Shown here in pieces: positions 1-64,000 of a DNA stretch of 64,000 nucleotides (positions are counted from its first letter, which is position 1; every line of letters starts with the position of its first letter). The stretch comes from Clostridia bacterium UC5.1-1E11 (GTDB lineage: Bacteria > Bacillota > Clostridia > Oscillospirales > Acutalibacteraceae), in the NCBI GenBank assembly GCA_001305115.1, contig BCAA01000005.1, forward strand, positions 62,001-126,000, written 5' to 3'. A program made the translations under genes and the position numbers. Under the pieces are notes generated by a model that was not told the origin of the DNA, made no database searches, and saw nothing but the letters and a program-made list of their open reading frames with translations.

Positions 1-1561
1 TTTGCCAATACTTTGGGTTATAGTATCCAGGATTTTGCAAAGCTCGGTCTATTCGCAAAGCATCCGGTAGACCTGGGTTCCCGCTGCACAGTCTTTATGA
101 ATTCGTCGGTCAAGCAGGCACAAAAAGACGGTGCAACGACAGAGGATATATCCGCAGGCCTTTCCGTCAGTGTGGTCAAAAATGCAATTTATAAGGTTAT
201 CCGCGCTTCTTCTGCGGAAGAATTGGGAAAGAACATCGTTGTTCAGGGAGGGACATTCCTGAACGACGCGGTTCTGCGTGTCTTCGAAAAGGAACTCGGC
301 GTCAATGTGGTTCGCCCGGACATCTCCGGACTGATGGGTGCGTATGGCGCAGCGCTTTATTCTATGAAAAAGCGGGAAAGCCAGCTCGCTGCTCTCGTTA
401 GAAGAACTGGAAAACTTTACACACGAGGTCCGCGTAACTTTCTGCGGACTGTGCAACAATCATTGCCGTCTGACCATCAATGTCTTTGGTGGAAACCGCC
501 GTTTCATCGGCGGCAACCGCTGTGAAAAGCCTGTAACAAAACGGGCCAACACAAGCGAACAAAATATGTATGCCTTTAAGTTGGAAACCCTTCGTTCCTA
601 CCATCCACAGGAGGGACCTCGCGGAAAGATCGGTCTTCCTATGGGATTAAACTTATATGAACTGCTGCCATTCTGGCACACCTTCTTTACAAAGCTTGGA
701 TTTGAGGTTGTCACCTCCCCCCTTTCCTCTCGTGAATTATATATCCGGGGACAGAGTACCATTCCGAGCGATACCGTCTGTTTCCCTGCTAAACTGATGC
801 ATGGACATGTCGATGCATTGATTGAGCGTGGCATTCAGACGATTTTCTATCCGTGTATGTCCTACAATTTTGATGAGAAGTTGGGAGACAACCACTACAA
901 TTGTCCAGTTGTAGCTTATTATCCTGAGGTAATCGCAGCCAATATGGCAGACTTGCGCGGATTAAACTTTATCCATGATTATGTTGGGATTCACCGAAAG
1001 CGTGATTTTCCCAAGAAAATGCATGCCATTTTAGCCCAATATTTTGAGGGGATTTCCTTATCCGAGGTAAAGCAAGCAGCCAAGGCCGCTTATGCGGAGT
1101 ATGATGCATATATGCAGAAAATCCGCAATAAGGGCGATGAGATGATTGCACAGGCACGTGCTGAGGGCAAGCCAATCATTATTCTAAGCGGCCGCCCGTA
1201 CCACTTGGACCCGGAAATCAATCATGGCATTGACAAGCTCATCACCAGTTTGGGCGCCGCCGTCATTTCGGAGGATGTCATCAGCGCCAAAGAAACAAAA
1301 TTTCCAGTTGGTGTTCTAAACCAGTGGACGTATCATGCGCGTTTGTATGCGGCTGCCGAATACATCGGCAACCAAAAGGATATGAATCTTGTACAGCTTG
1401 TCTCCTTTGGCTGTGGTGTGGACGCCATCACGACGGATGAAGTACGCAGTATTTTGGAATCCCACGGAAAGATTTATACGCAGATTAAGATTGACGAAAT
1501 CACGAACCTTGGCGCAGTGAAAATTCGACTGCGCAGCCTGTTCGCCGCTCTGGAGGGCTAG
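1..1561 (+). CDS. Acyl-CoA dehydratase activase-related protein, C-terminal part (5' end outside window, one frameshift)
   Basis: The start of the gene lies before the window; about 519 residues are visible. The first ~120 residues match the C-terminal half of a BadF/BcrA-type ASKHA ATPase (GGTFLNDAVLR, then GLMGAYGAAL). A CGLCNNHC cysteine cluster follows, then a DUF2229-type domain (KIGLPMGLNLYELLPFW, FYPCMSYNF). Family members with this layout are ATP-driven activators, or fused relatives, of 2-hydroxyacyl-CoA dehydratases; the true substrate here is unknown. The frame changes at the A-run 367-371: one base too many separates the ATPase part (frame 1) from the SSLLSLEELENF segment (frame 2). 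Removing one A restores one continuous protein. The companion gene at 1585 follows after 23 bases. The family call is firm; the reaction is inference. Confidence 0.85.
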
Positions 1562-1584
1562 GACCCATCCGAAAGGAGAATACA

Positions 1585-2874
1585 ATGGCAGAATTAAAAT
1601 TCAATAAAAATGGCCGTCTCCTATTTACGAAGGAGATGAAAAAGGAATACACCATTCTGTGCCCGATGATGTTGCCCATTCATTTTGAATTATTTGTGGA
1701 CGTATTTCGGAGCTATGGCTATAAAGCAGAACTACTGACCACCAGCGGTCCCAACATCGTACAAGAAGGGCTCAAGTATGTGCATAATGATACCTGCTAT
1801 CCCGCTCTATTGGTCATTGGGCAGTTCATTGATGCGCTTAAAAGTGGAAAATACGATCTGGACCGCACAGCACTTATCATCACTCAGACTGGCGGCGGCT
1901 GCCGCGCCAGCAATTACATCCATCTGTTGCGCAAAGCCTTGCACAAGGCTGGGTTCGATCAGGTTCCGGTTATCTCCCTGAACCTATCCGGTTTGGAACA
2001 TAATCCAGGCTTTTCCATTACGCTCCCGATGATCCGAAAGATGGTCGCTGCTGTCATCTATGGCGACGCGCTGATGCTTCTGGACAACCAAGTAAAGCCC
2101 TATGAAGTTGAACCTGGCGCCAGCAAACGTATGGTGCAAAAGTGGACGGCAGAACTTTGTAAACAGTTCCGGCAAAGCGAAGGTATGGGATTGAAAAAAG
2201 AAGAGGCGAACCTTCTGCGCATTGTAAAAGATTTTGCCTCCATTCCGATCAAAAAAACTCCAAAGATCAAAGTTGGGATTGTCGGAGAGATCTACGTCAA
2301 ATATGCTGCATTTGCCAACAACCATCTGGAGGATTTTCTAGCAGAACAGGGGTGTGAGGTCAATGTCCCTGGCTTGATGTCCTTCGTTCAGTTTAAAGTG
2401 GACAATCGTTTGGAGGACATCAAACTCTATGGCGGTAGTAAAGCAAAGTACGCTGTGGTCAACCTTCTGATGGAATACGCTACTAAGATGCAGGACGCAC
2501 TAATTCGCGCCGTCAAGACAGAGCCAAAGTTTTACGCTCCTGCCTCTTATGAGCATATCAAAAGCCTTGTTAAGGGTATAATTGGCTACGGAGATAAAAT
2601 GGGCGAGGGCTGGCTGCTCACGGCAGAAATGTTGGAGCTTTCAGAAGCTGGATATGAAAACATCGTTTGTGCACAGCCGTTTGGGTGTCTGCCCAACCAT
2701 ATCTGTGGGAAAGGGATGATCCATCGTCTTCGCGAAGTGGCTCCAAATTCCAACATTGTTCCGATTGATTATGATCCCAGTGCCACCCGTGTCAACCAAG
2801 AAAACCGCATTAAGTTGATGCTTGCGGTGGCCCGCGAAAAATTAGCAGCCCAACAGGGGCAAAAAGATGGTTAA
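1585..2874 (+). CDS. 2-hydroxyacyl-CoA dehydratase-like companion protein (COG3581-like)
   Basis: This 429-residue protein matches the part that follows the DUF2229 domain in the ~1400-residue activase/dehydratase fusion proteins of many Clostridia. Visible motifs are YVHNDTCYPALLVIGQ, TQTGGGCRASNYI and CAQPFGCLPNHICGKG; their cysteines probably bind an iron-sulfur cluster. The ATG is preceded by AAGGAG at 1574-1579, so it is a separate gene here and the upstream stop at 1559-1561 is real. It is the last gene of its operon, because a strong intrinsic terminator follows 30 bases after the stop. Whether the pair acts on 2-hydroxyacyl-CoA or on another compound cannot be told from sequence. Confidence 0.85.
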   Translation: MAELKFNKNGRLLFTKEMKKEYTILCPMMLPIHFELFVDVFRSYGYKAELLTTSGPNIVQEGLKYVHNDTCYPALLVIGQFIDALKSGKYDLDRTALIITQTGGGCRASNYIHLLRKALHKAGFDQVPVISLNLSGLEHNPGFSITLPMIRKMVAAVIYGDALMLLDNQVKPYEVEPGASKRMVQKWTAELCKQFRQSEGMGLKKEEANLLRIVKDFASIPIKKTPKIKVGIVGEIYVKYAAFANNHLEDFLAEQGCEVNVPGLMSFVQFKVDNRLEDIKLYGGSKAKYAVVNLLMEYATKMQDALIRAVKTEPKFYAPASYEHIKSLVKGIIGYGDKMGEGWLLTAEMLELSEAGYENIVCAQPFGCLPNHICGKGMIHRLREVAPNSNIVPIDYDPSATRVNQENRIKLMLAVAREKLAAQQGQKDG

Positions 2875-2904
2875 ATAGTATCCTTTTATTCAAGCAAAAA
2901 GATA

Positions 2905-2942
2905 AAAAGCAGCAAACGAGTTTCGTTTGCTGCTTTTTGCTG
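2905..2942 (+). terminator. Intrinsic terminator of the activase/dehydratase-like operon
   Basis: A perfect 14-bp stem (2905-2918 pairs with 2924-2937) with a 5-base loop is followed by a T-rich tail. It lies 30 bases after the stop at 2874. No gene is seen between 2943 and 3087. Confidence 0.9.
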
Positions 2943-3087
2943 TTAATCCCTTACTACTTTCAAAATCCTGATACTCTAATGGACGCTCTTTTCTACTTCC
3001 ATACGCACCAATGCCTATTTTAAGAGTTCTTCACCGAACCGAGCAAGAAGGGACAAAACCAAAATTCCCATGACTATCTCCCTGGTT

Positions 3088-3781
3088 TTACTTACTACCA
3101 AGTTCATTTAATAAAGCCACAGTAATATCTTTTGCAATCATTGAGGCTTTGGCACAGTTTTCTTCAAAATTGTCAATTCCACTATATGCAGCTGTGTCCG
3201 TAACACATCTGATTGAAATAAACGGTATGCTGTTCACGTAACACACATGAGCAATACTTGCAGTTTCCATGTCCACCGTTAAAGGGGTAAATTCACTATT
3301 GATTTTTTGCCTTCCCTCATCGGTTATAAAGGATTCCCCTGTAACCATCCGTCCCCAAAACACATGTCCTTCTTGTCGTAATTTTTTGACGGCAACTTTA
3401 GTTAGTTCTATCAGTTCACGATCTGCTTGAAAAAAAATCGACTTCATCCCAGGATGAAATTCCGTCAAAAATGTCGGCGGCAACATCATGGTAGCAAACT
3501 TCCGTAGAAATCACTGTATCAAATATTTCAAGTTTAGGATCCATTCCGCCCGCTGTCCCAGAATTAATAATCATATTTACACCGAATAGGTCTATTAAAA
3601 TTTGTGACGCTATGGCGGCATTTACCTTACATACCCCCGAAAACAAAGCAACAACTTTGATTCCTTCTACCTGTCCTTCATAGAACCTCAGCATGGCCCT
3701 TTCAGTCACTTTACAAACGTTTAATATTGGCAAGAATGGCTCAAGCTCTACATCTCCAGCACATACGATTCCAACTTTCAC
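3088..3781 (-). CDS. mtnN: 5'-methylthioadenosine/S-adenosylhomocysteine nucleosidase (one frameshift)
   Basis: It cleaves the glycosidic bond of methylthioadenosine and S-adenosylhomocysteine in the cytoplasm, recycling adenine and the thio-sugar. The N-terminal half shows VGIVCAGDVELEPF and NSGTAGG; the C-terminal half shows the purine-binding DMETASIAHVCY segment and CVTDTA. The two halves are in different frames, joined at the run of five (A on +, T on -) at 3467-3471, where one base is extra. Corrected length is 230 residues, normal for the family. I chose the GTG at 3781 because GAGGG sits 8 bases upstream; a longer in-frame start lacks such a site. A sigma-A promoter lies just upstream. 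Confidence 0.87.
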
Positions 3782-3817
3782 GACTACTACCCTCACAAAT
3801 TGAAATGTGTTAGGTTT

Positions 3818-3846
3818 ATTATACAATTCAATTTGACGTATTTCAA
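3818..3846 (-). promoter_or_regulatory. Sigma-A type promoter of mtnN
   Basis: On the minus strand TTGAAA (3846-3841) is followed after exactly 17 bases by a perfect TATAAT (3823-3818). It lies 37 bases upstream of the chosen mtnN start. Confidence 0.75.
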
Positions 3847-3934
3847 CAGATACAAATCAGTAAAATCGACGAAATCTTTTCGGAGACAATGAAGGTAAAA
3901 GGATTTTGAAAGTACCCAACAATCTTTGTCCCCT

Positions 3935-5070
3935 TTACATATTCACATCACTCTGTAGTCCGGTAATCTCTTGTCCACCACGCCGTAGTTGAATTTCTAC
4001 ATGCACTTCATAACCTGCTTCAGCCATTTCTTCATTCCAATTTGTCCCATGTTGTTTCCAATAGCTTGGATACGTTTGATACACACGACGGCCAAAATTG
4101 AAGATATCGCTGTGATTTTCCTGTATGCATGCAGCAATGACCTCTTCGCAGTTCTGCTTGAGCTGCTCTTCCAGGAGTTCTCCTACCTCTTCATACATTT
4201 TATTATCCAACGACCTGCCACTCGGCATATCTGCTGCGCCAATGGTCGCGCCACCTTTTACCTCAATCAGAAAATGCAGAGTTTCTCCTGCAACTTGGGG
4301 CGTAATTTGGGTCTTTGCTTCTTCCAGCTCCAATGTAACCCGTCCAATCTCCGGTGACTCGACCACTGCAGTCCCATTGCGCAATCTTCCATTTAACAAC
4401 AACAGGCCTCTGGTTTCCCGCTCATCTAAATCTGCAACCAGCTGATCTCCGGAAAACACTGCTGTACCACTGGAAACCACCGCCTCGCCTTCTTGCCGGA
4501 CAATGGGAAGATAGGGAGAAGACCCTTCGCCACGCAGCTGATTGATGACATCCAAAGTCTCTGTCTGAACAGTCTCCCCATTGTACCTCCCGCCCTTGGC
4601 AAGTTCCGCAATATCACGAGCCTGCATGTACTTGCCATCCTCTTGTTTGGTACTGAGGATTTCTTCTGCAAGATGGTCTGCCATTAAAATATTGACCGTA
4701 GGATGGGACTCCGGATAACGGATAAAAAAGTCCATCACATGGCTGAGCCCTTCTTCTGCACAGCTGCGTCCCAACACTAGAATCAAACTGTGACTATACA
4801 GCGGTTTTTCCCATTAAACAGCGTAACCGCATTGAGTGCATCCATTGCGGAATCTCCCTCGCCCTTTATAATGGTTACCACATTCTCTTCCTGATTGCTC
4901 ACCTGTGTTACTTGGACGGTTGCCCGGTACGTCCCAGATTCATAGTCAATACCGATTCCCTGTATCAGTGAACGTTGACTTAATTGTACTTGATAACTAC
5001 ATCCCTGTAGGAAGAGGAACGATGTCAGCATGAGAACCACCACCGCTGTCCGTATAATGGACTTTTTCAC
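3935..5070 (-). CDS. gerAC: Spore germinant receptor lipoprotein GerAC, Ger(x)C family (one frameshift)
   Basis: This is the C subunit of a GerA-type nutrient receptor, a lipoprotein on the outer face of the spore inner membrane. The GTG start at 5070 overlaps the gerAB stop by 4 bases (GTGA). A signal peptide ends in a lipobox (FLQGC). The early part carries the RSLIQGIGIDY motif typical of Ger(x)C proteins; the C-terminal part shows FNFGRRVYQTYPSYW. Frame is lost at 4805-4809, where a run of five T (A on the minus strand) is one base short; six give GKKPLYSHS, close to the usual motif. Corrected length is 378 residues. It is third in gerAA-gerAB-gerAC. Confidence 0.9.
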
Positions 5071-6185
5071 GCTTCTCCCTCCCCTTCCTGCGTTTTTGCA
5101 GGAATTCTTTTCTTTTTCCGTACCAAATCAATCAGTAATAGAACCAATGGTATCCCAACCGCTGCTGTAACCGTGATTGTAAACAGAAGAGGAACCCCAT
5201 AAAAGATTTTTTGTAACGGCAACGATCGTGTCACAGTTATTGAAAGAATTGCTACCAGTGAAGCAGCTATAGGCAAAGCAATCCGGCTAACTTTCTTATT
5301 GGCTACTTTTCGCAAGCATGCCATAAACAGATAGGCATCTGTAGACATCTGGATAAAAAGCCCTGCAACCCAGATAGTGATAAATACCACATCCAGACGC
5401 TCTAATACACCTGCATCCGCCAGAGAGGCGGCTGTATAGACCGGGAACAACTGGTTCTTCAGGTAACTTCCCCCTACGCCAATCATTCCCAACAGTAGGA
5501 AAATCATCAAACCATAGATGCTAACATTCCAAATGCAAAACTTTAATTTTTTCTTTCCATTCACCCGCGGAAGCAACAGGGCCATCGTGGTAAATCCTGT
5601 GCTGCGTGCCAGAAAGAGTGTTGTTCCAACGATCGTCTGCTTAGGGCCATTATATAGAAAGGGATCATAGTTAATCATCTGAATTTTGGGCAGTAAGGCC
5701 ACGCCGATCCATACCATCCCGATAACGATAATTGCCAATGCAAAACCCGCGGTGCGCGCTACGGCTTCAATCCCTTGATATGCCGCATAGCACACTACTG
5801 CGATAAACGTCAAGGCGATTAACCAAACCGGCATCAGCGGTTCCATGATATTGTTTAAAAAAATCTGGAAAAAGGAGAGATAATAGCTGTCGATCGCCAT
5901 GAAGTATAGCCCGTAAAATACGGCCAGCAGAATTAATCCCGGCTTTCCTACCAGCCGTTCTCCGCTGTCCAAAATGTTTTCCTGTGGATTCCGGCGATGC
6001 AAAAAATAAAGCGGAAGAATCAGGACAAAATTCAGTCCTAACGCCAACAGGGCGGAAAGAATATTATCCATCATATTCTCTCCACCACCTAACAAAGTGT
6101 TATGCGTAAGCATAATTACACTTCGATTGACAAATAAGATGGCAAAGAGCTGTCCTGCACTGATACAATATCGTTTCTGCGTCAT
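5067..6185 (-). CDS. gerAB: Spore germinant receptor permease-like subunit GerAB
   Basis: This 372-residue integral membrane protein of the amino acid/polyamine permease superfamily (GerAB/ArcD type) has about ten hydrophobic segments. The family forms the membrane B subunit of spore germinant receptors and probably binds the germinant. The N-terminus (QKRYCISAGQLFAIL) and the segment VGKPGLILLAVFYGLYF are typical. Its ATG overlaps the gerAA stop (ATGA, 6182-6185) and its stop overlaps the gerAC start, so the three subunits should be translated together. Unlike its two neighbours, it has no frameshift. Confidence 0.92.
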   Translation of the reverse strand: MTQKRYCISAGQLFAILFVNRSVIMLTHNTLLGGGENMMDNILSALLALGLNFVLILPLYFLHRRNPQENILDSGERLVGKPGLILLAVFYGLYFMAIDSYYLSFFQIFLNNIMEPLMPVWLIALTFIAVVCYAAYQGIEAVARTAGFALAIIVIGMVWIGVALLPKIQMINYDPFLYNGPKQTIVGTTLFLARSTGFTTMALLLPRVNGKKKLKFCIWNVSIYGLMIFLLLGMIGVGGSYLKNQLFPVYTAASLADAGVLERLDVVFITIWVAGLFIQMSTDAYLFMACLRKVANKKVSRIALPIAASLVAILSITVTRSLPLQKIFYGVPLLFTITVTAAVGIPLVLLLIDLVRKKKRIPAKTQEGEGEA

Positions 6186-7656
6186 AGTTGCTTCCCTTTT
6201 TGATCTGAATTTTTAATTTCGGAACCGGGCATGTTTTGTACCATTTCAACATCCCTGGCAAGAACACGCCAGCTTGCGCGGATAAGGACGTCGCGCATAC
6301 TGCGAAGATGGAAAGGTGAGATCGGAGCGCTGTATGGAATCCGATAGACCATCTCCGCACAAATGTTGACCAACAATACCATCAGACACAACGCCAATCC
6401 CCAGAAGCCCAGGGTACCGCCTACTATAATGAATATGAAACGCATAATCGTAACCGGTCCGTAGAGGTTGGGCGTTACGTAGGATGCTGTAGCCGTCAAT
6501 GCAATCACCATCAAGGTAGGAGCCCCTACTAGGCCGGAGGTCACCGCCGTTTCCCCGATGACCAGTGCGCCAACAATACTTACTGCATTGCTGAGCGGTT
6601 GCGGTACACGTAAACCAGCTTCACGCATAATCTCATAGAGAAAATGGATTACAATCGCTTCCAACATCACAGGGAAAGGGGTTGTTGCTTCGGACTGCGC
6701 GATCTTGAGCATCAACGCTTCTGGAAGCAATTCTGGGTGGAACGTTGTTGCGGAAACATAAAATCCCGGTAAAAATACCGCCAAAAAGAATGAAAAAACT
6801 TTAGCCAACGAGTAAATGTGGCGTAAAAAGGACGGAACGCATAGTCATCAAAGCTCTGAAAATTTTCGATGAACAGATGTGGAACGATTAGAACATTGGG
6901 AGTTCCATCGATAATAACCGCCACTCGGCCCTCATTGATCTTTCCGCATACTGTGTCCGGCCGCTCCGACAGTCCGACTCCGCTGAAAATAAAATGGCTG
7001 TTTCGCCGTACCAGCTGTGGAGAAATATACCCCGCAGCCAACACCGTATCGATCTGTAGATCGTTTAATCGCTTTCGTACCTTGCTAAGAACTCCTGGAG
7101 ACACTGAATCCCGCAGATAGCACAGACAGATATTGGTTTTGCTTTCTTTTCCCACCGTAAATATCTCAAATTTGAGTTTTGGGGTGTGCATTCTCCTGCG
7201 GATCATGGACATATTGATCAAAAACGGTTCTACAAATCCCTCCCGTGATCCACGTTGCGTCACTTCGTTCTGTGGTTCGGAGATCCCTCGGAAGGAAAAA
7301 CCCTGTACACTAAAAGCCATCATACGGATACATCCGTCGATTGCAAGCAGAGCGAAACCATTCATCAATTTCTGCATCGCAGCGTCGTATGTGTCCACCT
7401 CTGCCTGATCCACTGTCGCCAATGTATTGTCACGAATGTACTCAAATTTTTTGACCGGGTCTTGGTCCAGTATGGTTGCATGCATGATTGGATTCATGAT
7501 TCCTTGTACAATCACCTGCTTATTAACCATCCCTTCCAAGGTAAGAAGAGCCGCATCTGTTCCGGTGATTTGAAATTGGCGCACAATAAAGTCAGCGCTT
7601 CCATCAAACTGCTGATTAAAATAGGATAAGTTTTCTTTTAGAGAAGCTGTCATCAT
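6182..7656 (-). CDS. gerAA: Spore germinant receptor subunit GerAA (one frameshift)
   Basis: This is the A subunit of the GerA-type receptor: a soluble N-terminal region with the family motif GSADFIVRQFQ, then NEGRVAVIIDGTP, then several C-terminal membrane helices. Frame is lost at 6793-6798, where a run of six needs a seventh base; correction gives FFSFFLAVFLPGFYVS, the expected first membrane segment. Corrected length is 491 residues, normal for the family. I chose the ATG at 7656 because GAGGTG lies 6 bases upstream. The gene diverges from the DUF421 gene at 7801. The receptor implies an endospore former; the germinant is unknown. Confidence 0.9.
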
Positions 7657-7800
7657 CGCAATCACCTCATCACGGTTAACTTTGCCAAACTTGCTTCTAT
7701 TTATGCATGAGAATCCTTTGGCCAAATGCTTCGCATAAATCGTTTGAATCAGTCCATACTGAATATGGAAACAAAACTTCGAGAGAATGGTGGCATTGCA

Positions 7801-8485
7801 ATGATTATTTCTCTTATTCGTACCCTGCTGCTATACATAGTGATTATTATAGCAGTGAGGCTTATGGGCAAACGCCAGATCAGTGAACTACAGACCAGCG
7901 AGCTGGTGGTAACCCTCCTGATCTCCGACATTGCGGCAATTCCTATGCAGGATACCGGACAACCATTGGTGAGTGGTTTTATCCCCATTGCAGTGTTGGT
8001 GATGTGTGAAATTGCCGTCTCTGTTCTCATGCTTAAGATTCCAAAATTCCGTCGCTTGGTCTGTGGAAGGCCGATTGTTGTTATTAGCGATGGACGGTTG
8101 ATTCAATCAGAGATGAAACGCCTGCGTATGTCTACGGAAGATTTAGGCGAGCAGCTTCGTCAAAAAAGTGTTTTCAGCTTGGAGGATGTTGCTTATGCCA
8201 TCATCGAAACGAACGGCAAGCTTAGTGTAATCAAAAAGCCGGACAAGGAGACTCCAACCGCCGGCATGATGGGAGTCGCCCTCCCAAATACGGGGATTGA
8301 AACCGTAGTGATCAGCGATGGAGTTATCTCTGAATTTGCGACCAAACTCTGTAATAAAAAGTTCCGAATGGATTCTTGGTATTCTTCACGCCAAGAATAT
8401 CAAGCTGGAAGATGTGTTCATCATGACAGCCAACACAAAAGGAGATTACAATATCATTCCGAAAGAAAAGGAGGCGGTATCATGA
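7801..8485 (+). CDS. DUF421 family membrane protein, YetF/YcaP-like (one frameshift)
   Basis: The protein has N-terminal membrane helices, a conserved RLMGKRQISELQ segment and a cytoplasmic domain with GRPIVVISDGRL and EDVAYAIIE, all hallmarks of DUF421 (YetF in Bacillus). The biochemical function is unknown; it is common in spore formers. One extra A in the run 8356-8360 throws the frame so that, as written, the protein runs on into the next gene as a false 378-residue fusion. With four A the C-terminus becomes EWILGILHAKNIKLEDVF and ends at the TGA 8483-8485, 227 residues in all. That stop overlaps the ATG of the DUF4363 gene. Confidence 0.85.
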
Positions 8486-8862
8486 GACGGCTCTGGGCCG
8501 CAGCAATTATATTAGTGATTCTGCTTGCCCTCTGTACCTGGGGATTGAGCACAACCATGAGCCTATCGGATGAATTGAATCACACGTTACAGGAAGCTTA
8601 TACCGCCGCAGAGGAAGGCAATCTTGTCCGCGCGCAAGAGTTGAGTAATGAAGCACAAACCCATTGGAAGAAATTCCATCGGATTCTGTCCACATATATT
8701 CAGCACACACGTTTAGAAGAAATCGATCTATCCCTTGCATCTTTATCCCCACTGTTACAACATGGAGCCGTGGATGCGTTCAGTTCCGAGTGTGCTCGTA
8801 CTGCCGCACAAATTGCCAGCTTGAGAGAGGCCGAAATGCCTATTTTAGAGAATATTTTGTAG
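8482..8862 (+). CDS. DUF4363 family membrane-anchored protein
   Basis: This 126-residue protein has a single N-terminal hydrophobic helix (residues ~5-22) and a helical domain of DUF4363 type (EEGNLVRAQELSNEAQ, HWKKFHRIL). The start at 8482 follows GAAAGGAGGCGG and overlaps the DUF421 stop (ATGA), so the pair is probably co-translated. DUF4363 genes often sit next to DUF421 genes in Clostridia, suggesting a joint but uncharacterised role at the membrane. A terminator follows 30 bases later. Confidence 0.8.
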   Translation: MRRLWAAAIILVILLALCTWGLSTTMSLSDELNHTLQEAYTAAEEGNLVRAQELSNEAQTHWKKFHRILSTYIQHTRLEEIDLSLASLSPLLQHGAVDAFSSECARTAAQIASLREAEMPILENIL

Positions 8863-8892
8863 TTTTTCCTCCTTTCTTTTTCATCCTATCCT

Positions 8893-8938
8893 AAAAAGGA
8901 CTGTCCTGCTGTATATTTATCAGCAAGACAGTCTTTTT
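8893..8938 (+). terminator. Intrinsic terminator after the DUF421/DUF4363 pair
   Basis: The stem pairs AAAGGACTGTC..TGCTG with CAGCA..GACAGTCTTT around the loop TATATTTAT, with one small bulge, and ends in TTTTT. Confidence 0.8.
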
Positions 8939-8939
8939 C

Positions 8940-9444
8940 TGATATTTATAAATATCACCGATAATGCATTCTATTTTTATATATTTATGCATTGATTTCA
9001 CTTATAAACAGCATCAAAACTGGAATTGAGAAAACCATGAAAAACACTACAAAAATTTACGACCTAGGACGAATTGGTGCAGAGGTGTTCCCCCAGTTCC
9101 CCTTTTGCCTTTATCACAGCGCGGATTTTCTTGCTTGTATCTTTGCATATCATTTGTTCAAGATGGGTTCTGACGGGTGGGCTTCAACATACTTCGCGCA
9201 AGATGGCTCCTCAAAATATCGAATCGCAGGAAGCCCTTTTCCCAACAACAATTTTCTTTATGATGTTAAAAAATCGGTCTATTCGTTTGGGGAATTGCTA
9301 AAAACACAAAAAATGCAAGTGGAATTGCCTGTATTGTGTATTTCCCTATGTTTATTTTTTCGGGGGCAACACTTCCTTACCTCCCTACTGAGAAGAAAAG
9401 GCGAAAATGAACCATTCCGCAGAATATAAGGAGCGATCGAGAAT
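8940..9444. other. Stretch without a supported gene, upstream edge of the element scar
   Basis: A 145-codon frame (8992-9429, +) is open, but it matches no family I know, has no good ribosome binding site, and its composition and amino acid pattern do not look coding. It lies directly before the broken sigma factor gene of a former integrative element, so it may be decayed element DNA. I see no RNA gene. Confidence 0.4.
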
Positions 9445-9830
9445 ATGTTTCCCGCCTTTTGTAAAGTCGTTCTCTGCAAAGCGGCATTTAGCGCATATCG
9501 GGATTTTGGACGGAAGCAGAAGCAGGAAGTATCTTTTGATTATCTAATGTCTGAAACACCTTTTAAACCTTTTACAACAGACAACTACTTTAATCGTGCG
9601 ATAAACTGACCGCCTTTGTCGTGCAAGGACAAGAAGTTATGACGGTAAGCAGAAGATTAGCAAACACATTATGCAGATTTCCGGTGCAAAGACACATTGT
9701 CCTACTTTTTTCTTGGCTATACGGACGAAAAAGTTGGGAACATGCATGGGCACAACAGAAGCACAGCAAATTACTAGAAGTTGGTGGTATCAAAATGGCT
9801 AAGAAAGGAATAGGAGAAAACCGAGCATGA
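9445..9830 (+). pseudogene. Broken sigma-70-like factor gene of a Tn916/ICE-type element
   Basis: The first part (MFPAFCKVVL, then AFSAYRDFGRKQKQEVSFDYL) matches the small sigma factors carried by clostridial integrative conjugative elements. It hits a TGA at 9607-9609. The remainder is recognisable only by changing frame several times: VQGQEV, RRLANTLCRFPVQR, then YTDEKVGNMHGHN in another frame with a TAG inside, ending in KEIGENRA. Several frame changes plus a true stop codon mark real decay, unlike the single homopolymer slips elsewhere in the window. AAGGAG lies upstream of the ATG. The stop overlaps the start of the HTH gene at 9827, the order seen in such elements. Confidence 0.75.
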
Positions 9831-10033
9831 GGAATAAGAAGCTGATACCCTTTGAGGTAATCGAAAAAGCCCTTGACGGAGAAGGGGAAGAGGTAGACGC
9901 AGTATTGCAGCGCTATGCCAAACGTATCAAATATCTGTCAACCTATCAAGGGCATCATATCAACGATGATATACAGAACAGGTTAAAGGTTAAACCGGTT
10001 GAAACCTTATTGAAGTTTCGCTTCAACCGATAG
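9827..10033 (+). CDS. Small helix-turn-helix protein of ICE type (Tn916-like regulatory module)
   Basis: This 68-residue protein begins KKLIPFEVIEKAL and contains YAKRIKYLSTYQGHHINDDIQNR, then LLKFRFNR. It closely resembles the HTH_16-type proteins encoded right after the sigma factor in Tn916-family and clostridial ICEs. Its ATG overlaps the stop of the sigma pseudogene. The frame is intact, but its operon partner is broken and no excisionase or integrase follows, so it is probably a relic. The family call is made by recognition of the sequence pattern. Confidence 0.75.
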   Translation: MRNKKLIPFEVIEKALDGEGEEVDAVLQRYAKRIKYLSTYQGHHINDDIQNRLKVKPVETLLKFRFNR

Positions 10034-10050
10034 GAGGTAGCAAAAACAGA

Positions 10051-10090
10051 AAAAGCTATCAAGGGTAAACTCATACCCTTGACAGCTTTT
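10051..10090. terminator. Hairpin after the element HTH gene
   Basis: A 17-base inverted repeat (10051-10067 with 10074-10090, one mismatch, 6-base loop) has A-rich and T-rich flanks, so it could stop transcription in either direction. Confidence 0.65.
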
Positions 10091-10162
10091 GTGTCTTTGC
10101 TTTTGGGATGTCAAGAGGACGAAATCAGTAAACTGCTTTCGCCCTCAATTTATTATGGGATT

Positions 10163-10270
10163 GTTACGCAGTAGAGATTGATTTTCCTTTGATTTATGGG
10201 GGATTCAGAACGTTAAAATAACAGAGTAAGTTTTTTGTCTGCCCTTAAAAATCGGCTTCTATTGCGTAAC
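10163..10270. repeat. Long imperfect inverted repeat in the element scar
   Basis: GTTACGCAGTAGA at 10163-10175 continues into GATTGATTTT. The reverse complement of 10247-10270 reads GTTACGCAATAGA continuing into AGCCGATTTT. The arms of ~23 bases enclose ~60 bases, and a second smaller inverted repeat (TTTGTCTGCC near 10235 against GGCAGGCAAA near 10282) partly overlaps. The rest of 10034-10404 holds only the small frame listed next. This could be a MITE-like remnant or an end of the lost element. Confidence 0.55.
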
Positions 10271-10304
10271 AGGAAAGAAAAGGCAGGCAAAAAGCAATTA
10301 CTTC

Positions 10305-10409
10305 TTACCCGTCTTTCTTTGCACTCTGTATGGCTGCTACCCTTTTATCCGTTTGTTGATACTTGTCATGAGTAGCTACCGAAAAGCGCCATCCTTTTTG
10401 ATTTTTCAT
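10305..10409 (-). CDS. Possible 34-residue ORF overlapping the nrdR stop
   Basis: An ATG at 10409 overlaps the nrdR stop (ATGA) and opens a 34-codon frame rich in charged residues ([15 protein letters not shown], then [15 protein letters not shown]). I do not recognise it. It may be a coupled small protein, the tail end of a gene from the lost element, or chance. No ribosome binding site is evident, though overlap coupling would not need one. Confidence 0.3.
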
Positions 10410-10870
10410 GGTGCTCTACGCGCTTTTAACATGCGATCCAGTTCTTCCTTGAATGTTGCAATATCTTTAAATTCCCGGTACACAGAAGCAAAGCGTACAT
10501 AAGCTACTTCATCAATATTTTTTAGCTTTTCCATCGCATATTTTCCAATCAAGCTGGATGGAACCTCTCGATCCAATGAATTTTGTAAACTCCCCTCGAT
10601 CTCATCCACCAGCCGTTCCAAAGTATCGATGGAAACCGGTCGTTTCTCACAAGCACGTAGAAGACCATTCAACAATTTATTGCGGTCAAAACTTTCACGG
10701 GATTTATCCTTTTTAATCACAATGATGGGAACCGTTTCAATCACCTCATAGGTCGTAAAACGTTTGCCACATTTTAAGCATTCCCTACGCCGCCGAATGC
10801 GTTCTCCTTCGTCCGTAGGGCGAGAATCGATCACTTTACTTTCATCATAACCACAATACGGACATTTCAC
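10406..10870 (-). CDS. nrdR: Transcriptional repressor NrdR
   Basis: NrdR represses ribonucleotide reductase genes in response to ATP/dATP. This 154-residue protein has the N-terminal zinc ribbon (C3, C6, C31, C34) followed by an ATP-cone domain ([19 protein letters not shown]), the full family layout. The start is a GTG at 10870, 8 bases after GGAGGGG; the in-frame codons further upstream would add a tail not seen in the family. It stands alone between the element scar and the TIM-barrel gene. Confidence 0.95.
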
Positions 10871-10974
10871 AGCTATAACCCCTCCACAACAAATTTTGTA
10901 TGGTTTTATCAAATTGTAGCATATTTGTAAGAAAAAATGCAAGCCGTTTTATATGAATATGGTGTATTTTTCCT

Positions 10975-11757
10975 TCATGTCAGCTGTTGGACAATCTCTC
11001 TCGCTTCCTGTAACTCTGTAAGGTTTGAAAAGTTTTTCCGATAAACCTCGATAATCAGATCGCCTTGGTAATGAAACTCCAGCAATAGATTGCGAAACCG
11101 CTGGAAATCAACCGTCCCCCGTCCGGGAAGCAAACAGTCATAGCCGGGTGCGTTGTCGTTGATGTGCACATGGATGATCCGTTCTCCCATGGCTTCACAC
11201 ATCGTGAAAGGGTCTTGCCCTGCCCGCACAGCCTGTTTCAAATCGATGACAAAGGCACATTCCTCTCCAAGATAGTCGCGCATCCGGCGGATAAATCCTG
11301 GCGACTCACTGCGGAATTTATTGACATTCTCCTGCGCTACTGTGATACCATAGCTCTGCCCCAGTTCGAAAAGGGCTGCATATCGCTCAAAATAGGTCGA
11401 TTCCGAAATGTTGGCGCTGGCATAGTCCCGCTGGCCATGTAGCACAACGATGGATGCCCCCAAGTGGTTTGCTGCTTCAAAATAATGCTTATAAAACTCC
11501 AAACTATCCTGAAAACGCCGTTCATATTCGGAAAATAACAAAAAGCCTTCATAACCAGATGTAAACGGATGTACCGACTTGATCTCTGCCCCATAAACAT
11601 CTGCCATTGTTCGCAATTCACGCAGATAATTTGGCGTAAACTCTGAAAAGGTATTTAAAAACACTTCAAACAACCGGAAATCCATTGAAAGCAATGTCTG
11701 AAAGGAACGTTCCAATTCCAACGGATATAAACAGGCCGTGGAAATTCCCATTCGCAT
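10975..11757 (-). CDS. Sugar phosphate isomerase/epimerase family TIM-barrel protein
   Basis: This 260-residue protein of the xylose isomerase-like/AP endonuclease 2 superfamily carries the expected metal-ligand segments: IVVLHGQRDY, ITVAQENVNK, FVIDLKQAVRAGQD, IIHVHINDN and LIIEVYR. Such proteins isomerise or epimerise sugars and related compounds; the substrate is not predictable. It is a single gene, with nrdR after it in the same direction (104 bases apart) and a divergent gene at 12017. The 259 bases in front hold no recognised site. Confidence 0.8.
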   Translation of the reverse strand: MRMGISTACLYPLELERSFQTLLSMDFRLFEVFLNTFSEFTPNYLRELRTMADVYGAEIKSVHPFTSGYEGFLLFSEYERRFQDSLEFYKHYFEAANHLGASIVVLHGQRDYASANISESTYFERYAALFELGQSYGITVAQENVNKFRSESPGFIRRMRDYLGEECAFVIDLKQAVRAGQDPFTMCEAMGERIIHVHINDNAPGYDCLLPGRGTVDFQRFRNLLLEFHYQGDLIIEVYRKNFSNLTELQEAREIVQQLT

Positions 11758-12016
11758 GATTGATACACCTCATCTTCCTACTGCTAACTATGAGCCATAC
11801 TTTACAAGAAACTACTGTATCCTTCGAAAATATAAAGTAATTTTTCATCTAATTTTGATTCCTTAAAGGATTGGTCAACTAAAAATACCCGTTCATATTT
11901 TGTCAGCCTATGCTTACACTGCGATGTTTATTATACCATTCGTCCTTCAAAAAAGCCAGGTTAATCGTATAGAAGTCCGCACATACTAATGAAAAAAAGA
12001 AAGGCGGCATAAAACG

Positions 12017-12454
12017 ATGGTACAAAATCAAAATGTTCAACTTTTAAAAGAGTTATATCAGGCTTCTCATATGGGGATCGAGGCGGCCAATCTGGTCACT
12101 CCCAAAGTAAAGGACGAAGGCCTTCGCGAAGAGATTGAACGGCAGCGTCAGACTTACAAAGGCCTTGCGGTCAAAACAGAACGTATGCTGGCAGAGGCCG
12201 GAGAAACCCCGGACCCCGAATCCGCCATGAAAAAAGCGATGCTCTGGGGTTCCGTTCAAATGAATACGCTTATGGATTCCTCTCCAACTCATATTGCTGA
12301 AATGATGATCAATGGGACAACTATGGGAATTGTAGATATGACCAAAAAACTCAATCAGCTCGATGAAGCCGATGCCGGCGCAAAAAAACTTGCAGAAGAA
12401 TTTATTCGTGGACAGCAGAAATCGATTGAAGTATTAAAGCAGCATCTATCTTGA
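12017..12454 (+). CDS. Conserved-looking helical protein of unknown function
   Basis: This 145-residue protein is predicted to be almost entirely helical, with alternating charged and hydrophobic residues (KELYQASHMGIEAANLV, MTKKLNQLDEADAGAKKL) and no signal peptide. Two to four long helices suggest a four-helix bundle, loosely like ferritin-fold or spore coat-associated proteins, but I cannot name a family. AAAGGCGG lies upstream of the ATG. It has its own terminator and is followed by the ABC-F gene. Confidence 0.7.
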   Translation: MVQNQNVQLLKELYQASHMGIEAANLVTPKVKDEGLREEIERQRQTYKGLAVKTERMLAEAGETPDPESAMKKAMLWGSVQMNTLMDSSPTHIAEMMINGTTMGIVDMTKKLNQLDEADAGAKKLAEEFIRGQQKSIEVLKQHLS

Positions 12455-12481
12455 TTTCACGCTTTGAATTCTTTATAATGG

Positions 12482-12511
12482 TAGGGAACGCCCATTGGCG
12501 TTCCCTATTTT
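12482..12511 (+). terminator. Intrinsic terminator after the helical protein gene
   Basis: A perfect 11-bp stem (TAGGGAACGCC with GGCGTTCCCTA, loop CATT) is followed by TTTTT, 28 bases after the stop at 12454. Confidence 0.9.
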
Positions 12512-12514
12512 TAT

Positions 12515-12531
12515 GGCCAGGCCACCTGGCC
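12515..12531 (+). promoter_or_regulatory. Second hairpin between the terminator and the ABC-F ribosome binding site
   Basis: GGCCAGG CCA CCTGGCC is a perfect 7-bp, GC-rich hairpin ending 5 bases before AAGGAG of the ABC-F gene. Its position could affect ribosome access or pair with the terminator above as part of a leader; that is inference. Confidence 0.45.
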
Positions 12532-12549
12532 TGCAAAAGGAGAATTTTC

Positions 12550-14441
12550 ATGGCTTTGCTGAGTGCAAGCAATTTGAATAAATCCTATGGAACCGATTTA
12601 GTATTTCAAAATGCCTCCTTTGAAATCCAGGAAAATGACCGTGTCGGTTTGGTGGGCGTCAATGGTTCAGGAAAGACAACGCTGTTTAAGATTCTAACTG
12701 GGGAGATTGACGCGGATCGTGGCGAAATCTATCAGGCAAACGCCACCGTGTTGGGCTATATGGAGCAGCATGTCTGTCGCGATTTGGAACGCAGTGCATA
12801 TAGTGAGGTTCTCACGGTTTTTCCAGCCTTCTGGCAATGGAAAAGGAACTGGAAGAAATCAATCATGCATTGCAAGCACATCCTTCCGACGAACTGATTG
12901 ACCGGCAAGCGCTCCTCAACGACCAATTTGTCCGCCAGGGAGGGCTCACCTGCCGGGCACGGGCACGTTCTACTCTTTTGGGCCTTGGTTTTGACGATGA
13001 GCAAATGGGAATGCCGATCGGTGTGCTGAGTGGCGGCCAAAAAGCAAAATTGCAGTTGGCTAAAATGTTGCTCTGTGGCGCCAACCTCCTACTTCTGGAT
13101 GAGCCAACCAACCATCTGGACATTCCATCCGTGGAATGGCTGGAAGATTTTCTTCGCGCCTATTCAGGCGCATTTATCGTTATCTCACATGATCGATATT
13201 TTCTGGACCGCATTACAAACCGTACCTTCGAGATGGAAAATCACAAACTAACCCTCTATAAGGGGAACTATACCAATTATCTCCGCCAAAAGGAAGAGGA
13301 CAACCTCGCGGTCCAGCGCAAATATGAGAATACAACGCGCGAGATTCACCGTTTGGAAGGGATTGTCGCACAACAGCGGCAGTGGAACCGGGAAAAGAAT
13401 ATCAAGACAGCAGAAAGCAAATTGAAGATGATCGAACGACTGGAAAGTACATTGGAGCGTCCAGATGAAGAAGTCGAATCCATCCACTTTGATTTTGGAA
13501 TCCGGCAGCGTGGCGGCAATGATGTGCTTTCGGTGGAAAATTTGTCCCTTTCTTTTGGAGAGAAAAAGCTCTTCCAAGACGTCAATATGCATATTCGCCG
13601 CGGAGAACGGGTTTTTTTAATCGGCCCCAATGGTTGCGGAAAAACCTCCCTTTTCAAGACCCTTTTGGGGATAAATCACCCTACAAAGGGAGAAGTTCGC
13701 TTTGGCGCAGGAATCGAGACGGGATATTACGACCAGATTCAGGAAGGCCTTCATCCCGAAAAGAACGTATTGGATGAAATATGGGATAGCTATCCTCAGA
13801 TGACGCAGACAGAAATCCGAAACGCTTTGGCAGTCTTTCTCTTTAGAGGAGAAGATGTATTCAAAAGTGTTGCCTCGCTCTCCGGCGGCGAACGTGCGCG
13901 TGTGTTATTGCTTCGTTTGATGCTCTCGCGCGATAACTTTTTGCTTCTTGACGAACCGACCAACCATTTGGACATCGGTTCCTGTGAAGCGCTTGAAACC
14001 GCTTTGCAAAGTTACGAGGGCACATTGTTGATTGTATCGCACGACCGTTATCTCATCAATAAAATAGCAGATCGCGTCTATTTCTTAGACGAAACAGGTG
14101 TGAAGGAATACATCGGAAACTATGACAGTTATCTGGAAAAAGCCAAGGCTACTGCCGTTCAGGAAACCCAAAAAGCCGCTCCGAAAGTAAACGCGTATAA
14201 ACTTCGCAAAGAGCGGGAGGCTGCTATTCGCAAAGATCGTGCGGCTTTGCGCCGCCTGGAAACACAGATTGAGGAAACCGAACAGGCCATTGCAAACACA
14301 GAGGCAGAACTTGAGAATCCAGAAGTAGCAAGCGATTATCAGGCTACCATTGAGCTTGCGCAAAAATTGGAAGAATTGCGCGTGAAAAATGATGAGCTAT
14401 TTCTCGAATGGAGTACCTTGAGTGAGAAATTGGGGGAATAG
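12550..14441 (+). CDS. ABC-F family ATPase (one frameshift)
   Basis: This soluble protein has two ABC domains and no membrane segments; the family acts on the ribosome in translation control or antibiotic protection. Domain 1 has Walker A GVNGSGKT (36-43), LSGGQKAKL and DEPTNHLD; domain 2 has GPNGCGKT, LSGGERARV and DEPTNHLD. The linker is rich in charged residues and a C-terminal coiled coil follows. Frame is lost at 12818-12822, where a run of five T should be six; correction gives a normal 630 residues. The ATG follows AAAGGAG. The sequence resembles the YdiF/Uup housekeeping group more than known resistance types, but I cannot exclude a resistance role. Confidence 0.88.
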
Positions 14442-14456
14442 AGCTCCCTTATAAGA

Positions 14457-14484
14457 AAAAGCTCAGCCGGTTGGCTGAGCTTTT
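14457..14484. terminator. Bidirectional terminator between ABC-F and HPr-like genes
   Basis: AAAAGCTCAGCC and GGCTGAGCTTTT form a perfect 12-bp stem with a GGTT loop. It sits between two convergent genes and has a run of A on one side and T on the other, so it can serve both. Confidence 0.9.
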
Positions 14485-14493
14485 CAATATCCT

Positions 14494-14733
14494 TTAAGAA
14501 TGCGCCTGGAACTGTGCCGCCTGTGTCAAGAAGTCCTGTGCCTCCGGCGCATCGCTTTCCACGACAATGTTGATCGGTTTGGAAAGATCCAGACTGAACA
14601 CTCCCATAATGGACTTTGCATCAATCTTATATTTTTCCGTTGTCATCTGGATAGGAAACGGGTATTTGTTGGTTAGGGAAACAAAATTCTTGACTTCTTC
14701 GATGCTGGTCAGCATCACTTGTATCTGCTTCAT
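14494..14733 (-). CDS. HPr-like protein lacking the phosphorylatable histidine
   Basis: This 79-residue protein carries the HPr core motif DAKSIMGVFSLDL, which includes the serine that is Ser46 in HPr, and ends like HPr. The N-terminal GLHARPA motif with the active-site histidine is absent; that region reads SIEEVKNFVSLTNKYPF. It therefore cannot be an ordinary PTS phosphocarrier. Crh of Bacillus is a known His-less HPr paralogue with a regulatory role, and similar proteins occur in Clostridia. The start at 14733 follows GGAGG by 8 bases. Confidence 0.75.
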   Translation of the reverse strand: MKQIQVMLTSIEEVKNFVSLTNKYPFPIQMTTEKYKIDAKSIMGVFSLDLSKPINIVVESDAPEAQDFLTQAAQFQAHS

Positions 14734-14830
14734 TGCAAAAACCTCCATTCTTTTATTCTCTATTTTTCCATCATATCGCACACATACCGATCGGTCAATA
14801 CAAAATTTGTAAATTTTTAGGAGCGATAAA

Positions 14831-16129
14831 ATGAAAGTAAGCGTCATCACCCTGGGATGTAAAGTAAATCAATATGAATCGCAGGCTATGTTGGAGCAGC
14901 TGGCCAGCGCTGGCTTTACTGCATGCGACAGCACAGTAGAAAGCGATGTTGTGCTCATCAACTCTTGTACAGTCACTTCGACGAGCGATCACAAGGTTCG
15001 CCAAACGCTACACCGCACTCGGCGCGGAAATCCCAACGCAGTGATCGTACTGACTGGCTGTATGCCGCAGGCTTTTCCAGAGCTAGCTGCGCAACTGACC
15101 GATGCGGACGTTGTTCTTGGGAATTCCAACCGCCATGCACTGGTTCCAGATATTCTACAATATCTCTCTTCGCGTCAGCGCATTGTGGATATTGTTCCGC
15201 ATGAAAACACCGCAACCTTTGAAAAAATGCAGGTCGAGCATTTCTTTGAACGTACCCGTGCATTTATTAAAATCGAAGACGGATGCAATCGTTTTTGCTC
15301 CTATTGTATTATTCCTTATGCTCGTGGCCGAGTACGTTCCAAACCCTTGGAAGAACTGCGTGAAGAGGTTGCCCAAATCGCTGCCAACGGATACCGGGAG
15401 ATTGTTTTAACCGGCATCAATCTTTCCGCTTACGGACAGGAATTGGGATTGCATCTCTGCGATGCTGTAGAAACTGCATGCGGGCCGGATGGAATTGCAC
15501 GGGTACGCCTTGGTTCCCTTGAACCGGAGCAACTCAGTGCGGACGTAATCGCCCGCCTGGCCAAACAGAAAAAACTTTGCCCACAGTTTCATCTCTCCCT
15601 ACAAAGCGGCTGTGATGCCACCCTTCGACGCATGAATCGCCACTACACCACAGCGGAATATCGAACGATCGTGCAAAATTTGCGAACAGCTTTTCCCGAT
15701 TGTTCCATTACAACGGACATTATGGTTGGTTTTCCCGGGGAAACGGAGGAAGAATTTTCCCAGTCCCTGGCCTTTGCAAGGGAAATCGGTTTTGCAAAGG
15801 CGCATGTATTCGCCTACTCGCGGCGTCCCGGCACAAGGGCCAACGATGCGCCCCATCAAATCACGCAACGAGTTAAGGAAGAACGCAGCCGGCAAATGAT
15901 TGCTGTCACCCAGCAAACGAAAGAAGCCTTTTTCGAGAAGCAGTTGGGATGCATCGCACCCGTGCTTTTCGAACAGGAGACCGCTGTGAACGTCTACGAT
16001 GGTTACACCGCCAACTATACTCCAGTCAGGGTTTCCAGCGCAAAAGATCTTCGAGGCCAAATTCTCCCCGTCCGGTTGACCGAAGCCGATCGGGACTGTT
16101 GTTATGGAAAGCTTACTGAGGGGATTTAA
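14831..16129 (+). CDS. mtaB: tRNA t6A37 methylthiotransferase MtaB
   Basis: This radical SAM enzyme adds a methylthio group to t6A37 of tRNAs that read ANN codons. This 432-residue protein has the UPF0004 domain with three cluster cysteines (C10, C46, C77), the radical SAM CxxxCxxC motif (C152, C156, C159), and a C-terminal TRAM-like segment. The opening LGCKVNQYES is diagnostic of the MtaB group. The ATG follows AGGAG. Its stop overlaps the end of the convergent GH10-like gene by 4 bases. Confidence 0.93.
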   Translation: MKVSVITLGCKVNQYESQAMLEQLASAGFTACDSTVESDVVLINSCTVTSTSDHKVRQTLHRTRRGNPNAVIVLTGCMPQAFPELAAQLTDADVVLGNSNRHALVPDILQYLSSRQRIVDIVPHENTATFEKMQVEHFFERTRAFIKIEDGCNRFCSYCIIPYARGRVRSKPLEELREEVAQIAANGYREIVLTGINLSAYGQELGLHLCDAVETACGPDGIARVRLGSLEPEQLSADVIARLAKQKKLCPQFHLSLQSGCDATLRRMNRHYTTAEYRTIVQNLRTAFPDCSITTDIMVGFPGETEEEFSQSLAFAREIGFAKAHVFAYSRRPGTRANDAPHQITQRVKEERSRQMIAVTQQTKEAFFEKQLGCIAPVLFEQETAVNVYDGYTANYTPVRVSSAKDLRGQILPVRLTEADRDCCYGKLTEGI

Positions 16130-17417
16130 CCGGCGAATTGTTTCATGACATTTTCAACCTCTTCTTTGGTCTGATCGTGATTCAAATATTCCCAGCTATA
16201 GAACATAAATCCATCGCACTCCACTTGGCGCCCTAGAGAAACCTGCTGTGCCAGGATATTGTCCGCTTTTTTCCATGTCCCTTCGTCCGCATCTGAACCA
16301 GCTTTATACACTGCCAATCCAAAATACAATTTTACATTGGAAGCGGTTGTCATCTCGCGCCATTGCTCTGCGGCTACATCGTACGGAAGTACGGGATTCT
16401 CAAAATTGACATAAAGTTGCGGACAGATATAATCCACATACCCGCGCACCGAACACCAGGCTTCTACGTCCGCGCCCATTTTCAGATCATTTGAAACATT
16501 GGCCTGCGGTGAGATTCCAAACTGTACGTCCGGATTTACTCCCTTGATTTCACTATATGTAAGGGATACCATTGCATTCACATTTGCCCGACGCCATTCC
16601 AACAGAGACAGGGGTTTTCCGCCAGTGGAGACGGATTCCACATAAGCATTATACGCTGCTTCATCAAATGCTGGGTCCTCTGAGGGATAGAAGTAGTCAT
16701 CAAACTGAATGCCATCGACATCGTAATGTTCTACAATCTCCTTTGCACCATCTGCCACCAGTTTTCGGACTTCTGGATAAGCAGGGTTGTAATATTTACC
16801 CGATGCCGTTTGAACTGTCCAGCCTGCTTTACTGGAATCCCCTTGCCAAACATTGTAGTTGTTGTTCTCAGCTAACGTCGAAGGAGTATCTCCGCCGGAC
16901 TGAATACGCATCGGGTTGAGCCACGCGTGGAATTCCATCTCGGCCTTGTGTGTAGCTTCCACCATGTATTCCAATGGATCATAACCGGGGTCCCTCCCCT
17001 GGGTGCCGCCTACAATATGTGACCATGGATAATATTGCGATGGATACAAGGCGTCTCCAAATGGACGCACATGGACAACCAGTGCATTCATTCCACACTG
17101 TTTTGCTTCTTCTACAATGGCATCAAATTTTTTTGAAAGGCTTGGGCGCTTTTGTCCACCTCTTTGCTCATATCCAAGCTCATATAAGGAACCCATACTG
17201 CACGCATTTCATCTTTTGAGGCGGGCTCTACTGGGATTTCTGATGAAGAGGAAGTCTCTTGAAGGTCTGAAACATGACTTGATTGCCCCATAGGGGATTG
17301 TGCTGGAACATCCTCCTTTTTGCCAAAAAAGTTGACCGCCATGCAAAGAGCTACAACCCCTGCCAAAAGTCCAATGCACACCAGTAGGCTATGGCGGTGA
17401 AAGAGCTTGATTACCAT
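16126..17417 (-). CDS. GH10-like (GHL10/YddW-type) glycosidase-like exported protein (one frameshift)
   Basis: An N-terminal membrane anchor or signal (residues ~10-28) and a low-complexity Ser/Glu linker lead into a glycoside hydrolase-like TIM barrel: MRAVWVPYMSLDM, ALVVHVRPFGDALYPS, DVDGIQFDDYFYP, QFGISPQANVSN, DYICPQLYVNFENP. The family (DUF187/GHL10) is thought to act on cell-wall glycans outside the membrane. Frame is lost at 17128-17134: seven bases where eight give AFQKKFDAIVEEA. Corrected length is 430 residues. AAAGGA precedes the ATG. It converges on mtaB. Confidence 0.85.
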
Positions 17418-17561
17418 CGATTGTTCATCCTTTCTCTTTTAAAGGTTCGGATGCACAACTTGCCGGATTGTGTAGTCCTCATCATTAAAGGCAGGAATAA
17501 AAATCAGAGGCGCATCCGAAAGGGGTCTACCGCTTCCGATTTCCATTGTACCCCAAAGCGT

Positions 17562-17590
17562 TTGACAGAAACGCGCAAATCATGTAGGAT
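17562..17590 (+). promoter_or_regulatory. Sigma-A type promoter
   Basis: A perfect TTGACA (17562-17567), a 17-base spacer and TAGGAT (17585-17590) point toward the small genes at 17612-18274. Confidence 0.65.
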
Positions 17591-17611
17591 ACAGCTATAG
17601 CATTTTGCGCG

Positions 17612-17821
17612 GTGAAAAAGAGGTGTGGCGGATGTTTTTTATTTTTGGTGTTGTCAGCGGTTTGCGCGATCTGGGTATTCGGTGTTGTACACTTCCCTGC
17701 TGTGGAACTGTACGGGCTATTCTCACCTGTAGTTTCCATCAGTTCACACTTTTTTCATCCCGCTGTTTCGATTTCGAAGGCGATATTTTTTGACCTGTCC
17801 CTATTGTGGCTCCATCTATGA
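17612..17821 (+). CDS. Putative small membrane or exported protein
   Basis: A GTG-started frame of 69 codons begins with KKR and a long hydrophobic helix, like a signal peptide or membrane anchor (FLFLVLSAVCAIWVFGVV). I do not recognise it. An alternative ATG at 17632 in another frame has the better ribosome site (GAGGTG). If one T of the run 17784-17789 were extra, this frame would join the zinc-ribbon gene and give one membrane-anchored zinc-ribbon protein of ~128 residues. The promoter just upstream supports transcription here, but the reading frame is uncertain. Confidence 0.35.
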   Translation: MKKRCGGCFLFLVLSAVCAIWVFGVVHFPAVELYGLFSPVVSISSHFFHPAVSISKAIFFDLSLLWLHL

Positions 17822-17999
17822 GCTTTCGAAGGAGGAAGGGCGGCGCCTAGAGCGGGAACCACATGCCCAGGCAGATCCTACTACACTTCGTTTTGTGCGG
17901 CAAAATGGGCGACATTGTTGTCCGTACTGTGGATGCAATGTGGAGTGGAACAGCCGGTACTGCCCCCAGTGTGGCACTTTTTTAGGAGGAAAGCCATGA
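17790..17999 (+). CDS. Small zinc-ribbon protein
   Basis: Three cysteine pairs are visible in 69 residues: CPYCG near the N-terminus, CCPYCGC in the middle and CPQCG near the end, the pattern of zinc-ribbon domains. The function is unknown. The proposed start is a TTG at 17790 with GAAGG upstream; the true start may lie further upstream through a frameshift (see the preceding entry). Its stop overlaps the ATG of the DUF1294 gene (ATGA), so the two are likely co-translated. Confidence 0.6.
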   Translation: MTCPYCGSIYELSKEEGRRLEREPHAQADPTTLRFVRQNGRHCCPYCGCNVEWNSRYCPQCGTFLGGKP

Positions 18000-18274
18000 G
18001 ATATGGTTTTATATACTATTTGGTTTTCATCAATTTGATTGCTATCATTTTGACAATCCGCGACAAACACGCTGCCCAACAGCATCGTTGGCGTGTCCCA
18101 GAAGCGACGCTTTTGTGGGTATCCATCCTCGGCGGTTCCCTGGGAATGTATACAACCATGCGTTTGATCCATCATAAGACGCAACACCGCAAATTCATGT
18201 GGGGAATTCCGGCGATCTTTGTGGGGCAATTGGTAATATTTTTTCTAGTCATTCGATATGTCCCTTTTTATTGA
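17996..18274 (+). CDS. DUF1294 family membrane protein
   Basis: This 92-residue protein has three hydrophobic helices and the DUF1294 pattern: DKHAAQQHRWRVPEATLL, GGSLGMY, then the basic HHKTQHRKF before the last helix. The function of the family is unknown. TAGGAGG precedes the ATG, which overlaps the stop of the zinc-ribbon gene. The operon ends at a terminator 60 bases later. Confidence 0.85.
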   Translation: MRYGFIYYLVFINLIAIILTIRDKHAAQQHRWRVPEATLLWVSILGGSLGMYTTMRLIHHKTQHRKFMWGIPAIFVGQLVIFFLVIRYVPFY

Positions 18275-18337
18275 AGTGAACGTCTTTGTAGCAGAAATCA
18301 TGAACAATCCTCTTTATAATTGATAATTGCCAAAATA

Positions 18338-18385
18338 GAGCCATTGGACGCCGATGTTCTTTCGACGTCCAATGGCTCATTTTAT
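18338..18385 (+). terminator. Terminator after the DUF1294 gene
   Basis: A perfect 13-bp stem (GAGCCATTGGACG with CGTCCAATGGCTC) with a 15-base loop is followed by ATTTTAT. It could also serve blaR1 from the other side. Confidence 0.75.
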
Positions 18386-18465
18386 CTTATCGATTCGCTT
18401 GATTAACAGTACAATCGCGGTGCCCAATAAAACCACCGCTTTCATTGAGATCACCAATGGGAATA

Positions 18466-20094
18466 TTATGCACCATAAAAAGTATGAAGGATTTCCGGCG
18501 CTATACTTTGTGCCTTATATGTTGACAACCAATTCTGATACTCCGGGTTTTCCCATACAGTCCCGTCATCAAAGGTGATTTGCTTCATACACGCTAGCAC
18601 ATAAGCTACTTCATGGGATCCGTCCGACTGGTTCCATCCATCCCATAAAGACCAGCCACCATTCAAATCTTCTTTTTCACCCGGTAGTAATGGTTTTTCC
18701 GCTTCTGTAATGATCCATTCATATGATTCGTCACTTTGAGATGTAAATCCAGTAACCTTGTTTCCATCTGTCAATGCAATTTGTTGCCAAATAAGTTCTA
18801 ATGGATTTCCGTCTTTGTCATATGCAAGACAGGCCATTTCGTAATCGGTTATTGTCTTATCTGAATTGTTGGTAATGATCCAGTGGAGATAAGGCCATCT
18901 ACCGTCCGGATCGTCGTCCTCATAATACCGCATTTCCATTTCCTCAATGATTGCTGGGTTTTTCGCTACTTCTAAAGGAGTTGTCTGAGTCTGTGTTCCG
19001 GTAATGTTGTTGGCACTAGGGGTACCGACATCAGTCGGTATTTGTTGCACAGAATTAGGCGCCGATGATGTATATGAGCCTACACAAACGGCACCAAAAA
19101 GCAAACAGACTGCCAATAACACAGAAACCATAACCAATTTGTGCGACTGTTTTTTATATGTCATGATCGCTTTTAATCTTTCTTTGATTCGTTTTGCATC
19201 ATCGCTCAACAGAAGGGAGACTGTTGTATGGGACGGCATTTTGTCAATCTTGATTGCGTTAAGCAACATATCTCCGTAATCAAACCTACTTTTTTGTCTA
19301 GACACTTAATAACCGCTTCGTCGCAAGATAACTCGCAGTTGCGGTTAATCTCACGACTGACCCAATATACAACAGGGTTAAACCAATGGATACAAAGTGC
19401 AATCTGTACAAGCCATTTATACACAATATCCAACCGTTTATAATGGGTTAGCTCATGTTGCATAACAAGTCTTATATCCGTGTCTTTTAGGCTTGTGTCT
19501 GGCAGAATAACCATCGGCTGAACGATTCCGACAATCATAGGAGCGGGCACCCGTTCATTTTTGCGAGGCTTGGTGCGTGTTTGATACCCATTATTTTGCA
19601 AGTTTCGCGATACATATTGAGCAAGTGAATATCATCAATTAAACCCGAACTATTTTTGATAAAACGTGTCTGACGATAATAACGGACCAACTTCCGGATC
19701 AACAGTAAAATGGCAGGAACGAGCCACGCAAGCCACCACCATCCTAACAGTGTTTCTTTCCTATCTTCCTGAGCAGTTACCATGGAAACAGACTCATTAT
19801 TTGTTTGCTCTTGTGGTGTTTCGTCCGGCAACCGTAAAAAATGAACCGTATCTGAAGCAGACGTAGGGACATCGGTTGTTGTTATATGGCTTTCAAACTG
19901 ATTAAAAATCATTCTCATTAGGCTAAATTCTGGCCCAAATGGAAGCAAAAGCCGAATAATTACAATCAAAAAATATAATACTGCCATATTTTACTCAAAC
20001 GATCTTTAATAATTGGCCTTAGCAAAAGTAAGAGTAATGCTATTAAAGAGCCGGATATGGAAAGGGAAAGGATTATTAAAAATATCTCATTCAT
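18466..20094 (-). CDS. BlaR1/MecR1-type sensor metallopeptidase, M56 family (three frameshifts)
   Basis: The protein has N-terminal membrane helices, an M56 metallopeptidase domain with the zinc motif HELTH and the downstream ELSCDEAVI, another membrane helix, and a C-terminal outer domain. That domain (EMRYYEDDDPDGRWPYLHW, GGWSLWDGW) resembles DUF5780 rather than a penicillin-binding domain. The family senses a signal outside and cleaves the partner BlaI-type repressor. Three homopolymer slips break it, each one base short: 19967-19972, 19558-19562 and 19290-19295; correction gives 543 residues. The ATG at 20094 overlaps the end of the blaI-like gene. The signal sensed is unknown; a beta-lactam is not implied. 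Confidence 0.85.
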
Positions 20095-20473
20095 CTATCT
20101 CCCTACCTTTCTGCCAAAACCTATATAAGTCCTCCAAATCTTCCGGGGTAACTTCCTTATAACTAACGAGGGCAGATAACAAGCCCTTTGCGTCACCATC
20201 AAAGACTTTTTCGAGCAGCGCCATAGTCTTAGATTTTACATAATCGGCTTCTGAAACAAGTGTAGAATAGTAATATACCTCACGCTTTTCCTGCTTCAAA
20301 ACTTTTTTCTGAACCAGACGTTTTAGTAATGTCTGGATACTCTGATTTCCTATATCAAACTTCACGCTCAACGCAGAGCGGATTTCAGCGTATGTGGTAG
20401 GTCCCCCCTTGTTCCAAACCACTTTCATAATTTCCGCCTCCGTATCTGAGATTTTATCAACCCTTGTCTCCAA
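20087..20473 (-). CDS. BlaI/MecI/CopY family repressor
   Basis: This 128-residue winged-helix repressor (ISDTEAEIMKVVWNKGG, TYAEIRSAL, QSIQTLLKRLVQKKVL) has the C-terminal dimer helix where the partner peptidase usually cuts. I chose the TTG at 20473 because GGAGGT lies 7 bases upstream and it matches the family N-terminus. The stop overlaps the start of the sensor gene by 8 bases. The gene sits just behind a perfect inverted repeat covering its own -10 box, so it should repress its own operon. Other targets are not visible in the window. Confidence 0.9.
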   Translation of the reverse strand: METRVDKISDTEAEIMKVVWNKGGPTTYAEIRSALSVKFDIGNQSIQTLLKRLVQKKVLKQEKREVYYYSTLVSEADYVKSKTMALLEKVFDGDAKGLLSALVSYKEVTPEDLEDLYRFWQKGREIDE

Positions 20474-20488
20474 AATTTTCACCTCCAA

Positions 20489-20529
20489 TAAGACAGATGT
20501 ATTATTAATTATATAATACATCTGTCTTA
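20489..20529 (-). promoter_or_regulatory. Operator: perfect 17-bp inverted repeat of the BlaI-like repressor
   Basis: TAAGACAGATGTATTAT at 20489-20505 is matched exactly by its reverse complement at 20513-20529, with TAATTAT between. It covers the -10 box and the probable transcription start, and contains the TACA/TGTA half-sites usual for BlaI/MecI operators. Binding by the neighbouring repressor is inference from position and symmetry. Confidence 0.8.
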
Positions 20530-20541
20530 TACGCTTGTCAA
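20513..20541 (-). promoter_or_regulatory. Sigma-A promoter of the blaI-blaR1-like operon
   Basis: On the minus strand TTGACA (20541-20536), a 17-base spacer and TATTAT (20518-20513) form a near-consensus promoter. Its -10 box lies inside one operator arm. Confidence 0.8.
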
Positions 20542-20698
20542 CGTCTTTCTCGTACGTTTTTTCTTTCGCTAACCGGTAAACTGGACAAGCGTTATACGCT
20601 CACGGTTTTGAAAACCTGCCCTAACCCATTCCTTCCGGGCAAAAATATTTGGAAGTGCACGAAATGAGCTGATATGAGTCAGTATCTTGCTCGTACGC

Positions 20699-20735
20699 AA
20701 AAACGCCGCCTATCGTCTCCAATGGCAGCGTTTTT
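20699..20735. terminator. Hairpin with A and T flanks in the blaI-leuS intergenic region
   Basis: AAAAACGCCGCC pairs with GGCAGCGTTTTT (one mismatch, 13-base loop). It may end transcripts in either direction. Apart from this, the promoter/operator and the leuS terminator, the 340 bases 20522-20863 show no gene. Confidence 0.55.
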
Positions 20736-20805
20736 AACGTAAGTTGGCACCTGTGTTTTCAGCTATTTTATTCTTTTGTCAAGCTCCTTTATACATCCCA
20801 CAATA

Positions 20806-20842
20806 CAAAACGACTCTGTATGGAATGCTCCACACAGAGTCG
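20806..20842 (-). terminator. Terminator after leuS
   Basis: On the minus strand CGACTCTGT pairs with ACAGAGTCG around a 14-base loop and is followed by TTTTG, 22 bases after the leuS stop. Confidence 0.8.
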
Positions 20843-20863
20843 CAATTATTCTAAATCGTCCAA

Positions 20864-23278
20864 TTAGCCCTTCGCTACAATGTTGACCAGCTTGCCCGGC
20901 ACATAGATTTCCTTGACGATATTTTTCCCGGCAATCTCAGCCGCCACCTTCTCGTCTGCCTTGACCGCTGCAAACACATCGTCCTTTGCCAAATCCGCGG
21001 CAATACGCAAACGCGCACGCACCTTGCCATTGATCTGCACTGCAATCTCGACCGTATCCTCCGTACATTTCGCTTCGTCATAGGCTGGCCATTCCTGCTC
21101 GCAAACCATACCGCCAAAATTCATGGCATTCCAGACTTCTTCGGTTACATGCGGTGCGAAAGGATTCAATAACAACGTAAAGATACGCAGCTCCTCGCGG
21201 GTGATGGAACTCTCTGCCGCAATGTCGTTGAGCAAACTCATCAACGCCGCAATTGCGGTGTTAAACTTCAGGTTTTCAATGTCCTCGCTGACTTTCTTGA
21301 TCGTACGATGGAAAGGCGTTTCCATCTTCGCCCGAATTCCCTCTCCATCACAGACAACGCCCTGCAAGTTCCAATAGCGCTCGATAAAGCGGCGGCATCC
21401 TTTGATACTGGACGTGCTCCACGGAGCTGCTTTTTCAAAGTCACCGATAAACATCTCATAGAGACGCATCGTATCCGCGCCATATTCATTTACAATATCG
21501 TCCGGATTGACTACATTGCCACGGCTCTTACTCATTTTCTCTCCGTTTTCCCCGAGAATCATCCCGTGGCTGGTGCGCTTGGCATACGGTTCCGGCGTCG
21601 GGACTACCTTGATGTCGTAGAGGAACTTGTGCCAGAAACGGCTGTACAGCAGGTGCAAAGTCGTATGTTCCATTCCGCCGTTGTACCAGTCAACCGGGGA
21701 CCAGTACCGGAGTGCCTCTGGGCTGGCCAATGCCTGGTCGTTATGCGGGTCCATATACCGTAAGAAATACCAGGAAGACCCCGCCCACTGCGGCATTGTG
21801 TCCGTCTCGCGTTTGGCCGGGCCGCCGCAATGCGGGCAGGTTGTGTTCACCCAGTCCGTCATATGGGCCAGCGGGGATTCGCCGTTGTCCGTCGGCTCAT
21901 AGGATTTTACGTCCGGCAGGCGCAGCGGAAGCTCGCTCTCCGGCAGCGGTACATAGCCGCACTTCTCGCAATATACAATCGGGATGGGCTCGCCCCAATA
22001 GCGCTGGCGGGAGAATACCCAGTCGCGCAGCTTGAAGTTGACCTTTGCATGGCCAATACCCTTTTCCTCCAAAAAAGCAATGATCTTTTTCTTGGCCTCT
22101 TCGACGGTCAGTCCGTCCAGAATGCCGGAATTGACCATGATACCGGTGGCGCAGTCTGTGAAGGCTTCCTTTTCCACGTCGCCGCCCTTGACCACCTCGA
22201 TGATCGGCAGGCCAAATTTCTTGGCAAAATCCCAGTCGCGGGTATCGTGTCCCGGTACGGCCATGATCGCGCCCGTGCCGTAAGAGACAAGTACATAGTC
22301 GGAGATAAAGATCGGGATCTCCTTTTCATTGACCGGATTGATCGCCATGACGCCATCCAGACGTACGCCCGTCTTCTCCTTGGCGACTTCGGTTCGCTCA
22401 AAGTCAGACTTTTTAGCAGCCTCCGCCTGATAAGCGCGGACCTCTTCCATATTTTGAATCCGATCCGCCCATTTCTCAATCAGCGGATGTTCCGGAGAAA
22501 TCACCATATAAGTTGCCCCGTAAAGCGTATCCGGGCGTGTCGTGTAGATGGTCAGTCTATCACCAGCCGTGGTGGAAAAGTCCACCTCTGCGCCTGTAGA
22601 GCGCCCAATCCAATTGCGCTGCTGTGCCTTGACGCGCTCCGGATAGTCGACGAGTTCCAGGTCGTCGATCAAACGCTGTGCATACTCTGTGATTTTCAAC
22701 ATCCACTGGGATTTTACCTTGTGCACCACTTCGCTGCCACAGCGCTCGCAGACGCCCTCAACCACCTCTTCGTTGGCCAATACACATTTGCAGGAGGTAC
22801 ACCAGTTGACGGACATTTCCTTTTTATAGGCCAATCCATGCTTGAAAAGCTGGAGAAAAATCCACTGTGTCCACTTGTAATAATCCGGGTCCGTCGTATT
22901 GATCTCGCGGGACCAGTCAAACGAAATTCCGAGCGACTGAAGCTGCTGCTTAAACCGCGCAATGTTCTTTTCCGTTACAATAGCCGGATGAACGTGATTC
23001 TTAATCGCATAATTCTCCGTCGGCAGGCCAAACGCATCCCAGCCGATCGGATACAGAACATTGTAGCCCTGCAAGCGACGCTTGCGCGACACAATATCCA
23101 ACGCGGTATAAGAACGCGGATGTCCCACATGAAGTCCTTGCCCGGACGGATATGGGAATTCGATCAACGCATAATACTTGGGTTTATGTGTATCCGTATT
23201 GGAAGCGTGGAAAACTCCCGCCTCTTCCCATTTGTCCTGCCACTTCTTCTCAATTGGCTTATGGTCGTATTTGTTCAT
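20864..23278 (-). CDS. leuS: Leucyl-tRNA synthetase
   Basis: This class I aminoacyl-tRNA synthetase charges tRNA-Leu. The 804-residue protein has the HIGH-type motif HVGH (50-53), a zinc site (CTSCKC, CERCGS), the CP1 editing domain ([29 protein letters not shown]) and the KMSKS loop ([10 protein letters not shown]). The ATG at 23278 follows GGGAG. It is the last gene of a minus-strand cluster after rsfS, 21 bases away. The frame is intact over 2.4 kb, notable among many broken neighbours. Confidence 0.97.
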
Positions 23279-23299
23279 GATCTGTTTCGCTCCCAAAAT

Positions 23300-23668
23300 T
23301 TATTCTTCATTTGCCTTCAGGATCTCCTGAATATCTACGATTTCGCCGTCCTGCCACAAACGATCCAAATCGTAGAACGCACGGGATTCCTCTGTAAAGA
23401 CATGGACGATCACATTGCCGTAATCCAACAGAATCCAGGAATTGGAACGATAGCCCTCTGTGTGCTCGGTCGAAACCCCATATTGCTCTTTCAACTGAAA
23501 TTCCACTTCATCTGCCAGCGCCTTTACGTGGGTGCTACTTGTACCAGTGGCAATCACGAAGTAGTCTGCCAAAACCGAAATATCCCGAATTCCAATCAGC
23601 TTGAGATCCATTCCCTTTTTCTTGTCCAGTATCTGAACGGCCGCCTTGGCCAATTCCAATGATGTCAT
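23300..23668 (-). CDS. rsfS: Ribosomal silencing factor RsfS
   Basis: RsfS binds protein L14 and blocks joining of ribosomal subunits when nutrients are short. This 122-residue protein shows the family pattern ILDKKKGMDLKLIGI, ADYFVIATGTSSTHVKALAD and WILLDYGNVIVHVF. A strong GGGGAG precedes the ATG. It lies between yqeK and leuS; nadD-yqeK-rsfS is a widely conserved order. Confidence 0.95.
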   Translation of the reverse strand: MTSLELAKAAVQILDKKKGMDLKLIGIRDISVLADYFVIATGTSSTHVKALADEVEFQLKEQYGVSTEHTEGYRSNSWILLDYGNVIVHVFTEESRAFYDLDRLWQDGEIVDIQEILKANEE

Positions 23669-23691
23669 ATCCTTCTCCCCTTTAATCGGCG

Positions 23692-24263
23692 TTAAATAGC
23701 CCGGGCTTCCAGCACTGCCTCGTTGTAAGCAGCGATGGTATCCGGATGAATTGCTAAACGGCGTTCCGTCAAGTCCTGGATGGTATAAGTCATGCCGGAC
23801 AGCATGGCCTCCAGCAAACTCTTTCGGGCCGCTTTGCGAATGTCCTCCACGCCGGGATAGTCCCGGTCAGAAGAGGTAAAATCAGCCACAAACAGTACCT
23901 TTTCTAACAACGTCATATGGGCGCGGCCAGTGGTATGATACCGAATGGCGTTTAAAATCTCCGGGTCGTCGATGTGCAGCTCATTCTCCACATAGGCTGC
24001 TCCCAGCATGGCATGCCAAAGCTTCTGGCCGCTGCGCTCGACCTCGGTCAGTATGATGTCGTACCGTGTCATACGCTTGAGCTGTTCTTCTGGGTCCATA
24101 TCTTTCATGATGTCGTGCAGAATTCCCGCTGTATAGGCTTTCTCCTCATCCGCCCCATATTTTTTGCCAAGTGTACCGCTTCTTCTGCAACTGCCAAAGA
24201 ATGGCGATAACGCTTTTCACTTAAAAACGGTTTGATGACCGCTTTATAATCCTTATGGCTCAT
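23692..24263 (-). CDS. yqeK: HD-domain diadenosine tetraphosphatase YqeK (one frameshift)
   Basis: The family hydrolyses Ap4A symmetrically to ADP. Visible are HSLAVAEEA, the HD pair in GILHDIMKDM, and HTTGRAHMTLLEKVLFVADF. Frame is lost at 24160-24165, a run of six that needs a seventh base; the 5' part then reads into AYTAGILHDIM as expected. Corrected length is 190 residues, normal for YqeK. Without correction the first ~50 residues, including the first metal ligand, are missed. It lies 20 bases after nadD and 23 before rsfS. Confidence 0.88.
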
Positions 24264-24283
24264 TTTACCGCTTCCTTTTCGAT

Positions 24284-24886
24284 TCAGTTTCGCTGGTACA
24301 GGCCGTTTTCCTGGATATAATGTGCTACCCTCGGTGGGACCAGCGCATCAATCGATCGCCCCTGACGCACCGCATCGCGGACCATCGTCGAGGAAACCGG
24401 CAAATAATCGATATTCTGCAAAATCACCCTCGCTCCATGCGCAGCAAGCCGCTTTGCATATGCATGAAGCTTATCCACTCCATCTGTACTGCGCGGTGCC
24501 GCACAGATAGTCGCCAATGAATAGATCAACTCCGGCTGATACCATTGCTCCAATGTGAGAAACATATCCTCCCCTGTGATAAAATAGAGCTCTGTCCCAG
24601 GGTTATTCTGTTTTAACTCCGCGAGCGTATCCGCTGTATAGCTCGGCCCACCACGACGGATTTCTAAGTCGCTCACCTCATAGGATGTCCCTAAACAGGC
24701 CAAACGGCACATTTCCAGTCGATCCTCAGCCGGCGCTAAATCGGATATCTGCTTATGCGGAGGCACAAAGGTCGGAATAAACAGCAGCCGCTGCACATGC
24801 AATTGCTTTTCAAATTGCTGTGCAATATGCAGGTGGCCGTTGTGAATAGGGTTAAAGGTACCGCCAAATATCGCAATCCGGTTCAT
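24284..24886 (-). CDS. nadD: Nicotinate-mononucleotide adenylyltransferase
   Basis: It joins nicotinate mononucleotide and ATP to deamido-NAD in NAD synthesis. This 200-residue nucleotidyltransferase has the HxGH motif HNGH (15-18) within GGTFNPIHNGH, and the ISSTMVR-like segment VSSTMVRDAV near the end. The frame is intact. It sits between yhbY and yqeK. Confidence 0.96.
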   Translation of the reverse strand: MNRIAIFGGTFNPIHNGHLHIAQQFEKQLHVQRLLFIPTFVPPHKQISDLAPAEDRLEMCRLACLGTSYEVSDLEIRRGGPSYTADTLAELKQNNPGTELYFITGEDMFLTLEQWYQPELIYSLATICAAPRSTDGVDKLHAYAKRLAAHGARVILQNIDYLPVSSTMVRDAVRQGRSIDALVPPRVAHYIQENGLYQRN

Positions 24887-24910
24887 GCTGCTCTATTCCT
24901 CACTATTTTA

Positions 24911-25216
24911 TTACTTTTTTGCCGGTTTGGGAAGAGTGATTTTCGGTTCCTTTTCATTTTTACGGTACAAAACAAACTTTGAGCCAATCACCTGTACCAC
25001 GTCGGCGTGTACCTCTGCGGCAATCTCTTCTGCTGCTTCGCGCGAAGACACAGGAGCCGTTTCAAGTACTTTCCCTTTGATGAGTTCTCTTGCTGTCAGG
25101 GCATCATCCGCCTGCTTAGTCAGCTCCGGGCTCATCCCTGACTTGCCTACCATTACAATCGTATCGATGTCCACTGCCAACGAGCGGAGATAAGCGCGCT
25201 GTTTACTGGTCAACAT
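24911..25216 (-). CDS. yhbY: RNA-binding protein YhbY (CRM domain)
   Basis: This 101-residue CRM-domain protein binds precursor 50S ribosomal particles. The pattern LTSKQRAYLRSLA, IVMVGKSGMS and KGKVLETAPV followed by HADVVQVIGSKFVLYRK is diagnostic. AAAGGAG precedes the ATG. It lies between the GNAT gene and nadD. Confidence 0.93.
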   Translation of the reverse strand: MLTSKQRAYLRSLAVDIDTIVMVGKSGMSPELTKQADDALTARELIKGKVLETAPVSSREAAEEIAAEVHADVVQVIGSKFVLYRKNEKEPKITLPKPAKK

Positions 25217-25237
25217 ATCGGGTTCTCCTTTTTCCTT

Positions 25238-25771
25238 TTATACAATCTTTTCGTAACAACGAGAAATCTGCGGGCCATTGTTCCCCTGATGTAAATCTGT
25301 TTTTCCCGCTACCCTATATCCGTTCTGTTCATATAACTGTACGCCGGGGATATTCCGCTCATATACGTCCAACCGGATGCTGTGTTTTCCATGCTCACGC
25401 GCATACTGTTCCGCAAATCGCAGCAGCTGCCCGGAGACTCCCTTGCGCAAATGAGCCGGATGTACGGCCAAGGTGTGCACCACCAATACTTCATTGGGCG
25501 CAATCCCTTCTTGCCAACAAATGTCCTGATACCCATCGGGCTGTACACCATTGAGAATACAGGTTCCTAAAACGGCTTCCCCATCGGTGCAGATATAAAG
25601 CTCACCATTTTTTAGGCCTTCTTCCGCCGTCCACCGCGCAGGATATTCTCCACGTTTCCAGCCGGGATAGTTGTATGTCGATTCCAAATAATTGCAAATC
25701 GCATCGTATAGTTCTGCCACATGTTCCAGGTCTTCCTGTGTGGCCTTGTGGATGGAATATTCAAATGCCAT
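25238..25771 (-). CDS. GNAT family N-acetyltransferase
   Basis: This 177-residue protein has the GNAT acetyl-CoA site ([23 protein letters not shown], with the R/KxGxxxxL-like loop) and the C-terminal [18 protein letters not shown] segment. The acceptor is unknown; it could be a small molecule or a protein N-terminus. Its ATG overlaps the end of rdgB by 11 bases, so it is read with the rdgB/ftsY group. The frame is intact. Confidence 0.85.
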
Positions 25772-26337
25772 GGTGCGTCTCCAATCGTACAGCTAGTTCC
25801 CGCAGCGCCTTTCCACGGTGACTGACCGCATCCTTTTCCGCTGGTGTCAACTCCGCATATGTTTTCTCCCCCACAAGGAAAATCGGATCATAGCCAAACC
25901 GTCCGTACCGCGCGGCGCAAAAGCCACGCTCCCCTCGCAGGTTCCCTCTACATCGATCCGTTTTCCATCCGGATAAACCACGCAGATAGCACTGACAAAT
26001 CGCGCTGTTCGCTGTCCGGCGGGAATCCCTTCCAACTCCCCCAGCAACTTCTCCATTCGCTGTGCATCCGTAGCATCCGGTCCGGCATAGCGTGCGGAGT
26101 ACACTCCCGGCGCTCCATGCAGGGCGTCTACCTCTAGCCCGGAATCATCCGCCACGCTGGAAGGCCGGTCTGGTCACAGGCTGCCTTTGCCTTCAAAAAT
26201 GCATTTTCTGCAAAAGTCTCGCCGGTTTCCTCCACATCCTGCAAATCGGCTGTTGTCACCTCAATATGCAGGGGTTCCAAAATTCGCTGCAACTCCAACA
26301 ATTTGTTGGGATTGTGCGTCGCCATTACATATTTCAC
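25761..26337 (-). CDS. rdgB: XTP/dITP diphosphatase RdgB/Ham1 (two frameshifts)
   Basis: It removes non-canonical purine nucleotides such as dITP and XTP. The N-terminus [13 protein letters not shown], the central [20 protein letters not shown] and the C-terminal [16 protein letters not shown] lie in three frames. One base is missing near 26153-26157 (between PA and VADDSG) and one at 25896-25898. Corrected length is 192 residues, normal for the family. The start is the GTG at 26337, 6 bases after AAGGAGGGG. It follows ftsY after 13 bases and overlaps the GNAT gene. Confidence 0.88.
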
Positions 26338-26350
26338 AAGCCGCCCCTCC

Positions 26351-27259
26351 TTATCGTGTAAACAAAGCTTCTGAAAACGCTCTTGCATCAAATGGCTGCA
26401 AATCATCCACCTGCTCGCCCACACCGATAAACTTCACCGGCAACTTGAGCTCCTCACGAATGGCCAATACAACACCGCCGCGCGCGGTACCGTCCAGCTT
26501 GGTGAGCACAATCCCGGTGAGGTTGGCGACGTTTTGGAATTCTCGCGCCTGGTTGACGGCATTCTGGCCGGTTGTTGCATCCAAAACCAATAAAACTTCC
26601 TTGTCCGCATCGGGCAACTCACGGTCGATAATGCGGTTGATTTTTGCCAATTCATCCATCAAATTTTTCTTATTGTGCAGACGCCCTGCTGTATCACAAA
26701 TCACCACATCCGTACCACGGGCCTTGGCCGCTGCAATTGCATCATACACCACGGACGCCGGGTCCGAACCCTCCGGATGCTTCACAATGTCGCTGCCACT
26801 GCGATCTGCCCAGACCTCCAATTGCTCAATTGCCGCTGCACGGAAGGTGTCCGCAGCTGCCAAGAGAACGTGTTTTCGTTCTTGGCGCAGGCGAGAAGCA
26901 ATCTTTCCAATTGTGGTGGTTTTTCCCACGCCGTTTACGCCAATTACCAAAATCACCGAAGGTTTGTGTGGACATGCAGCTCCTCATCTCCGGCAATCAT
27001 CTCTGCCACCGTCGTCCGCAGCATCTCAAAAATTTGCGTTGGATCGGTAATCCTCTGTTCCTTGACGCGCTTCTTGACCTCATCACAGATACGTTCCGCT
27101 GTTGGAACGCCCGTGTCGGCCATGACAAGCAACTCTTCCAGCTGTTCAAAGAGAGATTCATCGATTTCTGTATAAGAGCCAAGCATCGTATCCAAAGATG
27201 CGCTAAAGCTTTCCCTGGTCTTTTTTAAGCCTTCTTTTAATTTTTGAAAATAAACCCAT
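26351..27259 (-). CDS. ftsY: Signal recognition particle receptor FtsY (two frameshifts)
   Basis: FtsY is the SRP receptor GTPase that delivers ribosomes to the membrane. The N domain (YTEIDESLFEQLEELL) is followed by the G domain: GVNGVGKTTTIGKIA (G1), DTAGRLHNKKNLMDEL (G3), TKLDGTARGG (G4) and GVGEQVDDLQPF. Two slips break it: one extra base at 27235-27238 and one missing at 26963-26965. Corrected length is 302 residues. The ATG at 27259 follows AGGTG and starts MGLFSKIK, typical for the family. As the gene is normally essential, the frameshifts are most likely sequence errors. smc lies 46 bases upstream. Confidence 0.92.
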
Positions 27260-27305
27260 GATGATTACACCTGCCTATCTGAAAAATTCAAAGGACGACA
27301 GCTGC

Positions 27306-30300
27306 TTACTTTGCAGCATCCATCCCCAGTTTTTGTTCAATTTCACTCGCACGCAACTCCAAGAGCTTCGACACACCCTCGTCCTGCATGGTAACGCCAT
27401 ACAAAACATCCGCTTCTTCCATACTTCCGCGGCGGTGTGTGATGACAATAAACTGCGTATTGTCCGTCATACGCCGTAGATAGGCCGCAAAACGGTCGAC
27501 ATTGACATCGTCCAATGCAGCCTCAATCTCATCCAGCATACAAAACGGAGGAGGACTCACCTTCATAATCGCAAAATAGAGCGCAATCGCCACCAACGCT
27601 TTTTCCCCGCCGGATAAGAGTTCCAAATGGGTGACAATTTTTCCGGGAGGCTGAACCGAAATCTCTATGCCGGACCGGAGAATATCCTCCGGATCGGTCA
27701 GGGAGAGGCCCGCCGTTCCACCTCCGAATAATTCCTTGAAGGTCTGCAAAAAGTTCGTGTTGATCTGTTGAAACCGTTCTATAAAGAGGTCCCGCATCTG
27801 ACGGGTAAGATCCCCGATTAAACGCTTCAACTCGTCACGGCTTTGCTCAACATCCTCTACTTGCGAATTCAGGAATGCATATCGTTCGCTAACCTCTTTG
27901 TACTCTTCCACAGCCGCTACATTGACGGTTCCCAGAGACTTGATCTTCCCCTTTAATTCATTCAAACGCTTTTGCGCTTGCCCCTCATCATCAATGGGTC
28001 CAGCGATTTCTTCTGCCTCCCGCCGGGTCAATTCGTATTCTTCCCACAAGCGGCTGATAATTTCATCGTATTCCTTTTGCAGGCTTGCCTTTCGTTCCTC
28101 TAAACGGGCCAATTCATGGCCAACATTCTCCCGCGCGCCAGACTGTTCACGCTCTTTGGCGCGCAACTCCGCGGACGTTTTTCAAAGGCCATTCTTTGCG
28201 CATTGAGCTCTTCGATTCGCGCAATGGAGGCCTTTGCCTGTTCCCGGAGAGAGGCCGCCTCTTGTTTCAAGTCCTCGATACGCTCTTGCAAGCTGGCAAT
28301 AGAAGCATAAACCCGCTGCATTTCTTGGCGCAATGCCTCCACGTGACCCACACGGTCTTCCTTTCTGCGCTCGATGTCTGCAATTGCAGCACGCAGAGAT
28401 TCAATGTCCTTTTGCGCAGAAAGGCTTTCAATGCGCAACTCCTGTACGTCAACGGACAGAGCATCACAGATTTGGTTTTGTTCACTGCGGCTGGAACTGA
28501 CCTCGTTCATCTTTCCCTGTAACACGGAAATCTCGATCGTCATTTCTTCCAGCTTTTGCTCTGCCTGTTTTTGCACAGCGCGCTGTTCCTCCAGACGTTC
28601 TGAAGCAACCGCTTTTTCCTGCGCTAAGGATGCAAGATCTGCCGCAATCGTTTGCCGGTCCGCCTTTGCACGGTCATGCTCTGCTTCTATGCGAATGCGC
28701 TCTTCCTGTGCCGTTGCCAACTCCCCACGCGCACCGGCAAGAGCCGCCTCCGCTGCGCTGGCCTCCTCATTGGCAGAGCGCAAAGCAGCAGCGGCCTCCT
28801 CCGCTTTTTCACGGAGCTGATCTGCTTGCGCACGAATCCGTTCAATATCCGAAGCGCGGCTCAACAGACCGGAATTTCGGGCCAAAGAACCGCCGGTCAA
28901 GGAACCGCCTGTATTGACTACCTGGCCATCCAAGGTAACGATGCGGAAACGGTAACGATAGCGCCGAGCAACCGCAGTGGCAGCATCCAAATCTTCAGCC
29001 ACTACAATCCGCCCCAGGAGGGAATGCAAAATCCCATTGTATTGCTCGTCACAGGTACAAAGCTTTCCTGCAATTCCAACTACGCCTGGACAATCCTCCA
29101 CCCCCGGTTCGTTGAGCACATTCCCATGGATATTGGATAGCGGCAGAAAGGTCGCACGTCCGCCGTCTCTCTGTTTCAAAAAGCCGATGGCGCGCTTTGC
29201 ATCCTGCTCGCTGCCCACCACGACATTTTGCATGGCCGGGCCCAAAGCGGTTTCAATTGCCACCGCATATTCACGTGGCACTTTAATTAGGCGGGAAACC
29301 GGCCCATGAATTCCCGGAAGCGTCCCATGCTTTGCCTCTTTCATCACAAGTTTGACGCTCTGGGAAAAACCTTCCAAATTGCGCTCCAAATCCTCCAACA
29401 GGCGTGCACGGCGCGCACATTCATTGGCATCTAAATTGAGCTTTTCACTCTGCTGTTTGGCCGTTTCAGCGCGTTGCCGGCGGGAATTGAGCCGCAGTTC
29501 ATAACCTTTTACCGCATTGGAGAGCGCTTGTATGCGCTCCTGGCTATCCGCCAGCATCTTTGTAAAATCCGCATCACTTTGCTCTAACGCCTCTGCACGT
29601 TCGTGCTTTTCCGCAAGCGTTTGGTCGACGGTTTGCATCCGCAGCTGAATCTCCGCAATGGTCGACGCAGCTGTCATGGAAGCCAACTTTTGTTGTGTCG
29701 ATTCTGCGGACAATGCACGAATCTGTCGGGAATAGTCGTCGATTTTTGCCGCCGTCTCTCCCATTCCTTTGCGGATCTCTTCCAACCGCTTCATACAGGC
29801 AGCGCTCTCCGCCTCTTTTGCCTCAATAAACGCAGTCTTTTCCGCAATTTCCGCATTTTTTCGCGCGATCTCCTCCTCCATGTCCTTGCCAGACTGGTCA
29901 GACTGCGCAATCTCTCGTTCTATGCGGGCAATATTCTCGCGGTTATGTAAAATGTCGTTTGCAAGGACGGAAGCCTCCCCATCTTTGGCAACAGCTGCTT
30001 CTTCCAAGTGTGCAGCCTCTTGACGGGCCTCGTCCACGCGCGCAGTACAGGCATTTGCCTGCGTAAAATTTTCCTCGATTTGCTGCTCAATCGCTGCCAG
30101 CTGTGTCTCCAATTCGTCATAGTGGCTTTTGGCAATCACAATCCGGTCGTCGTGTTCCCGAAGGACATGTCCGGAACGTTCCAGTGTATTGAGCCACAGG
30201 CCAATTTCGAGTGTACGTTTTTCAGAGGCAAATTCCAAATAACGCTGCGCCTTTTCAGCTTGCTCCTTCAAAGGCCCAACACGGTCTTCTAGTTCGGCGA

Positions 30301-30883
30301 GAATGTCCCGCAGGCGCAACAGATTTTCCTCCGCCTGATTCAGACGGCGTTCGGATTCTTCTTTCCGATAGCGAAAGCGGGAAATACCCGCTGCTTCTTC
30401 AAAGATTTCACGCCGATCTTCACTGCGTGCGCCAACGATGCTATCGATCTTCCCTTGCCCAATTATCGAATATCCATCACGGCCCAAACCGGTATCCATG
30501 AACAGTTCATTGATATCGCGCAGACGAACAGCCACTTTATTGATGAGATATTCGCTATCGCCGGAGCGGTAATACCGGCGCGTCACCGCTACTGTATCGC
30601 TGTCAAAGTCCAAACGCCGGTCGGCGTTGTCAATGGTGAGCGTCACTTCGGCAAACCCCTGGGGCTTTCTCGCTGGCGTCCCGTTGAAGATCACGTCTTC
30701 CATCCGGGTACAACGCAGAGTACGGGTGGATTGCTCTCCCAGCACCCATCTTACCGCATCGCTGATATTGCTTTTGCCGCTTCCATTCGGCCCCACCACC
30801 GCCGTGATACCGCGGTCGAACCGAAGGGTCGTTTTATCCGGAAACGTCTTAAATCCTTGTATTTCCAACGATTTTAAAAGCAA
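27306..30883 (-). CDS. smc: Chromosome segregation ATPase SMC (one frameshift)
   Basis: SMC forms the bacterial condensin ring with ScpA and ScpB. This protein of 1192 residues (corrected) has the N-terminal Walker A GPNGSGKSN (~32-40), two long coiled-coil arms, a hinge around the middle (ETALGPAMQNVVV), and the C-terminal signature LSGGEKALVAIAL with Walker B MLDEIEAALD. Frame is lost near 28178-28182 in the second coiled coil, one base missing. The start is a TTG at 30883, 9 bases after AAGGA, and overlaps the stop of the radical SAM gene. The order rnc-smc-ftsY is conserved in Firmicutes. Confidence 0.95.
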
Positions 30884-31900
30884 ACTGTCACATCCTTCTT
30901 CGAAGAGGCAATAACCAATTGATTTTCCAACACGGTGGGGTCCTCCACCACATAAGCGGTATACCCTCTTTTAAGCAGCTCCATTACATTTGCGCGTTTT
31001 TTGGCCGACAACTTTTGATCGCCATTTTGGATTTACTTTGATTTTAATAGTTGCATTGTAAATAAGATTTTCTTCCAACGCTCTTAAAAGGCCATTGAAG
31101 ATGCGCCTGCTTTCACAGAGCTCCCGAAAGGCTGGATGCCACGGACCTGCTACACGATCTCTCTCAAGTTCGGGCGTACTGTGCAATCCCAAACGAATCA
31201 CACGAATTCCCTGGCGCTCAAACCCCTCCAACAGTTCCGCACAAAGGTCCACTGCATCTTCTAACGGCATGGGCAAATAGTCACCCGCGCGATATTTCCT
31301 TTCCAAGTCCGTACCGCGCATCACAATTGTCGGATAGATTCGCATCGTATCGGGCTCTAAGGCCGCAAGCCTGTGTGCTGTCTGTTTTGCTCCTGCAGGC
31401 GTGTCGCCATAAAGACCGGTCATCATCTGTAGCCCCAGAGAAAATCCTTCCGAACGGATACATGCGGCGGCTTCCTCCACTTGTACGGCTGTATGCCCCC
31501 TTCCGTTACAGGCAAGCACACAATCGTCCATACTTTGTGCACCGAGTTCGATCGAGGTCACGCCGTATGTCCTCAACAGGGCGAGAATTTGACGGTCAAT
31601 CGCATCCGGACGGGTTGAAATCCGAATCCCCATAAAGGGCCCCTCCCGCACAAACGGTACGGCTGCTTCTAAAAGGGCAACCATGTATCCCCGGTCGATT
31701 GCCGTAAAACTTCCCCCAAAGAAGGCAATTTCCGCCTGCTCTTCGCCGTTCAGGCATTCCCTGGCTTTTTGGACCACTCTACGTACATCATCCGGTGTTG
31801 GTTGTTCCCGCTGGCCAGTGATGCTCCGCTGGTTACAAAAGCTGCACTGGTGCGGGCAGCCGTTGTGCGGTACAAAAATCGCCACATTGGCATGTCTCAA
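30874..31900 (-). CDS. Radical SAM protein of the Elp3/YhcC-like group (one frameshift)
   Basis: This protein has the radical SAM CxxxCxxC motif (C15, C19, C22) in an Elp3-like setting: PHNGCPHQC, then EIAFFGGSFTAI, STRPDAID, ELGAQSMDD and RIYPTIVMRGTDLE. The family includes oxygen-independent coproporphyrinogen oxidase-like and tRNA-modifying enzymes, and the substrate is unknown. One extra base in the run 30997-31002 cuts the C-terminus; correction extends it through RGYTAYVVEDP to 341 residues. It starts at a TTG overlapping the rnc stop (TTGA) and ends overlapping the smc start, so translation of the three is coupled. This position between rnc and smc recurs in Clostridia. Confidence 0.82.
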
Positions 31901-32576
31901 TAGCCCATCAGCTCCAATGCCTCGCGGGCAGCCTGCTGCTCCGCCTCTTTTTTACTGCGTCCGCCGCCTTTGCCAATCACATTGCTGTTGAGGTGTACCT
32001 CTACAGTGAAATGCTTGTCGTGGTCAGGACCACTTTCCCCTGTGAGCACATATTCCAGATGCTCTTCCGGATTCTGTTGGATGATCTCCTGCAATGCGGT
32101 TTTATAATCCTTAAAAGCTTTAGGCTTCTGGGTTTTGAGCATGGGCAACACAAAGCGCAGGATAAAGCTGCGAGCTTCCTCCATCCCCGCATCCAGATAA
32201 ATCGCTGCAATTACGGCTTCGAAAGCATCCGCTAAAATGGAGGAACGGGTGCGTCCGCCAGAATTCTGTTCTCCATGGCTCAACCGCAGGTAATTTCCAA
32301 GATCAATCTGTTTTGCAAATCCACAGCATGCCTTTTCACATACCAAAGCAGCGCGGTTTTGGTGAGATCGCCCTCTGGAAATTCCGTGTAGTTTTTAAAC
32401 AAATAATCCGCCACAACAAACCCTAAAACAGAATCTCCTAAAAATTCCAAGCGCTCATTGCTTTCTTCTTTCCCTTTTGCTTCATTCGCATAGGAGGAGT
32501 GGGTCAACGCTGTGACTAGATACTTCTTATTGTGAAAATGATGCCCTAACTTTTCTTCAAATGCTCTATAGTCCAT
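31897..32576 (-). CDS. rnc: Ribonuclease III (one frameshift)
   Basis: RNase III cuts double-stranded RNA in rRNA maturation and mRNA decay. The catalytic signature [14 protein letters not shown] is at residues 40-53, the second acidic cluster is in [18 protein letters not shown], and the dsRNA-binding domain begins at DYKTALQE. Frame is lost at 32357-32360, where one base is missing between DLTK and RAALVCEKA. Corrected length is 226 residues. The ATG follows AGGAGG. It lies 18 bases after plsX with no acpP between them. Confidence 0.93.
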
Positions 32577-32594
32577 CTCTCAGCCTCCTGCCAA

Positions 32595-33617
32595 TTAGTC
32601 CGCCTGATTCTCCTTCGTCTGGCTCTCCTTATAGGCTGCCACGGCAGCGGCGATTTCATCCACAACATTTCCAGCGATATAGGACTTTGTCAAACGAAGT
32701 GCATTTTTCACGGTCTTTGCCTTAGCACTTCCGTGGGTCTTAAACACGGGCTTTGCTGCTCCCATGATCGGCGCCCCGCCGTATTCGTTATAATCCATGG
32801 TCTTTTTGAGATCCTTAATATCCCCTAAAAGTACGGAGGCTGCCAGCTTATTTTTCCAATTTTTGAAGAAAATTCCCTTGAACAACTGCATCATGACCGT
32901 GGTCACACCCTCATACATCTTGAGCAGCATGTTCCCGGTAAAACCATCCGTCACAACCACATCGGCGGCATCGCGCGGTACCTCGCGCGCTTCAATATTT
33001 CCAACAAAGTTCAACCCGGAACTCTTCAACAACGCATAGGCCTCATGCTGCAAATCGCCGCCCTTATGTTCCTCCGTACCGATATTGGCCAAGCCCACAC
33101 GCGGATTGGAGACGTTCATTACCTTGTTCATGTAAATTGAGCCCATCACACCGAATTGACGCAACATCTCCGGCTTACAATCGACATTGGCCCCACTGTC
33201 AATCAACATGAAAAATCCCTTTTCCTTCGGCAAAACTGGCGCAAAAGCCACTCGCTTGATGTTCTTAATACGCTTGACAATCATGGTTGTACCGACCACA
33301 AGGGCTCCTGAGTTGCCGCCCGAGAGAAAACCGTCGCCCTTGCCCTCTGCAAGAAGCTTCAATCCCAAAGCCATGGAACTATTGGATTTTTCCTTCAGAA
33401 TATCGCCCGCATGATCCTCCATGGTAATCACATCCGGGGTATCTGCAATCTCCATGCGGTTCAGCGAAATGTTGTTCTCGTTCGCCACACGGCGGATCTC
33501 CGCTTCGCTACCAGTGAGCAGGATGTCGATATCCAGCTCGTTTACAGCTTCCGCACAACCCTTCAAAATTTCCAAGGGCGCATTGTCGCCGCCGAAAGCA
33601 TCCACTATAATCTTCAT
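32595..33617 (-). CDS. plsX: Phosphate acyltransferase PlsX
   Basis: PlsX makes acyl-phosphate from acyl-ACP for phospholipid synthesis. This 340-residue protein shows VDAFGGDNAPLEILKG at the start, SGGNSGALVVGTTMIV, VVVTDGFTGNMLLK and NEYGGAPIMG, all family hallmarks. The frame is intact and AGGAGG precedes the ATG. The usual neighbours rpmF and acpP are absent on either side. Confidence 0.96.
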   Translation of the reverse strand: MKIIVDAFGGDNAPLEILKGCAEAVNELDIDILLTGSEAEIRRVANENNISLNRMEIADTPDVITMEDHAGDILKEKSNSSMALGLKLLAEGKGDGFLSGGNSGALVVGTTMIVKRIKNIKRVAFAPVLPKEKGFFMLIDSGANVDCKPEMLRQFGVMGSIYMNKVMNVSNPRVGLANIGTEEHKGGDLQHEAYALLKSSGLNFVGNIEAREVPRDAADVVVTDGFTGNMLLKMYEGVTTVMMQLFKGIFFKNWKNKLAASVLLGDIKDLKKTMDYNEYGGAPIMGAAKPVFKTHGSAKAKTVKNALRLTKSYIAGNVVDEIAAAVAAYKESQTKENQAD

Positions 33618-33668
33618 CGCGATTACCTCCTGCCGCAGTCGCGGCTATTACTTTGTTTTACTAATTTT

Positions 33669-34974
33669 CTATATATGTTTTAGAAACGCATCTAAGCTTT
33701 GTAACGAACGCTCTGAGAATGCGGCATAACGGGAACGCTTGTCCCGAATATGTGGAACGATCGGGGGAATCACGCCAAAGTTAGCCCCCATGGGTTGAAA
33801 GTCGCTGTCCCCTCCATCTTGTACATAACGGCTCAACGCACCGATCATCGTTTCGGGCGGAAGCGTGATCGTATGCTTTCCCTGTAGCCTACGCACCGCA
33901 TTTCGTCCAGCCATTATTCCGCTTGCAGCGGACTCCATATAGCCTTCCACACCGGTGACCTGTCCCGCAAAGAATAGATTCGGGTGGGACCGCAGGCTAA
34001 AATCGCTGTTCAATACCATTGGGGAATTGAGAAACGTGTTGCGGTGCATCACGCCATAGCGCACAAATTCAGCCTGTTCCAAGCCAGGAATCAGGCCAAA
34101 CACCCGTTTTTGTTCGCCAAATTTGAGGTTCGTTTGAAAACCGACCAAATTGTAAAGAGTCCCCTCTCGATCCTCGCGCCGCAGTTGCACCACCGCCCAA
34201 GGCCTGTGTCCTGTGGCCGGATCGCGAAGTCCGACCGGCTTGAGCGGGCCAAAACGAATGGTATCCGGTCCGCGCTGTGCCATCACTTCAATGGGCATAC
34301 ATCCTTCGTAAACCTTTGGGTCTGCCACATCAAAGTCATGGATTGGCGCCCGCTCCGCGTGAACCAACGCCTCGTAGAAACGCTCGTATTCCTCTTTATT
34401 CATCGGACAATTTAAATAGGCATCGTCCTCCCCCTTACCATAGCGTGAGGCGGCAAAAATCCGCTCCCGGCCCAAGCTTTCGGCAGTGACGATAGGGGCT
34501 GCCGCATCAAAAACTCAGACATCCTCCACAGAGGGCGGCGATTTGCCCCGCCAACGCGTCGGACGTCAACGGCCCTGTGGCGACCACATGAATGCCATCG
34601 GTTGGTAGCTCGGTGACCTCTTCATTACAAATTTGTATCAGCGGATTCCCCCGTATCGCTTTGGTCACTGCCGCAGAAAACGCATGCCGGTCAACGGCAA
34701 GCGCTCCGCCTGCCGGCACACGGCAGAGATCTGCGCATTGCATCAAAAGGGAATCCAGACGCCGCATCTCCTCTTTGAGAAGGCCAGCTGCACTGTCCAC
34801 ACGTTCTGCCTTCAACGAATTCGAGCAGATCAATTCCGCGAAGCCAGGACTGTGGTGCGCTGGGGAGTACTTTTGCGGCTTCATCTCCCAGAGTTCCACT
34901 TCCACTCCTGCCCGGGCTGCCTGCCACGCAGCCTCACAACCAGCCAGCCCAGCGCCGATCACTCGTATTTTCAT
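33669..34974 (-). CDS. trmFO: Folate-dependent tRNA m5U54 methyltransferase TrmFO (one frameshift)
   Basis: TrmFO methylates U54 of tRNA with methylenetetrahydrofolate and FAD. The dinucleotide-binding motif GAGLAG (7-12) opens the protein, and [48 protein letters not shown] and [17 protein letters not shown] follow as in the family. Frame is lost at 34509-34513, where one base is extra (or two are missing), joining CLSF to DAAAPIV. Corrected length is 434 residues. It starts 11 bases after topA, preceded by AAAGGAG. Confidence 0.93.
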
Positions 34975-34985
34975 CGATGTCTCCT

Positions 34986-37091
34986 TTAAGCCTCGTCTTT
35001 ATTTTCCTCATCCGGATGTTCCACCCGCTCATAGCCACAGTCGGGAGTAATACAGTAGTACTTGGGATGCTTGCCTTTTTTCTTTAACAGCGTTTTTCCA
35101 CAACGGGGGCATTTTTCCATACTCGGTTCATCCCAAGAGATAAAATCACAATTGGGATATTCTGCACATCCATAGAAGATACGGCCCTTTTTGGATTTCT
35201 TCACAATCACCTTACCGCCACATTTTGGGCATTCCGCTCCTGTCTCCTGCACCAACTTCTTGACGTTTTTGCATTCCGGGTATCCTGGACAGGCGATAAA
35301 TTTTCCGTAACGCCCCATCTTGACCACCATTTTACGGCCGCACTTCTCGCAAATAATATCGGTTTCATCCTCTTTCAACTGGATTTTGACACCCTGCATC
35401 TCTTCCTTGGCTTTTTTTAACGTCTTTTCAAAGTCCCCATAAAAATCATGCAGGGTCTCAACCCAATTGATTTTTCCGCTTTGAACTTCATCCAGTTCTT
35501 CTTCCACCTGGGCGGTAAATTTGACATTCACGATTTTCGGAAAACGCTCTTTCATCAGCTTGGTAATGACCTCGCCCAATTCGGTGGGTTTGAGCGCCTT
35601 TCCATCCCGAATCACATATTCCCGCCCTGTGATCGTCGAGATCGTCGTCGCATAGGTGGATGGGCGGCCAATGCCATTTTCCTCCAGTGCCTTAATCAGC
35701 GACGCCTCTGTATACCGGGCCGGCGGTTGGGTAAAATGCTGGTTTCCAGCGATTTCCTTACAACGCAAAGGCATATCCTTTTCCAGAGGCGGCAAAGCGC
35801 CGCTGTCCTCAGAGTCTTCGTCCTTTTTCTCTTCATAAAGGACTGTAAAGCCATCAAATGTGACGGTATATCCAGACGCCTTGAAGATATAGTTTTTCGC
35901 AGAAATCTCTGCCTGGGTCGTACTCTGCAAACAGTTGGCCATCTGGCACGCAATGAAACGCTCCCAGATCAGTTTATAGAGCTTATATTGATCGGAACTC
36001 AAACTTTCCTTTACCTGATCCGGAGAAAGACTCGGCATTGTCGGACGAATGGCTTCATGCCCATCCTGCGCATTCTTTTTTGTTTTAAAATGGCGCGGCG
36101 TATCCGGCAGATACTTCTTCCCCCATCGCTCCAAAATATAGTCGGCAGCATCCTTGAGCGCATCCTCCGACAAACGCAGAGAGTCGGTTCTCATATAGGT
36201 AATCAAACCGACCGCTCCCATTCCTTCGATTTCTACACCTTCGTAGAGTTCCTGCGCAGCCTTCATGGTGCGGCGGGCCTGAAAACCCAGGCGGCGGGAA
36301 GCCTCTTGCTGCAACGTAGAGGTGATAAACGGCGGCGCCGGAGATTTGCGGCGCGTTCCCTTTTTGAGTTTGGAAATTTTATAGTCCGCTCCTTCCAGTT
36401 CTGCGAGGATACGGTCCGCCTGCTCTTTATTTTCAATCTCGATCTTTCCATTTTCATCGCCGTAGAATGTCGCAGGGAAAGCCTTACGGGAACCTTTGGG
36501 AATCATCTTCGCATCAATGGTCCAATACTCTTTTGGAACAAATTTGCGGATCTCCTCCTCGCGGTCCACTACCAGCCGGACCGCTACGGACTGTACGCGC
36601 CCCCCAGAGAGGCCCCGTCGAATCTTTTGGGAAAGAAATGGGCTGAGTTTATAGCCTACAAGCCGGTCCAAAATGCGCCGCGCCTGTTGTGCATTGACCA
36701 AATCCATATCGATGCTGCGGGGATGCTCCATCCCATTGGTGACACCCGTCTTTGTAATCTCATTGAATGTCACACGGTTTTCGTCCTCTGTCTTTAAATC
36801 GAGCAGATAGGCCAAATGCCAAGAAATTGCCTCCCCCTCACGGTCCGGGTCAGTCGCCAGAAACACGTAGTCGCTTTTCTCCGCTTTTTCCTTTAATTCG
36901 TCTACCAGCTTTTCCTTGCCCTTAATCACTTCATACTTCGGTTTAAAATCTTTTTTAATATCAACGCTCAACCGGTTTTCCGGTAAATCGCGCACATGTC
37001 CCATAGACGCTATCACATCATACCCGGGACCTAAATATTTCTTAATCGTCTTCGCTTTTGCCGGCGATTCCACAATCACCAATTTCGACAT
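34986..37091 (-). CDS. topA: DNA topoisomerase I
   Basis: This type IA topoisomerase relaxes negative supercoils. The 701-residue protein has the TOPRIM domain (VIVESPAKAKTI; DPDREGE at 81-87), the catalytic tyrosine in GLITYMRTDS (~300), and three C-terminal zinc fingers of the CxxC...CxxxxxC type (CEKCG, CPKCG, CPRCG). GAGGTG precedes the ATG. topA-trmFO is a conserved pair in Firmicutes. The frame is intact over 2.1 kb. Confidence 0.97.
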   Translation of the reverse strand: MSKLVIVESPAKAKTIKKYLGPGYDVIASMGHVRDLPENRLSVDIKKDFKPKYEVIKGKEKLVDELKEKAEKSDYVFLATDPDREGEAISWHLAYLLDLKTEDENRVTFNEITKTGVTNGMEHPRSIDMDLVNAQQARRILDRLVGYKLSPFLSQKIRRGLSGGRVQSVAVRLVVDREEEIRKFVPKEYWTIDAKMIPKGSRKAFPATFYGDENGKIEIENKEQADRILAELEGADYKISKLKKGTRRKSPAPPFITSTLQQEASRRLGFQARRTMKAAQELYEGVEIEGMGAVGLITYMRTDSLRLSEDALKDAADYILERWGKKYLPDTPRHFKTKKNAQDGHEAIRPTMPSLSPDQVKESLSSDQYKLYKLIWERFIACQMANCLQSTTQAEISAKNYIFKASGYTVTFDGFTVLYEEKKDEDSEDSGALPPLEKDMPLRCKEIAGNQHFTQPPARYTEASLIKALEENGIGRPSTYATTISTITGREYVIRDGKALKPTELGEVITKLMKERFPKIVNVKFTAQVEEELDEVQSGKINWVETLHDFYGDFEKTLKKAKEEMQGVKIQLKEDETDIICEKCGRKMVVKMGRYGKFIACPGYPECKNVKKLVQETGAECPKCGGKVIVKKSKKGRIFYGCAEYPNCDFISWDEPSMEKCPRCGKTLLKKKGKHPKYYCITPDCGYERVEHPDEENKDEA

Positions 37092-37217
37092 CTATCCATA
37101 CACCTCTTTCATGTCGTATAGCGCTCAGGCCATACCATTGCGGGCGCTCCATTTCCCCGCACAACAACCTTCCTATATATCTATGTCACATAAAACAATG
37201 TTGATCTCTAAAAAATG

Positions 37218-37274
37218 CAAAGTCTTTTAGACTTTGTGAAAACCTGCCCTTTCCATAAACACCCATTGGGCAGG
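37218..37274 (-). terminator. Tandem hairpins after dprA
   Basis: On the minus strand CCTGCCC (37273-37267) pairs with GGGCAGG (37248-37242), followed by TTTTC. A second hairpin, CAAAGTC TAAAA GACTTTG (37236-37218), follows, then CATTTTTT. Both lie between the dprA stop and topA, so topA probably has its own promoter, which I did not pin down. Confidence 0.65.
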
Positions 37275-37286
37275 CTTTCATAAAGC

Positions 37287-38458
37287 CTAAGATTCTTTTA
37301 GGGAATAGCGCCTTCCGGAATACCCTTGAATGATCCCCGCAAGCTCTAATTCTGTGACAGCTGGCAGCGCACAAACTGTGGGGATGTCAGCTTCCTGGCA
37401 TAACTCCAAAAAAGGACGCGGCTCACAGGTGAGCACACGAAACAACGCCGCTGCATAAGGGGAAAGCCCGGCGGGTTCTTCTCTGTCTTCCGTATTCCCC
37501 TGCACCGTCTTCTGTTCTTTTTGAGCGGTCTCTATCAGCATAACACTTTCCGTCGATTCCTCCAAGTGGATTTTTCCTGGAAATCGGAAAAGATATTCCT
37601 GCAAAATATCATTCGCACAGCTGACTGCCCGCATTCCTTCGCGCAAAAGGTTGTTCGGCCCCTGAGAAGCACGGCTCCCCACCAAGCCGGGCACGGCAAA
37701 AACATCGCGGTTTTGATGGATGGCTTCGTTTGCGGTAATCAGTGAGCCGCTTTTTTCTGTGGCTTCCACTACCACTGTCCCTAAAGTAAGCCCAGAAATT
37801 AAGCGGTTGCGCACCGGAAAATGGTTGCGTAGAGCGGGCGTATGAGGAGGATATTCCGAAAGCAGCGCACCATTTTGCGCAATCGAATCGCGGAGATCGG
37901 CATTGGCCAATAAATACGGATGGGAAATGCCGCATCCGAGGACACAAACGGTTTTCCCTCCTGCGAGAAGCGCGCCTTTATGCGCTGCTGTATCAATGCC
38001 CAACGCGCCGCCACTGACAACAATTGCGCCGCCTTTGGCCAGTCCATATCCCAAACTATGGGCAACACGCTTTCCTACCAGCGTCGCCTTACGTGTTCCC
38101 ACAATGGAAACGGACGGAAATTCCAAAAATCTGGAAGCCTTCCCTGTACATATAAAACAGCTGGCGGGTTGTGAATTTGCCGGAGCAAAAAGGGATAGTC
38201 CCGGTCTTCTGGCGTCAAAATATGCTGCCCCAACTTCTGGCAAAGGTCGATCTGCGCCAACGCATCTTGTAACGTGTAGGTCCGCAACGCAGCCAATTCA
38301 CGCTGGGTAAAAATTCCCATTAAGCTCCATTCCCGTAACCCCGCACGATGGAATGCCTCCAAATTCTCAAAGGATTCCAGGATGTGGCGCGTCTTACTGC
38401 TGCCCGCTTGTAAGGCATGCTGCAACCAAACCCAATAGGCACGCTGGTCGATAGCCAT
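37287..38458 (-). CDS. dprA: DNA processing protein DprA/Smf (one frameshift)
   Basis: DprA loads RecA on incoming single-stranded DNA during transformation and is widespread even in species not known to be competent. The N-terminal part has a SAM-like helical region; the Rossmann fold shows SIVGTRKAT, VSGGALGIDTAAHKGAL, GCGISHPYL and VFAVPG; a winged-helix C-terminus follows (LELCQEADIPTVCALPAVTELELAG). Frame is lost at 38125-38129, a run of five that needs a sixth. Corrected length is 390 residues. It follows the RNA methyltransferase gene after 16 bases. Confidence 0.92.
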
Positions 38459-38474
38459 CCTGTCCTTTCTCCTT

Positions 38475-39269
38475 TCAAATTCGCATCATTTCCCACATCA
38501 GAATCGCCGCAGAAGCCGCTGCATTGAGCGACTCCGCACGCCCTCGCATGGGAATCGTCACAGCTTGGTCCCAGGCCGCCACAGTATCTGCATCCAGTCC
38601 GTTCCCCTCATTGCCCACAGCGATGATAACAGGCTTTTCAAAGGAAAGCTCGGTTACTGGCTTTGCTGTGCGATCCGGCACCGCAGTATATAATGCGAAT
38701 CCGCGGTTCCGAAGAACCGGCGCCGCACCTGCCAAACTTTCCACGAAGCGAAAGGGCAGACGAAACACCGCTCCCATACTGGCACGCAATACCTTTGGGC
38801 TGTATACGTCGCAACAAGTCCCTGCCAATAACACACCGGCTAAACCCAAGGCCTCCGCCGTACGCAATACCGCCCCCATATTGCCCGGGTCCTGCAGATT
38901 CTCCACAGCCAACAGATGGCCTTTTGCTGGAAGATCTTCCAGCCCTACGGTCCCCGGCCGTTTTTGACACACGCAAAAAATTCCCTGCGTCGTCTTTGTC
39001 TCTGCTAACAGCTCTGCCACATGCGGGGCAATGAAACAGCGGTGTGCCGCAAGGGGCATGATCCGCTCAAGATAAGGCTTATAACGCTGTGCCGCCTGCT
39101 CTGTGTAAAACAGTGTTTGAATCACTATGCCGCTGTCCGCCGCATCGGCGCACAGACGAGCGCCCTCTAGTATAAAAAGGCCCTCGCTCCGGCGAAATTC
39201 CGCGGAGGAGGCAAGCTTTGCGGCATAGCGCACCCATTCATTTTTTCGGCTTGTAATCACATCCAGCAT
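38475..39269 (-). CDS. SpoU/TrmH-family RNA 2'-O-methyltransferase
   Basis: This 264-residue protein has an N-terminal L30e-like substrate-binding domain and a SPOUT domain with the three motifs: VENLQDPGNMGAVLRTA, IAVGNEGNGL and IPMRGRAESLNAAASAAI. The family methylates 2'-OH in rRNA or tRNA (RlmB/YsgA-like); the target base is not known. AGGTG precedes the ATG. dprA follows in the same direction. Confidence 0.92.
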   Translation of the reverse strand: MLDVITSRKNEWVRYAAKLASSAEFRRSEGLFILEGARLCADAADSGIVIQTLFYTEQAAQRYKPYLERIMPLAAHRCFIAPHVAELLAETKTTQGIFCVCQKRPGTVGLEDLPAKGHLLAVENLQDPGNMGAVLRTAEALGLAGVLLAGTCCDVYSPKVLRASMGAVFRLPFRFVESLAGAAPVLRNRGFALYTAVPDRTAKPVTELSFEKPVIIAVGNEGNGLDADTVAAWDQAVTIPMRGRAESLNAAASAAILMWEMMRI

Positions 39270-39290
39270 AAATTCACCTATAACGAAAAG

Positions 39291-39318
39291 TTGCGCCCGG
39301 TTTCTGTTCCGGGCGCAA
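39291..39318 (-). terminator. Terminator of the infC-rpmI-rplT operon
   Basis: TTGCGCCCGG pairs perfectly with CCGGGCGCAA around an 8-base loop. On the minus strand CTTTTC follows, 12 bases after the rplT stop. Confidence 0.85.
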
Positions 39319-39329
39319 TTCCAGCTTTT

Positions 39330-39683
39330 TTATCTTGCTGCTTTTGCCTTCTCGACCAGCGCCTTGAATGCGGCCTCGTCGCTCACAGCGATTTCAGCGA
39401 GCATCTTGCGGTTGAGGGCGATGTTTGCCTTCTTCAGCCCGTTCATGAACACCGAATAGCTGATATCGTTCATGCGGCAGGCGGCGGAGATGCGGGTGAT
39501 CCACAGGCGGCGAAAATCTCTCTTTCTCTGCTTGCGGCCGATGTATGCATAGTTGCCGGATTTCATAACGGCCTGTTTGGCCATTTTAAAGTGCTTGCTC
39601 TTTGCACCAAAGTAGCCCTTTGCGAGCTTCAAAGTCTTTTTTCTTCTTTTGCGTGTCATCAACGCGCCTTTTACACGTGCCAT
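39330..39683 (-). CDS. rplT: 50S ribosomal protein L20
   Basis: This 117-residue L20 is essential for early 50S assembly. The N-terminus [16 protein letters not shown] and the segment [17 protein letters not shown] are diagnostic. It is third in infC-rpmI-rplT. In Firmicutes L20 binds the operon leader and lowers its expression; the leader hairpin at 40517-40548 fits that scheme. Confidence 0.98.
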
Positions 39684-39739
39684 TTTATATACCTCCAGTA
39701 ATGGTTATAATTTTGTGAAAAACGAAGCGTTGCCTGTGC

Positions 39740-39936
39740 TTATTTATAAGGCACCAGGCGCTTCACCTGGCGTACATTCGTCTTATCCGCACAGTGGTCT
39801 GACGCAGGCCTCTCTTACGCTTGGTGGTCTTCTTGTTCAAAATGTGAGATTTATTGGCGTGGGCGCGGATGACCTTTCCGTTCTTAGAAAGCTTGAAGCG
39901 CTTTTTCGCGCCGCTGTGTGTTTTAATCTTGGGCAT
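39740..39936 (-). CDS. rpmI: 50S ribosomal protein L35 (one frameshift)
   Basis: L35 starts [15 protein letters not shown] and continues through [13 protein letters not shown] as in the family. Near the end one base is missing at 39787-39792 (GTGCGG where GTGGCGG is expected); as written the protein ends early as a wrong tail. Correction gives [12 protein letters not shown] and 65 residues, the standard length and terminus. As L35 lies in an intact operon and is needed for growth at normal rates, this is strong evidence of sequence error. AGGAGGAG precedes the ATG. It is not in any simple list of long frames because of its size. Confidence 0.92.
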
Positions 39937-39959
39937 GGTATGCTCCTCCTTAAAAATGA

Positions 39960-40478
39960 TTATTTAGCGGGTTTGGATGCAAGGAACATCAGCATGTTGC
40001 GTCCTTCCAGCTTCGACGGTTTCTCCACATTGGCAATCTCGCTGAGCGCCTCTGCAAACCGCCGCATAATCTCGTGGCCCTGCTCGGGATGCCCCATCTC
40101 ACGGCCGCGGAAGCGGATGGAAACCTTGACCTTATTGCCTTCCTTCAAGAATCGGGTGGCATGGCCAACCTTCGTCTCAAAGTCGTGGGTGTCGATATTG
40201 AGGGACAGGCGGATTTCCTTGATCTCGACGACACGCTGGTTCTTTCTGGCTTCCTTCTCACGTTTCGTCTGTTCAAACCGGTACTTTCCGTAATCGATAA
40301 TCTTGCATACCGGGGGCGTTGCCTGCGGTGCAATTTTTACAAGGTCCAAATTTTGTCCGAACGCCATCTCCAGCGCCTTTGCAGTGGGCATCACCCCAAG
40401 CTGGTTGCCATCCGAACCGATGACACGCACTTCTCTGTCACGAATTTCTTCGTTAATCTGTAGTTCCTTGTTGCTAAT
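39960..40478 (-). CDS. infC: Translation initiation factor IF-3
   Basis: IF-3 checks the start codon and keeps ribosomal subunits apart. This 172-residue protein shows [38 protein letters not shown] and [15 protein letters not shown]. The start is an ATT at 40478: GGAGGT lies 8 bases upstream, and any longer reading would translate the ribosome site itself. An AUU start is the classical feature that lets IF-3 repress its own synthesis, known from Escherichia coli and kept in many bacteria. rpmI and rplT follow. Confidence 0.96.
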
Positions 40479-40516
40479 GGTTAAGCACCTCCAAATCACG
40501 TTATCTGCAATTCAAC

Positions 40517-40649
40517 AAAAAAACGCGGGCAGAATTCCTCCGCTCGCGCATCAATACCACAGTTACAAACCGCTTCTGTGTACGTATTGACCCATGACGG
40601 ACGGAACCACACAGGTGTGGGCAATGCCCCGCTTTGTTTTTACCTATTA
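40517..40649 (-). promoter_or_regulatory. L20-type leader with attenuator hairpin upstream of infC
   Basis: The ~170-base leader between the promoter and infC ends in a GC-rich hairpin (40548-40524 on the minus strand; 10 pairs with one mismatch) followed directly by seven T (40523-40517), the form of an intrinsic terminator inside a leader. Upstream lie further pairing segments (CACACAGGTGTG near 40610). In Firmicutes the infC-rpmI-rplT leader is controlled by L20 through transcription attenuation. That mechanism is inferred here from position and shape. Confidence 0.75.
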
Positions 40650-40678
40650 ACTTTATCATTCCATCCTTCATTTGTCAA
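40650..40678 (-). promoter_or_regulatory. Sigma-A promoter of the infC operon
   Basis: A perfect TTGACA (40678-40673 on the minus strand), a 17-base spacer and TAAAGT (40655-40650). Confidence 0.75.
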
Positions 40679-40785
40679 GGATTATTTCATCCATTTGGGT
40701 AGAAGATAAAAATTGTGTAATATTCTTTATTAAAACTATTTTATCGGTTCCCTGTACTACTATGAGCGCGAAAGGGATGAGCGCC

Positions 40786-41004
40786 ATGTGGAAAAAGATG
40801 CTGGCACCGATTCTGATTACTGTCCTTTTAGTCGCCTGGTTTGCAGTCTGGTTGATTGGTTGTGCCCTACTGCCTATCCCTTGGTTTTGGAAGGGAATCG
40901 GAATCCTCGTGTCCGCTGCATGGATCGGCGTATCGGTATATGTGTTGGTTCAACGAATCAAAGAAATAAGGAGCGGTGAAGAAAATGATCTTAGTAAATA
41001 CTGA
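40786..41004 (+). CDS. Small two-helix membrane protein
   Basis: This 72-residue protein has two hydrophobic helices (ILITVLLVAWFAVWLIG and IGILVSAAWIGVSVYVLVQ) and a short charged tail. I know no family for it. AAAGGG lies 9 bases before the ATG at 40786; an in-frame upstream reading runs through the infC promoter region and is unlikely. Its end overlaps the start of the YbjQ-family gene by 20 bases, so the two form a unit that ends at a terminator. Confidence 0.65.
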   Translation: MWKKMLAPILITVLLVAWFAVWLIGCALLPIPWFWKGIGILVSAAWIGVSVYVLVQRIKEIRSGEENDLSKY

Positions 41005-41296
41005 TTATATCACGGGCAAAGAACTGGAAATGCTCAGTCTTGTAAAAGGAAGTACCATCCAGTCAAAGAACATCGGACGCGACATCACGCAGAGTTTTAA
41101 AACCATCATCGGCGGTGAACTAAAAGCCTATACGGATATGATGAATGAAGCCCGCGCACTGGCCACGAAACGTATGGTGGAAGAAGCAGAGCAATTGGGA
41201 GCGGACGCGGTCATCAATATCCGCTATGCTTCAGCAGCTGTCATGCAGGGCGCTGCTGAGGTCATCGCATACGGTACAGCCGTAAAGTTTAAATAA
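40985..41296 (+). CDS. YbjQ/UPF0145 family protein (DUF74)
   Basis: This 103-residue protein shows the family pattern: TDYITGKELE, LVKGSTIQSKN, GRDITQSFKTIIGGELKAYT, MVEEAEQLGADAVINIRY. The family forms pentamers and has been called heavy-metal binding, but its function is not established. I chose the ATG at 40985 because AAGGAG lies 11 bases upstream; a GTG 9 bases earlier is too close to that site. It is coupled to the small membrane protein gene before it. Confidence 0.88.
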   Translation: MILVNTDYITGKELEMLSLVKGSTIQSKNIGRDITQSFKTIIGGELKAYTDMMNEARALATKRMVEEAEQLGADAVINIRYASAAVMQGAAEVIAYGTAVKFK

Positions 41297-41320
41297 TAGG
41301 TCTTACGCACTCGTGCGCCA

Positions 41321-41355
41321 ACGGGGAGATAGCTACACGCTGTCTCCCCGTTTTT
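41321..41355 (+). terminator. Terminator after the YbjQ-family gene
   Basis: ACGGGGAGATAGC pairs with GCTGTCTCCCCGT (one G-T pair, TACAC loop) and is followed by TTTT. Confidence 0.88.
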
Positions 41356-41443
41356 CATTTTTCCGATATTCCCTGCATCCATACGGTCAAACCACTTTTG
41401 TAGAAATGTAGAAAATGCTGGTCACGTACGAAAAAACATCCTG

Positions 41444-41809
41444 TTAAACAAAGGTATATCCCGCCAATTCCAACGCTTTCCTGGCTTGGCAGAGGTGGTC
41501 GGTACGCACCAAGAGATAATCCGTATCAAATGTCGATACGGCAAACACCGGGATTTGTCTCTCCGCCAACACCCCGGTTATCTTTGAAAGGATGCCAACC
41601 AGTGTAAAATTCAAGGGGCCTTCCACGCGGAAACACCGCCATCCCCTCTCCTGTTGGAGGCACTCCATTGGGACCGACTCTACTGGACAGACTAGCGACA
41701 GTTCTTCATCTGTCTTTCCCACAAACACAAATTGGGCCTCCCACGGAACTTGTTCCGCACGAGCAAGTTTACAGACGGCGAACTCCTCATTCAAAAGCTT
41801 TAATTGCAT
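41444..41809 (-). CDS. ACT domain protein coupled to addA
   Basis: This 121-residue protein resembles CASTOR/YkuJ-like tandem ACT proteins (COG3603 type): VPWEAQFVFVGKTDEELSLVCP, GPLNFTLVGILSKITGVLAER, ISTFDTDY-like VSTFDTDYLLV. Such proteins probably bind an amino acid, and their role is unknown. Its ATG at 41809 lies inside the 3' end of addA (23-base overlap), so it should be translated with the recombination genes. This may be a chance operon or may link amino acid status to them. Confidence 0.75.
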   Translation of the reverse strand: MQLKLLNEEFAVCKLARAEQVPWEAQFVFVGKTDEELSLVCPVESVPMECLQQERGWRCFRVEGPLNFTLVGILSKITGVLAERQIPVFAVSTFDTDYLLVRTDHLCQARKALELAGYTFV

Positions 41810-44800
41810 ATTCAGGCAACTCCTTTCCACGAATCTCCCGGTTTAAGAAGAACGAGTACAGCAGGCATTCCTTGACCGGAATGCCGGTGCAAGCCACAAG
41901 TGCCCGGCGGTACAGGGCGAGCTGGGCCGCATATCGCTTCCAAAGGGCTTCTTCATCCTTGGCATGGTCGGTCTTAAAGTCTACCACCACCCATTTGCCG
42001 TCCTCCTCAAAAGCACAGTCCACTGCCCCCTGCATTACAACCGCTTCATTTGCGAGCGTTTGGGGCAATCCGGGCTGTACCTCGCCCGCAGTAATTTCCA
42101 CTGTAAATCGGTATTCCCGCAGGATCTGGTCTGCTTGGAACATTCTCTGTGCCAAAGAGGAAGCAAAAAATGCTTGTACACGTCTGATCTCTACAGCCTC
42201 CCCCTCTTCCCGAGAAAGGAATCCCTGCTTTACCAAACGGTCCTTCTCTTGTGCAGGATCAACACGCGCCACCGCAAAGTCGCAGAACTGCATAAAATGA
42301 TGCAAGGCTGTCCCGCGCTCTGCGGGAGTCAACCCCTGTTCGCTTAAAAAGGCTGGCCGTGCCGTAGCAGCATATTGAAAGGAAAACGGTTCTGCCGCCA
42401 AATCGCTGGCAGCCACCTTGGTTGGCACACCGCGCAATCCATCGTATGGATAAACATAGTTTAGTTTCTGTTCCAAATCTTTCTGAAGGGTTATGTCCGG
42501 AAGCGCTTGCCCTTCCTCCTCAATGGGCAAAGATTCTTCCTGTACTTCCGGATAAACCACACCGATTTTCCATGGAGTATCGCAGGGCAATGTAATCCCC
42601 GGCAAAGCGGCAGCCATCTCGCGCAATACTCCTCCATCCGGATGGCGCATCGCACATAGGAGCAGCCAGTCGGAAATGCAGGAAGCACTGCGCACCACAT
42701 AGGGCTGTAGCCTCGGTTCTTCCGTCAAACGGGAGGCCAACTTTCCCAGTGTCTTTCTGCATCCTTGACCGTAGTCAACAGAAGAAGCTTTTCTTTTGCG
42801 CGTGTCATTGCCACATACAATACGCGCAACTCCTCGCTCATCTCTCCGCGGTCGATCTCCAAAGCAGCTGCTTCCCGCGGAAGCGTGGTCATCCGTGCAC
42901 CGGTTTCCGAGTCCCTCAGTTTTACCCCCAACCCCAATTCCGGATGCAGCAATACATCGCCGCGCTCCTTATTGAAACGGCGAGAACATCCAGCCAAAAT
43001 ACACACGGGAAATTCCAGACCTTTGCTTCGATGAATGCTCATAATCTGTACGACTTCGGCTCCACTCACAGAGGACGCCGAGGCGAGGTCTGCATCTTGC
43101 TGCTCCAAGCGATCCAGCATACGCACAAAACCGGACAGACCATTGAAGCCAGAACTCTCATATTTTTTTGCGTATTCCATCAGTAGGCGTACATTCGCCA
43201 ATCGAAGCGCTCCATTGGGCATCGCCTGTACCAGATCGGGATATCCGCTCTTTTCGTAAACAAGATGAATCAAACGGTCCGAAGGCAGTGTAGCGGCCAA
43301 CATGCGATATTCTTCAATATCCCGCAGAACTTGCTCCGCACGCCCATTCCCATCCTGAGACGCCCGTACCAGGCAACGTAGAGCGGTTCTTTTCGCTCCT
43401 TCGCACGAATATCCGCCAGATCATCCGGAGTGAATCCATAGATAGGGCTCATCAGTACCGCCAAAAGTGGAATATCCTGAATGGGATTGTCGATGACGCG
43501 CAACAACGACACCGCTACGGCCACCTCTGGAGCAGCAAAGAATCCCCCGCCGGTATCCGCCCAAGCGGGAATCCCCAATCGCTGCAATTCCTTGGCGTAT
43601 TCTTTGGCATATCGGTTTGCACTGCGCAGCAGGATACAAAAATCGTGATACCCTACCGGACGTTGAACACCGTCCTCTGTGACCTGCAAGCCTTCCGCCA
43701 ACATCCGATGAATCCGTTGTGCAATATAACGGCTCTCTGCGCGCACCATCTCCTCTTCGTCCCCTTTGGAGAGGTCGAGGACCGTCAATTCTGTATCCGC
43801 CCCAGAGGAAGGTGGATACGCTGCACCGGGAACTAACTCTTCCCCTTCTCCATAATCAAGGTCGCCTGTTTGGACGCTCATCAGTTGGCGAAAAACAAAA
43901 TTGACTGCGCCTGTGACCCCCGCCCGGCTCCGGAAATTCCGATCCAGAGCAATGCTTGCCGGATAGGCGTCCAATGTTCGGTCATAGGGCGGGTAAGCAG
44001 CCCGGCGGCGCAGAAAAATCTGCGGCATGGCTTGCCGGAAACTGTAAATGCTCTGCTTAACATCGCCTACAAAAAGAGATTGGATTCCTCCCGGGAAACT
44101 GCGCGAAAAATCATATCCTGTGCCTCGTTGGTATCTTGGTACTCGTCCACCATGATCTCATCGAAGCGGGCAGCCAACTCCTCGGCATCTGAAGTACGGA
44201 CCACACCTTCCGGCGTATCGCGGACCAAAAGCTTTAGCGCCCAATGCTCCAAATCCCCAAAGTCGGCTGCACGGCGCTCCTGCTTCATCCGGTCAAGCGT
44301 TTCCCCAAAACGAAGAGTCACTTCAAACAGTTTGGCTACCAATGGAGCCAATTGTGCGATGTCCTCTGCACATTCCTCTTCACTCTCATGGAATAACCCC
44401 GTCAGTTTTTCTATGGTCGCTTTGACTTCTTTGCGGGATGCGGTCAACTTATTTTTGAGCGGGTCATCTCCATAGCCACGCAAAGGTTTCAGCTTCTCAT
44501 AGGAAAAATTCCGGCATGCAAAAGCAAGTCCGTTCCAATTCTTCTCTTGTACGTACGTCTGCAATGCAAGCAATCCGGCCAAATCCGAAGCATATGCATC
44601 GTGATAGGCTTTCTGGATGGCCGCCTCCTGTTCCATCAAAGACAACGCATTTTGCGTCAACGCGACCGCATATGTTATGGCATCCTGCGCATAATGCAGA
44701 GCGGTTTCCCCCCAAACCGTCTGAGAGGCAGGGAGTTCCTCCCGGTAAAGCGCGGCTTTCTCACGCAACCAGCGCTCTGGAAACGGATGCGAACGAACAA

Positions 44801-45341
44801 ATTCATAGAGTGTTTCCACAGTCGATACGAGCTGTGCATCATCGCGTCCAGCAGAAAAAGCATCCACTAACTGAAAGAATAGCGCGTCTCCCAACGCATA
44901 ATATTCGTCCAACACCTGAGTGATCGCATCGTGCCGCAGCAACGTCATTTCCGCATCGTCTAAGATGCGGAAATCCGGCGATACATCGAGCTTATAAAAG
45001 TTTTCTCGCACCAGTTCGCTGCAAAAACTGTGTATGGTGCTGATCTGTGCCCGCGCCAATAAAATCTGTTGGCGCTGTAGGCGAACATTATATGGGTCCT
45101 CTTCCAACAGACGGGAAATTTGTGCAGCTATACGGTCGCGCATTTCGGCCGCTGCCGCCTTTGTAAAGGTAACCACCAAAAGGCGGTCTGCATCTGTGGG
45201 ATGCTGCTCATCCGTCAACCGCTCCATCACGCGCTGCACCAAAACAGCGGTTTTCCCCGAACCAGCAGCAGCAGAAACCAATAGGGTTCCGCCGCGCGCC
45301 TCAATGGCGTCCCGCTGGCTGGGGGTCCAATTTCGGCCCAT
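41787..45341 (-). CDS. addA: ATP-dependent helicase/nuclease subunit A, AddA (three frameshifts)
   Basis: AddA, with AddB, resects double-strand breaks and degrades linear DNA until it meets Chi. The UvrD-type helicase part has Walker A AAGSGKT (25-31), VVTFTKAAAAEMRDRI, MVDEYQDTNEAQD and VGDVKQSIYSFR; the C-terminal nuclease shows WVVVDFKTDHA. Three slips, each one base missing, split it into four frames: 44071-44075, 43372-43373 and 42745-42747. Corrected length is 1185 residues. It starts inside the end of addB (41-base overlap). Confidence 0.93.
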
Positions 45342-48300
45342 CCGGTTCTTCCTCCCTCTCCGTCAATTCTGCGATCACAGCATCGCGATCCCATTTGTTC
45401 ATCTGTCTTGCTGTATCCTCCTGTTCCCTGCAACAAACCGCAAAATAGGGACACCAGTTGCAGCGTCCGTATCCCCCTTGAGGGGCACAGCTGCCAAATG
45501 GCCGCGGTGAAGTTCTTCCGCCATAGAAGCTGCTAAGTCCCGCACCCGGCGCAGAATGGCATTCATTTCCCGCGGGGATACCACGCTATCCCGCCTCGCA
45601 GGCACGCCATTTTTCAGGACTACCGGGATATAGGTCCCAGCAGCATCGGGCTCCATCGCGGTCAAGATGTCTGGGTCATCGATCAGCAAACCGTTCATGC
45701 GTAGCTTTTTGGCTTCTTCCCTCTGGATTTTTTCTTTAGAAACATCGCGCGCGGCAGAAAGGTTCGGCCGGGAAGCTGGGACATAAAGGATTCCCGCAGG
45801 TGCAAGTTTGCCACCATAACGTGCTTCTGCATTTTCACTGAGAGTAGCCAGATAAATCAGCATCTGCATGTTGACGCCATAGATCACATCGGACAGTTTG
45901 AACTCTTTCTTTCCAGTTTTATAGTCCACCACACGCAGATACTGCACGCCGTCCCGATCAAACAGATCCACCCGGTCCACTTTTCCATTGATAGATACCA
46001 TTCCTCCATCCGACAGAGGAATCGCCAGCGGAGGGATTCCATCGCCGCCGATCGGCAATTCAAAATCGACCGGCTCAAACCGGCTCTGACAAAGTTCCTC
46101 TGCAATGTGGGCAACGATCACCAATGCGGCCTCGGATAACCGCGCAAAAAGATAGGTAAACCGCGGCGTTTTATTCTGCATCCCCCCCAAGCGGGTCTCC
46201 AGATACTGTTCCAAAAGGCTGCCAATCTCTTCTTTGAGTTCTTGCTGTTTCATTGCGTGGAGCTTTTGAGCACCTGTATCGCGGAAGAGATGTTCCAGTA
46301 GATAGTGCATCAAGCTTCCATATTCCAAGGCGTCCATCTCGGCGGTACGGCGCTCTTTTGCCCGCAACCCATACCGGCAAAAATATTGAAACCGGCAGAG
46401 ATAGAACGTTTTCAATTTGAGTTGCTGAAACATTCATATTTACGCCAAATAACTTTTGCGCCTTCCGCTCATCTGCAAAGGTAACCACCCGTTTCTTTGC
46501 AGCGCGGTCCAAGGCTGCTATACGCGCCTCGTATTCCCGGCGTTCGGTGAAGAGCTTCCGCATCGTAGCGGAGAGCGGCGTATTATCGTTCCAGTTTTGA
46601 GCCGCTAAAGCAAACGCAGGCTGTTCTGCATTGGTCATCCACGTCTGAGGAATACTGTAAGGAGTATATACCGGCAAATCCTGCAAAATTGCCAGTGATT
46701 CTGTGACAATCGGAGATGCGTGCTTCGGTTCCCCCTCTATTCCAGCAGCCGGGAAGCTGATATAAAGGCGTTCAGAAGCTGCACTCATAGCCGCATAGGC
46801 CAAAAACCGCTCCTGCACAGCAATCCCCTCTAAGGTATCGTTCAGCGGTAACCCCAAGGCAATCAATTCCCGACGTTCTCCGTTGCTAAATACACAGTTC
46901 GCACTGGGAGAAAGGGGAAAATCCCCCTGGGTCGCCCCTAAAAGAAAAACCACCTTGGGTTCTTCTGTTCGGATACGGTCCGCTGCGCCAACGGTCACCT
47001 CATCCAACCCCTCTGGAATGCTCGCAATGTCATTCGCTAGGATCACCAAGCGCAGTAACTCCGCATACCGCGTGTACTGTAGGCAACATCCCTTGAGCAC
47101 CAGAGCGCTTTGGTCGAGAATCGCCATTAGTATGTCCCACAGGCGAAGCTGTCGTTCCGCGAGTTCTGTCCTACCATTTGCAGCAAGCCGACCCGCCAAT
47201 GCTTTCAGATGTTCGGCAGCCTGTAGATCGGACAAAAGCCGGTACACCGCCAAAGCCATTCCTTCTCCGTCCACCTCTACCACACGCTTTGAAAAACGGA
47301 GCAGCGGTTCTACGATCGTTCTCCGGTTCTGATTCAAAGATTCCAACTGCTGCTGGTCATGATCGGTCCATTCCTCTGCAAACCCCTGTGGATGATCCGT
47401 CCATTCTTCTTTCCACTTTCGTCCGGAGAGATTCCAAAGATATGTATAGTTTTCCAGTTCGGAAATTTGCTCTGTAGATAGTCCCACCAGGCCGGTTTTC
47501 AAAAACGTAAATACATCCCCAGAGGCAAAACCTGACCGCACCACCTGAAAGGCAGAAAGAACCAACCGCATCAGTGGTTCGGCGTCTATCGCCTGTGGCT
47601 TGTCCATAAAATATGGGATATTCCGATGTTCCAAAGCCACATCCAGGATTCCCCTATACTGCTCTGGCGTACGAACGATGACTGCAAAGTCTCGATAACG
47701 GTATCCGCGCTCCATCACCAAATTGCGAATCGTAGCTGCTACATATTCCGCTTCATCATACAAGTCTTTCGCTTCATAGAGAACCGCTCCTGAGGCGGGG
47801 CACGAAGCACGGCGAGTCGTCCGGAATACATTCGCTTCCAGAGCAGAAAGCCCTTTTGACCGGAATCGCTTTCCTGGCTCCAGAAGCTCCGGGGCAGCCA
47901 CTTTAACCCCTCGCTCTTTGGCCATCCGGATCAACGTGTTTCCCGTATGGCGCACAAGCGAGAACAATCCCATCCCCCGTTCCGGATCATCCAGCTGATC
48001 GACACACAGGGAGACGTACACTTCGTCCGCCTGTTCCAGCATGGAAGCAAGGATTTGATATTCTTGAACCGTAAAGCTCTGAAAAGAATCGAGCGCCACC
48101 ACACAATTTTTGAAAAAGGCATGCTCTTCCAGCAGGGCCTTTAATCGGGTAAGATCATCCAGAGGGTCCACATAACTTTGCGCTACCAGGGCATCATATG
48201 CCGCGAAGATCAAGGCGAGCTCTTTCGCCTTCTGCCGCAGTGTACTGGACAATGGACTTGCCGGTATCTCCGCCGCATCGGACAGATCTTTCGGATGAAT

Positions 48301-48687
48301 CCCACACATCTTTAATTCTGCTGCTTCTTCCAGAAGCAAGCGAACCAGTTCTGTATCCTCTGCACTTTTCCGGTAAAAATCCAACTGGTCCTTCACTTGT
48401 TCCAGCGCCAGGCTCATAAAGATACTGCGTCCACCGTCATCCAGACGCCGGCCCGCCACACCTCCATATGTGCGAAACGCCCGATCCGCCAGTCGAGAAA
48501 AACTGAGCACCCAAACACGTTGTGCATCTTTTGGTCCCAAAAGGCGCAACATTGCCCGTTCATTCTGGAAGGACCCCTGTTCTGGTACAAGCAAAATCGG
48601 CTGTCGGGTTACAGGTGTTTCCTTTAACAAATTGCGCAGATATGTGGTCTTTCCACTTCCTGCACGTCCAAGAAGTAAATGTAGCAA
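45301..48687 (-). CDS. addB: ATP-dependent helicase/nuclease subunit B, AddB (two frameshifts)
   Basis: AddB supplies a nuclease domain with a 4Fe-4S cluster and the Chi-recognition fold. Visible are the Walker A GRAGSGKT near the start, the nuclease motif LRVVDYKTGKKEF, and cluster cysteines: one in FYLCRFQYF and three in GRCNWCPYFAVCC. One extra base at 46409-46412 and one missing at 45473-45477 break it; correction restores all four cysteines and gives 1128 residues. The start is a TTG at 48687, 8 bases after GGAGG. The end overlaps addA. Confidence 0.92.
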
Positions 48688-48756
48688 TATGAACCCCTCC
48701 GATCGTTCGTTCCTATTCATTATACGTTCTTTCTACGCAAGAATAATTCCGCATAT

Positions 48757-48781
48757 AAAAAAGGAACCCTACACGGGTTCC
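48757..48781 (-). terminator. Terminator after spoIIR
   Basis: On the minus strand GGAACCC pairs with GGGTTCC (loop GTGTA) and six T follow. It separates spoIIR from the addBA genes. Confidence 0.85.
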
Positions 48782-48798
48782 CTTCCTGTGTACATTTT

Positions 48799-49401
48799 TT
48801 AAAAGCCGGCCAGCCATGCTTTTATTTGTTCATAGTACTCTAAGGTTTTGAATTTGATGATATACCGGTTTTGTCCCTCTACAATCTGAAGCTGTTGGGC
48901 GTCCAGGACATCTTCCAACTCCTGCGATTCCTCTGCGGCTGGAAGGCACATAGGAGGAAAGATCACACACCACCAATTATGCCCTTCTGCGTTCCCGATA
49001 CAAACCCGTAGAGCCTCATACATTCCCGCTGGCAGTGTAACCTGTTCATATTCTCTTGTTGGGAAATAGGTGCGTTCCAATTGCACTGTAACCGGATAGT
49101 CATATCCACGCGCTGCAATTTCATCCGCAGCAGCTCGCTGTAACTCCGGCAGCTTTTCTCGAATGCACTGTTCCGCATCCTCTTTGTTCTGAACATCATC
49201 GAGCATCCCAGCGCTTTCCTGTAAAATGCGGTCACGCACTTGGAGCTTTAACGTCTGGTCCTCTTTCGAATCCGAGTTTGCCAGAACATGCAGCCGTAGA
49301 ACATGCTCTGGGATATCTTCACACTGTGCAGCAAATCCTGTAAAGGAAAACAACACCGTAAAAATCATGGCAAGACAAATCGCCTTTTCAAGTCGTTTCA
49401 T
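48799..49401 (-). CDS. spoIIR: Stage II sporulation protein R
   Basis: SpoIIR is secreted from the forespore and triggers processing of pro-sigma-E in the mother cell through SpoIIGA. This 200-residue protein has a signal peptide (hydrophobic residues ~6-22) and the family core: LRLHVLANSDSKEDQTLKLQVRD, then GHNWWCVIFPPMCLP. The ATG at 49401 follows GAGGG by 7 bases. In Bacillus it is a sigma-F gene; I see no clear sigma-F site here. With gerA it supports an endospore-forming host. Confidence 0.95.
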   Translation of the reverse strand: MKRLEKAICLAMIFTVLFSFTGFAAQCEDIPEHVLRLHVLANSDSKEDQTLKLQVRDRILQESAGMLDDVQNKEDAEQCIREKLPELQRAAADEIAARGYDYPVTVQLERTYFPTREYEQVTLPAGMYEALRVCIGNAEGHNWWCVIFPPMCLPAAEESQELEDVLDAQQLQIVEGQNRYIIKFKTLEYYEQIKAWLAGF

Positions 49402-49597
49402 GGAACATCCCTCTTTATGTTTGATGTCGGGAGTATTGTCCCATTTTTTCAAATTATACGTCGATTTGTAAAAAAAGTCGCCATCCTACCTATAAAATGT
49501 AACAGTTAAAAAAGATAACCGATGCTATACTTCTTCATTTTTCGGTGTAAAACCCCACCTATCAACGTAAAAAATGTACAAATTCACAAGAAATTAT

Positions 49598-49626
49598 TTG
49601 ACAAATTATAAATTGTCAGATATAAT
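49598..49626 (+). promoter_or_regulatory. Consensus sigma-A promoter of the DUF4190 gene, with overlapping symmetry
   Basis: TTGACA (49598-49603), a 17-base spacer and a perfect TATAAT (49621-49626). TGACAA and TTGTCA form a 6-bp inverted repeat with 8 bases between (49599-49618) that fills the spacer, a possible operator. Confidence 0.75.
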
Positions 49627-49654
49627 GCTAATATCTAAAAATGGGAGGGAGACT

Positions 49655-50296
49655 ATGTCCAGATACGTTGCAGAGTACAATGTGAACAAATCGGATGACC
49701 TCATTAAATTCATCGCAGAGGATTTTTTGACCAAAGAAGGCTTCCAGCAGACGGTTTACAAAGGGGAAAATGTTTGGAAAAAGGGCATCGGGGCCGTCAC
49801 CGCTCCCCAATTTATTAAATTGGAATATGGACAGGGAAAAGTCCATTTAGAGGCTTGGATTAAATCCTTTGGCGAGCACGGTTTGACCGGTTTTTATGGC
49901 GCTCTGCCCAAGAGCGAATTGAACAGCCGAGTTCAAAATTTAGTGCGGCTGCTGACACAGGAGATTCCAGATACGGCCTCTGTACAATCTCCTCCAACAA
50001 TGGATGGCATGGCACAGCCAATTCCGGCTCCTGTCCCTGTAGCCATACATAATCCCACCAGCAAGGCAACTGTATCCATTATTACAGGTATTCTCAGTAT
50101 CATCGCTTCTCTGTATATTCCATTAGCTGGTGTCATCCTCGGTATCATTGGAATTTCAACCGGCAAAGTTGGTAAACAGAGCACTGCAAAAGGCCTGGCA
50201 ACCGCCGGTTTTATCACAGGCATCATTGGCCTTGTTCTTGGAATTGTCATTTGGGTCCTAAATTTTGTGCTTTCTTTTATGTTGTTAACATCTTGA
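49655..50296 (+). CDS. DUF4190-containing membrane protein
   Basis: This 213-residue protein has a soluble N-terminal domain of ~110 residues that I do not recognise (YVAEYNVNKSDDLIKFI, KKGIGAVTAPQFIKLEYG, a small alpha/beta domain). A proline-rich linker follows, then a DUF4190 unit of two membrane helices (SIITGILSIIASLYIPLAGVILG and FITGIIGLVLGIVIWVLNF). The ATG at 49655 follows GGGAGGGAG. It has its own strong promoter and terminator. The function is unknown. Confidence 0.75.
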   Translation: MSRYVAEYNVNKSDDLIKFIAEDFLTKEGFQQTVYKGENVWKKGIGAVTAPQFIKLEYGQGKVHLEAWIKSFGEHGLTGFYGALPKSELNSRVQNLVRLLTQEIPDTASVQSPPTMDGMAQPIPAPVPVAIHNPTSKATVSIITGILSIIASLYIPLAGVILGIIGISTGKVGKQSTAKGLATAGFITGIIGLVLGIVIWVLNFVLSFMLLTS

Positions 50297-50320
50297 ACAA
50301 ATAAAATATCCCTCATGCCA

Positions 50321-50377
50321 ATGGTGCACTGCCCCAGCTTGTGCTATCCGCACAAACTGGGGCAGTGCACCATTTTC
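50321..50377 (+). terminator. Very long hairpin terminator after the DUF4190 gene
   Basis: 24-base arms (50321-50344 with 50350-50373) pair with one mismatch around TATCC and are followed by TTTTCC. No gene lies in 50378-50501. Confidence 0.85.
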
Positions 50378-50501
50378 CCACATCAGGGGGCTTTGTCTAT
50401 TGTCCGTTTTTACTGGACCTGTTCACACACCGGGATGGGGGATACTTTTGTATCTACACGGTTCTGTGGACGAAGCCCTAAAAAGGTTTATGTGCTCCAT
50501 T

Positions 50502-51362
50502 TTATTCCATAAATTCTACAGGCATGCCCATTGGCTGGCACACAAACGTTTCTGGATAGAACGGCCGCAGCTGTTCTCCACAGTTTACAGCGGCATCCGC
50601 TTGATCGAACAAGCCATATACGGCTGACCCACTGCCGGTCATACAAGTCCCTTTTGCATCCCATGCAAGCATCTGTTCCTTAATCGTTTTCACCTCTGGT
50701 AGCTGTAGAACTTCTTCAAATACATTCCCTAAAGTTGCTCCAATCTTTTTCAAGTCGCCTCGCTGCAGAGCCTCTAAAACGTGTTGGGCATGTGCGGAAG
50801 GGCCTCCTCCCTGTTCATCCACTGCCCGGTATGCCAGCCGCGTGTCCACACCCGTGGGAGGCTTGCAGACCACCAACCAACACTTTGGCAGCAACGGCGC
50901 AGGTTTCAGGATCTCTCCGATTCCCTGGACGCGCGCAGAACCCCCACATAAACAGAAGGGAACATCCGCCCCTACGGTCAAACCAAGCTCGCAGAGCGTC
51001 TCCAAAGGCAACTTCGCATGATACAATCGATTCAATGCGTGGAGAGTCGCTGCTGCATCCGCACTTCCTCCTGCCAGGCCTGCCTGAGAAGGGATTTGCT
51101 TTTCAATCACGATGGATACGTCGGGCAGTGTCTGAATCGCTTGGAAAAAGGCATTCGCTGCGCGGTAAACGGTATTGCCCTCACCGCACGGCACATCCTC
51201 CCTTGCACAAGTGATCGAAAGTCCCCCTGTACCCCGTTTGATAGTGAGCGTATCGTGGAGCGAAATGGTGTGCATCACCATATCCAGTACATGATAACCA
51301 TCCGAACGCCTGCCCACAATGTCCAAAGCCAGATTGATTTTTGCATATGCCTTGATTCGCAT
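50502..51362 (-). CDS. ispE: 4-diphosphocytidyl-2-C-methyl-D-erythritol kinase
   Basis: This GHMP kinase performs the fourth step of the non-mevalonate isoprenoid pathway. The 286-residue protein has AYAKINLALDIVGRRSDGYH at the start, the ATP-binding motif IPSQAGLAGGSADAAA, and a C-terminal MTGSGSAVYGLF. A GGGGGGA run precedes the ATG. The frame is intact. It follows the DUF362 gene after 64 bases. Confidence 0.95.
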   Translation of the reverse strand: MRIKAYAKINLALDIVGRRSDGYHVLDMVMHTISLHDTLTIKRGTGGLSITCAREDVPCGEGNTVYRAANAFFQAIQTLPDVSIVIEKQIPSQAGLAGGSADAAATLHALNRLYHAKLPLETLCELGLTVGADVPFCLCGGSARVQGIGEILKPAPLLPKCWLVVCKPPTGVDTRLAYRAVDEQGGGPSAHAQHVLEALQRGDLKKIGATLGNVFEEVLQLPEVKTIKEQMLAWDAKGTCMTGSGSAVYGLFDQADAAVNCGEQLRPFYPETFVCQPMGMPVEFME

Positions 51363-51426
51363 AGATCATCCCCCCACAGCAAAACCGGGATTACCACATA
51401 CGGCAATCCCAGAAAAATCCTTTTAT

Positions 51427-52561
51427 TTATAAACGAAACAGCCGAAAACGCTTGATGTCGATCACATGCTTTGGGCACATTTCGTGGCAGCAATAGCAGC
51501 GGATACAGTTTCGGTAATCGATGGTTGCATGCCCGTCTACCATTCGTATGGTGTGCTGTGGACAGCTCTCCGCACACTTTCCACACCCTACACAATTGTT
51601 CTGCTGGATGCGTGGCACAGGCGTGGTAATTTTTTCCGCCAAAGGACGAAGAAATTTTGGCAGCCAATCCAAAAAGTTGACACTACACGACTCCGGTTGT
51701 TCAAAATCCGGAACGGACAAAGACGGCAATGACGTCCCCAAAAGGATAAGTTCTTCGACGCTCTCCGGACATACGTTGCGCGCCATTCCCGCCCGCAAAT
51801 AAGGGACCTGGACGGGCGATTGATGGATTAACGCCGCGCAGACCAAATCCAAAGCAAACGGGTCCCGCGAAGCGGCCAACGCTCCCACAAAGCGCGGCTT
51901 TCCGCCAGTCGGGCCATTGCCCTCCATCCCCACAATCCCATCAACCACATTGAGCGATGGTTTTAAGGCACAGCACAAATCGACCAGCATCTCTGCAAAG
52001 GCCTCCCGCTCTGGAAAACGGCAATGTAGCTCTGGTTTCATCAAACCCGGCACACATCCAAATAGATTCTTTACCGCAGCGCTCAAGCCCATCATTCCGT
52101 GGGTTTTCAGCTTTGCAATGTTGACCAGAACGTCTGCCTCTAAAATAGGCCGTATAATGTCAAACTGTTTGGAACGGCGTCCCTGCGGAACTTCCAGCGC
52201 TGCATATGAACAATCGTTATTCAAGGCAAATCCATACATCTTGGCCATTTCTGTGTATCCGCCCGCCTCATAAATCGAACGCAACAGAGGCGGAGAATAG
52301 GGGCCACCGGGGCTTTCTGCAACCACAACCTGTCCGGCGCCCCGTTCAAAGAGCTCTACCGCTACCGCAGCGACTACCACCGGATGGGTAATCATCCCCT
52401 CCTCCGGTTTGGAACGAAGCACCAAATTGGGTTTAAACCACACGGCATCCTGGAAACAGGAATTCTTGCACATGGAGCGCATCCAACTGTTCCCGTAACA
52501 CATGGCGTACCGTCTCAAAATCATATTCCGCACAGGCAGAAAGGTACACCTGCTTTTTCAT
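51427..52561 (-). CDS. DUF362 protein with C-terminal 2x[4Fe-4S] ferredoxin domain (one frameshift)
   Basis: The DUF362 domain (KPNLVLRSKPEEG, IAKLKTHGMMGLSAAVKNLFG, NVVDGIVGMEGNGPTGG) is followed by two ferredoxin motifs, CVGCGKCAESCP and CIRCYCCHEMCP. Such proteins are thought to handle redox or cluster chemistry; the function is not established. The first ~40 residues (MKKQVYLSACAEYDF) lie in another frame; the join near 52452-52457 needs one base removed, or two added to give the usual PGD motif. Corrected length is about 377 residues. An ATG 18 bases further upstream (52579) is also in frame. It begins right after the aminotransferase stop. Confidence 0.82.
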
Positions 52562-52581
52562 CGCCGACGAATCCCCCATGC

Positions 52582-53757
52582 TCAAGGTTCAAATCGCTTG
52601 ATGAAATGTTCAATTCGTGAAAGCGCCTCGGTGATATGTTTGATGGAATAGGAATATGAGACACGCACGAAGCCTTCGCCACAGTCGCCAAATGCAGTCC
52701 CTGGAACCACGGCTACATGCTCGTCATAAAGCAGTTTTTCACAAAACTCCTCTGAACACAGACCGGTCTTTTTAATACAAGGAAACACATAAAATGCGCC
52801 TTCCGGTTCAAAACAGGTCAGCCCCATCGAATTAAAACCATCTACTACCAAACGGCGGCGCATATCGTACTGTTCGCGCATGTAAACGATGTCCTCGTCA
52901 CCATTTTTAAGGGCTTCAATTGCAGCATACTGCGCTGTGGTTGGCGCACTCATAATGCCATACTGATGGAGTTTTGTCATCGCCTTGATGATGTCCGCTG
53001 GACCAACCGCATATCCCAAACGCCATCCCGTCATGGCAAATGCTTTGGAGAATCCGTTCACCACAATGGTCCTTTCCCGCATGCCATCTATTGCGCTGAA
53101 CGTGACATGGTTGGTATCCCCGTAAGTAAGGGCGCTGTAAATCTCGTCCGACAACACCATCAAATTGTTTTCCCGAACCACCTCCGCAATTGCCTGGAGA
53201 TGTTCCCTGCGCATCACCGCACCGGTTGGATTGTTCGGATAGGGTAAAATGAGCAGCTTTGTCTTGGGCGTGATCTTGGCGCGCAGAGCCTCCGGAGTCA
53301 CACGGAAACAGTCCTCCGCCTTGGTCTCCAAAACAACTGGAACCCCTCCTGCCATCTCTGTCAATGGCACATAACAAACAAAAGAGGGCTCCGGAATGAG
53401 CACCTCATCCCCCGGGCAAATAAGAGAACGCAGACAGAGATCAATGGCCTCTGATCCGCCCACAGTGACAAGAATCTCATCTTTATCATTATAATCCACA
53501 TGGTAATGGCGCTTGAGCCAACGCGCAATTTCCCGGCGCAGTTCCATAAAGCCACGGTTTGGAGAATACCACGTTTTGCCGTCCTCTAAGGAATGAATTC
53601 CTTCTTCTCGAACATGCCACGGAGTTGTAAAGTCCGGCTCTCCAATGGAGAGGGAGATCACATTTTCCATCTCATTGGCGATGTCAAAGAAACGGCGGAT
53701 ACCGGATGGCTTGATCGCCTGCACCTTCTTGTTCAGCACGGTGCTATAGTCAATCAC
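52582..53757 (-). CDS. PLP-dependent aminotransferase, class I/II (aspartate aminotransferase-like)
   Basis: This 391-residue fold-type I aminotransferase has SLSIGEPDFTTPWHV, LPYPNNPTGAVM and the PLP lysine in VNGFSKAFAMTGWRLGYAVG. Such proteins transfer amino groups from aspartate, aromatic or branched amino acids; the substrate cannot be fixed. The start is a GTG at 53757, 8 bases after AAGGAG, overlapping the end of the Lrp-type gene by 8 bases. The regulator-enzyme pair is common in Firmicutes (PatA/YugH-like genes). Confidence 0.9.
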   Translation of the reverse strand: MIDYSTVLNKKVQAIKPSGIRRFFDIANEMENVISLSIGEPDFTTPWHVREEGIHSLEDGKTWYSPNRGFMELRREIARWLKRHYHVDYNDKDEILVTVGGSEAIDLCLRSLICPGDEVLIPEPSFVCYVPLTEMAGGVPVVLETKAEDCFRVTPEALRAKITPKTKLLILPYPNNPTGAVMRREHLQAIAEVVRENNLMVLSDEIYSALTYGDTNHVTFSAIDGMRERTIVVNGFSKAFAMTGWRLGYAVGPADIIKAMTKLHQYGIMSAPTTAQYAAIEALKNGDEDIVYMREQYDMRRRLVVDGFNSMGLTCFEPEGAFYVFPCIKKTGLCSEEFCEKLLYDEHVAVVPGTAFGDCGEGFVRVSYSYSIKHITEALSRIEHFIKRFEP

Positions 53758-54235
53758 AGAGCACACTCCTTCTCTCATCGTTTTCATCCTCCGTATTGAG
53801 GACTACGCCGCCATCCTTGTAACGGGTCAAAATAAAATGGGTGGCCGTCGAAAGTACCGAATCCAGCAAGGACAAGCGGCGGGCAACAAACATTGCAATT
53901 TGTTGCATCGTATCCCCATGCACCATCACAGCCAAATCGAATCCGCCAGACATTAAATAAACGCTGTCCACCTCTTCAAACTGCATGATTTTTTGTGCGA
54001 TCTCGTCAAATCCACGGTCGCGCTTCGGAGTAACGCGCAGTTCGATCAAGGCAAACGCCTTGTTTGCATCGGCTCGTTCCCAATTAATCAACGTCTGATA
54101 ACCACGGATAATTCCCGCCTTTTCATAGGCGTCCATCTGGTTGCAGATTTCCGATTCAGGGCGGTCCAGCATGGTGGCCAGCTGGCGGGTAGTCAGACGG
54201 GCATTTTGATTCAACAATTCCAATAAACGATCCAT
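53750..54235 (-). CDS. Lrp/AsnC family transcriptional regulator
   Basis: This 161-residue protein has an N-terminal winged helix (RLLELLNQNARLTTRQLATML) and a C-terminal RAM/AsnC effector domain (SVYLMSGGFDLAVMVHGDTMQQIAMFV). The family responds to amino acids. The ATG at 54235 follows GGAGGAG; upstream in-frame codons are not supported. It is co-translated with the aminotransferase gene and probably controls it. A hairpin GGTTCC/GGAACC (54266-54286) with TTTTT after it sits in the leader and might attenuate transcription. Confidence 0.9.
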   Translation of the reverse strand: MDRLLELLNQNARLTTRQLATMLDRPESEICNQMDAYEKAGIIRGYQTLINWERADANKAFALIELRVTPKRDRGFDEIAQKIMQFEEVDSVYLMSGGFDLAVMVHGDTMQQIAMFVARRLSLLDSVLSTATHFILTRYKDGGVVLNTEDENDERRSVLCD

Positions 54236-54367
54236 GACATTCACTCCTCCAGTTAAAAATTGGAAGGTTCCAAAAGGACTGGAACCCTTGGCATCATCTG
54301 AAAAATCGGATAATAAGATATAGTATACATCAAATGAAGGCCAATGGAAATATCCAATCCATAAATT

Positions 54368-54402
54368 AGAAGGCTCTTCCGCTGTTTTCGGAAAAGCCTT
54401 CT
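54368..54402 (-). terminator. Hairpin after the PHP phosphatase gene
   Basis: AGAAGGCT.TTCCG pairs with CGGAA.AGCCTTCT in a 14-pair stem with one mismatch, 36 bases after the stop at 54438. The tail AATTTATGG is poor in T, so termination may be weak. Confidence 0.55.
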
Positions 54403-54437
54403 CGTAAATCATGGGTGAATTGGATACGGCGCTCAGA

Positions 54438-55250
54438 TCACTCAATGGGAAGCAGCTTTGGCTCGTGGTGGGAATACAGGGAAAAATGTGTAAAACCTGC
54501 TTTTTTAATCAATTCCATCCCTTGTTCCACGCCACCGCAGACGTCCGGCCAACGGTGTGCATCCGAACCAAGCGTTATGAGCTTTCCTCCCAATTCATGA
54601 TACCGCTCTACAATCGGCAAATTCGGCATAGTATCCCCCAATTTTTGGCGTAAGCCGCTGGTATTGACCTCCAAAGCCTTTCCCTTTTTAATCAATGCTT
54701 TTAAAACTTCATCGATGCGTCCGGAAAATTGTGCATTGTCGATGGCAAGGCCATGCTCCCCAACGATGTACCGCCAAGGATAAGTTAGATGTGCCAGAGA
54801 ATCAAACTTTCCCCATTCGATGGTTTCCAAAATCTCGTCAAAATAAAGATGCAATACCTTTGTAATATCCACCTGGCTGTAATCTAGCTCATAAAAATCG
54901 GGCATTCCCCGCACATTGTGTACGGAGGCAAGCACAAAATCAAAATCGCAGGCATCCAGGATTTCTTCCGCTGCCGCCAAGTTTTGCATGGGCTGCCCAA
55001 TTTCCACCCCAGCCCGCACATGCAGGCGGCCATGAAATACAGCGGAAGCCTTACGCGCTTCGAAATACGACTGCCGGACCGAACGGTCATAACCGTCCTC
55101 TTCATAAACATTACACTCGCAGTGGTCCGTGATGGTCAATGCGTAAAGCCCCAACCGGCACGCACATTCGCACAGCATCATCGTCGGGTCAGAAGCATCG
55201 CGGGAACAATCACTATGGGTGTGGCAATCCGAAAGATATCTATATTTCAT
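54438..55250 (-). CDS. PHP-family histidinol-phosphatase-like protein
   Basis: This 270-residue PHP-domain phosphoesterase has the metal ligands DCHTHSDCS (H10, H12), LTITDHCE, GVEIGQP, FVLASVHNV and LGSDAHRWPDV. The closest family is HisJ-type histidinol phosphatase, the last but one step of histidine synthesis. No other his gene is in the window, so another phosphate substrate is possible. I chose the ATG at 55250 because a start 12 bases upstream brings no ribosome site. Confidence 0.82.
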   Translation of the reverse strand: MKYRYLSDCHTHSDCSRDASDPTMMLCECACRLGLYALTITDHCECNVYEEDGYDRSVRQSYFEARKASAVFHGRLHVRAGVEIGQPMQNLAAAEEILDACDFDFVLASVHNVRGMPDFYELDYSQVDITKVLHLYFDEILETIEWGKFDSLAHLTYPWRYIVGEHGLAIDNAQFSGRIDEVLKALIKKGKALEVNTSGLRQKLGDTMPNLPIVERYHELGGKLITLGSDAHRWPDVCGGVEQGMELIKKAGFTHFSLYSHHEPKLLPIE

Positions 55251-55564
55251 TGTCCAACTCACTTTCTAAAAAAATCGGTCCATTATGTATGATCGCAAAG
55301 CAGAATCATCCGCCTTTTATTTGTATTCAGTCTAACATAGAATCGACTTTATTTATAGATGAATCCTTCCCATTTTGGCGTTGGAAAACGCTTCCGTTTT
55401 TAAACATATTTCCCAAGAGATGCATAAGCAGACCGCGCCGCCGCTGGATTTTACGCAGTTTAACCATATATTCTGTTGGATGTTTCGATTTGTTTTGCGC
55501 CCTCTTCTCTCTTTTTCAGGAATAACATCTGGCGCTTTTCCAAGGGAAAGGCCGCTCCCTTTTC

Positions 55565-55650
55565 TTGACATAAGATTCATTTCCGTTCATAATGAGGACA
55601 AGTATTTTGTGCATTCCGGACTGCATTTGTGCAGATTCGGAGAGCCTTTT
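55565..55650 (+). promoter_or_regulatory. Promoter and leader hairpin of the ACT gene
   Basis: TTGACA (55565-55570), 17 bases, CATAAT (55588-55593). In the leader, TCCG..CTGCA pairs with TGCAG..CGGA (55615-55641), followed by GAGCCTTTTTGG, which looks like a small terminator ~50 bases before the start codon. The rest of 55251-55699 shows no gene. Confidence 0.6.
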
Positions 55651-55699
55651 TGGCCGTTTCGGCTGTATTCCAAAAAAGATAATTGGGAGGTTATTATTT

Positions 55700-55969
55700 A
55701 TGCGTGCAGTCATCACCGTAATTGGAAAGGACATGGTGGGCATTCTGGCCCGCGTTTCCTCCATCTGTGCAGAGCATAACGTCAATGTTGTAGAAGTAAC
55801 CCAGTCCGTCCTACAGGATCTGTTTGCCATGATTATGATGGTGGACATCTCTAAATGTTCCATCCCGTTCCAAGAGTTGGTGGATGCGCTCACCGCCATC
55901 GGAGAAGGCATGGGGCTGACCATCCATGTTATGCATGAGGACATCTTCAATTCCATGCATCGCATCTGA
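55700..55969 (+). CDS. ACT domain protein, UPF0237 family
   Basis: This 89-residue single ACT domain begins MRAVITVIGKDMVGILARVS and shows NVNVVEVTQSVLQDLFAMIM. UPF0237 proteins probably bind an amino acid and are usually encoded next to a DUF711 (UPF0210) gene, as here. GGGAGG precedes the ATG. The function of the pair is unknown. Confidence 0.9.
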   Translation: MRAVITVIGKDMVGILARVSSICAEHNVNVVEVTQSVLQDLFAMIMMVDISKCSIPFQELVDALTAIGEGMGLTIHVMHEDIFNSMHRI

Positions 55970-56083
55970 TCAACCCTTTTAAGGTATTTGCTGCCTTTCT
56001 ACATGCATGCCTTAAATCTTCATCAAATTTTTCTATTCATTTCTACAAGCTCTCGAGTAAAAGATAAGGAGTGAGTCCCAAAT

Positions 56084-57442
56084 ATGCTCAATTCCCACGA
56101 TATTCTGGAAACGATCAATATGATCGACAATGAAAATCTGGATGTACGTACCATCACCATGGGGATTTCCCTGTTGGATTGCGCTGATAGCAATGTAGCG
56201 GCCGCGTGCGATAAAATTTATGATAAAATCTGCCGCTATGCCGGAAATCTCGTAAAGACCGGCGAGGACATCAGCAAAGAATATGGCATTCCGATCATTC
56301 ACAAACGTATTTCTGTCACCCCCATCGCCATGTTGGCTGCTGCCTGCCCTGGAAGCAGCCCTGTGCACTTTGCTAAGGCTCTCGACCGGGCGGCAAAAAC
56401 AACCGGTGTGAATTTCATTGGAGGTTATTCGGCACTGGTGCATAAGGGGTTTGGCCCGGGTGATTACGCTTTGATGGCCAGTATCCCCGAAGCACTCGCG
56501 GAAACGGAATTTGTTTGCTCATCGGTCAACATTGGCACAACGAAAGCGGGCATCAATATGGATGCCGTCCAAAAAATGGGCGGTATTGTCCGCGAGGTGG
56601 CAGAACGTACAGCGGATCGCGACTGTATTGGCGCTGCAAAGCTGGTTGTTTTCTGCAACGCTCCAGAGGATAACCCCTTTATGGCAGGCGCCTTTCACGG
56701 TCCCGGTGAACCGGATTGCGTCATCAACGTCGGTGTTTCCGGACCGGGCGTTGTACGGGCCGCTCTAGCCAAGGCTGGTGACTGTGACCTCTCCGGGGTG
56801 GCTGACATTGTAAAGAAAACTGCATTTAAAATCACCCGTATGGGCCAACTGGTCGCGCAGGAGGCCTCCCGCCGCCTGTTTGTCCCCTTCGGCATCGTTG
56901 ACTTATCCTTGGCTCCAACGCCGGCGGTCGGCGATTCCGTGGCGCATATCTTAGAAGAGATGGGTTTGGAAAGCTGTGGTGCGCACGGTACGACCGCCGC
57001 GCTTGCCCTTCTAAATGATGCCGTCAAAAAAGGCGGTATAATGGCATCCTCCCACGTCGGCGGCCTTTCCGGTGCTTTCATTCCTGTGACGGAGGACGCC
57101 GGTATGATTGATGCCGCACGCTGTGGCGCGCTCTCTCTCGTCAAACTAGAGGCTATGACAGCAGTCTGCTCTGTGGGCCTCGATATGATTGCTGTTCCCG
57201 GCGATACCCCGGCCGAGGTGATCTCCGCCATTATTGCGGACGAGGCAGCCATCGGAATGGTCAATTCCAAGACAACCGCTGTACGTCTAATCCCTGCAAT
57301 TGGGAAGAAGGCAGGCGAAGAGCTCAATTTTGGCGGACTTTTGGGGGGCGGCCCTGTTATGGAGGTCAACCGGTATTCCCCAGCAAAGTTTATCCACCGC
57401 GGTGGGCGTATTCCTGCACCCATGCAAAGCTTAAAGAATTAA
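56084..57442 (+). CDS. DUF711/UPF0210 family protein (PFL family)
   Basis: This 452-residue protein is typical of the family: [25 protein letters not shown] at the start (the N-terminus of nearly all members), [36 protein letters not shown] and [12 protein letters not shown] at the end. Distant links to glycyl-radical enzymes have been suggested for the family, but no reaction is known. AAGGAG lies 12 bases before the ATG. It follows the ACT gene after 114 bases and has no frameshift. Confidence 0.92.
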
Positions 57443-57527
57443 ATCGATATTGGCAGATTGGATAAATTTCTTCGGAATCTTTCCCGAATTTTCCCCTTCT
57501 AATTTAGTGGATTTAACGGAATTTGTA

Positions 57528-57556
57528 TTGAAAAGCCCAAAAGAAACGACTATAAT
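57528..57556 (+). promoter_or_regulatory. Sigma-A promoter of the V/A-ATPase operon
   Basis: TTGAAA (57528-57533), a 17-base spacer and a perfect TATAAT (57551-57556), 177 bases before the first ATPase gene. The 290 bases 57443-57732 hold no other gene. Confidence 0.8.
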
Positions 57557-57732
57557 AGGAACCTAATTTTGCAAGAGCTTTTAAAATAACTTGCAAACAT
57601 GAAGAATCAATGTGGTTCTGTGCGCTTTGGCAACTCTATCTGGATTTTGCCAAACGCTGCAGAACTGCTTGTGCGTATGCGGCCGATTGATACGGCCGAA
57701 CAAATCTTACCGTTCGGAAGGAGGTTGCGGCC

Positions 57733-58044
57733 ATGCAAGATATGATTAAAGAAATTGTGGATATGGACCGTAAAGCCAGAGAAATCACGGATGCTGCCCA
57801 GCTGGAAAAGGTCAATTCTGAAAAAGAAGTGGCTGAACGCCGTGAACGCATCCGAGAGGAATACCTCGCGCGTGCGCGCAAGCGCATCGCATTGAACGAG
57901 CCGCAGGAACGTGCAGCCGCTGAGGAGGAATGGAAAGGTAAAGCTGCGAGAAACCAGGCACTTTCACAACGCCTGGACGCCTTATATGAAGAGAAAGGCG
58001 ACGAATGGGTACGAACCATCGTAGCCAGAGTGATTGGGGAGTGA
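57733..58044 (+). CDS. V/A-type ATPase peripheral stalk subunit H (NtpF-like)
   Basis: This 103-residue protein, rich in charged residues, forms one long coiled coil (DMDRKAREITDAAQLEKVNS, EYLARARKRIALNEPQ), as in the stalk subunit that pairs with subunit E. Identity rests on length, coiled coil and first position in the operon. AAGGAGG precedes the ATG. The next gene starts 4 bases after its stop. Confidence 0.75.
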   Translation: MQDMIKEIVDMDRKAREITDAAQLEKVNSEKEVAERRERIREEYLARARKRIALNEPQERAAAEEEWKGKAARNQALSQRLDALYEEKGDEWVRTIVARVIGE

Positions 58045-58048
58045 TCGT

Positions 58049-59134
58049 ATGCTTTCCTCGTTAGCTTCCAATGCGATCCTTTCTAAGGCGCGCGCCATGT
58101 ATGGAAAGCGTCTGACAAAGGAAAACTATCGGGAACTGCTAAATTGTAAGTCTGTGGGCGAGGTCGCCGGGTATCTAAAGAGTCGCACTGCCTACAACAA
58201 GGTGTTGGCAGGCATCAATGAAAATGAGGTTCATCGCGGCCAATTGGAAGGAAAGCTACGCCAGAAACTCTTTGAAGACTATGCGTCACTGTGCCGGTAT
58301 GAGCTTTCTGTCGGGGAACATTTTGCCGACTATCTGTTGGAACACAGCGAGATCGAACAGATTTTGCATAGTCTGATGTATCTGGGCGCCGGCAATCCAG
58401 AGGAATACCTCTTTTCCCTCCCCGCTTTTTTGAACCGTCATACGCGCATCGACCTCTATGCGCTGGCACACGTCAAAACGTACGATGATTTGCTCAACGC
58501 GCTCAGCCATACTCCTTATCGGAAATTGATTGAACCGTTTCGGCCGATTCCAGGCATTCCAATGAACTACACTGGGATCGAAAATGCCCTATATACCTAT
58601 TTGTATAAGAGTGCCTTTGCTATCATCGACCAATATACCCGCGGTGAGGCGGCCCGCCAACTGCGCGAAATGTTTCAGGTCTACATCGATCTGATCAATG
58701 TGTCGCGTATTGTCCGCCTCAAGGCGGTTTACCAAGAGGGGCCTGACTTCATCCGCAGTACCCTGCTTCCCTTTGGCACCATTCATCCACACCTTCTGGA
58801 TGAGATGCTCGATGCGGAACCAGAAGATGTTTTGAACATTCTGGCAAAAGCACCGATTGGAAAACGTTGCCAGAAAATTGCACACACGTATATCGATCAA
58901 GTTCCTGACCGAATGAAATATTTAACCTGCCGTCATGACATCCGCTTTTCTACACATCCTTCCGTGGTGATGCTCTCTTATATCTTCTTAGCGCAGATCG
59001 AAATTCAGGACATCATCAACATCGTGGAAGGAATCCGTTATCAATTGGCGCCTGAAGAAATTCAAAAACTACTCACTGTTGCCGATTTTCATGAAAGGAG
59101 GCGTGATGGTTGGCTGTACAGAAGATTAAGGTAG
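58049..59134 (+). CDS. ntpC: V/A-type ATPase subunit C (d), central stalk socket
   Basis: This 361-residue helical protein matches the V-ATPase subunit C/d family (AILSKARAMYGKRLTKENYREL, then RHTRIDLYALAHVKTYDDLL), which joins the central shaft to the membrane ring. The start at 58049 follows GGGAG. The C-terminus overlaps the start of subunit I by 25 bases. Confidence 0.88.
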   Translation: MLSSLASNAILSKARAMYGKRLTKENYRELLNCKSVGEVAGYLKSRTAYNKVLAGINENEVHRGQLEGKLRQKLFEDYASLCRYELSVGEHFADYLLEHSEIEQILHSLMYLGAGNPEEYLFSLPAFLNRHTRIDLYALAHVKTYDDLLNALSHTPYRKLIEPFRPIPGIPMNYTGIENALYTYLYKSAFAIIDQYTRGEAARQLREMFQVYIDLINVSRIVRLKAVYQEGPDFIRSTLLPFGTIHPHLLDEMLDAEPEDVLNILAKAPIGKRCQKIAHTYIDQVPDRMKYLTCRHDIRFSTHPSVVMLSYIFLAQIEIQDIINIVEGIRYQLAPEEIQKLLTVADFHERRRDGWLYRRLR

Positions 59135-61056
59135 CGAGCATTATCGGCCGGATGATCGATCTAGACCGTGTGACTGCTGTCTGTGGAAAGTCCGGCTCGT
59201 TCCATCCGGACAATTCCCTCTCCTTTTATTCGGATACATCCGGTTTCTCTCCGTTAAATGAGGAGAACCCGTATTCTGCTCCACTCCAGAAACTTACCGA
59301 TGCGGTGAATGGTTCCCATAAAAAACTGGTGCTTCTGGATGAATCGCAGATGGAAAATGTCCAATACTCCCGCGAAGAGTTGGACGCATATGTTCGCCGC
59401 CTTGCCACTTCCCTGAACGATTTACAAACAGAACGCACTCAAGCGCAGCAGGAAGTGGAGCGATTTACCCGCGAAATTGAACAAGTCAGCCACTTCGTCG
59501 GGATGGATTTGAATCTCGATGAAATTCACGACTGCAAATACATCAAGGTCCGTTTTGGCTCTCTTCCAAAAGAGGGCTACGAAAAATTGCAATCCTACAA
59601 CCAGAATCCCTATGTCATCTTTTTCCCTTGTACCAGCGATGAGCAGCATTATTGGGGCGTTTATTTTGCGCCAATTGATGTTGTAAGCGAGGTAGACCGT
59701 ATTTTTTCCAGCCTCTATTTTGAACGTACCAGCTTTACCGAGCTAAAGGGTACGCCGGAAAGTGGTGTGGAAGAACTGCGCGGCCTGCGCGATAAAGAAA
59801 TCGCCCGCATCCAGCGCGTGGACCGGCAGATTGACGCACTCTGGAAACAGGAGGAAGAAGAGTGTCAGAAGGTCTTTTCCTTTTTGACAGAAAAATCTGT
59901 TTATTTTGGAATCCGCCGTTATGCGGCGCGGTACAATGACAATTTTATTTTGACCGGCTGGGTTCCGGCCGACCGCGAGCCAGACCTTCGACGAGCGCTC
60001 GGCCAACTGGAATCGGTCGAATACACCTTTGAAAATGCGGAAGAGGAGATGAGCCACTCTCCTCCCGTTGCACTAAAGAATAAAAAGATTTTCAAGCCTT
60101 TTGAGTTCTTTGTCGATATGTACGGCCTTCCCTCTTACGATGAGGTGGACCCCACACCGTTTGTTGCAATCACCTATGTGTTGCTGTTTGGCATCATGTT
60201 TGGAGATCTCGGACAGGGAATCTGCGTCTCCATCGTTGGATGGTTGATGTGGAAATTCAAAAAGATGAAACTCGGCAAGGCATTGATCCCCTGTGGAATT
60301 TCATCGGCTATTTTCGGAACGGTTTTTGGCTCTGTTTTTGGCTTTGAACATGTGTTGGACCCATTCTACCGGAACGTGTTCGGTCTGGACGAAAAACCCA
60401 TCGAAGTGATGGAGCCAAACACTACAAACCTGATTATCTATTCAGCCGTAGGTATCGGCATGCTCCTGGTCGTTGTGGCCATTCTCATCAACATCTACTC
60501 TTGCCTGCGCAGAAGGCACTGGGAAAATGCCCTATTTGGTCCAAATGGGTTAGCAGGGCTTGTATTCTATGTGTCTTTGGTCGTGGGATTTGGAGGGCAG
60601 CTGATTTTTGGCTGGCAGATTGTCAACACCGCCTATGTGCTCGGTTTGATCGTACTGCCAATTGTGGTGATTTTCTTCCGGGAAGTGCTCGGGGGGACTA
60701 TTGGAGCGCCGCTCCGACTGGAAACCGGAGAGTTGGGGAAATTTCCTCATGCAGAATTTTTTGAGGTTTTCGAATACCTGCTCAGCTATGCAACCAACAC
60801 TATGTCCTTTCTGCGTGTAGGCGCATTTGTATTGGTTCATGCTGGTATGATGCTCGTGGTATTTACCTTGGCAGAAATGACCAGCGGCATTGGTTATATC
60901 CTGATTGCCGTCGTCGGCAATGTGTTTGTGATGGGTTTGGAAGGCCTGTTGGTGGGGATTCAGGTTCTGCGTCTGGAGTTTTATGAGATGTTCAGCCGCT
61001 TCTTTGACGGAGACGGCCGGCCATTTCATCCCGTTGTGGTTCGCAGGGATGCATAA
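59110..61056 (+). CDS. ntpI: V/A-type ATPase subunit I (a), membrane stator
   Basis: This 648-residue protein has a soluble coiled-coil N-terminal half (to ~340) and seven or eight membrane helices, with the conserved arginine in TMSFLRVGAFVLVHAG facing the ring. It forms the ion half-channels. The start is a TTG at 59110, 8 bases after AAAGGAGG, inside the end of subunit C. The membrane part begins about residue 340 with FVAITYVLLFGIMFGDLGQG. Confidence 0.92.
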   Translation: MAVQKIKVASIIGRMIDLDRVTAVCGKSGSFHPDNSLSFYSDTSGFSPLNEENPYSAPLQKLTDAVNGSHKKLVLLDESQMENVQYSREELDAYVRRLATSLNDLQTERTQAQQEVERFTREIEQVSHFVGMDLNLDEIHDCKYIKVRFGSLPKEGYEKLQSYNQNPYVIFFPCTSDEQHYWGVYFAPIDVVSEVDRIFSSLYFERTSFTELKGTPESGVEELRGLRDKEIARIQRVDRQIDALWKQEEEECQKVFSFLTEKSVYFGIRRYAARYNDNFILTGWVPADREPDLRRALGQLESVEYTFENAEEEMSHSPPVALKNKKIFKPFEFFVDMYGLPSYDEVDPTPFVAITYVLLFGIMFGDLGQGICVSIVGWLMWKFKKMKLGKALIPCGISSAIFGTVFGSVFGFEHVLDPFYRNVFGLDEKPIEVMEPNTTNLIIYSAVGIGMLLVVVAILINIYSCLRRRHWENALFGPNGLAGLVFYVSLVVGFGGQLIFGWQIVNTAYVLGLIVLPIVVIFFREVLGGTIGAPLRLETGELGKFPHAEFFEVFEYLLSYATNTMSFLRVGAFVLVHAGMMLVVFTLAEMTSGIGYILIAVVGNVFVMGLEGLLVGIQVLRLEFYEMFSRFFDGDGRPFHPVVVRRDA

Positions 61057-61182
61057 TGCGCACAAGTCTAGCCGGCAAAACGTGTACGCACATGTCCCCT
61101 GTTATCCTCTACGCCGGCCACTTTGGCGCGGCGAAACATAGATTCCAAAGCTGTGAAAAAATCATTTTTGGAGGTATTTGTC

Positions 61183-61632
61183 ATGAGTATCGTGTTATGT
61201 ATTCCAATCGTCTTTCTGGTTGTATCCGTGGCGCTCTCCATCCGTGCAGTAAAGCGTGGAAAGAAGACCAGCCAGGCTGTTGCAACCCAGTTAATCGCTT
61301 TCCTAGCTGTATGTGTCGTTACCTTTGCAGCGCCAATGATCGCATCTGCTGCTTCTGAGGACAGTACACCGGATACCACAGCCACTACATCGCAAACAGC
61401 TACGGCCCCGGTGGACAATTCCAAGGGGATGGGATTGCTTGCAGCCGCCTTGGTCACCGGTCTGGCTGGTATTGGCGGCGGTATCGCAGTCGCAGCGGCG
61501 GCCCCAGCGGCCATCGGAGCAACCAGCGAGGACCCGAAGGCTTTCGGTAAATCCCTGATTTTCGTGGCGTTGGGTGAAGGCATTGCTCTGTATGGCCTAT
61601 TGATCTCCATTCTAATTCTGAATAAAGTATAA
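61183..61632 (+). CDS. ntpK: V/A-type ATPase subunit K (c-ring) with extra N-terminal helices
   Basis: This 149-residue proteolipid has a C-terminal c-ring hairpin: GLAGIGGGIAVAAAAPAAIG, then the ion-binding glutamate in VALGEGIALYGL. Ahead of it lie two further hydrophobic segments (IVLCIPIVFLVVSVALSI and LIAFLAVCVVTFAAPMIA) and a Ser/Thr/Ala linker. The second segment ends like a signal peptide cleavage site. The glutamine typical of Na+-binding hairpin 1 is not evident, so the coupling ion is uncertain. The ATG at 61183 follows TTGGAGG. Confidence 0.88.
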   Translation: MSIVLCIPIVFLVVSVALSIRAVKRGKKTSQAVATQLIAFLAVCVVTFAAPMIASAASEDSTPDTTATTSQTATAPVDNSKGMGLLAAALVTGLAGIGGGIAVAAAAPAAIGATSEDPKAFGKSLIFVALGEGIALYGLLISILILNKV

Positions 61633-61670
61633 CACAGGCGTGCCCACGGCCTACAGGAAGAAGGATTCAT

Positions 61671-61979
61671 ATGCGCTTTTATCTGATCAGCGACAACGTA
61701 GATACACAGGTCGGGATGCGTCTGGCAGGTATCGAAGGAATCGTGGTGCATGAGCCTGAGGAGGTCAAAAAAGCATTGACCGAAGCGATGGCAATGGAGG
61801 ATGTCGCCGTCATTCTAATTACCGAACGACTACTCCAACTTTGCCCGGAAATGATCTACGATCTGAAGCTCAAAGCCAAGCGCCCGTTAATTGTGGAGAT
61901 CCCCGACCGGCATGGCAATGGGCGCACCAAAGATTCCATTACCCGCTATGTCCGCGAGGCCATCGGGATTAAAATTTAG
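61671..61979 (+). CDS. ntpG: V/A-type ATPase subunit F (NtpG), central shaft
   Basis: This 102-residue protein matches subunit F (MRFYLISDNVDTQVGMRLAG; DVAVILITERL; RPLIVEIPDRHG), part of the rotating shaft with subunit D. AGGAAGAAGG precedes the ATG. Confidence 0.92.
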   Translation: MRFYLISDNVDTQVGMRLAGIEGIVVHEPEEVKKALTEAMAMEDVAVILITERLLQLCPEMIYDLKLKAKRPLIVEIPDRHGNGRTKDSITRYVREAIGIKI

Positions 61980-62008
61980 GCCGCTTCCCGGCAGAATGGG
62001 GGTTTGAC

Positions 62009-62614
62009 ATGGCTATCAATCACAACGATGAAAAAATCGGAAAATTCTATCAGGCGATCCTCCATTACGGCGAAGAGCAAAGAAAGAAGATCGAAGAAGA
62101 GGTCGCCGCATTTAAGCAAAAAGAATTGGACGAGGCAGAGGTTGAAGTTCTTACAGAGGCATATCACCTGATACAAAAGGAAATGGCCCAGATGCGCAGC
62201 GGCATTTCCCGCGAGATGGCACAGCGGGAGATGGACGGCCGGCGGGCCTTGCTGGAAAAACGCCGTGGGATTATGGAGCAGATTTTTTCACGAGCGGCGG
62301 AAGAACTGCGCTCCTATACACAAAAACCGGCGTATGCTGCCTTAATGCAAAAGTATGCCCGCAATCTAGCTGCCGTGTTCCAGCAGCCTGGTACAGTCAT
62401 CCGCCTTCGCGAAGAGGATGCCCCTTATCAGCAGCAAATCGCGGAAGCATTTGGTCACCCCTGTACCTTTGAAACCGATCCCACCATCCGGATCGGTGGT
62501 CTCCGCGCTTACAACAGCGAGATGGGCGTCATGGCAGATGAAACCTTGGACGCCATGCTGGAGGAACAGCGCGGTTGGTTTGAAGAAAACTCTGGACTGA
62601 CGGTGGCTGGATAG
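62009..62614 (+). CDS. ntpE: V/A-type ATPase subunit E, peripheral stalk
   Basis: This 201-residue protein has a long N-terminal coiled coil (residues ~15-95) and a globular C-terminal domain (TFETDPTIRIGGLRAYNSEMGVMADETLDAML), the subunit E layout. It pairs with subunit H to hold the catalytic head. It lies between F and A. Confidence 0.9.
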   Translation: MAINHNDEKIGKFYQAILHYGEEQRKKIEEEVAAFKQKELDEAEVEVLTEAYHLIQKEMAQMRSGISREMAQREMDGRRALLEKRRGIMEQIFSRAAEELRSYTQKPAYAALMQKYARNLAAVFQQPGTVIRLREEDAPYQQQIAEAFGHPCTFETDPTIRIGGLRAYNSEMGVMADETLDAMLEEQRGWFEENSGLTVAG

Positions 62615-62651
62615 CCGTGCGGCCACAGGATGGGAAAGGAATGATCCAAAC

Positions 62652-64000
62652 ATGAAAAATGAAACGGTCATATACGGTATCAACGGCCCAGTCGTCACGG
62701 TCAAGGCCGCGCAGTCTTTCTCCATGATGGAGATGGTGTATGTCGGGAAGGAACGGCTGGTCGGTGAAGTCATCGGTATCACCAGCGCTTTTACCACGAT
62801 TCAGGTATATGAAGAGACTACAGGCCTTCGCCCAGGAGAACCCGTAGTAGGAACGGGCAGCCCAATGAATGTCACGCTTGGTCCGGGCATCTTGGACAAC
62901 ATCTTTGACGGTATTGAGCGCCCCTTGAAAGCAATTGAAGAGGAGAGCGGTGCATTCATTTCCCGCGGCAGTTCCGTATCCTCGCTGGATTCCCAGCGTC
63001 AGTGGGAAATTACTGTCACTGTCAAACCGGGAGACCGGCTCAACAGCGGGGATATTTATGCTGAGTGCCCGGAAACACCGATCATTCGCCATAAATGTAT
63101 GGTACCGCCACAATTAAACGGCGTTGTTCAAACGGTTGTCCCAAATGGACTGTATCGCATCAATGACACGATTGTGACTCTACAAGATGAGAATGGAGTA
63201 CTGCATGCGCTCTCCCTCTGCCAGAAATGGCCGATCCGTATTCCGCGCCCAGTCTCTCAGCGTCTGCGGACCGATGTCCCATTGATTACCGGACAGCGGG
63301 TGATCGATACGCTCTTCCCCATCGCCAAAGGCGGCACAGCTGCCATTCCTGGTGGATTTGGCACGGGCAAAACCATGACGCAGCATCAGCTTGCGAAATG
63401 GTGTGATGCAGACATCATCATCTATGTCGGATGCGGCGAGCGCGGCAACGAGATGAGCCAGGTTCTGGATGAGTTTTCGGAATTGATCGACCCGAAATCC
63501 GGCCGTCCCATGACGGACCGCACGGTCCTGATTGCTAATACAAGCAACATGCCGGTGGCGGCGCGCGAGGCGTCCATCTACACCGGTATCACTTTGGCCG
63601 AATATTACCGCGATATGGGCTACCACGTCGCCATCATGGCCGATTCCACCTCCCGTTGGGCGGAAGCTCTCCGCGAAATCAGCGGACGCTTGGAAGAAAT
63701 GCCGGCCGAGGAAGGCTTTCCTGCCTATTTGCCCAGCCGCCTGTCGGAATTTTATGAGCGTGCAGGCATGACCAAAAACCTCAACGGGACGGATGGTTCC
63801 GTCACGATTATTGGCGCCGTATCCCCGCAGGGGTCCGACTTTTCAGAGCCAGTTACACAGAACACCAAACGTTTTACCCGCTGTTTTTGGGCGCTGGATA
63901 AAGCGTTGGCCTATGCCCGCCACTATCCGGCAATCAACTGGACCCAGAGCTATAGCGAATATTTTGGCGATTTGGACCAGTGGTATACCGATCATGTCGG
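62652..64000 (+). CDS. ntpA: V/A-type ATPase catalytic subunit A (3' end outside window)
   Basis: 449 residues are visible. The N-terminal barrel starts [11 protein letters not shown]; the inserted non-homologous region follows; Walker A GGFGTGKT is at 234-241, then [14 protein letters not shown] and [19 protein letters not shown]. This subunit binds and hydrolyses or makes ATP. AAAGGA lies 11 bases before the ATG. Subunits B and D are expected just beyond the window. Confidence 0.96.

Follow-up and report, generated by a model that had tools for sequence, protein, structure and literature searches.

The locus lies on the minus strand of the window (the whole stretch of 64 kb that was analysed) and carries, in this order, a gene for a BlaI-type repressor and a gene for a BlaR1-like M56 sensor, the start of which overlaps the blaI stop. 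The coordinates of the features are given in Table 1. Because the two genes overlap and terminator-like hairpins flank them, the locus looks like a two-gene operon. Terminator-like sites numbered 6 between positions 18200 and 20900, against 2.0 in shuffled sequence, and the blaI promoter ranked best of the 8 promoter-like sites in the same interval (shuffle mean 6.7 sites). An Rfam scan gave no match at gathering scores.

Table 1. Features of the repressor-sensor locus (positions in the window; a point in the strand column marks a feature without strand)
Feature	Position	Strand	Remark
Terminator-like hairpin downstream of the operon, 17 pairs	18338..18378	-	
Fourth piece of the blaR1-like gene, in a single frame: M56 tail, final hydrophobic stretch, outer region	18466..19305	-	
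Outer DUF5780 domain (PF19092), predicted beta-sandwich	18511..18891	-	
Third piece of the blaR1-like gene, other frame: protease core, bearing HELTH (19443-19457) and CELSCDE	19206..19601	-	
Second piece of the blaR1-like gene, other frame	19535..19987	-	
First piece of the blaR1-like M56 gene, with the N-terminal hydrophobic stretch	19968..20094	-	start overlaps blaI stop
blaI-type repressor (128 aa, cysteine-free, start codon TTG)	20087..20473	-	
Ribosome-binding site GGAGG	20482..20486	-	from sequence
Operator dyad TAAGACAGATGTATTA (7+2+7, 6/7 pairs)	20489..20504	.	on the minus strand, downstream of -10
Mirror dyad TAATACATCTGTCTTA	20514..20529	.	25 bp start-to-start from the TAAGACAGATGTATTA dyad; overlaps -10 and spacer
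Promoter, 11/12 consensus	20513..20541	-	TTGACA 20541-20536, 17-nt spacer, TATTAT 20518-20513
Terminator-like hairpin between leuS and the operon, downstream of the former and upstream of the latter, 15 pairs	20810..20843	-	

The nearest genes that were scanned are those of leuS, RsfS, a CTP_transf_like protein, DUF1294, a GHL10 hydrolase and a radical-SAM enzyme, and no beta-lactamase or PBP2a-like gene was found among them beside the operon. The preliminary description had stated that no resistance gene adjoins the pair. This was correct for the nearest genes scanned, but a split ABC-F gene is present on the opposite strand (12430-14438, +), about 4 kb from the end of the sensor gene. The larger piece of this ABC-F passed the NCBIfam model NF000355 (ribosomal protection-like ABC-F) with 420.8 bits against a cut-off of 380; nothing links the ABC-F and the switch.

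The repressor matched PF03965 at positions 1-114 of 115 (3.7e-26, 92.2 bits, cut-off 22.6), and sequence comparison with the PDB returned BlaI/MecI matches, including the penicillinase repressor 1sd4 (2.8e-11). In a sequence alignment, Ala-Leu stands where S. aureus BlaI has its cleavage site, Asn101-Phe102. The ATG-initiated reading frame of blaI begins at 20521, but the start is probably the TTG at 20473, because GGAGG precedes this codon and the ATG falls within the operator. The 131-amino-acid piece of the sensor with HELTH and CELSCDE matched PF05569 (7.9e-31, 107.8 bits) and holds the HExxH...E motif. With Pfam matches for both the PF03965 repressor and its PF05569 M56 partner, the earlier assignment as a BlaI/BlaR1-like pair was upheld. 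A plasmid search with the repressor yielded one distant BlaI match, from Listeria innocua (31.3%), and searches of plasmids and of phages with the sensor yielded no match. An AbiEi identity for the repressor was considered and rejected, the PADLOC matches being only weak.

The operator had been described as a perfect 17-bp inverted repeat. The repeat is indeed perfect, but its arms are 18 nt long (20488-20505 and 20513-20530, with 7 nt between them), and each arm is itself near-palindromic (TAAGACA-GA-TGTATTA). From its sequence, a pair of BlaI-type dyads in mirror orientation, spaced 25 bp apart, is the better description of the operator. One dyad covers the -10 box and spacer and the other lies beyond the expected transcription start, so that two ACANNTGT dyads sit over the promoter of the repressor itself. 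The claim that the operator covers the -10 box was borne out, as TATTAT (20518-20513) falls within one arm, and the overlap of the dyads with a promoter matching the consensus at 11 of 12 positions supports the predicted self-control of the repressor. Perfect 17-bp inverted repeats with a loop of at most 20 nt occurred at two places in the whole window, the operator and 50321-50373, and at none in any of 5 dinucleotide shuffles; the repeat at 50321-50373 has a 19-nt loop. The 10-nt core of the operator alone is not rare (4 matches with at most one mismatch, against 2.5 expected).

A double-dyad test was applied to 25 blaI loci of relatives and of the same genome, drawn from 40 places and including the window. 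The test looked for one dyad placed 12 nt past the beginning of TTGAC and another 24-28 nt further on, and a locus passed when at most 5% of shuffles reached its score. TTGAC was present upstream at 24 of the 25 loci, and half of these (12/24 including the window, 11/23 excluding it) passed the test. The 12 TTGAC-bearing loci that failed included one from the same genus (L034); a further locus of the same genome (L053) did not pass either. Published precedents are also available: BlaI of C. thermocellum uses two pairs of inverted repeats, with four protomers, in the BlaI_1845 and BlaI_0696 operons (PMC8457756, available text), CopY operators are often paired, most commonly at a spacing of 26 bases (PMC7253601), and the bla divergon of B. 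licheniformis is described with three operators (PMC3305447). As the same layout passes at other blaI loci and has these precedents, the operator layout is ordinary. The C. thermocellum operons differ in that, in the available text of PMC8457756, they hold further genes.

A search of the genome for the operator arm had been proposed as a means of listing target genes. The operator was not detected a second time, and no regulon is claimed. For the 15-nt arm with at most three mismatches, the counts were 34+33 in the genome and 49+40 with the reversed control, and the 16-nt dyad with at most two mismatches gave 20 places against 50 in the control. With one mismatch, the 16-nt dyad occurred at only two foreign places (C4:64558 and C6:2319). 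The exact double core with 25-bp spacing was found once in the organism's own genome, where the control gave 0. Over all 40 genomes it occurred in 3, the foreign ones being G016 and G020, and the control pattern likewise in 3. When one mismatch was allowed in the double core, 5 places were found in the genome against 8 in the control, and the other four did not resemble full dyads. These counts might indicate that the regulon is this operon alone, or that other sites are too diverged to be seen. The C. thermocellum repressors BlaI_1845 and BlaI_0696 have very small regulons, and that of BlaI_1845 consists of one operon, its own (PMC8457756, available text). The same genome carries, on contig C27, two intact and similar blaI-blaR1 pairs in tandem (L057 3459-9766), and behind each pair lies a small protein, not the same in the two cases, that is apparently secreted and has no NCBIfam match; by eye, each of these blaI genes has a single dyad after the -10 box.

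The outer domain of the sensor had been called DUF5780-like and not of the penicillin-binding type, and both points were supported by sequence and by modelling. DUF5780 (PF19092) was matched with 5.8e-34 and 117 bits (cut-off 28.2) and nothing else in the outer region exceeded its cut-off, the sole other match, HCBP_related, falling below it. The outer domain also matched PDB entry 5tta by sequence (2.2e-30). The fold model used was built from 20 sequences and had a mean pLDDT of 81.8; a single-sequence model was poor (56.9) and was not used. Compared with 5tta, the model gave Z 17.4 and an rmsd of 3.0 over 151 aligned residues (Foldseek E 9.6e-13). A beta-lactam-binding fold was also looked for: no penicillin-binding protein was among the best 50 matches listed in the structure comparison (by the tool's note no proof of absence), in which 5tta was the closest listed fold and carbohydrate modules appeared in lower rows with Z 5.6-6.7, values within the tool's stated background. 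The protein of 5tta is CD630_21270 of C. difficile (PMC10586155, in the available text). It resembles the outer domain in fold and shows clear sequence similarity, but the PDB entry calls it a putative exported protein, and the alignment covers its residues 65-274, before which an M56 part would not fit.

The M56 tail, which matches an intact M56 protein of the same genus at 40%, and DUF5780 are in one frame, and the fusion is therefore independent of the frame breaks in the sensor gene. DUF5780 was found in 7 of 150 and in 16 of 398 genomes of the family (overlapping draws, the own genome and the same-genus genome G001 being counted in each) and in 10 of 398 genomes of the phylum (the same two counted), to which 19 named loci were added. 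The sample of DUF5780 loci comprised 43 including the window, or 39 distinct other loci after removal of three duplicates, with flanks of about 1.5-4 kb, less at contig ends; several of the 39 are weak matches under the Pfam cut-off. No M56 frame, recognised by HExxH-type and CD[ED]-type motifs together, was found beside any of the 39. In the seven DUF5780 loci that were scanned, DUF5780 was the only family over its cut-off. Among five full-length M56 relatives scanned, one had an M23 domain and four had no known outer domain, so the outer regions differ between these proteins. At L059 (5475-7419), BlaI adjoins an M56 protein with an M23 peptidase outer domain, and the operator there is a double dyad with 7/7 and 6/7 pairs. 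Text searches of the literature returned one paper for DUF5780, which merely lists the name, none for the domain architecture of Peptidase M56 proteins together with BlaI, and one review for extracellular sensor domains together with M56 and BlaI. The combination of M56 and DUF5780 is rare or new in the sample, and this fusion is the one unusual feature of the switch.

The locus had also been called a complete switch, a claim that did not hold for the sequence as given, since three frame changes, all in the same direction, interrupt the reading frame of the sensor within 18466-20094 (about 1.6 kb). Against the NCBIfam model blaR1_generic (cut-off 400), the 131-amino-acid piece scored 65.7 bits and the intact M56 protein of the same genus 142.7. 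The three frame switches coincide with A/T runs of 5-6, but runs of at least five identical bases are common between 18466 and 20100 (13 in total), and a run at a switch is weak evidence. Other genes on the same contig are split as well. FtsY is normally single and essential, and the only match in this genome over the FtsY cut-off (26354-27264, -) has its N-terminal part in another frame; a second FtsY-like place on C12, with 232.8 bits against the cut-off of 260.7 and open over 447 aa, is probably Ffh. The RdgB/HAM1 pyrophosphatase is spread over three frames (25764-26433, -), the ABC-F gene is in two pieces, split near 12.8 kb, and SMC is apparently split into two overlapping frames (27306-30883, -). 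The genes checked for splitting by family were chosen because they looked broken. In the GHL10 hydrolase (16126-17417, -), too, a frame change apparently separates the N-terminal part from the rest; the N-terminal pieces of YqeK and GHL10, both of which looked split by eye, gave no family match. A home-made coding model flagged many frame changes in the window but also plain gene junctions; it did not settle the case of blaR1, and no rate is claimed.

Since FtsY, RdgB, ABC-F and apparently SMC are split too, indels of the assembly are the likelier cause of the blaR1 frame changes, and we consider this explanation probable. The alternative is a true pseudogene, in which an acquired blaI-blaR1 operon has lost its target gene and is decaying, while BlaI still silences its own promoter. 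The three frame changes in the sensor are in keeping with this, as are the lack of an evident adjoining target gene and of another operator in the genome, and the low GC content would fit an acquired, decaying element. GC over the operon was 0.402 against 0.478 and 0.516 in the flanks, and the operon may have been acquired; in blocks of 500 nt, values between 18000 and 20999 were 0.40-0.44 and those of single flank blocks ranged from 0.44 to 0.59. The splitting of the other genes of the contig argues against decay, as does the state of the blaR1 pieces, each of which is open over its own stretch and keeps conserved motifs. Decay of the gene is therefore regarded as unlikely, and caution is needed before other apparently broken genes in this window are interpreted, as the assembly splits genes.

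The type of both proteins, repressor and protease, would also suit a classical beta-lactam receptor with an outer domain that responds to penicillins but escapes sequence tools. Such a receptor is very improbable here, DUF5780 being the sole match over the cut-off in the outer region and its fold that of 5tta. KTG/KSG, the motif of penicillin-binding domains, was looked for in the outer region and was absent. The region after the last hydrophobic stretch, as judged by eye, has about 200 residues, compared with 254 (332-585) in the sensor domain of S. aureus (PMC9834060, available text). A copper repressor of the CopY type standing beside an unrelated peptidase is, if anything, a shade less credible still. 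The best NCBIfam match of the repressor was CopY_TcrY, although below the cut-off (72.5 bits against 121.95), and CopR/CopY are homologous repressors with two operators built on the ACANNTGT core, described as KACANNTGTM for CopY operators (PMC7253601, available text). CopR and CopY, however, bind copper via a C-terminal Cys-X-Cys (PMC7253601), and the repressor is not a copper sensor of this family because it has no cysteine; moreover, its neighbour is a protease gene of the M56 type that overlaps it, as in BlaI/BlaR1 operons.

The explanation that we favour, and consider likely as a whole, is a self-repressing BlaI/M56 operon with a DUF5780 sensor, the frame changes being indels of the assembly. 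BlaI dimers would bind the two dyads over the -10 box and the transcription start and so repress the operon. The predicted beta-sandwich of DUF5780 would occupy the place of the penicillin-binding domain in the membrane-bound M56 protease and would detect an extracellular signal, upon which the protease would be expected to cleave BlaI and the operon to be released. A more specific version is offered tentatively and has a rather modest chance of being right. In this version DUF5780, as a beta-sandwich resembling carbohydrate modules, would stand in for the penicillin sensor and recognise an extracellular ligand other than an antibiotic, perhaps a polysaccharide or a fragment of the wall, and the repressor would act on no promoter but its own. 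In comparison with BlaI-BlaR1 and MecI-MecR1 of Staphylococcus and Bacillus licheniformis, the locus shares the PF03965 repressor, the PF05569 M56 protein with HExxH, a C-terminal outer domain past the last hydrophobic stretch, and dyads that overlap the promoter. It differs in having DUF5780 in place of the penicillin-binding domain, in that the nearest genes scanned include none for a beta-lactamase or PBP, and in a sensor frame that is broken in the assembly.

Our verdict is that the switch is real and for the most part ordinary; what is unusual is its outer domain, and the assembly shows the frame of its sensor broken. A BlaI/BlaR1-like pair alone is thus not proof of beta-lactam sensing. 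The locus would represent a further case in which M56 receptors keep the relay from protease to repressor and swap the outer domain, for DUF5780 here and for M23 in a relative.
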